Shown here: positions 1 to 39,870 of the stretch, one piece after another
How positions within the stretch are numbered: position 1 is the stretch's first letter
Layout: each line of letters opens with the position of its first letter
NCBI GenBank assembly: GCA_001798135.1
Contig: MGRJ01000001.1
Span: 1 to 39,870, forward strand
Length of the DNA stretch: 39,870 nt
DNA from: Deltaproteobacteria bacterium RIFCSPHIGHO2_02_FULL_40_28
GTDB taxonomy: Bacteria; UBA10199; 2-12-FULL-40-28
Direction: 5' to 3'
Notes under the pieces: model-generated
Told to the model about the DNA's origin: nothing
The model's input: the letters and a program-made list of their open reading frames with translations, nothing else
The model's database searches: none
Program-made: the position numbers and the translations under genes

Positions 1-16
1 TAATCATACACCTCGT

Positions 17-72
17 AAGTGCCTCGGTTATTTAACACCTGCCGAGGTCTTTATTAACCAGGTGTTGCACTT
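17..72. repeat. Interleaved inverted repeats with pseudoknot potential
   Basis: Three short complementary pairs are nested and crossed: AAGTGC (17-22) with GCACTT (67-72), CCTCGG (22-27) with CCGAGG (42-47), and AACACCTG (34-41) with CAGGTGTT (59-66). The second and third pairs interleave, which is the topology of an H-type pseudoknot or of two competing hairpins. The 3' arm 60-72 is continuous, while its 5' partner is split by a bulge that holds the CCTCGG arm. It lies 3' of a minus-strand gene, so it could be a terminator or an RNA element. The window starts here, so any larger context is lost. Confidence 0.45.
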
Positions 73-85
73 CAAATGTGAATCC

Positions 86-129
86 ACCTCCCCGCCTGCG
101 CGGGGATGACAATTAGTGTGGGGATGACA
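86..129. repeat. REP-like dispersed repeat, copy 1
   Basis: A short GC-rich hairpin, CCCCGC (90-95) and GCGGGG (100-105), is followed by GATGACAATTAGTGTGGGG. The same hairpin-plus-tail unit recurs at 14093-14130 with a different loop and one base change in the tail. It sits just downstream of the stop of the minus-strand gene at 135-500. Confidence 0.6.
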
Positions 130-134
130 GATTT

Positions 135-500
135 TCATTCTGGAATGTTTTGAATTTCATTAAGTCGAACCGCAAAACCTTCACACGATTGAAGTGTGGA
201 GCGCACCATTTTTTTACATTTAAATTCCATAATAGCATCAGCTCCCATTTTATGGGCTTTTTTTCTTATTTGGTGAATCACAGCATCCTTTTTATTAGTA
301 AAAGCATCTTGGCCCTGCACAAAACCTAAAATGGTGTAATCTCCCTCTAATTTTTCTCGATAGATGCGAATTTTTTCTAGCTCAGCTTCATAGGCTTCTG
401 TTTTTTTATTTTGACGCAGTTGATTTGTGGCCCATGGAGCTTTAGCCATACTTGGCATGATAAAAGAAAAAAATAATATAAGGGTTAAAAAACATTTCAT
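135..500 (-). CDS. Small exported protein, weakly RcsF/YbjQ-like
   Basis: A 121-residue protein of unknown function. Residues 1-20 form a clear signal peptide (basic MK, hydrophobic run, then MAKA), so the mature protein should be periplasmic or outer-membrane associated. There is no lipobox cysteine. The second half has an alternating pattern, with ILGFV, then a helical KKDAVIHQIRKKAHKMGADA stretch, then a strand ending in GFAVRL. This recalls the RcsF and YbjQ-like fold, in which 'A..mGAdAi' precedes a cysteine-bearing strand; cysteines occur here in FKCKK and QSCEGF. That resemblance is from memory and weak. Its ATG overlaps the stop of the upstream gene by 4 bases (ATGA at 497-500), so the two are translationally coupled. 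Confidence 0.7.
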   Translation of the reverse strand: MKCFLTLILFFSFIMPSMAKAPWATNQLRQNKKTEAYEAELEKIRIYREKLEGDYTILGFVQGQDAFTNKKDAVIHQIRKKAHKMGADAIMEFKCKKMVRSTLQSCEGFAVRLNEIQNIPE

Positions 501-1195
501 GGGCTGGCTACCTTACTGTAGGTTTCTGCGCTTTTTTTAAGAGAAGAACGGTAAATTGATTTTGCTAAAAAATGGGGAATATTAATTCCTGGGTCAGACT
601 CATAGTATCCACGCCATTCAGTCCAGCCAGGTTTGTTTGGAATAGGTGTTAATTCCCAATAACCCTCTAATTTTTTAAAATTGCTTACAATCATTTTATA
701 GTCATAACGGTAATAGCTTTTAGAACTACTAGATTCATCATTTTTAATTTTAATAACAGTCCAGCGATCTTTTAAGGGAAAAGGAAAAGCAAAACGTTGA
801 AGAGCATAACTTGTCCATTTGCCATCTGTTAGGCGTCCGTGATCAGATGTTATCTTTTTATCACCGATAAGTTTGTATAATTCTTTTATGTCTTGCGGTT
901 GTTTATTTTCAAGTAATTTTGCCATACCTTCATCTAAGGCCCTACTATCATTGTAATCCTTGCTGATGTTTTTCCAATTATTTGTATCAATCATGATGGG
1001 CCAAAGTATTTTCGCCTCATGAGGCATCCAAGCACGAAAAGAGGTGCGTACATTGGTTGCTTTTTTATCGAAGGCCGTATTGACCCAAATGTTTTCCTCA
1101 TTTAATTCAGGATCAACCTCAGGATGAAAGGTATTGTAAGCATGGATATTGGTAGAAAAGAAAAGAAAGACTAAAATGAAGATTTTAAAAAACAT
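497..1195 (-). CDS. Exported SRPBCC/START-like domain protein
   Basis: A 232-residue protein with an N-terminal signal peptide (residues 1-19, ending NIHA). The rest resembles the SRPBCC superfamily (START, RatA and polyketide cyclase types): a helical front half, then a beta-rich half including FPFPLKDRWTVIKI and GYWELTPIPNKPGWTEWRGY, and a final amphipathic helix. Such folds enclose a hydrophobic cavity and usually bind lipids or other hydrophobic ligands. No catalytic motif can be pointed to. It is the first gene of a two-gene minus-strand unit; the next gene starts inside its stop codon. About 40 bases separate it from mltG, so it may belong to that transcript. The family call is moderate and the ligand is unknown. 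Confidence 0.65.
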   Translation of the reverse strand: MFFKIFILVFLFFSTNIHAYNTFHPEVDPELNEENIWVNTAFDKKATNVRTSFRAWMPHEAKILWPIMIDTNNWKNISKDYNDSRALDEGMAKLLENKQPQDIKELYKLIGDKKITSDHGRLTDGKWTSYALQRFAFPFPLKDRWTVIKIKNDESSSSKSYYRYDYKMIVSNFKKLEGYWELTPIPNKPGWTEWRGYYESDPGINIPHFLAKSIYRSSLKKSAETYSKVASP

Positions 1196-1235
1196 AAAAG
1201 ATACCTAGCAAATTTACATTGAAAGACAACATACA

Positions 1236-2231
1236 TTATGGGGGATTTCCCTTTTTTACTTGGTAATATTGTACGGCTTTATTGTGTTCTTCCAGGGTGT
1301 GAGAGAAATAATGGGTTCCGTCCCCCTTGCCCACAAAATAAAGATAATCACTGGGTGTGGGATTTAAAACTGCCATCAGGGATGCTATTCCAGGTGACGA
1401 AATAGGCCCTACTGGTAAACCAAGGCGAGTATAGGTGTTGTAAGGGGTATCCGTTTGTAAATGTACTTTTGTTAAATTGCCATTGAAATTGGGAATGCCA
1501 TAAATGACGGTAGGATCTGACTGTAAGGGCATGCCTAATTTTAATCGATTTAAAAAAACAGAGGCAATTAAAGGACGCTCACTGGGTGAGCCAGTTTCTT
1601 TTTCAATCATAGAAGCCAGTGTAACCCATTCAAAAAGATTTAATTTTTTTTGTTTGGCTTCTTTGCGCAAGGATAAATTTACCTTGGTGTCAAACAAAGC
1701 AATCATTTTGTTTACTAATTCTGCAGTGGTTGTTTTTTTCTCTAAAAAATAAGTGTCTGGAAAAAGAAAACCTTCTAGAGTTGGTGGATTAATTTCTAAA
1801 TTTTTTAGTTTTGTTCCATCTTTTACTAATTGTTCCCACTCTTCCTTGCCTAAAAGATTTTCTTTTAAAATAATTTGGCCTATTTCTTTTAAATTATACC
1901 CTTCGGGTATGGTAAAAGGATAAAGACGCACCCTGCCCTCCACTACCATGTTGATAATTTCACCCATGATGATACCTTTAGAAAATTCATACTCTCCAGA
2001 ATGAAGAAGACGATCTTTCTTTTGCAGGCGAATTAAAATTTCAAAAAGAGTGGCATTGGAGATAATTTTTTTTTCTTGAAGTATTTTTGCAAAGGCACGC
2101 AAAGATTGTCCTTTTTCAAAATCAACTACCATTAAATTTTGGTTTTGATAGCGAGTTTCTTGTGCAATCCAAATCAAACCAATACCGAGAGAAATAAGAA
2201 AAAAAATAAGGATGAATGAAATTTTTTTCAT
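1236..2231 (-). CDS. mltG: Endolytic murein transglycosylase MltG (YceG family)
   Basis: MltG cleaves nascent peptidoglycan glycan strands at the inner membrane and is thought to set strand length. The 331-residue protein has a single N-terminal transmembrane segment (about residues 4-22), a LysM-like region, and the YceG catalytic domain. The segment WVTLASMIEKETG places the catalytic glutamate at about E210 (E218 in E. coli), followed by the family-typical SVFLNRL, MPLQSDPTVIYG, SPYNTY-like (DTPYNTY) and GLPVGPISSPG blocks. Length matches the family. Its ATG overlaps the ruvX stop by 4 bases (ATGA, 2228-2231), so ruvX-mltG form a coupled operon, a common bacterial arrangement. No defects seen. 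Confidence 0.95.
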   Translation of the reverse strand: MKKISFILIFFLISLGIGLIWIAQETRYQNQNLMVVDFEKGQSLRAFAKILQEKKIISNATLFEILIRLQKKDRLLHSGEYEFSKGIIMGEIINMVVEGRVRLYPFTIPEGYNLKEIGQIILKENLLGKEEWEQLVKDGTKLKNLEINPPTLEGFLFPDTYFLEKKTTTAELVNKMIALFDTKVNLSLRKEAKQKKLNLFEWVTLASMIEKETGSPSERPLIASVFLNRLKLGMPLQSDPTVIYGIPNFNGNLTKVHLQTDTPYNTYTRLGLPVGPISSPGIASLMAVLNPTPSDYLYFVGKGDGTHYFSHTLEEHNKAVQYYQVKKGNPP

Positions 2232-2656
2232 ACTTGATGTGAATCGAGGTATCCTTTAAGAATTAATGAGGCAGCCATTTTATCAATTACTTTTTTTCTT
2301 TTGGCTCTTGAAATATCTGCTTCCAAAAGAGTGCGTTCTGCTTCAAAAGTTGTGAGTCTTTCATCCCAAAAGGTAGTGCTTATTTTTCGACCTCTTTTTT
2401 TAAGATATGCATCAAAGGCCTTCATTGTTTTTTTCACTTTTTCAACCTGGATTCCTTCTTCACCTTTTAAGGTTAAGGGCAGACCAACAATCAGATGATG
2501 GACTTCATGTAGTTGAATAACATGCAGGAGTTTCACAAAAGCTTCGGTTGGATCATGAAAGCGAATAGTCATTAAAGGCTGGGCTGTTATGCCTAAGGGA
2601 TCAGACAGGGCTAAACCCACTGTTTTGTCTCCCCAATCCATTCCCATCATGCGCAT
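2228..2656 (-). CDS. ruvX: RuvX/YqgF pre-16S rRNA nuclease
   Basis: A YqgF-family protein with an RNase H-like fold, involved in maturing the 5' end of 16S rRNA and long called a putative Holliday junction resolvase. At 142 residues it has the usual length. Visible motifs are the first acidic strand (GMDWGDKTVGLALSD, acidic residue D7), the VGLPL block (residues about 78-82), the DERLTT motif (residues about 98-103) and the C-terminal D.MAASLIL helix. Start is uncertain among M1, M3 and M4. It is first in the minus-strand operon with mltG and is divergent from fur, leaving 83 bases for both promoters. Confidence 0.93.
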   Translation of the reverse strand: MRMMGMDWGDKTVGLALSDPLGITAQPLMTIRFHDPTEAFVKLLHVIQLHEVHHLIVGLPLTLKGEEGIQVEKVKKTMKAFDAYLKKRGRKISTTFWDERLTTFEAERTLLEADISRAKRKKVIDKMAASLILKGYLDSHQV

Positions 2657-2711
2657 GAGATCTATTTGACCTTTTTTAAGGATGCGGTAAAGATTTTTTT
2701 TAGTTGTACAT

Positions 2712-2735
2712 GCATATTATTTTCAAATAAAATGC
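2712..2735. promoter_or_regulatory. Near-perfect palindrome, candidate Fur operator
   Basis: A 24-bp palindrome runs from GCAT at 2712 to ATGC at 2735, with a TTATTT/AAATAA core and only two mismatched symmetric pairs. It ends four bases before the fur start codon. AT-rich 7-1-7-like palindromes are the usual binding sites of Fur/PerR/Zur proteins, so autoregulation is the simplest reading. This is inference; the exact Fur-box consensus does not match. Confidence 0.5.
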
Positions 2736-2739
2736 CCCC

Positions 2740-3186
2740 ATGAAATTGATTCCTACTCAAATCAAGACCAAAAAACATTTTGATACTTTTTTAGTTAGCA
2801 AGGGGTTTAAAAAAACTCGTCAACGAGATATCATTGCTGAAATTTTCTTTAATGGACCCCATCATCATTATCGTATTGAAGAAATTTTAGAGCATGCCCG
2901 TAAGCTTGATGCATCTATTAGTTATGCCACAGTGTATCGTACCATGATGATGTTTGTGGAGATTGGTTTTGCCCAGCAACGGCAATTTGGCAAAGGACAA
3001 TCTCTTTTTGAGGTACAAGGCCGACATCACCACGATCACCTTATTTGTACTCAATGTAAAAAAATTATCGAGTTTGAAAATGAAACTATCGAAAAACTTC
3101 AAGCACAAGTTGCTAAACGGCATGGTTTTAAGATGACCCACCATAAGATGGAGCTATACGGCACATGTGTTTCATGTCAAAAGTAA
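2740..3186 (+). CDS. fur: Fur-family metal-responsive repressor
   Basis: A 148-residue Fur-family protein. The winged helix spans about residues 20-85 and includes TRQRDIIAEIF and the recognition-helix text SYATVYRTMMMF. The metal-binding half has HHHDH (96-100), then CTQC (103-106), an EFENETIEKL helix and a final CVSC (143-146). Two CxxC pairs point to a structural zinc site, as in many Fur, PerR and Zur proteins. The sequence around HDHLICTQC and I(I)EFE is most like Fur, so iron is the likely signal, but metal identity cannot be settled from sequence. No Shine-Dalgarno site is visible before the ATG; a palindrome ends four bases upstream. A short gap leads into the lipoprotein gene. Confidence 0.9.
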   Translation: MKLIPTQIKTKKHFDTFLVSKGFKKTRQRDIIAEIFFNGPHHHYRIEEILEHARKLDASISYATVYRTMMMFVEIGFAQQRQFGKGQSLFEVQGRHHHDHLICTQCKKIIEFENETIEKLQAQVAKRHGFKMTHHKMELYGTCVSCQK

Positions 3187-3202
3187 TAAGTAGGGTTACC
3201 TT

Positions 3203-3865
3203 ATGAAAAAACATATTTCTCAATTAATTTTTCTCTTAGTAGGAATGATGATTTTTATTTCCTGTGATTTGGGTCATCAAAAACCAAAATCCTCCCAAAA
3301 AACAATAGAAATGGATTTTAAACGGTATAAGGATGCCAAAAAAGATCTTTCGGTGGAATTACCAAAAACTTGGGAAGTTCATATTATTAAATCAGAAGAA
3401 AAAGGGGATCAAAAACCTTTTCGATTGGTTATGGAAGCCATCAGCCCTAAAGAATCTGAGGCCGATCCCTACCAGGAAAAAATTGGAATCGTGATTGCTG
3501 AAAAAGCATCTAAACTTCCAGAACAAGAAAGCCAAGAATCATCTCTTGCCTGGCAATCTTCTGGGTTGCCAGCTACTTCTACAGCTCCTCCCCAATCAAG
3601 TGAACCTGGCGGGTCCGATCACCCTAAACCTCCCAGTGTATTGCAGGGTTCTGGTATGACTCGTATTAATGGATCTCAAGTACGGTGGTTTGTCAGTAAA
3701 CCATATCTTTCTCACGATGCTGGTGTTGTGCTGCAACAAATGGGTTATGAGATTCCCACTCTTAATCATGTATACAAGTTTGGATGGGTAGGGGAGTCTG
3801 GCAGAGCCGCTAAGGCTAAAAACATTCTGATGCATGCTGTTAAAAGTTTTCGGATAGAAGATTAA
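3203..3865 (+). CDS. Putative lipoprotein of unknown function
   Basis: A 220-residue protein starting with a lipoprotein signal: MKK, hydrophobic stretch, then IFIS-C with the lipidated cysteine at C21. The mature part has a DFKRYKDAKKDLSVELPKTWEV segment typical of small exported alpha/beta domains that read 'sv.lP..W.v' (the PsbP/MOG1-like pattern), a low-complexity Ser/Pro/Gly linker at about residues 115-150, and a second structured part. The motif suggests a role at the membrane surface, but no function can be assigned. It lies 16 bases after fur and its TAA is followed immediately by the methyltransferase ATG, so the three are probably co-transcribed. Confidence 0.7.
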   Translation: MKKHISQLIFLLVGMMIFISCDLGHQKPKSSQKTIEMDFKRYKDAKKDLSVELPKTWEVHIIKSEEKGDQKPFRLVMEAISPKESEADPYQEKIGIVIAEKASKLPEQESQESSLAWQSSGLPATSTAPPQSSEPGGSDHPKPPSVLQGSGMTRINGSQVRWFVSKPYLSHDAGVVLQQMGYEIPTLNHVYKFGWVGESGRAAKAKNILMHAVKSFRIED

Positions 3866-4483
3866 ATGCCTTATTCTCATCAAAAGCAGGCTCTTCGTTT
3901 TGCAGTCAGTATTCAAAAGAGTCTTTATAAAAATCGTTTTCAAGATTTTGGTCCTACTCATCAAGCTCTCCATTGGTCTAGTGTAGAAGCACAAGAACAA
4001 AGATTCCATGTTTTTCATGAAGGGCTTATTTGGAAGGGAAAATCGAAAGTGCTCGATGTGGGATGTGGCTTGGGGGACTATTATGGCTATCTTCTCAGAA
4101 AAAAAGTTCAGCTCGATTATCTAGGCATTGATATTGTAGAAGAATTTATCAATCATAACAAAAAAAAATATCCCAGAGCCAGGTTTGAATGCCAAGATCT
4201 TTTAAGTAATCCCCTTACTGAACATTTTGATTATATTTTTTGTTGCGGACTTTTTGCCTTTGGTAATCCTCATTTTTTTAAAGAAATGATTACCACTCTC
4301 TTTGCCTTGGCAAATAAAACTCTCGTGTTCAATATATTCTTAGTTCCCATTCAAGATTTTTTCTTTTTACCCCCAAAGGAAGCACTCCATTTTTGTGAAA
4401 GTTTAGGAGCAGCCCATGTGCGCATGGTGGATGGATATGCAGAAGGGGATTACACGGTATTTATTGATAAGAAAAAAAAATAA
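3866..4483 (+). CDS. Class I SAM-dependent methyltransferase
   Basis: A 205-residue Rossmann-type methyltransferase. Motif I is VLDVGCGLGDYYG (about residues 63-74), which binds S-adenosylmethionine. Motif II ends in the acidic D89 of YLGIDIVEEF. A later acidic strand, CQDLLSNP, and FDYIFCCGLFAFG correspond to motifs III and IV. The substrate cannot be inferred; small-molecule methylation is as likely as any. Its ATG abuts the stop of the lipoprotein gene with no spacer and it is followed 16 bases later by the exonuclease gene, so coupling within one transcript is likely. Confidence 0.82.
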   Translation: MPYSHQKQALRFAVSIQKSLYKNRFQDFGPTHQALHWSSVEAQEQRFHVFHEGLIWKGKSKVLDVGCGLGDYYGYLLRKKVQLDYLGIDIVEEFINHNKKKYPRARFECQDLLSNPLTEHFDYIFCCGLFAFGNPHFFKEMITTLFALANKTLVFNIFLVPIQDFFFLPPKEALHFCESLGAAHVRMVDGYAEGDYTVFIDKKKK

Positions 4484-4499
4484 TGCTACATGAAAAAAA

Positions 4500-5291
4500 A
4501 TGACGTTTAAATACCTGGTTTACGATATCGAGAGCATTATCAATAGGCCCTTATTAAACAAGGTGCTTTATGCAGGTGAAAATTTAAGTGATGATGAGGC
4601 TTATCAAAAACATGTAGCCGAGATGCAGGCAGAAGATCCCAGTCGCACTTTTATTAATCCTGCTTTTCATAAACCCATTTCTTTGGCCTGTCTTTCTGTA
4701 AATGCCGATTATTCTATTGGGCATATGGGCTTTCTAGGTGGGGAACAAAAAACCTCGGCTTCCATCGTTAAACATTTCTGGACTCTCTATAATGAAAAAA
4801 AACCTGTATTAGTTGATTTTAACGGAAGAGGTTACGATATTCGTTTACTAGAGCTGTGGGCTTTTCAGTTAGGTGTTATCATTGATCCTCGTCATTTTTC
4901 AAAATATGGTCCCAGGTATCGATTTTCTGATGAGTTTCATCTCGATTTACACGAGTTTTTAACTAATAACGGGGCTATCAGGTATCGAGGTGGATTGGAT
5001 CTTTTTTCCAAACTTTTAGGCAAACCAGGCAAAATGACAACCAAGGGAGATATGGTAGAGAAGCTTTATGAAGCTAAAGAATTTTTTCAAATTGATGATT
5101 ATTGCCTCTGTGATGCCCTTGATACCTACTTTGTTTTTTTAAGAACAAGGGTTATGATGGGACAACTAGGTTTGGTAAGAGAACAAGAGCTTGTAGGACA
5201 AGCCAAAAAGAAAATCGAAAAGAAAAACCAAGAAGAAGGTTTTCTTAAAAGCTACCTCTCCAACTTTGGAGAATGGGTTCCTTTTGAATGA
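4500..5291 (+). CDS. PolB-like 3'-5' exonuclease (DEDDy type)
   Basis: A 263-residue stand-alone exonuclease domain related to the proofreading domain of family B DNA polymerases. DEDD residues are visible: D9 and E11 in VYDIES (ExoI), D113 in FNGRGYDIRLL (ExoII), and Y201/D205 in YCLCD (ExoIII, YxxxD, hence DEDDy). HLDLHEF (D149) is also typical of this subfamily. Proteins of this kind occur without a polymerase domain in many Proteobacteria; their in vivo substrate is unclear, with DNA or RNA end trimming expected. The C-terminal 40 residues are charged. It ends the fur gene cluster and is convergent with a small minus-strand gene. Confidence 0.85.
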   Translation: MTFKYLVYDIESIINRPLLNKVLYAGENLSDDEAYQKHVAEMQAEDPSRTFINPAFHKPISLACLSVNADYSIGHMGFLGGEQKTSASIVKHFWTLYNEKKPVLVDFNGRGYDIRLLELWAFQLGVIIDPRHFSKYGPRYRFSDEFHLDLHEFLTNNGAIRYRGGLDLFSKLLGKPGKMTTKGDMVEKLYEAKEFFQIDDYCLCDALDTYFVFLRTRVMMGQLGLVREQELVGQAKKKIEKKNQEEGFLKSYLSNFGEWVPFE

Positions 5292-5312
5292 TACTCCCTA
5301 TGAGGGGGGTAT
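5291..5312. terminator. Hairpin between convergent genes
   Basis: ATACTCCC (5291-5298) pairs with GGGGGTAT (5305-5312), eight pairs with one G-T wobble and a short loop. It lies exactly between the exonuclease stop and the stop of the 53-residue minus-strand gene. No U-tract follows on either strand, so if it terminates transcription it is not a canonical intrinsic terminator. Confidence 0.35.
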
Positions 5313-5473
5313 TACTTACCGGCGAGTTTTTTCTTTTTAATAACTGCCCAGAGTTTTTTGGTCATTTCGCTGGGGGTTACTGGCCCCTTACCAAAAACTT
5401 CTTCTAATGTTGTTTCTACACCCTTGAATGAAATGGTGTAACCACCAAATGGTTTTTTCTTAGCTGCTGCCAT
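5312..5473 (-). CDS. Small SWIB-domain-like protein (53 aa)
   Basis: An unlisted short reading frame with a strong ribosome-binding site: GGAGAATTTT precedes its ATG on the minus strand. The protein begins MAAAKKKPFGG and ends KKLWAVIKKKKLAGK. The segment VTPSEMTKKLWAVIKKKKL closely recalls the SWIB/MDM2 fold signature 'sr.ev.kklW.YIk.n.Lqd'. SWIB proteins of bacteria (Chlamydia and others) are small basic proteins thought to act on DNA or chromatin. Here only the W-helix half is present, so it is shorter than a full SWIB domain of about 70-80 residues. Lysine-rich ends fit nucleic acid binding. Function is inferred only; that it is a real gene rests on the ribosome-binding site and the composition. 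Confidence 0.72.
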   Translation of the reverse strand: MAAAKKKPFGGYTISFKGVETTLEEVFGKGPVTPSEMTKKLWAVIKKKKLAGK

Positions 5474-5532
5474 AAAATTCTCCTTTCAATCCTTATACCA
5501 GAGAGAACTTTTTCTACCAAGCAAGAAATAGA

Positions 5533-6060
5533 TTATTTACCTTCTATTTTTACGTAACCCAGGTAGGTTTTAAGTTCTTCGATGGATTCTTTAATATCAT
5601 CTAAGGCTCGGTGTCGTTCTTGTTTTGTAAATTTTATTTTATATTTTGTACGAAAAATTTCTTTAAAGGAAGTAACGTCAATCATACGATAATGGAGTCT
5701 TTGTGCAAAACGAGGAAGGTAATGGAGAACAAAGCGTTGATCGTTTCCAATAGAGTTGCCACACAAAATAACGCGTTTTTCGCTCCCAAAATGTTTGGCT
5801 GTTAAAGCTAAAAGCTCGTTTTCTACTTGAGTTAAGGGCGTGCCACTTGGAACAGCTTGTGTGAGACCACTTTTTCCATGGTTTTTTTTACACCACTCAT
5901 TCATGGCTTCTAAAACTTCAGGGGGTTGGAAAACAACCCGCTGATATTCTTCTAAAATATTAAAATCCAAATCAGTGATGATCACAGCTAACTCAAGAAT
6001 ATGATCCTTGTTTTCATCTAAGCCCGTCATTTCCATGTCTAGCCAAAACAATCGGTTCAT
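5533..6060 (-). CDS. orn: Oligoribonuclease
   Basis: Orn degrades di- to pentanucleotide RNA and linear pGpG, finishing RNA and cyclic-di-GMP turnover. The 175-residue length fits the family (about 180). DEDDh residues are in place: D8 and E10 in WLDMEMTGLD, D107 in GNSIGNDQRF, and H150/D155 in HRALDDI. The family markers LELAVIITD, NEWCKKNHGKSGL and the D-V-T-S block are also clear. Presence of Orn is typical of Proteobacteria and Actinobacteria rather than Firmicutes. It is a single minus-strand gene, divergent from the hypothetical gene 29 bases away. Confidence 0.95.
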   Translation of the reverse strand: MNRLFWLDMEMTGLDENKDHILELAVIITDLDFNILEEYQRVVFQPPEVLEAMNEWCKKNHGKSGLTQAVPSGTPLTQVENELLALTAKHFGSEKRVILCGNSIGNDQRFVLHYLPRFAQRLHYRMIDVTSFKEIFRTKYKIKFTKQERHRALDDIKESIEELKTYLGYVKIEGK

Positions 6061-6089
6061 GGTGCCAAACTATCCTTAAAGAGTTTTTG

Positions 6090-6395
6090 ATGCAAATCTT
6101 TCTTGATCCTCAAGGAGAAAAGAGTAGTCTTAAAGTTATGAGACATTTTGGCCCAATTGCTTTTCTTTTTTTGATGCTCATCAACAATAGCAGAGAAAAT
6201 TATACGGTTAAAATTGGGGATCATACAACAACCATTAAGGCCAGAAGCATTGTCGAATATTTCCCGCCCAAATTAAAAAGCCCCGTGGACATTTTTATTT
6301 CTAAAACCATAAAGAAAACTGAAAATGTTTGGGAATGTAAGGTTAAAAGGGGTCGTAACGATGTGTTTGTTTTTCCAAACGAATGCCCAAGATAA
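6090..6395 (+). CDS. Hypothetical protein, 101-102 aa
   Basis: Not recognised. An ATG at 6090 is preceded in frame by TTG at 6087; the ATG is preferred. A hydrophobic run (FGPIAFLFLMLI, about residues 20-31) may be a transmembrane segment or an internal signal. The rest alternates hydrophobic and charged residues (YTVKIGDHTTTIKARSIVEYFP, FISKTIKKTENVWECKVKRGRNDVFVF), a pattern expected of a beta-sandwich. No Shine-Dalgarno site is evident. Its reality rests on composition and on having no better overlapping frame; it could be spurious. Confidence 0.45.
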   Translation: MQIFLDPQGEKSSLKVMRHFGPIAFLFLMLINNSRENYTVKIGDHTTTIKARSIVEYFPPKLKSPVDIFISKTIKKTENVWECKVKRGRNDVFVFPNECPR

Positions 6396-6434
6396 AGTAT
6401 GGGGCACTATTCAAAAATTCCATAAAAACACAAA

Positions 6435-6485
6435 GGCCCGGTAAGGGTTGTTCCTTTTCAGAAACAACGACACTTTCCGGGCCCC
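6435..6485. repeat. Long imperfect hairpin
   Basis: GGCCCGG at 6435 onward pairs with CCGGGCC ending near 6483, and the stem continues through AAGGGTTGTT against AACAACGACACTT. By hand this gives about 18 positions with two mismatches and one G-T wobble. A T-rich run (TTTGTGTTTTT on the minus strand) follows the hairpin in the leftward direction, so it could terminate leftward transcription. On the plus strand it would fold just downstream of the hypothetical gene ending at 6395. Confidence 0.55.
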
Positions 6486-7053
6486 TGTGGATATATCGTT
6501 TAGAGAAAATACCTTTTTTTCGTTCCTATAGAGTTTTAAAACCTCCGCCACGGACGGTAACCTTTTAGCCCCCATTCCCTCTTGCTATTAGTCTTGCCTG
6601 ACTTTAGCTTCAGGGATTTGTGCCCTGTGGTGAAGATCAGCGACCGATAAATTTTAAGGGTCAAATTTTTTTGCCGCTTGTCCTCTTTTGGAATTCCCTT
6701 ATGGCCTTTATGGTTTTTGATGCCAAAACCTAGCACTTCGTTTCCGGGTGCCCCTCTTCGGATCTTTTAATTTCAAGTTTACCCTGAAATTTTGATCTTG
6801 AGAGAAAATCAGTTTTGTCCTAGCTCTAGCTTATATTGCTACAACTCCCATTTTGACCTTTGTACCGTTTTAAGATTTAAGCGTATGTCACTTCCATCTC
6901 AAAGTCCGGTAGGTTTTCCCTAAACAATAACTTGTAAAAGATCTGTATCCCGACACGAGTGATTAAACTGCAAAATCTTTTTCTCCACAAGACAGGAAAA
7001 TTTACATTTTTTAAAACTATTGGAATCAAACAGTTTTTTTTGCATCATTTTTG

Positions 7054-7161
7054 TTATGCACAGCTGTGGATAAAAATATCCACGTCGAAGGTGAAGTAAT
7101 CCTTTTGGAATGATACAAAAAAAACGATTTAACAATTTAAGGTGTAGATGGATGTGGATAA
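7054..7161. other. Cluster of DnaA boxes
   Basis: TTATGCACA (7054-7062) fits the DnaA box consensus TTATNCACA. TGTGGATAA (7065-7073) is the exact reverse complement of TTATCCACA, two bases away, so the two boxes face each other. A second exact TGTGGATAA is at 7153-7161. Weaker matches are ATATCCACG (7076-7084) and TGTGGATAT (6486-6494). Two exact boxes plus a consensus match within 110 bases are far more than expected by chance in a window of this size. Confidence 0.65.
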
Positions 7162-7272
7162 AAAACGAAACACTTCAAAAATGATTGAGGTTTTTGAAAC
7201 TGAAACATTCACAACAGTTTAATAGCATAATTATTGTAGGGGCTGGGGGAGTGTTTCTTGAGAAATTACTCT

Positions 7273-7380
7273 TGCGGGTGGCACGGGGAGACCCTTTGTT
7301 AAGCGCAGTCCCAACGTGATCCTTTTGGGACCGTCACGTGGGCGAGAATTAACAAAGGGTCTCCCCAGTGACAGGACCCG
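7273..7380. repeat. 108-bp palindromic element
   Basis: A perfect 18-bp inverted repeat, GGGGAGACCCTTTGTTAA (7284-7301) and its complement (7348-7365), is extended outward by GCGGGT/ACCCGC (7273-7278 and 7375-7380) and CAC/GTG. The centre can fold in two exclusive ways: GTCCCAA (7307-7313) with TTGGGAC (7324-7330), or CCC-ACGTGA (7309-7318) with TCACGT-GGG (7333-7341). It lies just 3' of the HEAT-like gene. It could be a REP/MITE-type element or an elaborate terminator. Confidence 0.65.
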
Positions 7381-7396
7381 CCCGAACATAATTTAT

Positions 7397-8248
7397 TTAA
7401 TGTCTCGATTGATTTTGATTTTCTTTAAAGAATTTTTCAAAATTTCTGAGGGCTGTTTGTGCATACGACATAATGGCCGAGTTGGATTCTTCGTTTGCAG
7501 TTTCTACCACTTTTTTCAAAGCCATTTTGTAATCTTCTAAAAAGAATGGAAAGCGCTGATCAGAAATTTCTACAAGTTTGGAAGGATTCATGGTGCTTAG
7601 GGCCACAGTTGCCAAGTATTTTTGGCGATCGGAACGATACAAAAGTGGCAGTAGGTGGTTGAGTAAACAACGGCCTCCAATTTTTCCTAGAGAAAGAGCC
7701 GCTGCGTATTGATAATCATAAACAGCCTTTTTATCCCCCGATTCATGGCGATGTTCTAAAGACATCAATAGTGGAATAATGGCAGCTCCCGCCAAGCAAC
7801 CAAATTCACCAATAGCCATGGCCGATTCTACCTTTAATTCACTCCCAGTGGGGGCTAATTCAAAAGATTCAATGAGATAAGGAAGCACTTCTTCGGGTCT
7901 GGATTTAAAATGCACTACAATTTCTCGAAGTGCATTAATTTTGTTAGCATCGGGGATGTGTTTTTTAGTGAGATGTTTTAAAAGATATTCGCGACGAATT
8001 AAGTTAAGGTGTTCGTAATCAATAGGTTCATCGGGAGAGAATTTTTTGCGCCAGATTTCTAAATAGGTTACTTCATCTGAATCAATCACATGATCTTTCA
8101 AGGCATATACCAAGCCCACTACAAAACGTTTGACGGCATTTGGATAATCTTTGCCTTGAAGGATATGAAAACCATCATCTTCAGAAAGGCCTTCAGGATC
8201 TTGAATAGCTTCTTCAATTTTCTTTAGAAGTTCTTGCAATGAAAACAT
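7397..8248 (-). CDS. HEAT-repeat-like helical protein
   Basis: About 283 residues, all predicted helical. The N-terminal third (EELLKKIEEAIQDPEG type acidic helices) is of unknown type. From about residue 100, paired helices such as ALREIVVHFKSRPEEVLPYLIES, SAMAIGEFGCLAGAAIIPLL and AAALSLGKIGGRCLLNHLLPLL read like HEAT/PBS-lyase repeats, which usually mediate protein contacts. It has no signal peptide, so it is cytoplasmic. Two ATG codons are possible, at 8260 and 8248; the inner one is preferred because GGGGTGG precedes it and MFSLQELL starts a helix. It stands alone between the DnaA-box region and the histone gene. Partner unknown. Confidence 0.75.
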   Translation of the reverse strand: MFSLQELLKKIEEAIQDPEGLSEDDGFHILQGKDYPNAVKRFVVGLVYALKDHVIDSDEVTYLEIWRKKFSPDEPIDYEHLNLIRREYLLKHLTKKHIPDANKINALREIVVHFKSRPEEVLPYLIESFELAPTGSELKVESAMAIGEFGCLAGAAIIPLLMSLEHRHESGDKKAVYDYQYAAALSLGKIGGRCLLNHLLPLLYRSDRQKYLATVALSTMNPSKLVEISDQRFPFFLEDYKMALKKVVETANEESNSAIMSYAQTALRNFEKFFKENQNQSRH

Positions 8249-8518
8249 GGTCCACCCCATGAATTAAAAATTGTAATAACTGCCCCAAATTAAAGTTACT
8301 GCAATCAATGTGCCAATAAATTATGAAAATCTATATTTTAAGTATATGAAATTATTAATTATTTTAAATTTATAAAAGGTAAACTCAAAAAAATGGGGCC
8401 TTAAAACCTCAAAGCAAGCAAAGAAAAAAGCAGATTGGGGAGTTTTTACTGGCAGGAAATAAGTATTTTCTTTATGAATGCAAGAAGGCTTTTTTAAAAC
8501 AAAAATGAAAGGGGATTT

Positions 8519-8713
8519 ATGGCAGAAGTTTTAGTTGTTGCATCCAAAATTAAGAAACTTATCAAAGAAAAGGGGGATTGCAATACCTCTTCTTCTACAA
8601 TGGAAGCTCTTTCAGAGAGGCTCCACAAACTCATCGAAAAAGGTATCGAAAATGCCAAGGCTGATGGTCGAAAAACAGTGATGGATCGTGATATTCCTAA
8701 CTTAGGGATATAG
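8519..8713 (+). CDS. Bacterial histone-fold DNA-binding protein
   Basis: A 64-residue protein that is essentially one minimal histone fold: short helix 1 (EVLVVASKIKKLIKE), loop, central helix 2 (SSTMEALSERLHKLIEKGIENA), and helix 3 with the typical GRKTVMDRDIPNL motif (R52/K53/T54 by count), the RKTV..RD(I/V) sequence seen in archaeal histones and in bacterial histones of Bdellovibrio and Leptospira. As remembered, the Bdellovibrio histone begins MAEVLVV.SKVKKLIKEK and ends ADGRKTVM.RDI, which is nearly the same. Such proteins bind and bend DNA as dimers. The ribosome-binding site is strong (AAGGGGAT, five bases before ATG). The AT-rich upstream 260 bases probably hold its promoter. Confidence 0.92.
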   Translation: MAEVLVVASKIKKLIKEKGDCNTSSSTMEALSERLHKLIEKGIENAKADGRKTVMDRDIPNLGI

Positions 8714-8777
8714 CCTCTTTTGACAATCAGTGAGGTATCTGGTAATCTCACCCTTCATCTTAACTAAAGGAGTAGTC

Positions 8778-9914
8778 ATGAAGCGTCTTTTTTTGGGATT
8801 TGTTATCCTCACAAGTTTTCTTTTTGTTCTTCCTCAATGTCAAAAAATTCAAGAACTCAAAAATAAATTTTTAAAAAGTGATCAAAAGGCCGATCCTTTT
8901 GTGGAAACCACAAAGGATGCAGCTCCTATATCCGAGGCAGCCCCTGTGGCAGAGCAGGTTATACCTCCCACTTCTGATGCAGGGGTTTTAGGACGGGTGA
9001 ATGGGGAAGCCATTACTGATGCCCAAGTGTACGATTATGTAAAAGATCGCCTGAAAAAATTAGAATCCCAAATATTTGAAATTAAACGCGGTGGTCTATC
9101 TGAACTCATTGAGAAAAAGTTGGTAGAAACTGAAGCAACAAAACGGGGTGTAAGTATTGACGATCTTTTAAAATCTGAAGTTACTTCCAAAGTGGAAGAA
9201 CCCAGCCAGCAAGATTTAGAAACTTATTACTCTGTTTTTAAAAATCGTTTCAAAAACCAACCCCTCGCTGAAGTAAAAGGCGTTTTAATTCAGCAACTCA
9301 AATCAACCAGAGAAAAAACTCTCTATGATAATTTTTTAGCAGGCTTAGAAAAAAATTCCACGGTAGAAGTTTTAATGAAGCGGCCCAGAATAGAGGTTTC
9401 TGTGGATGATGATCCGTCACAAGGGCCTAAAGTTGCACCAATTACACTCATTGAATTTTCTGATTTTCAATGCCCCTTTTGTAAAAGAGCCAGAGAAACT
9501 GTTTCTAAAATTATGGAAACCTATAAGGGAAAAGTGCACTATGTATTCCGTGATTTTCCACTTTCCTTCCATAAACAAGCAGGCAAAGCTTCAGAGGCCT
9601 CCCAATGCGCACATGATCAAGGCAAGTATTGGGAATACAATGCCAAGCTTTGGGAAACTCAAGGGCAACATGAAATAGATGCTCTTAAAACGATGGCTAA
9701 GGGTTTGGGATTAGATACGGTCAAGTTTAATCAGTGTTTGGATTCTGGTAAGTTTACTGCAGAGGTTGAAAAAGATGCTCAGGATGGTGTAAATGTGGGT
9801 GTGAGTGGAACGCCTGCTTATTTTATCAATGGCATTTTTCTTTCGGGAGCACAACCTTTTGAAAATTTTGCACAAATTATCGATGAAGAACTTCGGGAAA
9901 TTGAGAAGAAATAA
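8778..9914 (+). CDS. DsbA-like thioredoxin protein with SurA-N-like region
   Basis: The start at 8778 is chosen because GGAG lies 9 bases upstream and MKRLFLGF begins a signal peptide; an upstream in-frame ATG at 8730 is rejected. After a hydrophobic stretch a cysteine at residue 21 (LPQC) may be lipidated, though the lipobox is poor. Residues about 65-200 resemble the N-terminal chaperone region of SurA/PrsA proteins (LGRVNGEAITDAQVYDYV, LIEKKLVETEATKRGV). Residues about 220-375 are a DsbA/BdbD-type thioredoxin fold with the active site CPFC (232-235) and cis-proline segment SGTPAYFING (P346). Expected role: disulfide chemistry in the periplasm with a client-binding arm. It faces a CsbD-like gene tail to tail with no spacer. 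Confidence 0.85.
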   Translation: MKRLFLGFVILTSFLFVLPQCQKIQELKNKFLKSDQKADPFVETTKDAAPISEAAPVAEQVIPPTSDAGVLGRVNGEAITDAQVYDYVKDRLKKLESQIFEIKRGGLSELIEKKLVETEATKRGVSIDDLLKSEVTSKVEEPSQQDLETYYSVFKNRFKNQPLAEVKGVLIQQLKSTREKTLYDNFLAGLEKNSTVEVLMKRPRIEVSVDDDPSQGPKVAPITLIEFSDFQCPFCKRARETVSKIMETYKGKVHYVFRDFPLSFHKQAGKASEASQCAHDQGKYWEYNAKLWETQGQHEIDALKTMAKGLGLDTVKFNQCLDSGKFTAEVEKDAQDGVNVGVSGTPAYFINGIFLSGAQPFENFAQIIDEELREIEKK

Positions 9915-10127
9915 TTATTCGAGTGAATTAATAAACCTTTGTAGTTTATTGCGGGCCTTGGCTTCTTCAAAAGGGAAATTATTGTAATATTCCTTAAGAT
10001 ATTCTAAGAATTTATCAAAATCACCATTGATGTCTTCAACCGTTGTTTCCGATAAAAGAGGCCATTCATGATGGATGAATTTTTTTACTGATTCCCAGTG
10101 GTCTTGCATTCGGTTTGGAGTTGTCAT
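9915..10127 (-). CDS. Small CsbD-like stress protein
   Basis: A 70-residue acidic-basic helical protein. HWESVKKFIHHEWPLLSETTVEDINGDFDKFLEYL recalls the CsbD family pattern 'W.q.kGk.ke.WgkLtddDl..i.Gk.d.L.g.l', small stress-induced proteins of unknown biochemical role. Its stop directly abuts the stop of the DsbA-like gene, and its start lies 14 bases from the ilvD start on the other strand. No ribosome-binding site is evident before the first ATG. Real by composition and family resemblance; function unknown. Confidence 0.65.
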   Translation of the reverse strand: MTTPNRMQDHWESVKKFIHHEWPLLSETTVEDINGDFDKFLEYLKEYYNNFPFEEAKARNKLQRFINSLE

Positions 10128-10141
10128 AAAGAGAATATAAC

Positions 10142-11824
10142 ATGAGTGATCTTAAAAAGAAAAGCCGTATCATGACAGAGGGTGATGCTAGAGCTCCTAA
10201 CCGGGCTATGCTTCGGGCCGTTGGTTTTACCGATGAAGATTTTAACAAATCAATCATTGGAGTGGCAAGTGCTGGCAGTGATGTAACCCCCTGTAATATG
10301 CATTTAAATACACTAGCAGAAAAAGTGCGTGAAGGTATTCGTGTTGCAGGAGGGGTTTCCCAGCTTTTTCATACCATCACCGTGAGTGATGGAATTTGCA
10401 TGGGACATGAGGGCATGAAGTACTCGCTTGTTTCACGCGAAGTGATTGCGGATAGCATTGAAGTAGTTTCTGAAGCTCTGCGTCATGATGGCATTGTTAC
10501 CATTGGTGGATGCGATAAAAATATGCCCGGGAGCTTGATGGCTTTGGCTCGTGTTAATGTTCCCAGTATTTTTGTTTATGGCGGAACTATCTTGCCAGGA
10601 ACCTACAAAGGCAAAGATATCGATATTGTCAGTATTTTTGAAGCTGTAGGTCAGTATAGTGCCAAAAAAATTACAAAAGAAGATTTTCGTGGAATCGAAT
10701 GCAATTCGATTCCTGGTGCTGGTGCTTGTGGTGGAATGTATACAGCCAATACCATGGCCTCAGCTATCGAAGCTTTAGGCATGAGCCTTACTGGTTCAGC
10801 CTCTATGCCAGCAGTTACTTCTAGAAAAGCAGAAGATTGTTACAATGCTGGCATCCAAATTGTTTCTTTGGTGAAAGAAGACATTACACCTAAAAAAATT
10901 CTCACTCAAAAAGCGTTCGAAAATGCCATTACCGTTGTTATGGCCCTGGGCGGCTCTACCAATGCTGTCTTGCATCTTATGGCTATTGCAAAAGAAGTGG
11001 GGGTCAATTTAACTCTTTCTGATTTTGATCGTATTGGTAAAAAAGTTCCACACTTGGTCGATTTAAAACCAGGCGGTCGTTATGTGATGGTTGATCTTGA
11101 TCGTGTGGGGGGAGTGCATGGAGTGATGAAAATGCTTCTTGATGAAGGTTTAATGCATGGAGATGTGATGACAGTTACAGGAAAAACTTTAGCTGAAAAT
11201 TTAAAAGATTTGTCTCCATTTTCTAAAGATCAAGATGTAGTGCGGTCTTTTCACAATCCACTTTTTCCTTCTGGGCCCATGGTTATTTTGCATGGTAATC
11301 TTGCATCAGGTGGTGCTGTTTGTAAAATTGCGGGGCTTAAAAATACAACAATTACTGGACCTGCACGTGTATTTGCTTCAGAAGAAGAGTGTTATGAGGC
11401 CATCATCAAAGATAAAATTAAAGCAGGGGATGTGATTGTTATTCGTTACGAAGGCCCTAAGGGTGGTCCCGGCATGCGTGAAATGTTGGCTGTGACGGCT
11501 GCTATTGTGGGAAAGGGCTTGGGTGAATCTGTGGGATTAATTACTGATGGTCGTTTTTCGGGTGGAACGCATGGTCTTGTGGTTGGTCACATTGCTCCCG
11601 AAGCTCAAATAGGTGGCCCTATTGCCATCTTACAAGATGGAGATCAAATTACCATCAATGCCGACAAAAGACTTTTAGAGGTAAAACTTTCAGATCAAGA
11701 AATAAGTGCTCGTCTTTCCAAATGGACGGCTCCCAAACCTCATTTTGATCATGGGGTGATGGCCAAGTACATCAAGCTGGTGTCGCAAGCTTCCGAAGGT
11801 GCAATCACCGTTAAAAATAATTAA
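10142..11824 (+). CDS. ilvD: Dihydroxy-acid dehydratase
   Basis: IlvD dehydrates 2,3-dihydroxy-isovalerate and 2,3-dihydroxy-3-methylvalerate to the 2-oxo acids, the penultimate step for valine and isoleucine and a step toward pantothenate. The 560-residue length is typical. Cluster-binding cysteines are visible as C51 (VTPCNMHL), C124 (GGCDKNMPG) and C196 ([14 protein letters not shown]), the trio expected for a [2Fe-2S] type enzyme. [10 protein letters not shown], the metal-site MGHEG region and the [14 protein letters not shown] block are also intact. No other branched-chain amino-acid gene is adjacent. The divergent CsbD-like gene starts 14 bases away, so the promoters overlap each other's coding region. 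Confidence 0.97.
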
Positions 11825-11836
11825 TCATGTAAATTG

Positions 11837-11937
11837 TAAAAACCCGAATGGGTATTCCTTCCGCTTCCTGCGGAACTCCTCACCTTGAAGGCTCGTCAGA
11901 CAGTCCTCGGAAGCTCCAGGAACACCCATTCGGGTTT
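11837..11937. repeat. Palindromic element with conserved core, copy 1
   Basis: The outer arms AAACCCGAATGGGT (11839-11852) and ACCCATTCGGGTTT (11924-11937) are perfectly complementary, and inner arms TTCCT/AGGAA and CTTCC/GGAAG continue the stem. The central 44 bases (11867-11910, starting CCTGCGGAACTCCTC and ending CAGACAGTCCTCGG) recur with only two changes in the copy at 30431-30521, whose arms are entirely different yet also self-complementary. It lies between ilvD and lgt. Confidence 0.75.
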
Positions 11938-11996
11938 AGTAAATGAATCCCATTTTTCCTCTGTCTTTCACTTCCAAAAAAAAGTAACATGCCTTT

Positions 11997-12788
11997 ATGC
12001 ATCCCATTTTAATTCGTTGGCCAGATTGGATTCCTTTTCTTGGTACTCATTTTTTTCATACTTATGGTTTGCTTTATGCCCTTGGATTTTTTTTAGGATA
12101 TCTTTGGATTCGTGCTGAAGGTAAACGTTTAGGATATCATCCCGAATTTATTTCAGATTTATTTTTTTATATTGTTCTCGCTAGTGTTTTAGGAGCCAGA
12201 CTTTTTTATTTTGTTATTTCTTACCCCGATTGGTGGAAACATCCTCTTGATTTTTTCAAAATTTGGGAAGGAGGACTGGTTTTTTATGGTGGTCTTATTT
12301 GTGCTGTTTTGGTTAGTTATTTATTTTGTAAAAAGAAAAGAGTTTCTTTTTTTGAGGTTGCCGATATTTTTGCTCCCGGTATTGCTTTGGGACATGCCAT
12401 AGGAAGGCTTGGTTGTTTTTCGGCAGGATGTTGCTATGGCAGATCTTTAGATACCACCCATTGGTATACAATTATTTTCCCTCAAGTAGAGGGAGGTATT
12501 GCCCCCCATGGAATTCCCCTTTATGCTACCCAAATTTATGAAGCACTGGCTCTCTTTTTAATTTTTATGTTTTTGATTAGTTTCAGAAAACAGAAAAAAT
12601 TTAATGGGCAAATTTTTCTCATTTATGCAATTTTATATTCTCTAGTGCGCTCGGTTCTGGAAATTTTTAGAGGAGATAGTATCAGAGGTTTTGTTATTGA
12701 CGATTTTTTATCTACTTCACAACTGATCAGTCTTGGTTTGATTTTAATTTGTTTAATCCTTTGGAAAAAACTCCCTAGAAAGGAATGA
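11997..12788 (+). CDS. lgt: Prolipoprotein diacylglyceryl transferase
   Basis: Lgt transfers diacylglycerol from phosphatidylglycerol to the lipobox cysteine of prolipoproteins, the first lipoprotein maturation step. The 263-residue protein has about seven hydrophobic membrane segments. The Lgt signature is present in the form HAIGRLGCFSAGCCYG, the cysteine-rich variant common outside enterobacteria, where E. coli has HxxGRxGNFxNGE. The periplasmic YATQIYEAL segment and the C-terminal RSVLEIFRGD motif (with the essential Arg in R..lE..R) are also seen. It fits with at least three likely lipoproteins encoded in this window. One base separates its stop from the next gene. Confidence 0.94.
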   Translation: MHPILIRWPDWIPFLGTHFFHTYGLLYALGFFLGYLWIRAEGKRLGYHPEFISDLFFYIVLASVLGARLFYFVISYPDWWKHPLDFFKIWEGGLVFYGGLICAVLVSYLFCKKKRVSFFEVADIFAPGIALGHAIGRLGCFSAGCCYGRSLDTTHWYTIIFPQVEGGIAPHGIPLYATQIYEALALFLIFMFLISFRKQKKFNGQIFLIYAILYSLVRSVLEIFRGDSIRGFVIDDFLSTSQLISLGLILICLILWKKLPRKE

Positions 12789-12789
12789 G

Positions 12790-13299
12790 ATGCGTTTTTA
12801 TTTTTCATCACGAGTTTTAATTTTATTGGCCGGTTTAGGGCTATGGCTTTCTTTTACAGGCCAAATGTGCACCAAGGTTATTGTGTATGGAAAAAATTAT
12901 GATACCCCTCCCAAAAAAGTACGTTTTCAAAGTGACAGGGCTTCTGTTTTTTCAGCTGTTGAACAAACCCTGAAAAACCAAGGGTATCAAATTGTAGAAG
13001 CTGATGAATCCAGAGCCCGTTTTGTAACAGGCTGGCTGGCAGTGGAAAGTGATTCTCATTATTTTAATCTTTTTGGCCGCAAAGATTATGGTTTAACCGA
13101 TAGTACTTATTATCGGGTAACAGTTGATATGATTGAAGAAGGTTCTAAGGTTAAAGTTCTAGTTTCTACCACGCTTAAAACAGTTGTTGGAAAGTTGGAA
13201 TCTTCAGGAAAAATTGAAGCACGTATTTTAACACAAGTTGGAGATTTAGTGAGATCACGCGAAATTCAAATGAGCAATGTAGGGATAGAAGCCAGATAG
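12790..13299 (+). CDS. Exported protein, BamC/NlpB-like pattern
   Basis: A 169-residue protein with a hydrophobic N-terminus (about residues 8-24, ending LSFTGQMC). The cysteine after TGQM does not fit a lipobox well, so a signal peptide or anchor is equally possible. The middle reads FSAVEQTLKNQGYQIVEADESRARFVTGWLAVE, an alpha/beta pattern ('a...l...Gy.v...d...G.i.t.w') seen in small outer-membrane-linked domains including BamC repeats. No function can be assigned. It is one base after lgt, so the two are co-transcribed. Convergent with the small gene ending at 13314. Confidence 0.7.
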   Translation: MRFYFSSRVLILLAGLGLWLSFTGQMCTKVIVYGKNYDTPPKKVRFQSDRASVFSAVEQTLKNQGYQIVEADESRARFVTGWLAVESDSHYFNLFGRKDYGLTDSTYYRVTVDMIEEGSKVKVLVSTTLKTVVGKLESSGKIEARILTQVGDLVRSREIQMSNVGIEAR

Positions 13300-13313
13300 T
13301 TTTTAGAGACGCT

Positions 13314-13520
13314 CTAATTAGAATCAGTATCGAGTACTGTAAAAGAAGTAACAAAATCGAGATCTAGTTTTACAGTATCTTTTCCATCAGAAATTTGCAC
13401 AAAACCTTTTTCGTGATCAATGTTTAAAATACTCCCTATATAGGAAGCACCATAAGCTACAATTTGCACTTCTTTTCCTAAATACTCATCGAGGTTATTA
13501 AGAGATTGTTCAACGTTCAT
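13314..13520 (-). CDS. Small Sm/SH3-like barrel protein
   Basis: A 68-residue protein starting MNVEQSLNNLDEYLGKEVQIVAYG. After a short helix come about five strands: EVQIVAYG, ASYIGSILNID, GFVQISDG, DTVKLDLDFVTSFTVLD. Helix-then-five-strands at this length is the layout of Sm-like (Hfq/LSm) and small SH3 barrels. The Hfq signature motifs are absent, so RNA binding should not be assumed. AGGGG precedes the ATG at a good distance, which supports it as a real gene. Divergent from the DUF4416 gene. Confidence 0.68.
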   Translation of the reverse strand: MNVEQSLNNLDEYLGKEVQIVAYGASYIGSILNIDHEKGFVQISDGKDTVKLDLDFVTSFTVLDTDSN

Positions 13521-13583
13521 AGAATACCCCTATCTTAAATATTTGTACTGACAAGGACAAGATAAATCGTTAAACCACTTTGG

Positions 13584-14102
13584 ATGGAGTATGTTCAATT
13601 TTTTATTGGGGTTATTTTTTCACCAGAAGTGAAGGTTGCTATACTGAGCGACTTACTTTCTGGAGCCATGGGTGTTTTAGGTGAGGTTTCGAGTGTTTAT
13701 GATTTTAATCACACGCAATATTACAAAGAAGAAATGGGGGCGGGGTTAAAGAAAATTTTTTTTGCAATTAAACGCTTAGAGGATCCAAGTCATCTTTTAA
13801 CTCTTAAAAAACATTCTATAGAGCTTGAAAAAAATTTTTTCACAAAACAGGGAAAACGTCTTGCTAATTTGGATCCTGGATACTTGGATGCAGTAAAAAT
13901 TGTATTGGCTTCAGGCAAGAAAGGTGGACATAAAATAGCCTTGGGTGATGGTATTTATGCCGATATGGTGCTGGATTATTTTACAGGGCACTTTCGTTCC
14001 TTTGAATGGACCTTCCCTGATTTTAAATCCGGAATCTATTTCCCATTTTTTGAAACATTGCGTGCGAATTATTTGAAGCATTTATCTGTTATCCCCGCGT
14101 AG
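13584..14102 (+). CDS. DUF4416 family protein
   Basis: A 172-residue cytoplasmic protein recognised as DUF4416. Family-typical blocks are FFIGVIFSPEVK at the start, TQYYKEEMGAGLKKIFFA, IELEKNFFTKQGKRLANLDPGYL, the KGGHKIALGDGIYADMVLDY segment and SFEWTFPDFKSG near the end. The biochemical role of DUF4416 is unknown; members occur mainly in deltaproteobacterial and related anaerobic lineages, which bears on the origin of this DNA. The last codons and the TAG stop (14100-14102) lie inside a REP-like hairpin, the stop being in its loop, so the C-terminus SVIPA is partly repeat-derived. Confidence 0.85.
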   Translation: MEYVQFFIGVIFSPEVKVAILSDLLSGAMGVLGEVSSVYDFNHTQYYKEEMGAGLKKIFFAIKRLEDPSHLLTLKKHSIELEKNFFTKQGKRLANLDPGYLDAVKIVLASGKKGGHKIALGDGIYADMVLDYFTGHFRSFEWTFPDFKSGIYFPFFETLRANYLKHLSVIPA

Positions 14103-14132
14103 GCGGGGATGACAATTGGTGTGGGGATGATG
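14091..14132. repeat. REP-like dispersed repeat, copy 2
   Basis: CCCCGC (14093-14098) and GCGGGG (14103-14108) form the hairpin, followed by ATGACAATTGGTGTGGGG, the same tail as the copy at 90-129 except for one base. The loop differs (GTAG here, CTGC there). The DUF4416 stop codon is in the loop. Confidence 0.65.
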
Positions 14133-14144
14133 TGAAGTCTCTTG

Positions 14145-14234
14145 TCCCCTCCCCCTTGAGGGGGGAGGGTTAGGGAGAGGGTGAGAATTTAAGTCACCCT
14201 CCCCCTGCACCCCCTCCCCTCAAGGGAGGGGGGA
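14145..14234. repeat. C/G-rich inverted repeat
   Basis: CCCCTCCCCCTTGAGGGG (14146 onward) is complementary to CCCCTCAAGGGAGGGG (up to 14232), and GGGTGA/TCACCC adds a further matched pair around a short AATTTAAG spacer. Each half is also partly self-complementary. It fills the space between the convergent DUF4416 and pdxA genes and may end both transcripts. It resembles the 'cccctccc...gagggg' intergenic repeats seen in many environmental genomes. Confidence 0.55.
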
Positions 14235-14240
14235 TGAATG

Positions 14241-15167
14241 TCAATGATTCCGATTCTTCCAAATCTTTACCGCTAATTTCATGGCTTCTTTCATACTTGA
14301 AGGATTTGCAATGCCTTTTCCTGCAATATCAAAGGCACATCCATGATCGGGTGAAGTACGAATGATGGGCAGCCCTAGAGTGAGGTTAACCCCACAATCA
14401 AAAGAAAGAGTTTTTACAGGAATTAAACCCTGATCATGGTAAAGACAAACCACAACATCAAATTTTTTTTTCACCGCTTGATAAAAAATGGTGTCAGCCG
14501 GGTAGGGGCCATCTACATTCATTTTAAATTGACGTGCTTTTTTAATCGCAGGAGCAATTATTTTTTGATCCTCGCTTCCTAAAAGTCCATTTTCTCCCGC
14601 ATGGGGATTTAATCCACAAACAGCAATGTGTGGATTTTTAATTCCAAAATCTTTTTTTAACGCTTGATGGGTGATCACCATGGTTTCAAAAATAAGAGCT
14701 GGTTTTAGCATAGAAAATATTTTTTTTAACGGAAGATGAATGGTTGTGAGTACAATAGAAAGCTTGGGCGACCATATCATCATCCTTGCCTTATTATTTT
14801 TAAAATGACTCGCAATAAACTCTGTTTGACCAGGATAAGGAAAGCCAGCTTGGTGAAGGTGAGTTTTTGAAACCGGGGCTGTCACTAAGCCATCGCATTC
14901 TTTTTGTAGTACACTTTTCATGGCTTGTTTTAATGCCAAGGCCGAATAAAGCCCAGCTTGACGAGGAGAAATTTTTTGAGCTTGGGTTCCAAAAATTTTC
15001 CAATGGGCCAATTTTTTTATTTTTGGATCGCTAAGGCACTTTTTAACAATCTCTGATCCAATGCCCAAAGGATCACCCAGTGTAATGGCTAAATGAGGTT
15101 TAGGAGTGTCTGATTTCAATGTAGTGACGTCCTCTTGCTTCCATGAGGTAATTTTCAAGCTCATCAC
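14241..15167 (-). CDS. pdxA: 4-hydroxythreonine-4-phosphate dehydrogenase
   Basis: PdxA oxidises 4-phosphohydroxy-threonine in the DXP-dependent pathway to pyridoxal phosphate. The core starts at HLAITLGDPLGIGSEIV. Divalent-metal-binding histidines are visible in THLHQAGFPYPGQTEF, CGLNPHAGENG and LYHDQGL, and the C-terminus has LGLPIIRTSPDHGCAFDIAGKG. The region after about residue 55 is somewhat shorter than in E. coli. The start is uncertain: a GTG at 15167 or ATG at 15164 overlaps surA by over 60 bases, whereas a TTG at 15119 gives an N-terminus nearer the family norm with a 20-base overlap. Last gene of the prsA-like/surA/pdxA operon; surA-pdxA linkage is also seen in E. coli. Confidence 0.92.
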   Translation of the reverse strand: MMSLKITSWKQEDVTTLKSDTPKPHLAITLGDPLGIGSEIVKKCLSDPKIKKLAHWKIFGTQAQKISPRQAGLYSALALKQAMKSVLQKECDGLVTAPVSKTHLHQAGFPYPGQTEFIASHFKNNKARMMIWSPKLSIVLTTIHLPLKKIFSMLKPALIFETMVITHQALKKDFGIKNPHIAVCGLNPHAGENGLLGSEDQKIIAPAIKKARQFKMNVDGPYPADTIFYQAVKKKFDVVVCLYHDQGLIPVKTLSFDCGVNLTLGLPIIRTSPDHGCAFDIAGKGIANPSSMKEAMKLAVKIWKNRNH

Positions 15168-16041
15168 TTACACGTTGATCAATCAGTTTTTGACGAATAG
15201 GCTCTTTAATGTCTTTTAAGGGCCTGGTAAACGGATTTTTAGCTTCTACGAGCTTGAAAATAAAAATCCCTCCATTGGGGACAGGCATGGGAGGAGAAAT
15301 TTCACCGGGTTTAAGTGAGTAAAGAAGATTTAAAAGCTCAGGTCTTAAAGAACTTGCATTTACAAGGCCCGAATCCCCATCTTTATTAACAAAGGCTCCC
15401 TTCGAATACTTTCGAGCCAGCGCTTGAAAATTTTCTCCTTTTTTAGCTTGAGCCAACACTTGTTCCATTAAATCAATCACACTCCGACCCTGTGCTGATT
15501 CAGCAGTAAGTAATATTTCAAAAAAACGAATTTGTTCATAACCCACAAATTGTTTTGGATTTTTTTTATAGTAATCTTCTAAATCATAATCGGTAATGCG
15601 AATTCGTGGATAAATCACTTTTTGTAAAAATTGATTTTTTCCCAATTCTTTTTGTACAGTTTTTCGATACTCCAAATAGGATATTCCTTCTTTAGCCAAA
15701 GCTTCTTTTAATTGGATTTCTGTTAAATGTTTTTGTCTTAAAACATCCTGAATAGATTGATCCACGTCTGATTCTGGAATGGAAATATTATTTTTTTCAA
15801 TTTCTTGTTCAAAAATAATTTGATTGATTAAGTGTTGGAGCATGGCATCGTCTCCCATGCCCTGTGGTTGATTTTTAGAAATTTGCCCCAACAAGTTTTG
15901 ATTTAAAAATTTACGGGCATTTTCGATATCAGATTGAGTAATCACCTCGTTATCCACCAAAGCAGTAATTTTGTTTATCACTGTGGCTTGGGAAGTGGTT
16001 GTGATGAAGAAAAAAGAGATTAAAAAAAGAACTTTAAACAT
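15100..16041 (-). CDS. surA: SurA-like periplasmic peptidyl-prolyl isomerase
   Basis: A periplasmic chaperone for outer-membrane proteins. The 313-residue protein has a signal peptide (about residues 1-19, ending SQA), a SurA N-terminal domain (ITALVDNEVITQSDIENA) and one parvulin domain (about residues 170-265: IRFFEILL, ALARKYSKG, DGDSGLVN, LKPGEISPP). E. coli SurA has two parvulin domains, so this is the short single-domain form. The final helix (VSDELENYLMEARGRHYIEIR) completes the chaperone module. It lies between another parvulin gene and pdxA on the same strand and overlaps pdxA. Confidence 0.88.
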   Translation of the reverse strand: MFKVLFLISFFFITTTSQATVINKITALVDNEVITQSDIENARKFLNQNLLGQISKNQPQGMGDDAMLQHLINQIIFEQEIEKNNISIPESDVDQSIQDVLRQKHLTEIQLKEALAKEGISYLEYRKTVQKELGKNQFLQKVIYPRIRITDYDLEDYYKKNPKQFVGYEQIRFFEILLTAESAQGRSVIDLMEQVLAQAKKGENFQALARKYSKGAFVNKDGDSGLVNASSLRPELLNLLYSLKPGEISPPMPVPNGGIFIFKLVEAKNPFTRPLKDIKEPIRQKLIDQRVSDELENYLMEARGRHYIEIRHS

Positions 16042-16087
16042 AATTTCCTATAAAACGCCTTGCATCCCCAATCAAGTTCTTAAAAAA

Positions 16088-17032
16088 TTAAAGACTAAAA
16101 TTTTCTAAAGTCTCATCTATAATAGAAATTTGGGCTTTTATACGAAGCTCTTCTATCCAGCTTTCATAAACAGCAGCTAGTTTTTTTTGGAAAAGTGTAG
16201 CTCGAATTTCTTGCCCAACTTCTAAAAAAGGCTGAGTTTGTTTTGGTTTTTTATCGATAAGTTTAAAAATATGATAACCATAAGGGCTTTTAATCACAGG
16301 AGAAAGTTCACTAATTTCAAGTTTTTCCACGGCTTGATCAAATTCTACAGGATGAGTTCCTTTTTCAAAAAAACCCAAATCACCTCCGTTAGCCCGGTCG
16401 GGAGAGAGGGAATTCATAATAGCTAATTTTGCAAAATTTTCCCCTTTTAAAAGACGTTTATGGAGTTCTTGGGCTTTTTCTAAAGTGTCGGTAACAATGT
16501 GGCGGGCACGATATTGCTCGTTTTTGGCATAATCTTTGATGTTTTTTTGATAATATTGCAACACCTCTTCACTCGATACATTATTTTTTTTCATCAAGGT
16601 TTCATGGATGATTTTTGCTACAGCTATATTTTCTTCAGCCATTTCTGTCCATAAAGAGTAAGGAATGCCACGTTCTTCTAACATCATGTCAAATTCATGG
16701 TCAGTATATCCCTTTTTCATGTTTTTTATTCCTTCAGCTTTCTCGTTTTCTGTTAAAAGAATATTGTTTTGGGCTCCCCAATCGATAATAATCCGATGAT
16801 CAATCATGCGATTAAGAATTTCGGTTTTAAGTCCTTCAAATTGTTTTCCTTTCAAAACATGATTTTCTTCATACTTCATACTTTCTAAATTAATGCGAAA
16901 GCGGAGTTGAGTTTCCTTAATGGCAATTCCATTAACTAAGGCAATAATAGCGGGAGGTTGAGGTTGTTCTTTGCGTGTTAAACACGCCAAAGGAATAAGA
17001 CACAGAAGTAAAAAAAGGTTTTTAAATCTCAT
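16088..17032 (-). CDS. Lipoprotein peptidyl-prolyl isomerase, PrsA/SurA-like
   Basis: The start at 17032 is chosen because MRFKNLFLLLCLIPLAC is a textbook lipoprotein signal with the lipidated cysteine at C17; a longer in-frame start at 17080 would bury it. About 314 residues: SurA-like N-terminal part (ALVNGIAIKETQLRFRI), a helical linker, and one parvulin domain (about residues 175-270: YRARHIVTD, KRLLKGENFAKLAI, ANGGDLGFFEKG, SPYGYHIFKL). Expected to assist folding of exported proteins from the membrane surface. It precedes surA by 46 bases and both precede pdxA, giving a three-gene unit. It is divergent from the atp operon, with about 110 bases between. Confidence 0.85.
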   Translation of the reverse strand: MRFKNLFLLLCLIPLACLTRKEQPQPPAIIALVNGIAIKETQLRFRINLESMKYEENHVLKGKQFEGLKTEILNRMIDHRIIIDWGAQNNILLTENEKAEGIKNMKKGYTDHEFDMMLEERGIPYSLWTEMAEENIAVAKIIHETLMKKNNVSSEEVLQYYQKNIKDYAKNEQYRARHIVTDTLEKAQELHKRLLKGENFAKLAIMNSLSPDRANGGDLGFFEKGTHPVEFDQAVEKLEISELSPVIKSPYGYHIFKLIDKKPKQTQPFLEVGQEIRATLFQKKLAAVYESWIEELRIKAQISIIDETLENFSL

Positions 17033-17122
17033 ATGAATAAAGTTGAATTTACTGTTCTCATCAGCCTCGGTAATACCCAAAAAACCCTTTTGTTACAAGA
17101 AGTTAAAAGTCATCCAATCCTC

Positions 17123-17151
17123 TTGACAGGGGCTAGTCTTCATGTTACGCA
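17123..17151 (+). promoter_or_regulatory. Possible promoter of the atp operon
   Basis: TTGACA at 17123-17128 is an exact -35 hexamer. The best -10 partner at 17 bases is TACGCA (17146-17151), which is poor and would lie inside the first codons if the atpF' ATG at 17142 is used. If real, translation would start at M9 (17166) instead. Weak evidence. Confidence 0.25.
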
Positions 17152-17597
17152 ACGCACAATTTTTCATGATTGATCTTTATCCAAATGCAACGTTGCCAAT
17201 CCTTTTGGCTTTATTCCTTACGGTGCTTTTTATTCTCAATCGTCTGGTTTTTCGTCCAACCATTTCTCTTATCGAGGCTAGGCACTATGAAACAGAGAAA
17301 CTAAGCGAAAAGATTGCAGGATTAAGTCAAGATACGCATCGACTTTTAGAAACCTATCAAAGAAAAATAGAAGAGGCCAGGTTGTTGGCTTCGGAAGAAA
17401 GAGAAAAACTTATTTTAAAAGGAAGGGAAAAAGAACGAGATCTTTTTTCTCAAGTGAGAAGTGAAAATGAGGCTTTTTTATCTGAATTTCGGGCTAATCT
17501 TTCTCAAGAAAAAAAAGAAGCCGAGTTAAAGCTAAAACAATATGTGCAAGATTTAGCTAAAGACATGGTAGCCAAGGTTTTAAAATCAGTGGCATGA
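17142..17597 (+). CDS. atpF': ATP synthase F0 subunit b'
   Basis: A peripheral-stalk subunit of F-type ATP synthase. The 151-residue protein has one N-terminal membrane segment (TLPILLALFLTVLFILNRLVF) and then a long, highly charged coiled coil ending KDMVAKVLKSVA, the b/b' layout. Two candidate starts, M1 at 17142 and M9 at 17166, cannot be separated; neither has a clear ribosome-binding site. It is followed by a second, different b-type gene, so the stalk is probably a b-b' heterodimer, as in cyanobacteria, photosynthetic bacteria and many deltaproteobacteria. First gene of the atp operon. Confidence 0.88.
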   Translation: MLRNAQFFMIDLYPNATLPILLALFLTVLFILNRLVFRPTISLIEARHYETEKLSEKIAGLSQDTHRLLETYQRKIEEARLLASEEREKLILKGREKERDLFSQVRSENEAFLSEFRANLSQEKKEAELKLKQYVQDLAKDMVAKVLKSVA

Positions 17598-17619
17598 ACT
17601 AAAGGACAAAAAAGTAGAA

Positions 17620-18195
17620 ATGAAAAAAATATTTTCCATTTTAATTTTTTTATTTGTGATGAGTAGTGCGAGTGCTCTTTTTGCTAGCGAGGCCTCTCAT
17701 CAGGAAAATCAAGCTCCAGACTTAAAGTTAGTTTTTCGTCTGATTAACTTTGCAATTTTTGCTGGTGTTTTAGGTTTTGTTTTAAAGAAACCCGTAGCGG
17801 ATTATTTTTCAAAAAGATCTGAACTTCTAAAAGAAAAAATAGAGGCCAATAGAGCATCTCATCAAAAGGCCTTAGAGGAGCATCAGGAAATTGCACGCAA
17901 ACTTAAAAATATTGAACAAGAAAGCCGAGAGCTTTTAACTTCTTTTCATCAAGATGGAATACGTGAAAAAGAAAAAATAATTGAACAAGCAAATAGCCTG
18001 GTTTCCCAATTACGTGAGGATGCAAAAAAAATTACAGAGTCTGAACTTAAAAAAGCAAAAGAAGAATTAAAAAACATAGCCATTGGGTTAGCTGTTGAAT
18101 TAGCCGAAAAATCTGTTCAACGCGACATAACAGCAGAAGATGAAATGAATTTGGCTCATAATTTCGTAAAAGGAATCGATAAAGTGTATGATTGA
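17620..18195 (+). CDS. atpF: ATP synthase F0 subunit b
   Basis: A second peripheral-stalk subunit, 191 residues. It starts with an extra hydrophobic segment resembling a signal peptide (about residues 4-23, ending ALFASEA), then the membrane anchor (FRLINFAIFAGVLGFVLKKP) and a long charged coiled coil to a C-terminal ELAEKSVQRDI segment typical of b. The family motif 'n..lf..vL..fl.kP' is recognisable. The signal-like extension is common in deltaproteobacterial b subunits. It overlaps atpH by eight bases (18188-18195). Confidence 0.92.
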   Translation: MKKIFSILIFLFVMSSASALFASEASHQENQAPDLKLVFRLINFAIFAGVLGFVLKKPVADYFSKRSELLKEKIEANRASHQKALEEHQEIARKLKNIEQESRELLTSFHQDGIREKEKIIEQANSLVSQLREDAKKITESELKKAKEELKNIAIGLAVELAEKSVQRDITAEDEMNLAHNFVKGIDKVYD

Positions 18196-18730
18196 ACTTG
18201 TTATTTCAAGACGCTACGCCAAAGCCCTTGTTGATTTAGCCAAGGAGAAAAACAGCTTGGATGTTTATCTTTCAAACATGAAACAACTGGTAGATATCAT
18301 GCAGGCATCCCCCAGTTTTTTAAATACCTTGAATGATCGGTTTATTCCCATGGGAGATAGAAGAAAGGTGCTCGATTTAGTGCTTCAAAAAATGGGTTCC
18401 CCCGATGATTTTGCTAACTTTTCAAGGCTTTTACTCAGGAAAAGTCGTTTTGGATTGATTTACTTTATTGCCAGAATTTTTGAAAAAATGGTGTTGGTTC
18501 TTCAAGGAAGAGCCTTGGCACAAATAGTTTCAGCTAAAGAATTAAATGATAAAACATATGGTGAACTTCAAAAAATTTTATCCGTGCTTACTAAAAAAGA
18601 AGTGGTTATTGAAAAGAAAATAAAACCCCAAGTTTTGGGTGGCATTGCAGTTTCAATTGAAGGTGAATACTTTGATGGTACTATTAAAGCGCATTTAAAC
18701 AATATGGCTAACGAAATGAGAAAAAATTAA
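18188..18730 (+). CDS. atpH: ATP synthase F1 subunit delta
   Basis: The delta subunit joins the peripheral stalk to the top of the alpha3beta3 head. The 180-residue length is standard. The N-terminal helical domain shows [21 protein letters not shown]; the C-terminal domain ends in [30 protein letters not shown], matching the family signature 'dpsliGG....ig....D.Si...L..l'. It overlaps the preceding atpF and precedes atpA with a 13-base gap containing a strong GGAGG ribosome-binding site for atpA. Confidence 0.94.
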
Positions 18731-18743
18731 GGAGGAAAGAGTA

Positions 18744-20252
18744 ATGCAAATACGAGCAGAAGAAATTAGTGAAATTTTAAAAAAAGAAATTCAAAATTAC
18801 GACAAAGTAATTGATAGGGCCGAGGTGGGCACAGTGATTTCGGTTGGAGATGGAATTGCGCGTGTGCATGGTTTAGAAAAAGCCATGGCCGGGGAGCTTT
18901 TGGAGTTTCCTGGTGGCATTCGTGGCATTGCCTTAAACCTTGACGAAGATGATGTAGGTGTTGCCATCATGGGTTCGGATATCACCATTCGCGAAGGCGA
19001 TGTGGTTAAAAGAACCAATCGTATTGCCGAAGTGCCCGTTGGTGAAGCCTTGTTAGGGCGAGTGGTTAATGCCTTGGGTGAGGCTGTGGATGGTTTGGGT
19101 CCTATTCAAAGCAAGGAAAATCGCCGTATTGAAATTAAAGCTCCTGGTATTGTGAAAAGAAGAGGTGTGAACGAGCCCTTGCAAACCGGTATTAAGGCAA
19201 TTGATGCCATGATTCCTATTGGACGAGGTCAGCGTGAGCTGATCATTGGGGATCGTCAAACAGGTAAAACTGCCATTGCGATTGACACCATCATTAATCA
19301 AAAAGGAAACGGTGTTTATTGTTTTTATGTAGCCATTGGTCAAAAACAATCAACAGTTGCCAGGGTGGTTGATAAATTAAGAGAAACAGGAGCACTTGAA
19401 TATACAACCATGGTTATTGCCAATGCTTCTGATCCTGCACCTCTTCAGTTTATTGCTCCTTACACAGGTTGCACCATGGCTGAATATTTTAGAGATACAA
19501 AACGTCATGCCTTAATTATTTATGATGATCTTTCCAAACAAGCTGTGGCCTATCGTCAACTTTCTCTTTTACTTCGTCGTCCTCCGGGCCGAGAAGCGTA
19601 TCCTGGAGATGTTTTTTATCTTCACTCTCGTCTTTTAGAAAGAGCTTCTAAACTTTCCGATAAAGAAGGTGGGGGTTCGCTTACGGCCCTTCCCATCATC
19701 GAAACCCAAGCGGGTGATGTATCGGCCTATATTCCTACCAATGTGATCTCAATTACCGATGGACAAATTTATCTCGAAGCTGATTTATTTTATTCGGGCG
19801 TTCGTCCTGCTGTAAACGTGGGGTTATCAGTTTCGCGCGTGGGGGGTGCTGCTCAGATTAAAGCCATGAAACAAGTTGCTGGAACTCTTCGTTTAGAGTT
19901 GGCCCAATTTCGTGAATTGGCCGCTTTTGCCCAATTTGGTTCCGATTTAGACAAAGCCACTCAAGCCCAGTTAGCCAGGGGTCAGCGCTTGGTTGAAATT
20001 TTAAAACAAGGGCAATACGAACCCATGCCAGTGGAAATTCAAGTGGTTCAAATCTATGCAGCTTCGCAAGGTTTTGTGGATGGTTATCCTGTTGGTGTGC
20101 TTCCAAAATATCTCAAAGAATTAAACCTGTTTTTAGCGAGCAAAAAATCTCAGGTTTTAGAAACTTTGCGTCAGAAAAAAGCTTTGGATGATGAGATGAA
20201 AAAACTTCTCAGTGAAACTCTCGAGGAGTTTAAGAAATTTTTTGTAGCTTAA
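18744..20252 (+). CDS. atpA: ATP synthase F1 subunit alpha
   Basis: The regulatory nucleotide-binding subunit of F1, 502 residues, normal length. The Walker A motif is GDRQTGKT at 169-176. The arginine-finger region [10 protein letters not shown] and the highly conserved [21 protein letters not shown] block are intact. It has a very strong ribosome-binding site (AAGGAGGAAAG). A small hairpin (20244-20260) overlaps its stop codon. No anomalies. Confidence 0.98.
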
Positions 20253-20260
20253 AAAGCTAC
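20244..20260 (+). promoter_or_regulatory. Hairpin over the atpA stop codon
   Basis: GTAGCTT (20244-20250) and AAGCTAC (20254-20260) form a seven-pair stem with a three-base loop. The stem includes the atpA TAA. It may slow ribosomes, protect an RNA end or set the atpA:atpG ratio; it has no U-tract and is too weak to be a terminator within the operon. Confidence 0.35.
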
Positions 20261-20276
20261 CCCTGTTAATTAAATT

Positions 20277-21137
20277 ATGGCATCACTTAAAGAAATTCGA
20301 AAGCGCATTACTTCGGTGAAAAATACGCAAAAAATCACCAAGGCTATGAAAATGGTGGCTGCGGCTAAGCTTCGTCGTGCTCAAACGGCGGTACAACAAG
20401 CCAGGCCCTATGCCCGTGCTTTAAAGAATGTAATTTCCGATTTAGTTTCTCGTAATACCAACCATCCCTTGTTAACTCCTAAAGTAGAACTTAAAAAGGC
20501 GCTTTTCCTTCTCTACACTTCTAATCGTGGTTTGTGTGGGGGATATAATTCTGTTCTTTTGCGTAAGGTTGAAAGATATGTGGCAGAAGCTTCAAAAAAT
20601 TTGGATACCATTGATTTGGATGTGATTGGAAGAAAAGGTCGTGATTTTTATCGGGCTCGTCAGAAAATCATACATGCTGAGCTTCCAGAATTAGCTGACA
20701 AATTTCCCTTTGCCAGGGCTGATGAATTAGCATCTCAGATGATTCAGGGTTTTTTGGATGGTAGTTATGATGAATACTACATTGTTTATAACGAGTTTAA
20801 ATCGGCCATTTCGCAAGAAGTAAAAATAGAAAAAATTTTACCAATTGGGTTTGAATTTGTTACCCAAGAAGTGAAGGGCGTGGATTATCTTTATGAGCCC
20901 TCCCAATCTGAGGTGTTAGATTATGTAATTCCTAAATTTGTAGCCATGCAAATTTATCGAGCTCATTTGGAGGCCCATGCTTCAGAATTAGGTTCGCGCA
21001 TGTCGGCCATGGATAGTGCAACTAAAAATGCACGGGATATGATTAGTAGGCTTACTCTTGTTTATAACCGAGCCAGGCAAGCTTCTATTACCAAGGATTT
21101 GATGGATATTGTAAATGGTTCTGAAGCCATGAAATAA
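20277..21137 (+). CDS. atpG: ATP synthase F1 subunit gamma
   Basis: The central rotor shaft of F1, 286 residues, normal length. The N-terminal helix MASLKEIRKRITSVKNTQKI and TKAMKMVAAAKLRRAQ, and the C-terminal helix ending in RMSAMDSATKNARDMI and YNRARQASITKDLMDIV are the family hallmarks. The middle Rossmann-like domain contains SNRGLCGGYN. Located 24 bases after atpA and 18 bases before atpD. Confidence 0.97.
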   Translation: MASLKEIRKRITSVKNTQKITKAMKMVAAAKLRRAQTAVQQARPYARALKNVISDLVSRNTNHPLLTPKVELKKALFLLYTSNRGLCGGYNSVLLRKVERYVAEASKNLDTIDLDVIGRKGRDFYRARQKIIHAELPELADKFPFARADELASQMIQGFLDGSYDEYYIVYNEFKSAISQEVKIEKILPIGFEFVTQEVKGVDYLYEPSQSEVLDYVIPKFVAMQIYRAHLEAHASELGSRMSAMDSATKNARDMISRLTLVYNRARQASITKDLMDIVNGSEAMK

Positions 21138-22571
<1,434 letters not shown>

Positions 22572-22572
22572 T

Positions 22573-22827
22573 ATGACTTTAAACGTTGAAATTTTAACTC
22601 CTTCTCAGGTGCTTTTAAAAGGCCAAGCAGAATCCCTTGTGGCGCCTGCTATTCAGGGTGAGGTTGAAATCCTTCCCAATCATACCGATTATTTAACCTT
22701 ACTTGGCGAAGGCCGACTCATTCTTAAAAATGGATCCAATGCCCAAGGCTTTACAGTAAAAGGCGGGGTATTAACCATAGCCAAAGACTCTATTACGGTT
22801 TTGGTAGATCAAGTGTTAGAAAGTTAG
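22573..22827 (+). CDS. atpC: ATP synthase F1 subunit epsilon, short form
   Basis: Epsilon couples the rotor shaft to the c-ring. Only 84 residues here against about 130-140 in E. coli. What is present is the N-terminal beta-sandwich (LNVEILTPSQVL, ESLVAPAIQGEVEILPNHTDYLTLL, GFTVKGGVLTIAKDSITVLVD). The C-terminal pair of helices, which in many bacteria binds ATP and can insert to inhibit hydrolysis, is missing. The frame ends in a normal stop with no downstream remnant, so this is a native short form, as in Chlorobium-type epsilons, rather than a truncation. Confidence 0.92.
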   Translation: MTLNVEILTPSQVLLKGQAESLVAPAIQGEVEILPNHTDYLTLLGEGRLILKNGSNAQGFTVKGGVLTIAKDSITVLVDQVLES

Positions 22828-22830
22828 CAA

Positions 22831-22856
22831 CCCCTGTTTCTGAGGGGCGATACAGG
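22831..22856 (+). terminator. Alternative hairpins after atpC
   Basis: CCCCT (22831-22835) can pair with AGGGG (22843-22847), or the overlapping CCTGT (22833-22837) with ACAGG (22852-22856). The two folds exclude each other. There is no U-tract of note, so it may be a weak terminator, an attenuator or chance. Confidence 0.25.
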
Positions 22857-22860
22857 TTTT

Positions 22861-23481
22861 ATGTCTGGCGAATTCCTCGATTTTGGTTCTAGTTTTAAGA
22901 ATGTGTTCCAGCAAAATTCTTTGGAGCAACATTTAGGCACTACTGTATTTTGGCATACGATGCTCTTGGATCAAGATCGTTCTCCTGATCAACTTAAAAT
23001 TGAAGAAGCCCGTGTTTTTAATCCTGATCTTGATTGGGATGTTTTAAAAGCAAGTTATGATCAACTGATTGTTAAAGCAACACAAGATCAATTAGCTCCT
23101 AGCGATGTAAGTGGGTTTTTAAAAATCCTTCACCCTACTCTTCCTCAAACCATGATAAATCAAATGCTTCAACCAGCTCCAGCCTTTAAGATGCAAGAAA
23201 GAGACACAACATTTACTGCTACTCCTAACTATGTGGGGGCAGCTATTCTCGCTAGGTCCCTAGATGGGGATGAAGCAGGTTTTGAGGCAAGGGCCCTCCA
23301 AGTTGCAGAAGCAGATTTTTATCAGCATTTAAATATTTCAGATGGAGCTATTACTCCCCACGAGGTAAGCACATTTTATGTTCAAGGCAACTCTGGTGAT
23401 CACATGGTAGCATTAGCTTTTTGGACAGCGGCTTCTGTTTCTTACCGCATGGTTGATTCAGGCTTAATTCCCACTCCTTAA
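22861..23481 (+). CDS. Hypothetical protein downstream of atpC
   Basis: A 206-residue acidic protein, not recognised. There is no signal peptide or membrane segment. It is mainly helical (WDVLKASYDQLIVKATQDQL, VSGFLKILHPTLPQTMINQML). Two stretches recall degenerate EF-hand loops, SLDGDEAGF and NISDGAITPHEVSTF, the latter with the 'DG.It..E' pattern, but the first acidic positions are missing, so calcium binding is doubtful. It follows atpC by 33 bases on the same strand, so it may be co-transcribed with the atp genes. No Shine-Dalgarno site is clear. Its stop overlaps that of the convergent ATPase gene. Confidence 0.65.
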   Translation: MSGEFLDFGSSFKNVFQQNSLEQHLGTTVFWHTMLLDQDRSPDQLKIEEARVFNPDLDWDVLKASYDQLIVKATQDQLAPSDVSGFLKILHPTLPQTMINQMLQPAPAFKMQERDTTFTATPNYVGAAILARSLDGDEAGFEARALQVAEADFYQHLNISDGAITPHEVSTFYVQGNSGDHMVALAFWTAASVSYRMVDSGLIPTP

Positions 23482-24629
23482 TAAGAAAATTTTCCTGCCC
23501 ATAATTGCTTTAAAAAATCAGTGATAGGAATAATTTCTATTTTATCTTCAGTGATACGAGACATAGGGGTAAGACCAACCACGATTTTTCGTTTGAGTGG
23601 CAATTCTTCGGACAAAGCTCTTAAACCCTTGAGGTCGTAAGAAGTAATGTTGGAGGATGATTTGATTTCAATAGCTACTGAATCTCCTAAAACACAATCA
23701 ACTTCAAACTGGCTCTGACTTCTCCAAAAAGACAAGGGTGTATCGTTACGGCTGTAATCAAGATACGCCTTTATTTCCAATAAAACCAGATGTTCCAAAG
23801 CTTGTCCATACTCAGCAGAACCTTCCATAATATTTTTACGACTCATTAAATAATTTGCTACACCCACATCGAAAAAATAATATTTTGAGGTAGCTACTGG
23901 TTTACGTTTTTTTGTTTTCTGGAAAGGGGAAATTTCATGAACAAGAAGAGTGTCTTTGAGTATCTGAAAATATTCCCTCACTGTTCTTCCAGGTACTTGA
24001 GCATCGCTTCCTACTTTTGTAAAATTTACCAATTGTCCGTTACATAATCCAGCTACGGTTAAAAATCGGGAAAAATTTTCTATAGAACGGCTTAAACCTT
24101 CGGCGCGAATTTCTTCGTGCAAATAAGTTCCTACATACGCCTTTAAATCTTCGTAGGGCATGGGAGAATCAATAATAGCAGGAAGACTACCGTGATTAAT
24201 GCGATCATTTAATCGGGCATAATCCAACTCGGGGGAAACAAGCGGATGCAAATGGGCTGTCCACAACCGGCCAGCAAGCAAGTTAACTCCTCCTCTTGTG
24301 AGTTTTCGAACGCTGCTTCCAGTAAGCATAAATCTAATGTTGGGGTTAAGTTCGAGTGCACGCTGAACCTCGTTTAACAGGGAAGGAAGTTTTTGTACTT
24401 CATCAACAATAACTAACTTGTCTTGGGGAGTAATCCATTGGCGCAAATATTCTGGGTGGCTACTTAAATCACGAAACACAGGAGCCTCAAGCAAATTATA
24501 GTATCGAGCCGAAGGGTAATTTTTTGTTAATAAAGTGCTTTTTCCGGTTTGTCTGGGGCCAAACAAGAATAAAGATTTATGTTCTAAGATCTTGTTAAGA
24601 TTAATGATTCTATGATATTCTTTAATCAC
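23478..24629 (-). CDS. AAA_14/DUF4143 ATPase (first of two)
   Basis: A 383-residue protein of the 'ATPase with AAA_14 plus DUF4143' class. Walker A is GPRQTGKS (24-31), Walker B is KLVIVDEVQKLPSLL, and MLTGSSVRKLTRGG is the sensor-1-type segment. The C-terminal DUF4143 region carries ALEHLVLLEIKAYL and a nuclease-like SQSQFEVDCVLGDSVAIEIKSS (D...E.K) signature. These proteins are widespread, often variable between strains, and have no settled role. A GTG start with GGAAG nine bases upstream is used. A second, diverged family member lies directly upstream. Confidence 0.86.
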   Translation of the reverse strand: MIKEYHRIINLNKILEHKSLFLFGPRQTGKSTLLTKNYPSARYYNLLEAPVFRDLSSHPEYLRQWITPQDKLVIVDEVQKLPSLLNEVQRALELNPNIRFMLTGSSVRKLTRGGVNLLAGRLWTAHLHPLVSPELDYARLNDRINHGSLPAIIDSPMPYEDLKAYVGTYLHEEIRAEGLSRSIENFSRFLTVAGLCNGQLVNFTKVGSDAQVPGRTVREYFQILKDTLLVHEISPFQKTKKRKPVATSKYYFFDVGVANYLMSRKNIMEGSAEYGQALEHLVLLEIKAYLDYSRNDTPLSFWRSQSQFEVDCVLGDSVAIEIKSSSNITSYDLKGLRALSEELPLKRKIVVGLTPMSRITEDKIEIIPITDFLKQLWAGKFSY

Positions 24630-24700
24630 GCATATATACTTCCATATTTAGCTTAATTTGGCAATATACATTCCAGATTTAATCTCCAAACGAAATTTTA

Positions 24701-25918
24701 TTAAGGAAGTTCGGCAAGAAAATTCGCCATTGAAATAACGTGGATTCTTTCATTTTTGTAATAGCGGTAAAAATTGGGTTTTTCGATGAGTTGAACCCCG
24801 ATAATTGAGGGCCATTTTTTGATGAAGTATTTTAAATTGGAGGCTGGTTCCAACTCGGAGTTTTTTACCTCCAACGCTAGCCAAGGCATATTGTCCTTGT
24901 TCAAGATAAAATCAACCTCTCGTTTTTCCTTGTCTTGATAGTAATGCAGCGAAAAATTTCCGTATCCCAACTGGTTCCAATAATCGATGGCTTTAAGCAG
25001 GTGGCTAGACGTAAAATTTTCCAAAAGCTTGCCTTGATTTTTTAGGAGTGACCAATCCCAGAGATATATTTTCGGTGTTTTTTTAATGGCGCGAGCTTGA
25101 TTTTTAGAGAAAGGCCGAATGGAATAGTGAAAAAAAACTTTTTCCAACTGTCCCAACCATGTTTTAATAGTTGGTTGACTTACTTCCAAATCTTCTGCAA
25201 GGCTTTTTAGGGAAAGTAAACTTCCCACTCTTTCTGGTAAAAGGGCAATCAATAGATCAATTTGGCTAAGTTCTTGAATGCGGGTTAAATCCCTTAAATC
25301 TTCGTGGACAATTTGATCTAACCTGCTTTTTTGCCACATCAGCAAATGCCTTGTGGTTTGTTTGCCATAGGGTTGTGGAAAACCGCTATAGCGAATGAGG
25401 TTTTGCTGAAGGTTTATCAAATTTTTTTCGGAGTGGACATTTGGATTTTTAAGAAACACTTTGAGTGAATGGGGGGTTTTTATTTTTTGGGGACTGTGTA
25501 ATTCACCAAGAGAATAGGGATGTAGGCGAAAATGAAAATATCGCCCCATGAGGCTGTCTCCCCCCCTTTTGTAGGTATCTAATTTAGCACTTCCTGTGAC
25601 GATGATGTAATTTTGTTTATGGTGAAGATCATAAAGGCCCTTGATTGCATTTTTCCAATGCGGGGCCTTGTGAATTTCATCGAGAATAAGACAGCCCTTT
25701 TCGGAAAGGGAAGACATAATTCTCGATGGAGATTTTGCCCACTTTTTACGGAAATCGAAGTCATCCCAATTACAATAAAGGTGGGAAGAGAATTTTTTGG
25801 CAAGATGAAGGGCCATCGTGGTTTTACCAACTTGACGTGGGCCACTGATGAAAGCCATTTTGTGGTCACCCAGGCAATCTTTTCGAATGGGAAATTCAAG
25901 ATAACGAGGGGTTTCCAT
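24701..25918 (-). CDS. AAA_14/DUF4143 ATPase (second of two)
   Basis: A 405-residue member of the same class, only distantly similar to its neighbour, so it is not a recent tandem duplicate. Walker A is GPRQVGKT (26-33), Walker B is GCLILDEIHKAPHW, and IVTGSAKLDTYKRGGDSLMGR follows. The C-terminus has EKREVDFILNKDNMPWLALEVKNS, a D...E.K nuclease-like pattern. A winged-helix-like part (LLSLKSLAEDLEVSQPTIKTWLGQL) lies in the middle. A perfect inverted repeat sits just upstream of the start codon. The next ATPase gene starts about 70 bases after its stop. Function unknown. Confidence 0.86.
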   Translation of the reverse strand: METPRYLEFPIRKDCLGDHKMAFISGPRQVGKTTMALHLAKKFSSHLYCNWDDFDFRKKWAKSPSRIMSSLSEKGCLILDEIHKAPHWKNAIKGLYDLHHKQNYIIVTGSAKLDTYKRGGDSLMGRYFHFRLHPYSLGELHSPQKIKTPHSLKVFLKNPNVHSEKNLINLQQNLIRYSGFPQPYGKQTTRHLLMWQKSRLDQIVHEDLRDLTRIQELSQIDLLIALLPERVGSLLSLKSLAEDLEVSQPTIKTWLGQLEKVFFHYSIRPFSKNQARAIKKTPKIYLWDWSLLKNQGKLLENFTSSHLLKAIDYWNQLGYGNFSLHYYQDKEKREVDFILNKDNMPWLALEVKNSELEPASNLKYFIKKWPSIIGVQLIEKPNFYRYYKNERIHVISMANFLAELP

Positions 25919-25921
25919 ATA

Positions 25922-25954
25922 TGACCAAAGTAAGCTATATATACACTTTGGTCA
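25922..25954. promoter_or_regulatory. Inverted repeat upstream of the second ATPase gene
   Basis: TGACCAAAGT (25922-25931) and ACTTTGGTCA (25945-25954) form a perfect 10-bp inverted repeat with a 13-base AT-rich spacer containing TATATATA. It lies between pfkA and the ATPase gene, immediately before the ATPase start. It looks like an operator or a promoter-embedded binding site; it could instead be a hairpin at the end of pfkA. Confidence 0.5.
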
Positions 25955-25967
25955 AGACTAAAATAAA

Positions 25968-27050
25968 CTATATATCCCCAAACGAAATACCTAATTCACG
26001 AGCGGTGGTGAGGATATCAGAATCTAAGGGCACAGTATTAACCCCTTTGATGGCTTTGCTGATAGGATAAGCACGCATTTGTGGGGGCATATAAGCTACC
26101 ATATTTCCAAATTTTTTCTGAGCTATCAATTCCACGGCATAGGTGCCAAACCGCAAAGAGAGAATGCGATCCATATGGGTTGGGCTTCCTGCTCTTTGCA
26201 AATGCCCTAAAACCACAGTGCGAGCTTCTTTCCCGCTTTGCTCTTCAATTTGCCAAGCAATTTTTTCTCCTAGGCCGCCGAGTCTTTTCTTTTTTCCAGC
26301 ACCTGTTTTTTGATAAAGCAGATTTCCACCTTTTGTTTTGGCTCCTTCTGCTGCAACCACAATTGAAAAATTAATTCCTGATTTTTCTCTTTCTTTTATT
26401 TTTTTCAAAATATTTTTAAGATCGTAATCAATTTCTGGAATTAAAATCACATCAGCTCCGCCTGCCAAACCCGAATACAAAGCAATCCAACCAGCATTTC
26501 TACCCATCACTTCAACAACCATAACGCGACTATGAGATTCTGCTGTGGTATGAAGCCTGCCGATGGCATCGGTTGCAACGGAGACCGCCGTATCAAAACC
26601 AAAAGTTTGAATAGTACCGCATAAATCGTTATCGATAGTTTTAGGAATAGCTACAAGGGGCATCCCCATTTCATGAAAACGGTGAGCAATGCGAAGCGAA
26701 CCATCACCTCCAATGACAATCAAGGCATCAGCTTTAAGCTCTTTGAAGCGATGGAGAATTTGTTTGGAAACATCGATGGTATGAGTTTTTCCATTCCTCG
26801 TTACCGGATGAGCAAAAGGGTGACCAAAATTTTTCGTACCCAAAATGGTGCCCCCCAAATGAGCAATGCCACGTACCTTTTCCCATGTGAGGGGGATTAA
26901 TCCCACGCGTCCTTTTTGGAGAAGCCCCTCATAACCATCTCTGATGCCTGTAATTTTCCACCCTTTTTTTAAAGCAGCTACGGTGGCGGCATGAATAACA
27001 GCATTAAGTCCGGCGGCGTCACCACCACCTGTATTTACCAAAAGATGCAT
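25968..27050 (-). CDS. pfkA: 6-phosphofructokinase
   Basis: Phosphorylates fructose 6-phosphate to fructose 1,6-bisphosphate. The 360-residue length is typical. N-terminal NTGGGDAAGLNAVI binds nucleotide. The donor signature is GGDGS with G117 (position 104 in E. coli numbering, glycine in ATP enzymes and aspartate in PPi enzymes) combined with AIPKTIDNDL with K137 (position 124, glycine in E. coli and lysine in PPi enzymes). This G/K pair matches the long group III enzymes, which are ATP-dependent in Streptomyces. The catalytic base is D140. MGRNAGWIALYSGLAGGAD and TVVLGHLQRAGSP are conserved. ATP use is the better guess but not proven. Confidence 0.93.
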   Translation of the reverse strand: MHLLVNTGGGDAAGLNAVIHAATVAALKKGWKITGIRDGYEGLLQKGRVGLIPLTWEKVRGIAHLGGTILGTKNFGHPFAHPVTRNGKTHTIDVSKQILHRFKELKADALIVIGGDGSLRIAHRFHEMGMPLVAIPKTIDNDLCGTIQTFGFDTAVSVATDAIGRLHTTAESHSRVMVVEVMGRNAGWIALYSGLAGGADVILIPEIDYDLKNILKKIKEREKSGINFSIVVAAEGAKTKGGNLLYQKTGAGKKKRLGGLGEKIAWQIEEQSGKEARTVVLGHLQRAGSPTHMDRILSLRFGTYAVELIAQKKFGNMVAYMPPQMRAYPISKAIKGVNTVPLDSDILTTARELGISFGDI

Positions 27051-27068
27051 AGAGTTTCTTATTTTCGA

Positions 27069-27371
27069 TTAACCGCCAACTAAGTGGGGAATTCTTTTTA
27101 ACATCTCTTCATAGACTTGAGAATCCCGCCGAATACCGATTTTAACCACTTTAACAATCACCTGTTGGTTCTGAATTGTATAAATAACCCGATAATCTTG
27201 AACTCGCAACCGCCAAAAACCTTTTAGGGAACCGGAGAGAGGTTTCCCAAACTGTTCAGGGGCTTTCACTAATTTTTTACGAATGGCTTTAATAATCAAC
27301 TGCTGATCGGAACGGGAAATTTGCTTAAAATCTTCTTTTTCAACAAGCGGATGGATTAAAATTTGCCACAT
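27069..27371 (-). CDS. RelE/ParE-family toxin
   Basis: A 100-residue RelE-superfamily protein. WQILIHPLVEKEDFKQI, then a two-helix part, then KPLSGSLKGFWRLRVQDYRVIYTI and VIVKVVKIGIRRDSQVYEEML. The sequence GFWRLRV.DYRVIY is the standard RelE/StbE hallmark, and the Arg/Tyr and C-terminal R-R-D-.VY residues fit an mRNA interferase; ParE-like gyrase poisoning cannot be excluded. It lies 19 bases upstream of pfkA on the same strand. The gene divergent from it, 165 bases away, is Phd-like, so the pair may be a split toxin-antitoxin system. Confidence 0.85.
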   Translation of the reverse strand: MWQILIHPLVEKEDFKQISRSDQQLIIKAIRKKLVKAPEQFGKPLSGSLKGFWRLRVQDYRVIYTIQNQQVIVKVVKIGIRRDSQVYEEMLKRIPHLVGG

Positions 27372-27443
27372 AATGAATTTCTATAAGTACTTAAATTAAT
27401 TCAATTTTATTAAACTGTCAATTTATTTATAAAATAAAGTAAT

Positions 27444-27536
27444 ATTTGTATTACTATTTGTATTGTTAATTTAGTCTATATTGTTTACAATGATACCAAT
27501 TATGACATTTGACTCTTTGGATGTCATTGGTATCAT
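27444..27536. promoter_or_regulatory. Large inverted repeat and direct repeats between the toxin and antitoxin
   Basis: ATGATACCA (27490-27498) and ATGACAT (27502-27508) on the left pair with ATGTCAT (27521-27527) and TGGTATCAT (27528-27536) on the right, with a three-base bulge. The repeat ends exactly where the antitoxin ATG begins. Upstream, ATTTGTATT occurs twice, at 27444-27452 and 27456-27464, with a 12-bp period, and TATATT (27477-27482) may be a -10. This is a probable operator of the Phd-like protein, or an RNA hairpin over its start. Confidence 0.6.
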
Positions 27537-27824
27537 ATGTATCACTTCGACCAACCAGCTACCTTAGTAGGTGTATCCGAGCTGAGAACTCAGCTTGATA
27601 AGGTTTTGAAACTCGCAAAAGAATCCCGAGTTTTTTTGGGGAAAAGACAAAAACCAGTAGCTGTTTTAGTCCCTATAAAAGAATTCCAAGAAATGGAAGA
27701 GTTTTTGGACCAAATTGAAGACACAGTACTCGGTTACATAGCCCAAGAAAGAAACAAAAAAACTTCTTTAAAAGACTATATTCCCCTTAGTGAGATGGAA
27801 AAGCGGGTTGGTTTAAAAAGATAA
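27537..27824 (+). CDS. Phd/YefM-family antitoxin-like protein
   Basis: A 95-residue protein with the Phd/YefM beginning: VGVSELRTQLDKVLKLAKESRVFLGKR and KPVAVLVPIKEFQEMEEFLDQIED. The N-terminal half is the DNA-binding dimer; the C-terminal half (LSEMEKRVGLKR region) would wrap the toxin. Antitoxins normally share an operon with the toxin; here it is divergent from the RelE-like gene, so partnership is plausible but not certain. No Shine-Dalgarno site precedes the ATG and an inverted repeat abuts it. It converges with nuoI. Confidence 0.8.
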   Translation: MYHFDQPATLVGVSELRTQLDKVLKLAKESRVFLGKRQKPVAVLVPIKEFQEMEEFLDQIEDTVLGYIAQERNKKTSLKDYIPLSEMEKRVGLKR

Positions 27825-27829
27825 TCACC

Positions 27830-28345
27830 TCAATAAATCCCTTCAGAGATGGGGTTTTTACCCTTGGGATGATTGGCTTTAAGGTAATTAATATTTTTAA
27901 TAAAAGCTTCTCTGGTATATTCGGCAGAAACTAATTTTTCGGTATCCATTCGGATGGCATCACAAGGACAGGCTTCAACACAATAGCCACAATAGATACA
28001 ACGCAAAAGATCGATGGTGAATTTTTCGGGATATTTTTCTTTGTTGGGTGTTTCACCTTCAGCGGCTTCAATGTGAATGCATTTAGCAGGACACACAGTA
28101 GCACATAACATGCAAGCTGTGCAACGAATGCTTTTGTCTTCTCTAAGCATTAAACGATGTTCTGAACGATAAGTGGCAGGAATGGCTTTTTTTTCTTCGG
28201 GAAATTGATACGTCATGATTCCCGATGGTTTTAAAAGATTACGAATCAAATGATGAAGCGTAATCATCAAACCTTTAAAAACCTCCAAAATATAAAGATT
28301 TTCAATGAAGGTTAACTTTTTCTTTTTAAGAACAATGATAGCCAT
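27830..28345 (-). CDS. nuoI: NADH-quinone oxidoreductase subunit I (2x[4Fe-4S])
   Basis: NuoI carries the N6a and N6b clusters that pass electrons toward quinone in complex I. About 171 residues from M8, preferred over the ATG at 28366. The segment LEVFKGLMITLHHLIRNLL is the NuoI amphipathic N-terminal helix. Two ferredoxin-like motifs, CTACMLCATVCPAKC and CIYCGYCVEACPCDA, hold the eight ligands. The YRSEHRLM block is NuoI-typical. No other nuo gene is in the window, so it is separated from the rest of complex I or belongs to a related hydrogenase-type complex. The intergenic region on its 5' side holds a REP-like tail. Confidence 0.88.
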   Translation of the reverse strand: MAIIVLKKKKLTFIENLYILEVFKGLMITLHHLIRNLLKPSGIMTYQFPEEKKAIPATYRSEHRLMLREDKSIRCTACMLCATVCPAKCIHIEAAEGETPNKEKYPEKFTIDLLRCIYCGYCVEACPCDAIRMDTEKLVSAEYTREAFIKNINYLKANHPKGKNPISEGIY

Positions 28346-28369
28346 GCAACAGATATAATGAATCACAAC

Positions 28370-28444
28370 GACGTGGGCAAGGAGGATTTTATTCTACAAG
28401 ACTTCATCGCAATGACAATTCGCTGCCGGGTTTTAGGCACCATC
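28370..28444. repeat. Short REP-like remnant between nuoI and nadA
   Basis: The text ACTTCATCGCAATGACAATTCG resembles a class of intergenic repeats ('cttcatcgcaatgacaa') seen in many bacterial genomes, split here as ACTTCATCGCAATGAC then AATTCG. There is no second copy in the window, so it is a pattern-based guess. Confidence 0.25.
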
Positions 28445-29365
28445 TTACGCTTGAGTCATTTCAATCATCCGATCAATAGGTATTTTTGCTTTTTGAAGCA
28501 TGTGAGGTTCAATTGTAATTTCTGGAGTTTCTTGTTCTAAACACGTCAACAATTTTTCTAGAGTATTAAGCTTCATATGAGGGCAGTGATTACAAGCACA
28601 GCCTTCTAAATTGGGTCCCATGATGAATTCTTTTTTGGGAGAAGCTTTTTGCATTTGATGAGCAATTCCTGATTCAGTTAAAACAATAAATTTATTTTTA
28701 GGAGATGTTTTAGTGTATTCCAACAATTGACTCGTAGAACCAATAAACTCTGCTAGGTTAAGCAAAGTTTCATCACACTCGGGATGGGCAATAATGGCAG
28801 CAGTAGGATGTTGACTCGTAAGATGATAAAGTTCTTTGAGCGAAAAAGACATATGTACAAAACAACTTCCAGGAAAAAGTTCTAAAGGTCTTCCCAATTT
28901 TTTTTGAATAAAGCGTCCTAAATGTTGATCTGGTCCAAAAACAAAAGTGCGATTTTTAGGAACTTGATTTGCAATTTTTACAGCATTGGATGAAGTGCAA
29001 ATCACATCACTCATAGTTTTAATAACAAGATTCGAATTGATGTAGGTCATCACAAAAGCTCCAGGATATTTAGAAAGAAAGTAAGAAAAAACTTCTGGAG
29101 TGCAAGAATCAGCGAGGGAACATCCTGCATTTAAATCTGGAAGAAGAACTTTCTTACCTGGATTTATTACTTTAATGGTTTCGGCCATAAACTTAACTCC
29201 ACACACAACAATCAAAGGGTTGTCTTGTTTTTTTGCAAACAGAGCCATGCCATAACTATCGCCTACGTAGTCTGCCAAATCTTGGAGCTCAGATTCTTGG
29301 TAATAATGGGCAATCAGTGTTACTTTTTTTTCTTTTTTAATTTTTTTAATTTTTTGTAATAACAT
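28445..29365 (-). CDS. nadA: Quinolinate synthase
   Basis: NadA condenses iminoaspartate with dihydroxyacetone phosphate to quinolinate, using a [4Fe-4S] cluster, in de novo NAD synthesis. The start MLLQKIKKIKKEKKVTLIAH is 13 bases after the tatC stop; the longer frame starting at 29476 reads through a repeat and is rejected. About 306 residues, like the short thermophile-type NadA. Features are AHYYQESELQDLADYVGDS, the cysteine regions CGVKFMAE, PECDE and EGCACNHCPHMKLN, and LTESGIAHQMQ. No nadB or nadC is nearby. No ribosome-binding site is clear, suggesting coupling to tatC. Confidence 0.93.
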   Translation of the reverse strand: MLLQKIKKIKKEKKVTLIAHYYQESELQDLADYVGDSYGMALFAKKQDNPLIVVCGVKFMAETIKVINPGKKVLLPDLNAGCSLADSCTPEVFSYFLSKYPGAFVMTYINSNLVIKTMSDVICTSSNAVKIANQVPKNRTFVFGPDQHLGRFIQKKLGRPLELFPGSCFVHMSFSLKELYHLTSQHPTAAIIAHPECDETLLNLAEFIGSTSQLLEYTKTSPKNKFIVLTESGIAHQMQKASPKKEFIMGPNLEGCACNHCPHMKLNTLEKLLTCLEQETPEITIEPHMLQKAKIPIDRMIEMTQA

Positions 29366-29378
29366 GGGATTAATAAAT

Positions 29379-30161
29379 TTATTCTGTAGGGCCGCTGCTG
29401 TCCCGAAAGGACCCCTTCGGGGCTGCGCCCCTACTTTTCTTTTCCAAAATCCAAAGACTGAAAACACCCAATTCAAAAAGAATCCAAAGGGGAATAGCCA
29501 GCAAACATTGGGAAATAATATCAGGTCCGGGAGTTAAAATAGCAGCTGCAATAAATAAAATAACGATAATCATCCGACGCAGAGAAGCAATTTTAGCATG
29601 CTTTAAAATACCAATTTTTCCCAAAATAAAAATCAATAAGGGTAACTCGAAAGAAAATCCAAAAGCCAAAAGCATGGTTACTGCAATACTAAAATAATTA
29701 TCCATGCGAGGAAGAAGAGTAATGCCGGTTCCTTCTAAAATTATTTGGATAGAGGCAAACAGGGCGGGAAACACAAAAGAGTAACCAAAAAAAGCCCCTC
29801 CTGTAAAAAAAAGGCCGGCAATTAAGGAGAGGGGTAGAATGAGTTTTTTTTCATGGGGCTTTAAAGCAGGCAAAATAAAACTCAGAATTTGGTAAATAAT
29901 AAGAGGGAGTGAGGTTAAAAAACCAAAGGTAAAGGCCACTTTAAAATAAGTGATGTAGGATTCAAAGGGGCTGGTGACAATAAAAGAACTTCCTTCTTGT
30001 AAATAAGGAAGGAGGGGAAGTGATAACCAATGGTAGAGCCGTTTAGCAAAAAACAGGCTAATAATACTGGCAATGCCCAAGGCAGCAAAGGAATAGAGGA
30101 GTCGTTTTCTCAGCTCGGTTAAGTGGGCTACTACTCCGGTTGTTTGGGTTTTGGTTCGCAT
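29379..30161 (-). CDS. tatC: Sec-independent protein translocase TatC
   Basis: TatC is the receptor of the twin-arginine pathway for folded cargo. The 260-residue protein has six hydrophobic segments after the conserved cytoplasmic VVAHLTELRKRLLYSF, and the conserved FEL...I FILGKIGIL and LAFGFSFELPLLIF, ILTPGPDIISQ blocks. The last 18 codons (RGAAPKGSFRDSSGPTE plus S) are unlike other TatC tails and are encoded by a GC-rich repeat (29386-29433). Its start overlaps the tatB 3' end by 31 bases. nadA follows 13 bases later. Confidence 0.95.
   Translation of the reverse strand: MRTKTQTTGVVAHLTELRKRLLYSFAALGIASIISLFFAKRLYHWLSLPLLPYLQEGSSFIVTSPFESYITYFKVAFTFGFLTSLPLIIYQILSFILPALKPHEKKLILPLSLIAGLFFTGGAFFGYSFVFPALFASIQIILEGTGITLLPRMDNYFSIAVTMLLAFGFSFELPLLIFILGKIGILKHAKIASLRRMIIVILFIAAAILTPGPDIISQCLLAIPLWILFELGVFSLWILEKKSRGAAPKGSFRDSSGPTE
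29386..29433. repeat. GC-rich three-hairpin repeat inside the tatC 3' end
   Basis: GTAGGGCCGC (29386 onward) pairs with GCGCCCCTAC (to 29433), with one mismatch. Inside are GTCCCGAAAGGAC and CCCCTTCGGGG, the latter with a C(TTCG)G tetraloop. The layout is a three-way junction of REP type. It is distinctly more GC-rich than the surrounding gene and encodes the last residues of TatC before its TAA. Confidence 0.6.
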
Positions 30162-30373
30162 TTTTTTTCTTCGTCTAAAAGATCTAAAGTAGCAGAGGAT
30201 TTTACTTCATTAAGCCCCGATTTAAGTCCGTCTTCTACTTGGCGCCAGCCTTGTTTTAATTGGGCAAAGAAACGCCCAAACTTGATGGCCACTTCAGGGA
30301 GTTTATCTGGTGGAACCAAAAGGATGGCGATAAGGCCTATTAAAATCAATTCACCTGAGCCCATGTTAAACAT
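30131..30373 (-). CDS. tatB: Sec-independent protein translocase TatB-like
   Basis: The start MFNMGSGELILIGLIAILLV matches TatB-type N-termini (MFDIGF.ELLL) with a short hinge, then PPDKLPEVAIKFGRFFAQL and an amphipathic helix. About 80 residues, shorter than typical TatB, so TatA is possible; the MF(D/N) start and the adjacent tatC favour TatB. The longer frame beginning at 30505 reads through a repeat and is rejected. The gene overlaps tatC by 31 bases. A second Tat A/B gene must lie elsewhere if TatABC is complete. Confidence 0.85.
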   Translation of the reverse strand: MFNMGSGELILIGLIAILLVPPDKLPEVAIKFGRFFAQLKQGWRQVEDGLKSGLNEVKSSATLDLLDEEKKCEPKPKQPE

Positions 30374-30430
30374 ATAAACACCATAGCTAATTGGAGGATG
30401 GGATTCAACAACCGCTTTTGTGTAGGTTGC

Positions 30431-30521
30431 CAGGGGGGAATATTTCTTTCGTCCCTGCGGAACTCCTCGCCCTGAAGGCTCGTCAGACAGTCCTCGGTTC
30501 CTCAAGAAACACTCCCCCCTG
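30431..30521. repeat. Palindromic element with conserved core, copy 2
   Basis: The outer arms CAGGGGGGAATATTTCTT (30431-30448) and AAGAAACACTCCCCCCTG (30504-30521) pair as 9 plus 6 bases with a three-base mismatch. The core, from CCTGCGG at 30454 to about 30496, equals that of the copy at 11867-11910 with two changes. The arms share no sequence with those of copy 1. It lies between the CDF gene and tatB. Confidence 0.75.
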
Positions 30522-30564
30522 TCTCCTCGCAGATATTAGAATGCCCCGCCTTTTGCTGCTCTGA

Positions 30565-31428
30565 TTATTTTGGATACGCAGGTTCGGTATGGATGAGCAC
30601 ATCCACCACCAATGGAAATTCTTTTTTAATGGTTTCAATCACCTTGTGAGTTAGGCGGTGTGCGGTATCTAAAGTCATTTGAGGATCAACCTGAATATGT
30701 AAATCAACAAAAATTCCAGCACCAGAACCTCGGCTTCGAATTTTATGGCATGAACGCATACCCGTCACACTCATCACAATGGAACGAATATGGTCTGGAT
30801 TTAAACTTTGTGTATCTAAAAGCACATGAATACTTCGATTTAAAATGGAATAGGCCACAAAACCAATCACGATTACAATTCCACAGGCAATGATGATATC
30901 CAAAAAAACAAGATGCAATAAAATGGCGACAAACGAAATGAGTACAGAAAGAGAAATAAAAAAATCGGAACGTGTGTGTATTGCATCAGCTAAAAGAAAA
31001 TCACTTTGCAATTCTTTCCCTTTCTTTTTTTCAAAAGAACTCACCCACAGATTAACCACCATAGTAAAAATCATGACGATAAAATTATTAACCGAAATGA
31101 TGGGCACCACAGGATGATTGAACCTATCAATAGCCCCATTAATAATTTCATAGCCTGCTGCAAATAAGAGAAGTGCAACTCCCATGGTAGCTAAAGTTTC
31201 AATTTTTTGATGACCATAGGGGTGATCAGCATCAGGAGGTTTGATGGCCAGTTTTAAACTGATAAATCCAATGACATTAGAAGCTGAATCAAAAAGAGAA
31301 TGAAAGCCATCGGCTTCCAAGCTTAAAGAATGGGAAAAATACCCGTAAATTAACTTAAGACAGGCTACCATTAAATTAAGCCCCAGGGTAATCCATAAAA
31401 CCTGGGCTATTTTTTGATTTCGATACAT
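30565..31428 (-). CDS. Cation diffusion facilitator, zinc-type signature
   Basis: A CDF-family proton/metal antiporter that exports divalent metal from the cytoplasm. The 287-residue protein has six membrane segments and a C-terminal cytoplasmic domain (about 205-285: RSIVMSVTGMRSCHKIRSRG, FVDLHIQVDPQ, VDVLIHTEP). The transport-site residues are H43/D47 (DGFHSLFDSA) and H151/D155 (IHTRSD), a HD-HD site usually associated with zinc, unlike the DD-HD of E. coli FieF. HPYGHQKIETLA is the family signature. Single gene, no regulator adjacent. Confidence 0.92.
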   Translation of the reverse strand: MYRNQKIAQVLWITLGLNLMVACLKLIYGYFSHSLSLEADGFHSLFDSASNVIGFISLKLAIKPPDADHPYGHQKIETLATMGVALLLFAAGYEIINGAIDRFNHPVVPIISVNNFIVMIFTMVVNLWVSSFEKKKGKELQSDFLLADAIHTRSDFFISLSVLISFVAILLHLVFLDIIIACGIVIVIGFVAYSILNRSIHVLLDTQSLNPDHIRSIVMSVTGMRSCHKIRSRGSGAGIFVDLHIQVDPQMTLDTAHRLTHKVIETIKKEFPLVVDVLIHTEPAYPK

Positions 31429-31477
31429 GCCTAAAAATTAGCATGCCTTTAGAGGAGTGTCGAGGTAGAATAGAAAG

Positions 31478-32395
31478 ATGACCAAGGATTATTACAAAAC
31501 TTTAGGTGTTGAAAAGGGAACTAGTATCGAAGATATTCGCAAAGCTTTTAAAAAACTAGCGCGGAAATACCACCCTGATGTTAATCCTAACGATAAAAAG
31601 GCCGAGGAAAAATTTAAGGAACTTGCTGAGGCCTATGATATTTTATCTGATGCTAAAAAAAGAAAACAGTACGATCGTTTTGGCTCTTCTAGTTTTAAAG
31701 GTGGTCCTAGTTCTTATACTTACCAATATACTCCGAGTGGAGAAGCTAATTTTGATTTAGGGGATATTTTTGGGGATATTTTTGGAGGTATGGGTGGGGG
31801 GGTTAGATCACGTAAAACAAGAAGAAACTATGGAACTGACTTTAGTGGGTTTCCTGAAAAAGGGAAGGATTTACATTTTACCATTAGTCTTGGATTTATT
31901 GAAGCTGCTAAGGGTTGTGAAAAAACAATTCGGCTTTCCAACGAAACAGCTTTTAAAGTAAAAATTCCAGAAGGAGTTGAAACTGGCGCTAGAATCCGCT
32001 TGAGTGGCAAGGGGGAACCAGGAATTAATGGGGGAGGGCCAGGGGATCTCTATATTGAACCCAGGGTAGAACCCCACCATTTTTTTAGGAAAGTTGGTTC
32101 TCATATTGAACTCGATGTTCCTATCACTATCGAAGAGGCTTTGGAGGGAAGTAAGATTAAAGTACCTACTCTGGATGGGCCAGTGGAACTTACACTTCAA
32201 CCTGGGTCTCAAAGCGGCCAGCGATTAAGATTAAAGGGGAAGGGCATCACCAATCTTCAAACAAAAATGAAGGGTGATCAGTATCTTATTCTTCAGATTT
32301 ACATTCCGCCTAAATTAGATGGCAAAACCATCTATCAAATTAAAATGCTTTTAAAAGATAAATTGAGTGATCCCCGCAAGAAATTTTGGGAATGA
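31478..32395 (+). CDS. DnaJ-class co-chaperone, CbpA-like (no zinc finger)
   Basis: A J-domain protein (residues about 3-66, [22 protein letters not shown] at 32-34) followed by a Gly/Phe region (about 75-110) and two C-terminal beta domains ([20 protein letters not shown] and [19 protein letters not shown]). No cysteine zinc finger is present, so it is of the CbpA class rather than true DnaJ. It stimulates DnaK ATPase and delivers clients. 305 residues. The 3' end of the next frame overlaps, but a start at 32427 for the next gene leaves a gap of 31 bases. Confidence 0.93.
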
Positions 32396-32426
32396 CAGCT
32401 TGGTTTCTTTTTGGCAGAAGAGAGAA

Positions 32427-33215
32427 ATGACCTCTTATTTAAAGCGAGCAACCACTATAGCTAAAAAAGCAGGAGAGCTTCAGATTCAGAAATTGGGCAC
32501 TGCACACAAGGTGGAATTTAAAGGTGAAATCAATATTGTGACCGAGGTTGATAAGGCTTGCGAACAACTCATTGTTGATTACCTTCACGCTGAGTTTCCC
32601 GATCATGATATTTTGTCGGAAGAAGGAAGTGGTAGTCGCCAACATTCAGATTATAAATGGATTATTGATCCTTTAGACGGAACAACAAATTATGCACATG
32701 CTTATCCTTTCTTTGCTGTGTCTATTGCTTTAGAACATTGTGGTGAGATTATTTTAGGCGTGGTTTATGAACCCAATCGAAATGAGATGTTTACAGCCGA
32801 AAAAGGCAAGGGAAGTTTTTTAAATGATTTACCCATTTCTGTTTCTAAAACCAAGATATTAATCGAAAGTCTTTTAGTAACCGGCTTTGCCTATAATTTT
32901 AAAAAATCAACCCGAGCTAATTTAGAACATTTTAAAAATATGCTTTTTGCTGCTCAGGCTGTGAGGCGCGATGGAGCAGCAGCTATCGATTTATGCTATG
33001 TGGCCTGTGGGCGTTATGATGGTTTTTGGGAACAAAATCTTTTTCCATGGGATGTAGCCGCAGGTATGCTGATTGTAAAAGAAGCAGGAGGCCAAATAAC
33101 AGATTTTGTCAGTAAAGATTTTTCTATTTATGGCAAGGAGCTTTTAGCCAGTAACCGGTTGCTTCATCCCTTCCTGCTTGAAGTGCTTCAAAATAGTGCT
33201 ACAATTACCTCATGA
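32427..33215 (+). CDS. suhB: Inositol monophosphatase family protein (SuhB-like)
   Basis: A Mg-dependent sugar/inositol phosphate phosphatase. The start at 32427 is preferred over the frame start at 32367, which overlaps dnaJ. From there: EE at 65-66 in ILSEEGSGS, DPLDGTTNYAHAYPF at 81 onward (metal-binding aspartates), and FPWDVAAGMLIVKEAGG near residue 210. 262 residues. In E. coli SuhB also acts in rRNA transcription; whether this one does is unknown. Its stop overlaps the next gene's start by four bases (ATGA, 33212-33215). Confidence 0.92.
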   Translation: MTSYLKRATTIAKKAGELQIQKLGTAHKVEFKGEINIVTEVDKACEQLIVDYLHAEFPDHDILSEEGSGSRQHSDYKWIIDPLDGTTNYAHAYPFFAVSIALEHCGEIILGVVYEPNRNEMFTAEKGKGSFLNDLPISVSKTKILIESLLVTGFAYNFKKSTRANLEHFKNMLFAAQAVRRDGAAAIDLCYVACGRYDGFWEQNLFPWDVAAGMLIVKEAGGQITDFVSKDFSIYGKELLASNRLLHPFLLEVLQNSATITS

Positions 33216-33862
33216 TATCTTTGGATGAAAAAATCCAGATTCCCGATCTCTATAAAGCCTTTAAATTGATTCGTGATAAAAAATTTAGTGAAGCCGAAAG
33301 TTTACTTTTAAAACTAGAAACTGATTACGAGAAAAAAGGGGAAGAAATGATTGCAGGGGTTATGTGCTCTACACTGGGGCTGCTTTATAAAGCGCAGAAA
33401 GAATACCGTAAGGCTTGGAAAATTTATGATAAAGCCGAAAAGAAAATTCCTGATGATCCCTCGCTTAAAATTATCAATGCCAGGCTTTTAATCGAATATT
33501 TTGCCCAATACGATACGGTAATTAAAAAAATGGGAAAAGCAGAAAAGCTGGCAGGTGAAGATTTTTCTTTTTTGCATGTTATTTATACTCTGACAGGAGT
33601 TGCTTATTTGAAAAAAGGCAATACAAAGAAAGCCGTAGACTATCTAAAAAAATCTATGGGGAATTCTTTTGCTGGTCTTGGAACTTCTGCTAATTTTGAA
33701 TTTAAACTTTTTGAAGAGATGACCAAAAAAAAATTAGAACCCAAACTTTGTCTTAGTTTTCTTTCAGAGGCTCTCAGTTTTGCTAAGAAAAAAAGAGAGA
33801 AAAATTATGCAGCCTTAATTCAAATTATGATTGATAAATATCCCATTCCATCTTCCAAATAA
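33212..33862 (+). CDS. TPR-repeat protein
   Basis: A 216-residue, all-helical cytoplasmic protein. TPR-like helix pairs include YKAFKLIRDKKFSEAESLL, LGLLYKAQKEYRKAWKIYDKAEK and LTGVAYLKKGNTKKAVDYLKKS. TPRs usually scaffold protein contacts. Four-base overlap with suhB and no gap before queA (stop 33862, ATG 33863), so it is co-translated. Partner unknown. Confidence 0.78.
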   Translation: MISLDEKIQIPDLYKAFKLIRDKKFSEAESLLLKLETDYEKKGEEMIAGVMCSTLGLLYKAQKEYRKAWKIYDKAEKKIPDDPSLKIINARLLIEYFAQYDTVIKKMGKAEKLAGEDFSFLHVIYTLTGVAYLKKGNTKKAVDYLKKSMGNSFAGLGTSANFEFKLFEEMTKKKLEPKLCLSFLSEALSFAKKKREKNYAALIQIMIDKYPIPSSK

Positions 33863-34873
33863 ATGCTGACCTCCCTTTTTGATTATCAATATCCCAAAGA
33901 ACTTATAGCTACTTATCCTCCAGAAAAGAGAGGAGATTCTCGGATGATGGTGGTTGAAAGATCTTCAGGAAAAATTTGGGATGATCACATTCAAAATTTT
34001 CCTCAGTTTTTACACTCTAATGATCTGGTTATTTTTAACAACTCTCGTGTGATTCCAGCACGCCTGTACGGTGTTAATTTTAAAGGAAAGCAGAGAGAAT
34101 TTTTATTACTGAAAGATTTGGGCAATGATGTATGGGAATGTCTTGTTTCTAAGTCTAGCCAAGTAAATCAGGGGGATGCATTTATTTTTCCCGCAGGATT
34201 AAAAGCCACTATTGAAAATACTCATGATGAAACAAGGCAGGTAAAATTTCATTATCATGGAAATTTTTTAGAATGTTTAGAAAAAATAGGCCATATGCCG
34301 CTTCCTCCTTATATTAAAAGGGAAGATGAAGTTTCAGATCGGGGCCGTTATCAAACAATTTTTGCAGAACATCATGGATCAGCGGCTAGCCCAACAGCGG
34401 GGCTTCATTTTACAGCAGATATGATGAAAAGTTTAGCTTCTAAGGCTTCTGTTGGTTTTGTAACTTTGCATGTGGGTATTGGCACTTTTTTTCCCATTCG
34501 TACGAAACATATTGAAAACCATCGCATGCATGGTGAATTTTATCATATGCCTCGCACCACTTTTGATCAAATTAACTTAACTCGAAAAAAAGGAGGAAAG
34601 ATCATTGCTGTAGGAACAACAACGGTTAGAGTTTTGGAGTCGGCTGATGAGAAAGAAAAAACAGGCACAGGGTGTACCAAAAAATATATTCAGCCTCCCT
34701 ATCAGTTTCGGTGTGTTGATCAGCTTTTAACTAATTTTCATCAGCCTTGTTCTACACTTTTAGTGATGGTGTCGGCCTTGATGGGTTTAGATTTAGTTAA
34801 AAAATCTTACCAAAGGGCTATCGAAAAAAAATATCGTTTGTTTAGTTATGGGGATTGCATGTTGATTCTATAA
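33863..34873 (+). CDS. queA: S-adenosylmethionine:tRNA ribosyltransferase-isomerase
   Basis: QueA transfers and rearranges the ribosyl group of SAM to preQ1-tRNA to form epoxyqueuosine, late in queuosine synthesis. The 336-residue protein shows LFDYQYPKELIATYPPEKRGDSRM at the start (given here as separate blocks LFDYQYP and PPEKRGDSRM), AASPTAGLHF, HVGIGTFFPI, LLTNFHQP and FSYGDCMLIL, all family-specific. No tgt, queF or queG is beside it. Its start abuts the TPR stop. The stop lies before the ribosome-binding site of the next gene. Confidence 0.95.
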   Translation: MLTSLFDYQYPKELIATYPPEKRGDSRMMVVERSSGKIWDDHIQNFPQFLHSNDLVIFNNSRVIPARLYGVNFKGKQREFLLLKDLGNDVWECLVSKSSQVNQGDAFIFPAGLKATIENTHDETRQVKFHYHGNFLECLEKIGHMPLPPYIKREDEVSDRGRYQTIFAEHHGSAASPTAGLHFTADMMKSLASKASVGFVTLHVGIGTFFPIRTKHIENHRMHGEFYHMPRTTFDQINLTRKKGGKIIAVGTTTVRVLESADEKEKTGTGCTKKYIQPPYQFRCVDQLLTNFHQPCSTLLVMVSALMGLDLVKKSYQRAIEKKYRLFSYGDCMLIL

Positions 34874-34893
34874 ATGCTCAAATAAGGAGACAT

Positions 34894-35910
34894 ATGAAAA
34901 TTTATTTAGTTTTTCTTTTATTGTTTGTTTTAATAACAGATAACGAAGCTTTAGGTCGAACGAAAAATCGTGTGCCCCCTGGACCTATTCCAGCTCATCC
35001 CAGTGATGGAGTGCCAGTAACCCCTCCAAGTGCAATTTTTCTGTCCACTGAAGCACCATCAAAAGTCAAAACTTTTCCTTGGACCATGAAAAAAGAGCCC
35101 TCTATTCGTGTTAAAGCAGGGCGTAGAATTCACAAATTACCTCTAGAATCTTATGTTACGGGAGTGATTGGTAATGAAATGGGAAAAAACTGGCCGCGTG
35201 AAGCACTTAAAGCGCAATCTGTTGCTGCTCGTTCGTATGCTTTGGCACGTATGATGAAAGCAGGGCGGAGGGCTCGATATGATGTGGTAGCAAGCCAGGC
35301 CGATCAAGTGTTTAGGGCAAGAGATGTTAAAAATGAATACTTGGCAGGTATTGTAGCTGAAACCAGGGGAGAAATTTTGTGGGCTGATGGAGCCGTGGTT
35401 GAAGCTTATTATAGTTCCACTTGTGGTGGAAAAACACGCTCAGCTCAAAATGCTGGTTTGGATCCTGATTCTCCCCTTACTTGTTCTATTACAGATGCCA
35501 GTTGTAAAATTTCCCCTTTTCGTTCTTGGGCTTTTCGGCTGAGTTTAGCTGCCATTGAAAATAAAATGAACAAGGCAGGTTTAGGTGTTGTGGGATTAAG
35601 AAAAATTTCAGCCCAAAAAAAAGATGCGAGTGGCTATGTAATTTCTGTGTATTACCAGGATAGCAGTGGGGGATATACCATCACAGGGGCAGGCTTGCGG
35701 AATATACTTGGTTCTATGACTTTAAAAAGTCTGCGTTTTCGTATTCTGCAACAAAAAGATGGAATGGTTTTATTTTCTGGAAATGGTTTTGGGCATGGAG
35801 TGGGTCTGTGCCAGTATGGAGCTAAAAGCATGGCTCTTAAAAAAGGTGCTTATCAATCTATTTTGAAAAAATATTATAGGAACACTCAAATGGTGAAAGC
35901 CTATGAGTGA
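34894..35910 (+). CDS. Exported SpoIID/LytB-type peptidoglycan hydrolase
   Basis: SpoIID-family enzymes cleave denuded or stem-bearing glycan strands. The start at 34894 (MKIYLVFLLLF) has AAGGAGA six bases upstream and begins a signal peptide; the longer frame from 34855 is rejected. Domain signals are LPLESYVTGVIGNEMGKNWP (catalytic glutamate in GNEM), LKAQSVAARSYALA, YYSSTCGGKT and NGFGHGVGLCQYGA. 338 residues. In non-sporulating bacteria these act on septal or other special peptidoglycan. It follows queA by 20 bases. Confidence 0.92.
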   Translation: MKIYLVFLLLFVLITDNEALGRTKNRVPPGPIPAHPSDGVPVTPPSAIFLSTEAPSKVKTFPWTMKKEPSIRVKAGRRIHKLPLESYVTGVIGNEMGKNWPREALKAQSVAARSYALARMMKAGRRARYDVVASQADQVFRARDVKNEYLAGIVAETRGEILWADGAVVEAYYSSTCGGKTRSAQNAGLDPDSPLTCSITDASCKISPFRSWAFRLSLAAIENKMNKAGLGVVGLRKISAQKKDASGYVISVYYQDSSGGYTITGAGLRNILGSMTLKSLRFRILQQKDGMVLFSGNGFGHGVGLCQYGAKSMALKKGAYQSILKKYYRNTQMVKAYE

Positions 35911-35929
35911 TGGAGGAGGGTGAATTTGG

Positions 35930-36820
35930 ATGAGGAAAAACTCTCTTTTACATAAAACTTTTTTTGCACGTGATGGAACCAAAATTGGCTACCAACTTAT
36001 TGGATCTGGTAAAAAAATTGTAGTGCTTTGTAACGGGCTAGGGGGCACTGCCATTGCTTGGCAGCCTCTTTATTCAAAACTTTCCAAAAAATATACTTTT
36101 ATCATCTGGGATTATCGAGGGCTTTTTTCTTCTTCTCCCCCCAAAGATCCAACTCAAATGACGATAAAAAATCATGCGCAGGATTTAGAAGATCTCCTCA
36201 AACACAAAAAAATTTTAATGCCTATTTTTTTAGTGGGTTGGTCTATGGGCGTACAAATCGCTTTGGAATTTTATAGTTACCATAAAAAAAAGGTGGCAGG
36301 CCTGGTACTTTTAAATGGTACCTCTGGGTCTCCTTTTAAAACAGCTCTGCGTAATCCACTATCGCAATTTATTCTTCCTAAAATTAATGAGCTTGCTAAG
36401 AAAGTAGTGCCTCATTTGCAACCCCATATTCGTCCCTTGGCTAAGAAGGTGATTAATTGGAAAGGGTTTATTCAAATTATTTCTCGCCTTGGTTTGGTTC
36501 ACCCTGATTTAGATACCAAACTTTTTCGCCTGGTAGCTCACGGGATGATGAATACTGATTTAACCATGTATCATGAAATTATGACTCACTTAGGGGAGCA
36601 TGATGCAACGCATGTGCTTTCCACAATTTCTGTACCTACTTTAATTGTAGCAGGAGATGCTGATGTACTTACTCCCATAGAAACAGCACATAAAATGGCC
36701 GAACTTATTCCAAATGCTCAATTTTTTGTTGTTACCAAAGGAACCCATTATTGCATTTTGGAATTTCCCGATCGTGTTGTTTTTCGCATCCAGCATTTTT
36801 TGGATGAAAATTACATGTAA
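35930..36820 (+). CDS. Alpha/beta hydrolase
   Basis: A 296-residue alpha/beta-fold hydrolase. The nucleophile elbow is GWSMG (Ser about 105), the acid is in AGDADVLTP (about 241), and the histidine in VTKGTHYCILEFP (about 272). The oxyanion loop NGLGGTAIAW fits. The cap (about 130-200) is helical. Substrate unknown: esterase, lactonase or C-C hydrolase. No signal peptide. GGAGGAGGG lies ten bases before the ATG. Probably in the same transcript as the SpoIID gene. Confidence 0.88.
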   Translation: MRKNSLLHKTFFARDGTKIGYQLIGSGKKIVVLCNGLGGTAIAWQPLYSKLSKKYTFIIWDYRGLFSSSPPKDPTQMTIKNHAQDLEDLLKHKKILMPIFLVGWSMGVQIALEFYSYHKKKVAGLVLLNGTSGSPFKTALRNPLSQFILPKINELAKKVVPHLQPHIRPLAKKVINWKGFIQIISRLGLVHPDLDTKLFRLVAHGMMNTDLTMYHEIMTHLGEHDATHVLSTISVPTLIVAGDADVLTPIETAHKMAELIPNAQFFVVTKGTHYCILEFPDRVVFRIQHFLDENYM

Positions 36821-36847
36821 GGACAACCCTCCATTCTCTTCTCTCTC

Positions 36848-36875
36848 TTGACAATCTCCTTCAAAAGAATAACAC
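36848..36875 (+). promoter_or_regulatory. Possible promoter of ispG
   Basis: TTGACA (36848-36853) is an exact -35. The best -10 at 16 bases is TAACAC (36870-36875), which is poor. The gap to the ATG at 36891 is short and contains no Shine-Dalgarno site. Weak evidence. Confidence 0.28.
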
Positions 36876-36890
36876 TGAATTTTTTTAAAC

Positions 36891-38930
36891 ATGTTGCTCA
36901 AGGCTTACAATCAGCGTCCTACGGAATATCGCCGGCGAAAAACTCGCACTGTGTGGGTGGGAGGTATTGCTGTGGGTGGAAGCTATCCCATTCGGGTTCA
37001 ATCCATGACAACCTCAGACACCAAAGATACCAAAAAAGTGGTGGATGAAATTGAGGGTTTGGTTGGTGTGGGTTGTGAAATTGTGCGTGTTACGGTTCCA
37101 ACACAAGCCGATTGTGATAATTTACCCAACATTCGGACCGAATTAAAAAAACGGGATATTCGGGTACCATTGGTTGCCGATATTCATTTTACACCAACAG
37201 TAGCCATGAAGGCTGTAGAATATGTGGAGAAGGTTAGAATTAATCCAGGTAATTTTGTTGATAAAAAACTTTTCAAAGTTTTGGAATATACCGATGCCCA
37301 ATACAATGCCGAGGTCGAAAAAATCCGCGAAAAATTTACCCCCCTTGTTTTAAAATGCAAAGAATATGGCATTGCCATGCGCATTGGTACCAACCATGGT
37401 TCGTTATCTGATCGTATCATGAACCGCTATGGAGATACACCCCAAGGCATGGTGGAATCGGCTTTGGAATTTGTGCGCATTTGTAGAGATCACAATTATC
37501 ATAATCTTATTTTATCCATGAAGGCTTCCAATGTGCAGATCATGATGGCTGCATATCGATTCTTGGATAAAAAAATGGAAGAAGAGGAAATGGATTATCC
37601 CTTTCATTTGGGTGTAACCGAAGCAGGAGAAGGGGAAGAAGGCCGTATTAAATCATCCATTGGTATTGGATCTCTTTTGCAAGATGGTTTGGGTGATACC
37701 ATTCGTGTTTCCTTAACCGAAGATTCTATTCACGAAATTCCTGTGGCGTATGAATTAGTGAGGGAAGCAAATAATCGTTTTATTTTAAACAATGGCGTCA
37801 TTCTGAGCCCTGAGACAAGTCGAGGGGCGAAGAATCCAGGTTCTATATTAAAATCTCATGAGCTTATTTTGAATTATGAGAGGCGAGCCACAAAAGAAAT
37901 TCCTAGTTCTCACCCCCATGGGGGACATCATCCCGTTCGTGTATGGGCAAGCTACGGGGCTCATGAGTGTGAAAAATTTAAAGCAGAATATCAAATTTAT
38001 TTAAGTGATCGAAAGGGAATTGATCGCCCCTTGGAAGGTCTTGAAATTAAAGCCGCCAAGGCTACTGAGATCCTACCTTGGCTTGAATATTTAGAGGGCG
38101 TTCATCAAAAAGGGGGCTTTAGGGTGAAACCCCTTGTGGCTCTTCAAACAAATAATCCTTCCTTGGTACAGGAATTAAAGGGAATTGATAAAGTGGTGGC
38201 TGTTGTTTGCAATGCAAGCGAGGTAAATCAGTGGAAGGATTTTTTGTCTCACAATAAAACATGTTTGGAATGGTGTTTGGATTTAAGTCATGCCAAGGAA
38301 GAACGTTTAAATCAATTAGTAGAGGCCATCAAAAATTTATATCCTCAAAATGAAACACCTTCTTTTTTTTCATTGAAGTCACCAGAAGCTATTTACGATT
38401 ATCGGTGTCTTGCAAAATTGTTGGGCGAAAAAAAATGGGATTATTTAATTCAATTACGATACATGATTAAAAAAGAAAAATTTCCTGTTTTGAGTACAGC
38501 CACTCTTATGGGTTCTTTACTCACGGATGGTTTAGGTGATGGCTTTGTTTTATCGAAAGGGAGCTTGGCAGAAAGATTAAGTTTAGCTTACAATATTTTA
38601 CAAGGGGTGCGGCTTCGCATGTCGCAAACAGAATATATTTCTTGTCCTTCGTGTGGGCGTACCTTATTTAATTTGCAAACAACAACCGATCGTATTCGGC
38701 AAAAGACAAATCACTTAAAGGGTATTAAGATTGCAGTGATGGGTTGTATTGTGAATGGACCAGGAGAGATGGCTGATGCTGATTTTGGTTATGTAGGCAC
38801 TGGGCCTAAAAAAGTAAGTCTCTATGTAGGAAAAGAATGTGTTGAAAGAAATATTCCAGAAGAACAGGCTGTGGATCGTTTGATTGGATTGATTAAATCA
38901 CATCATCAATGGGTTGAGCCAATGATATAG
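36891..38930 (+). CDS. ispG: (E)-4-hydroxy-3-methylbut-2-enyl-diphosphate synthase, long form
   Basis: IspG reduces MEcPP to HMBPP in the non-mevalonate isoprenoid pathway. At 679 residues it is the three-domain form with an inserted A* domain, as in Bacteroidetes, Chlamydiae, Leptospira and plants, not the 370-residue enterobacterial form. The TIM-barrel start includes GGSYPIRVQSMTTSDTKD and PLVADIHF; the insert spans about residues 300-560; the C-terminal cluster domain has ISCPSCGRTLF and VMGCIVNGPGEMADADFGYVG. The three cysteines plus Glu ligand the [4Fe-4S]. No ribosome-binding site is clear. Confidence 0.95.
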   Translation: MLLKAYNQRPTEYRRRKTRTVWVGGIAVGGSYPIRVQSMTTSDTKDTKKVVDEIEGLVGVGCEIVRVTVPTQADCDNLPNIRTELKKRDIRVPLVADIHFTPTVAMKAVEYVEKVRINPGNFVDKKLFKVLEYTDAQYNAEVEKIREKFTPLVLKCKEYGIAMRIGTNHGSLSDRIMNRYGDTPQGMVESALEFVRICRDHNYHNLILSMKASNVQIMMAAYRFLDKKMEEEEMDYPFHLGVTEAGEGEEGRIKSSIGIGSLLQDGLGDTIRVSLTEDSIHEIPVAYELVREANNRFILNNGVILSPETSRGAKNPGSILKSHELILNYERRATKEIPSSHPHGGHHPVRVWASYGAHECEKFKAEYQIYLSDRKGIDRPLEGLEIKAAKATEILPWLEYLEGVHQKGGFRVKPLVALQTNNPSLVQELKGIDKVVAVVCNASEVNQWKDFLSHNKTCLEWCLDLSHAKEERLNQLVEAIKNLYPQNETPSFFSLKSPEAIYDYRCLAKLLGEKKWDYLIQLRYMIKKEKFPVLSTATLMGSLLTDGLGDGFVLSKGSLAERLSLAYNILQGVRLRMSQTEYISCPSCGRTLFNLQTTTDRIRQKTNHLKGIKIAVMGCIVNGPGEMADADFGYVGTGPKKVSLYVGKECVERNIPEEQAVDRLIGLIKSHHQWVEPMI

Positions 38931-38949
38931 GATTTGTGGGGGTTTATTA

Positions 38950-39753
38950 GTGGTTAGAAAAATTTTGGGTTCTTTTTTAATTTTTTTTCTTTTAGCTTGT
39001 ACCATCAAACAACCTCCTTTGTTTTCTGTATCACTCAATAAAGATTATGCTGCCCAAATGCGCAAAGAAAAATCCTACTGGATTGAAGTACAAATTCCTC
39101 AGCACAAATTAGTTTTAGCAAAAAAAGATAATGTGGTAAAAACTTATCCCATTGCTGTGGGGATGCCTAGTTATCCAACGCCAACTGGTCAGCGTTTTAT
39201 AAATCGTATTATATGGAATCCTTGGTGGGTGCCTCCTAAAACAAGTGATTGGGTAGAAGATCCAACTCCTATAGCTCCCCGTTCTGCTAATAATCCCTTG
39301 GGTGAGATCAAAATGCCTTTAGGTAATAGTTACTTAATTCATGGAACAAAGCAGGTTGCTTCTATTGGCCAATGGGCTTCGCATGGATGTATTCGTATGG
39401 TTTATGAAGACTTATTTGGACTTGTTTCTCTTTTGTTATCAGAATACTCAAAAGAATTAGCTGTAGATATGATGGAAAAAGCAAACGAAACTCCGCACAA
39501 AGAATTTTTTAACAAACTCGATTTTGATGTCCCCGTTTTTTTAACCTACGATTTAGTGAAGATCCAAAACGATTATATTGTGATTTATCCCGATATTTAC
39601 AAAAAACAAAAAGATTTGGCTCATTATGTGGTAGAAGTGGTGAATGAAAATTTAGACAAGGGTAAAAAAGTGAATGAACGCAAAGTGAAAAGTCTTTTAA
39701 AGCTCCATAAAAATCAAACCATCCACGTCCCTCTTGAAACGATTTTGGAATAA
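38950..39753 (+). CDS. L,D-transpeptidase lipoprotein (YkuD domain)
   Basis: A 267-residue YkuD enzyme that makes 3-3 peptidoglycan cross-links or attaches lipoproteins. GTG start with GGGGGT about eight bases upstream. The N-terminus MVRKILGSFLIFFLLAC is a lipoprotein signal (C17). The catalytic domain has TPTGQRFINRIIWNPWW, the HGT at 131-133 and SHGCIRM at 144-150 (Cys 147). The tail after about 190 is charged and unlike a known domain. In E. coli the ErfK/YbiS types are not always lipidated, so membrane attachment here is an inference. It follows ispG by 19 bases. Confidence 0.92.
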   Translation: MVRKILGSFLIFFLLACTIKQPPLFSVSLNKDYAAQMRKEKSYWIEVQIPQHKLVLAKKDNVVKTYPIAVGMPSYPTPTGQRFINRIIWNPWWVPPKTSDWVEDPTPIAPRSANNPLGEIKMPLGNSYLIHGTKQVASIGQWASHGCIRMVYEDLFGLVSLLLSEYSKELAVDMMEKANETPHKEFFNKLDFDVPVFLTYDLVKIQNDYIVIYPDIYKKQKDLAHYVVEVVNENLDKGKKVNERKVKSLLKLHKNQTIHVPLETILE

Positions 39754-39789
39754 ATATTAAAAATTAACTTTTAAAAGATAGTTTTAAGA

Positions 39790-39870
39790 TGTCATACATG
39801 GACCCGCCCGTTTGCAAGAGGAAAGTTTTTGAATAGGAATGGTTTGGTTTGCTGTCATACATCCGGCTTG
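39790..39870. repeat. Direct repeat at the right edge
   Basis: TGTCATACAT occurs at 39790-39799 and 39853-39862, 63 bases apart. The second copy is followed by CCGGCTTG, reminiscent of '...catccggcttg...' REP repeats, and the window ends there. It may be a REP element cut by the edge. No gene is seen in 39754-39870. Confidence 0.35.

What the first reader, a model, noticed from the sequence alone, without database searches (positions are those of the whole stretch)
8519..8713. Bacterial histone gene
The protein is a bare histone fold with the RKTV..RD motif and closely resembles the Bdellovibrio histone. Bacterial histones are recently characterised and unevenly distributed; a strong ribosome-binding site suggests good expression. 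It may shape this genome and, with the SWIB-like protein, suggests chromatin-style packaging.
Basis: partly seen in the sequence, partly recalled or inferred. Interest (0 to 1): 0.72.

Follow-up and report, generated by a model that had tools for sequence, protein, structure and literature searches.

The report
HBb-type bacterial histone gene
This is a genuine bacterial histone gene, a close relative of the already-characterised Bdellovibrio histone HBb, carried by an uncultured bacterium that also encodes two other types of histone and the usual bacterial HU/IHF proteins; it is a solid new example of a known kind rather than a new system.

Summary
The gene is real. Window 8519-8713 (+) encodes a 64-aa protein that matches Bdellovibrio HBb/Bd0055 (PDB 8fvx, 8cmp) at E=8e-20, 40/59 identical. 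A predicted monomer (pLDDT 89) returns five HBb chains as its best PDB matches. Nine of the ten DNA-contact residues reported for HBb, its D49-R51-D58 salt-bridge set and its dimer core are kept (T8 is Ala). The tetramer residues of face-to-face (FtF) histones are absent, so it files as a 'bacterial dimer' alpha3 histone. Its likely job is to act as a sequence-independent, DNA-bending homodimer in the nucleoid. That is inferred from HBb and was not shown here.

The genome also encodes an FtF-type and a ZZ-type histone, plus four HU/IHF genes. In the window's phylum, 40 of 46 held genomes (27 of 29 good ones) carry an alpha3 histone, and all 46 carry HU/IHF. Histones therefore add to HU here and do not replace it.

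The SWIB link fails: no SWIB domain is found in this genome, although the same search finds one in 22 of 60 genomes searched. Flanking genes are not conserved beside orthologues. Verdict: a new member of a known kind, with modest interest.

The parts
8519..8713 (+). CDS of a 64-aa 'bacterial dimer' (HBb-type) alpha3 histone, stop included
8508..8514 (+). Shine-Dalgarno-like AAAGGGG, 4 bases before the ATG
   Evidence: sequence; predicted pairing -8.1 kcal/mol, rank 5 of 34 window genes
8261..8518 (+). A+T-rich divergent intergenic region that should hold the histone promoter; consensus scan finds no promoter above chance
8730..8751 (+). weak hairpin after the histone stop (7 pairs, 3 G-C, poor T tail), possible terminator

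Best explanation
The gene encodes an orthologue of HBb (Bd0055), a 'bacterial dimer' histone of the alpha3-truncated family. The protein most likely forms a homodimer through antiparallel alpha2 helices. It likely binds the phosphate backbone of the minor groove without sequence preference, through the first turns of alpha1 (S9, K10, K12, K16) and loops L1/L2 (N22, S24, K52, T53, R57), and bends DNA as HBb does. It would act as a nucleoid-associated protein beside HU/IHF and two other histones. Shown here: sequence and predicted fold agreement with HBb, conserved DNA-contact and dimer residues, lack of the FtF tetramer residues, purifying selection, near-universal histones in the phylum, and coexistence with HU/IHF. 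Inferred from HBb: dimerisation, DNA bending, abundance and essentiality.
For: PDB sequence search: 8fvx/8cmp at E=8e-20 over residues 1-59, 40/59 identical. AlphaFold model pLDDT 88.8 with a short 3-residue alpha3; Foldseek top five are all HBb chains (9f0e, 9ezz, 8fvx, 8cmp), E 1.6e-5 to 6.5e-5, TM 0.74-0.82, followed by HLp and HTkC. Nine of ten HBb DNA-contact residues, D49/R51/D58 and the hydrophobic dimer core are kept (residues from PMC11317129). Among 36 dimer-type sequences S9, K10, R51, K52, T53, R57 and D58 are invariant. A tree separates FtF histones from dimer+ZZ with 100/98 support and puts the window protein with same-order orthologues. dN is far below saturated dS.
Against: No expression, binding or oligomer data exist for this protein. 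T8, the fifth most DNA-contacting residue in the HBb simulations, is Ala here. The protein is only mildly basic (pI about 8.9, net charge about +1.6 at pH 7). Four HU/IHF genes and two other histones could make it dispensable. The model is a monomer, so the dimer was not tested.
Confidence: 0.9

Rival explanations
1. It is a face-to-face (FtF) histone that forms tetramers and wraps about 60 bp of DNA, like HLp of Leptospira perolatii.
For: Same alpha3 family; HLp is the next best solved structure by sequence and by fold.
Against: The FtF tetramer residues R49, N53 (HLp numbering) align with N45 and D49 here. The tree puts all FtF sequences, including this genome's own FtF paralogue, on the other side of a 100/98 branch. 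The HBb match is about 14 orders of magnitude better by E-value.
Confidence: 0.04
2. It is a specialised or minor DNA-binding protein (a local regulator, or active in only one growth state) and not a major chromatin component; HU/IHF does the bulk packaging.
For: Four HU/IHF genes in this genome, and HU/IHF in all 46 phylum genomes. Two other histone genes in the genome. No conserved gene neighbours.
Against: HBb itself coexists with HU and IHF in Bdellovibrio and is still abundant and probably essential (PMC10627809, PMC11390915). The dimer type is widely kept (21 of 46 phylum genomes) and under strong purifying selection.
Confidence: 0.25
3. It is a non-coding ORF or an assembly contaminant from a Bdellovibrio relative.
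For: Resemblance to Bdellovibrio HBb at 68% identity.
Against: Nearest relatives are same-order genomes (75-81%), not Bdellovibrio. Codon-level purifying selection. Genome contamination 0.03%. Gene starts and lengths agree across orthologues.
Confidence: 0.01

Closest known systems
HBb / Bd0055 of Bdellovibrio bacteriovorus (PDB 8fvx, 8cmp, 9ezz, 9f0e)
   Same: Length, 68% identity over 59 aa, short alpha3, RD clamp with D49, 9 of 10 DNA-contact residues, dimer core, no FtF tetramer residues.
   Different: T8 is Ala (as in most relatives in this phylum); different C-terminal tail (PNLGI against a common IIDHI in Bdellovibrionota); host is an uncultured, different lineage.
FtF histones: HLp of Leptospira perolatii (9qt0), HTkC of Thermococcus
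   Same: alpha3-truncated histone fold.
   Different: Lacks R49/N53 tetramer contacts; separate clade. This genome's other histone at G000:C6:64786-64953 belongs here instead (HLp E=1.5e-18).
ZZ histones (ZZ-type zinc finger plus dimer-like histone domain; Schwab et al. 2024)
   Same: Related histone domain.
   Different: The window protein has no zinc-finger extension. The genome's third histone (151 aa, G000:C27:89317-89487) has a Cys-rich N-terminal part and fits this type.
HU/IHF (PF00216)
   Same: Presumed role: small DNA-bending nucleoid protein.
   Different: Unrelated fold; four HU/IHF genes are present separately in this genome.

Membership tests
alpha3 'bacterial dimer' histones (HBb type) | single histone fold with alpha3 cut to about one turn | tested here: met
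   (helices 2-19, 25-48, 56-58)
alpha3 'bacterial dimer' histones (HBb type) | sequence clusters with HBb rather than FtF | tested here: met
alpha3 'bacterial dimer' histones (HBb type) | conserved alpha1 lysines and RKT...D motif with RD clamp | tested here: met
   K10, K12, K16, R51-K52-T53, D58
alpha3 'bacterial dimer' histones (HBb type) | homodimer in solution, sequence-independent DNA binding and bending | not testable with these tools
   no dimer prediction or wet assay available; known for HBb (PMC11317129)
FtF histones | tetramer residues R49, N53, R55 (HLp numbering) | tested here: not met
   positions are N45, D49, R51 in the window protein; met by the paralogue L007
ZZ histones | N-terminal ZZ zinc finger | tested here: not met
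   ORF starts at the histone fold
archaeal nucleosomal histones | full-length alpha3 and score over the archaeal histone model | tested here: not met
   NF043032 32.9 bits against a cut-off of 50; short alpha3

The most novel reading that the evidence does not exclude
This uncultured lineage runs a layered histone chromatin: a DNA-bending dimer histone, a DNA-wrapping FtF tetramer and a zinc-finger ZZ histone together in one cell, alongside four HU/IHF proteins. The three histones would share labour or even form heterodimers, in a phylum where histones are close to universal and not sporadic as in most bacteria.
Probability: 0.25. Interest if true: 0.55.

Novelty: new member of a known kind. 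Interest (0 to 1): 0.3.

Why it matters
Only about 1-2% of bacterial genomes surveyed carry histones (PMC10627809, PMC11390915). A bacterial phylum in which 27 of 29 good genomes carry one, always with HU/IHF, is a useful comparison group for asking what histones add to bacterial chromatin. A genome with three alpha3 types at once could help test division of labour between bending, wrapping and zinc-finger histones. The window gene alone is an expected orthologue.

Tried and rejected
SWIB partner: searched the whole genome, absent, with positives in other genomes of the set. Operon or functional link with neighbours: none of 15 neighbouring window genes recurs next to an orthologue at 1.5-5 kb flanks, even in the same order. 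Viral origin: none of the IMG/VR contigs was found to encode a relative; only a weak PHROG match, E=0.02. RNA element or tRNA near the gene: none. Promoter: consensus scan not above shuffles. A paper search for histones in candidate phylum UBA10199, my unverified guess for the lineage, found nothing.

Full report
WHAT IS THERE. Window 8519-8713 (+) is an ATG-initiated ORF of 64 codons: MAEVLVVASKIKKLIKEKGDCNTSSSTMEALSERLHKLIEKGIENAKADGRKTVMDRDIPNLGI. An AAAGGGG sequence at 8508-8514 precedes the ATG. Its predicted pairing with a generic anti-Shine-Dalgarno sequence (-8.1 kcal/mol) ranks 5th of 34 window genes, but 6% of random window 20-mers do as well. The gene upstream is divergent and HEAT-like (7397-8260, -). 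Downstream is a secreted or lipoprotein-like DsbA/thioredoxin-domain protein (8778-9914, +). A weak hairpin lies between them (8730-8751).

IT IS A HISTONE. In sequence searches of the PDB the best hits are the two construct sequences of Bdellovibrio HBb/Bd0055 at E=8e-20, aligned over residues 1-59. The next hits are HLp (9qt0, 6.6e-6) and HTkC (9f2c, 2e-5). Pfam places it on DUF1931 (over cut-off) and CBFD_NFYB_HMF (just under). An AlphaFold2 model built from 36 dimer-type sequences has mean pLDDT 88.8 and the short one-turn alpha3 typical of alpha3 histones. Foldseek ranks five HBb chains first, then HLp and HTkC.

WHICH KIND. Residues reported for HBb (PMC11317129, read) were checked one by one. 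DNA contacts S9, K10, K12, K16, N22, S24, K52, T53 and R57 are kept, and T8 is Ala. D49, R51 and D58 (RD clamp and its support) are kept. The dimer core L31, L38 and I59 is kept, with V11I and I35L. The FtF tetramer residues R49 and N53 of HLp (PMC12701072) correspond to N45 and D49, so that test is not met. In a 35-row tree the FtF sequences form one side of a 100/98 branch. The window protein lies with the HBb-type rows, closest to orthologues from the same order, and the ZZ rows nest within the dimer+ZZ side. Many inner forks are unresolved because only 61 columns exist. By the published scheme (PMC11390915) it is a 'bacterial dimer' histone.

SELECTION AND SPREAD. Against same-order orthologues, synonymous sites are saturated and dN is 0.13-0.21. 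In the window's phylum (46 held genomes, all of one class), 40 carry at least one alpha3 histone, and 27 of the 29 with completeness at least 90% and contamination at most 5% do. I sorted the hits by the R...N.R motif and by the ZZ-type histone domain signature (GRKTVMG), giving 21 genomes with the dimer type, 24 with FtF and 9 with ZZ-like; some of these are fragments at contig ends. Outside the phylum the dimer type appears in Bdellovibrionales genomes and in Chlamydiota. No relative was found in viral contigs. I could not name the phylum.

THREE HISTONES AND FOUR HU/IHF IN ONE GENOME. Besides the window gene, the same genome has an FtF histone (C6:64786-64953; HLp E=1.5e-18, R...N.R present) and a 151-aa ZZ-type histone with a Cys-rich N-terminal part (C27:89317-89487). 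The ZZ finger was read from the CxxC pattern and from agreement with relatives; Pfam gave no match. The genome has four HU/IHF genes, and HU/IHF is present in all 46 phylum genomes, so histones accompany HU here. Only one other genome in the phylum set (G007, with a fragmentary ZZ) shows all three histone types.

WHAT IT LIKELY DOES. By homology with HBb (abundant, nucleoid-localised, probably essential, DNA-bending dimer; PMC10627809, PMC11317129), the protein is most likely a DNA-bending nucleoid protein. Whether it is abundant in this organism, and how it shares work with HU and its paralogues, is open.

WHAT FAILS. PF02201 has no match in the genome, while the same search matches 22 of 60 genomes in the relatives set. 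No neighbouring gene is conserved beside the histone, so neighbours give no functional hint.

VERDICT. A real, well-conserved HBb-type histone: a new member of a known kind. The modest extra interest lies in the phylum-wide persistence of histones and in three alpha3 types together in one genome.

Noticed in passing
L006:1498-1953 (-) = G000:C27, outside the window: Second histone of the same genome: 151 aa, Cys-rich (two CxxC) N-terminal part plus HBb-like histone domain; fits the ZZ-histone type, though Pfam gives no match.
   Followed up: partly
L007:1498-1758 (-) = G000:C6, outside the window: Third histone of the same genome, FtF type, closest solved relative HLp of Leptospira perolatii.
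   Followed up: partly
phylum set, e.g. L068 and L069: SWIB-domain genes occur in about a third of the genomes searched (22 of 60) but not in the window's genome; patchy gain or loss worth a look.
   Followed up: partly
window 8778-9914 (+): A DsbA-like thioredoxin domain (PF13462) joined to an N-terminal SurA-like segment with a lipoprotein-like signal; a possibly unusual domain pairing directly downstream of the histone.
   Followed up: no
window 9915-10127 (-), 13314-13520 (-), 6087-6395 (+): Small ORFs with no Pfam match at E<=0.01.
   Followed up: no
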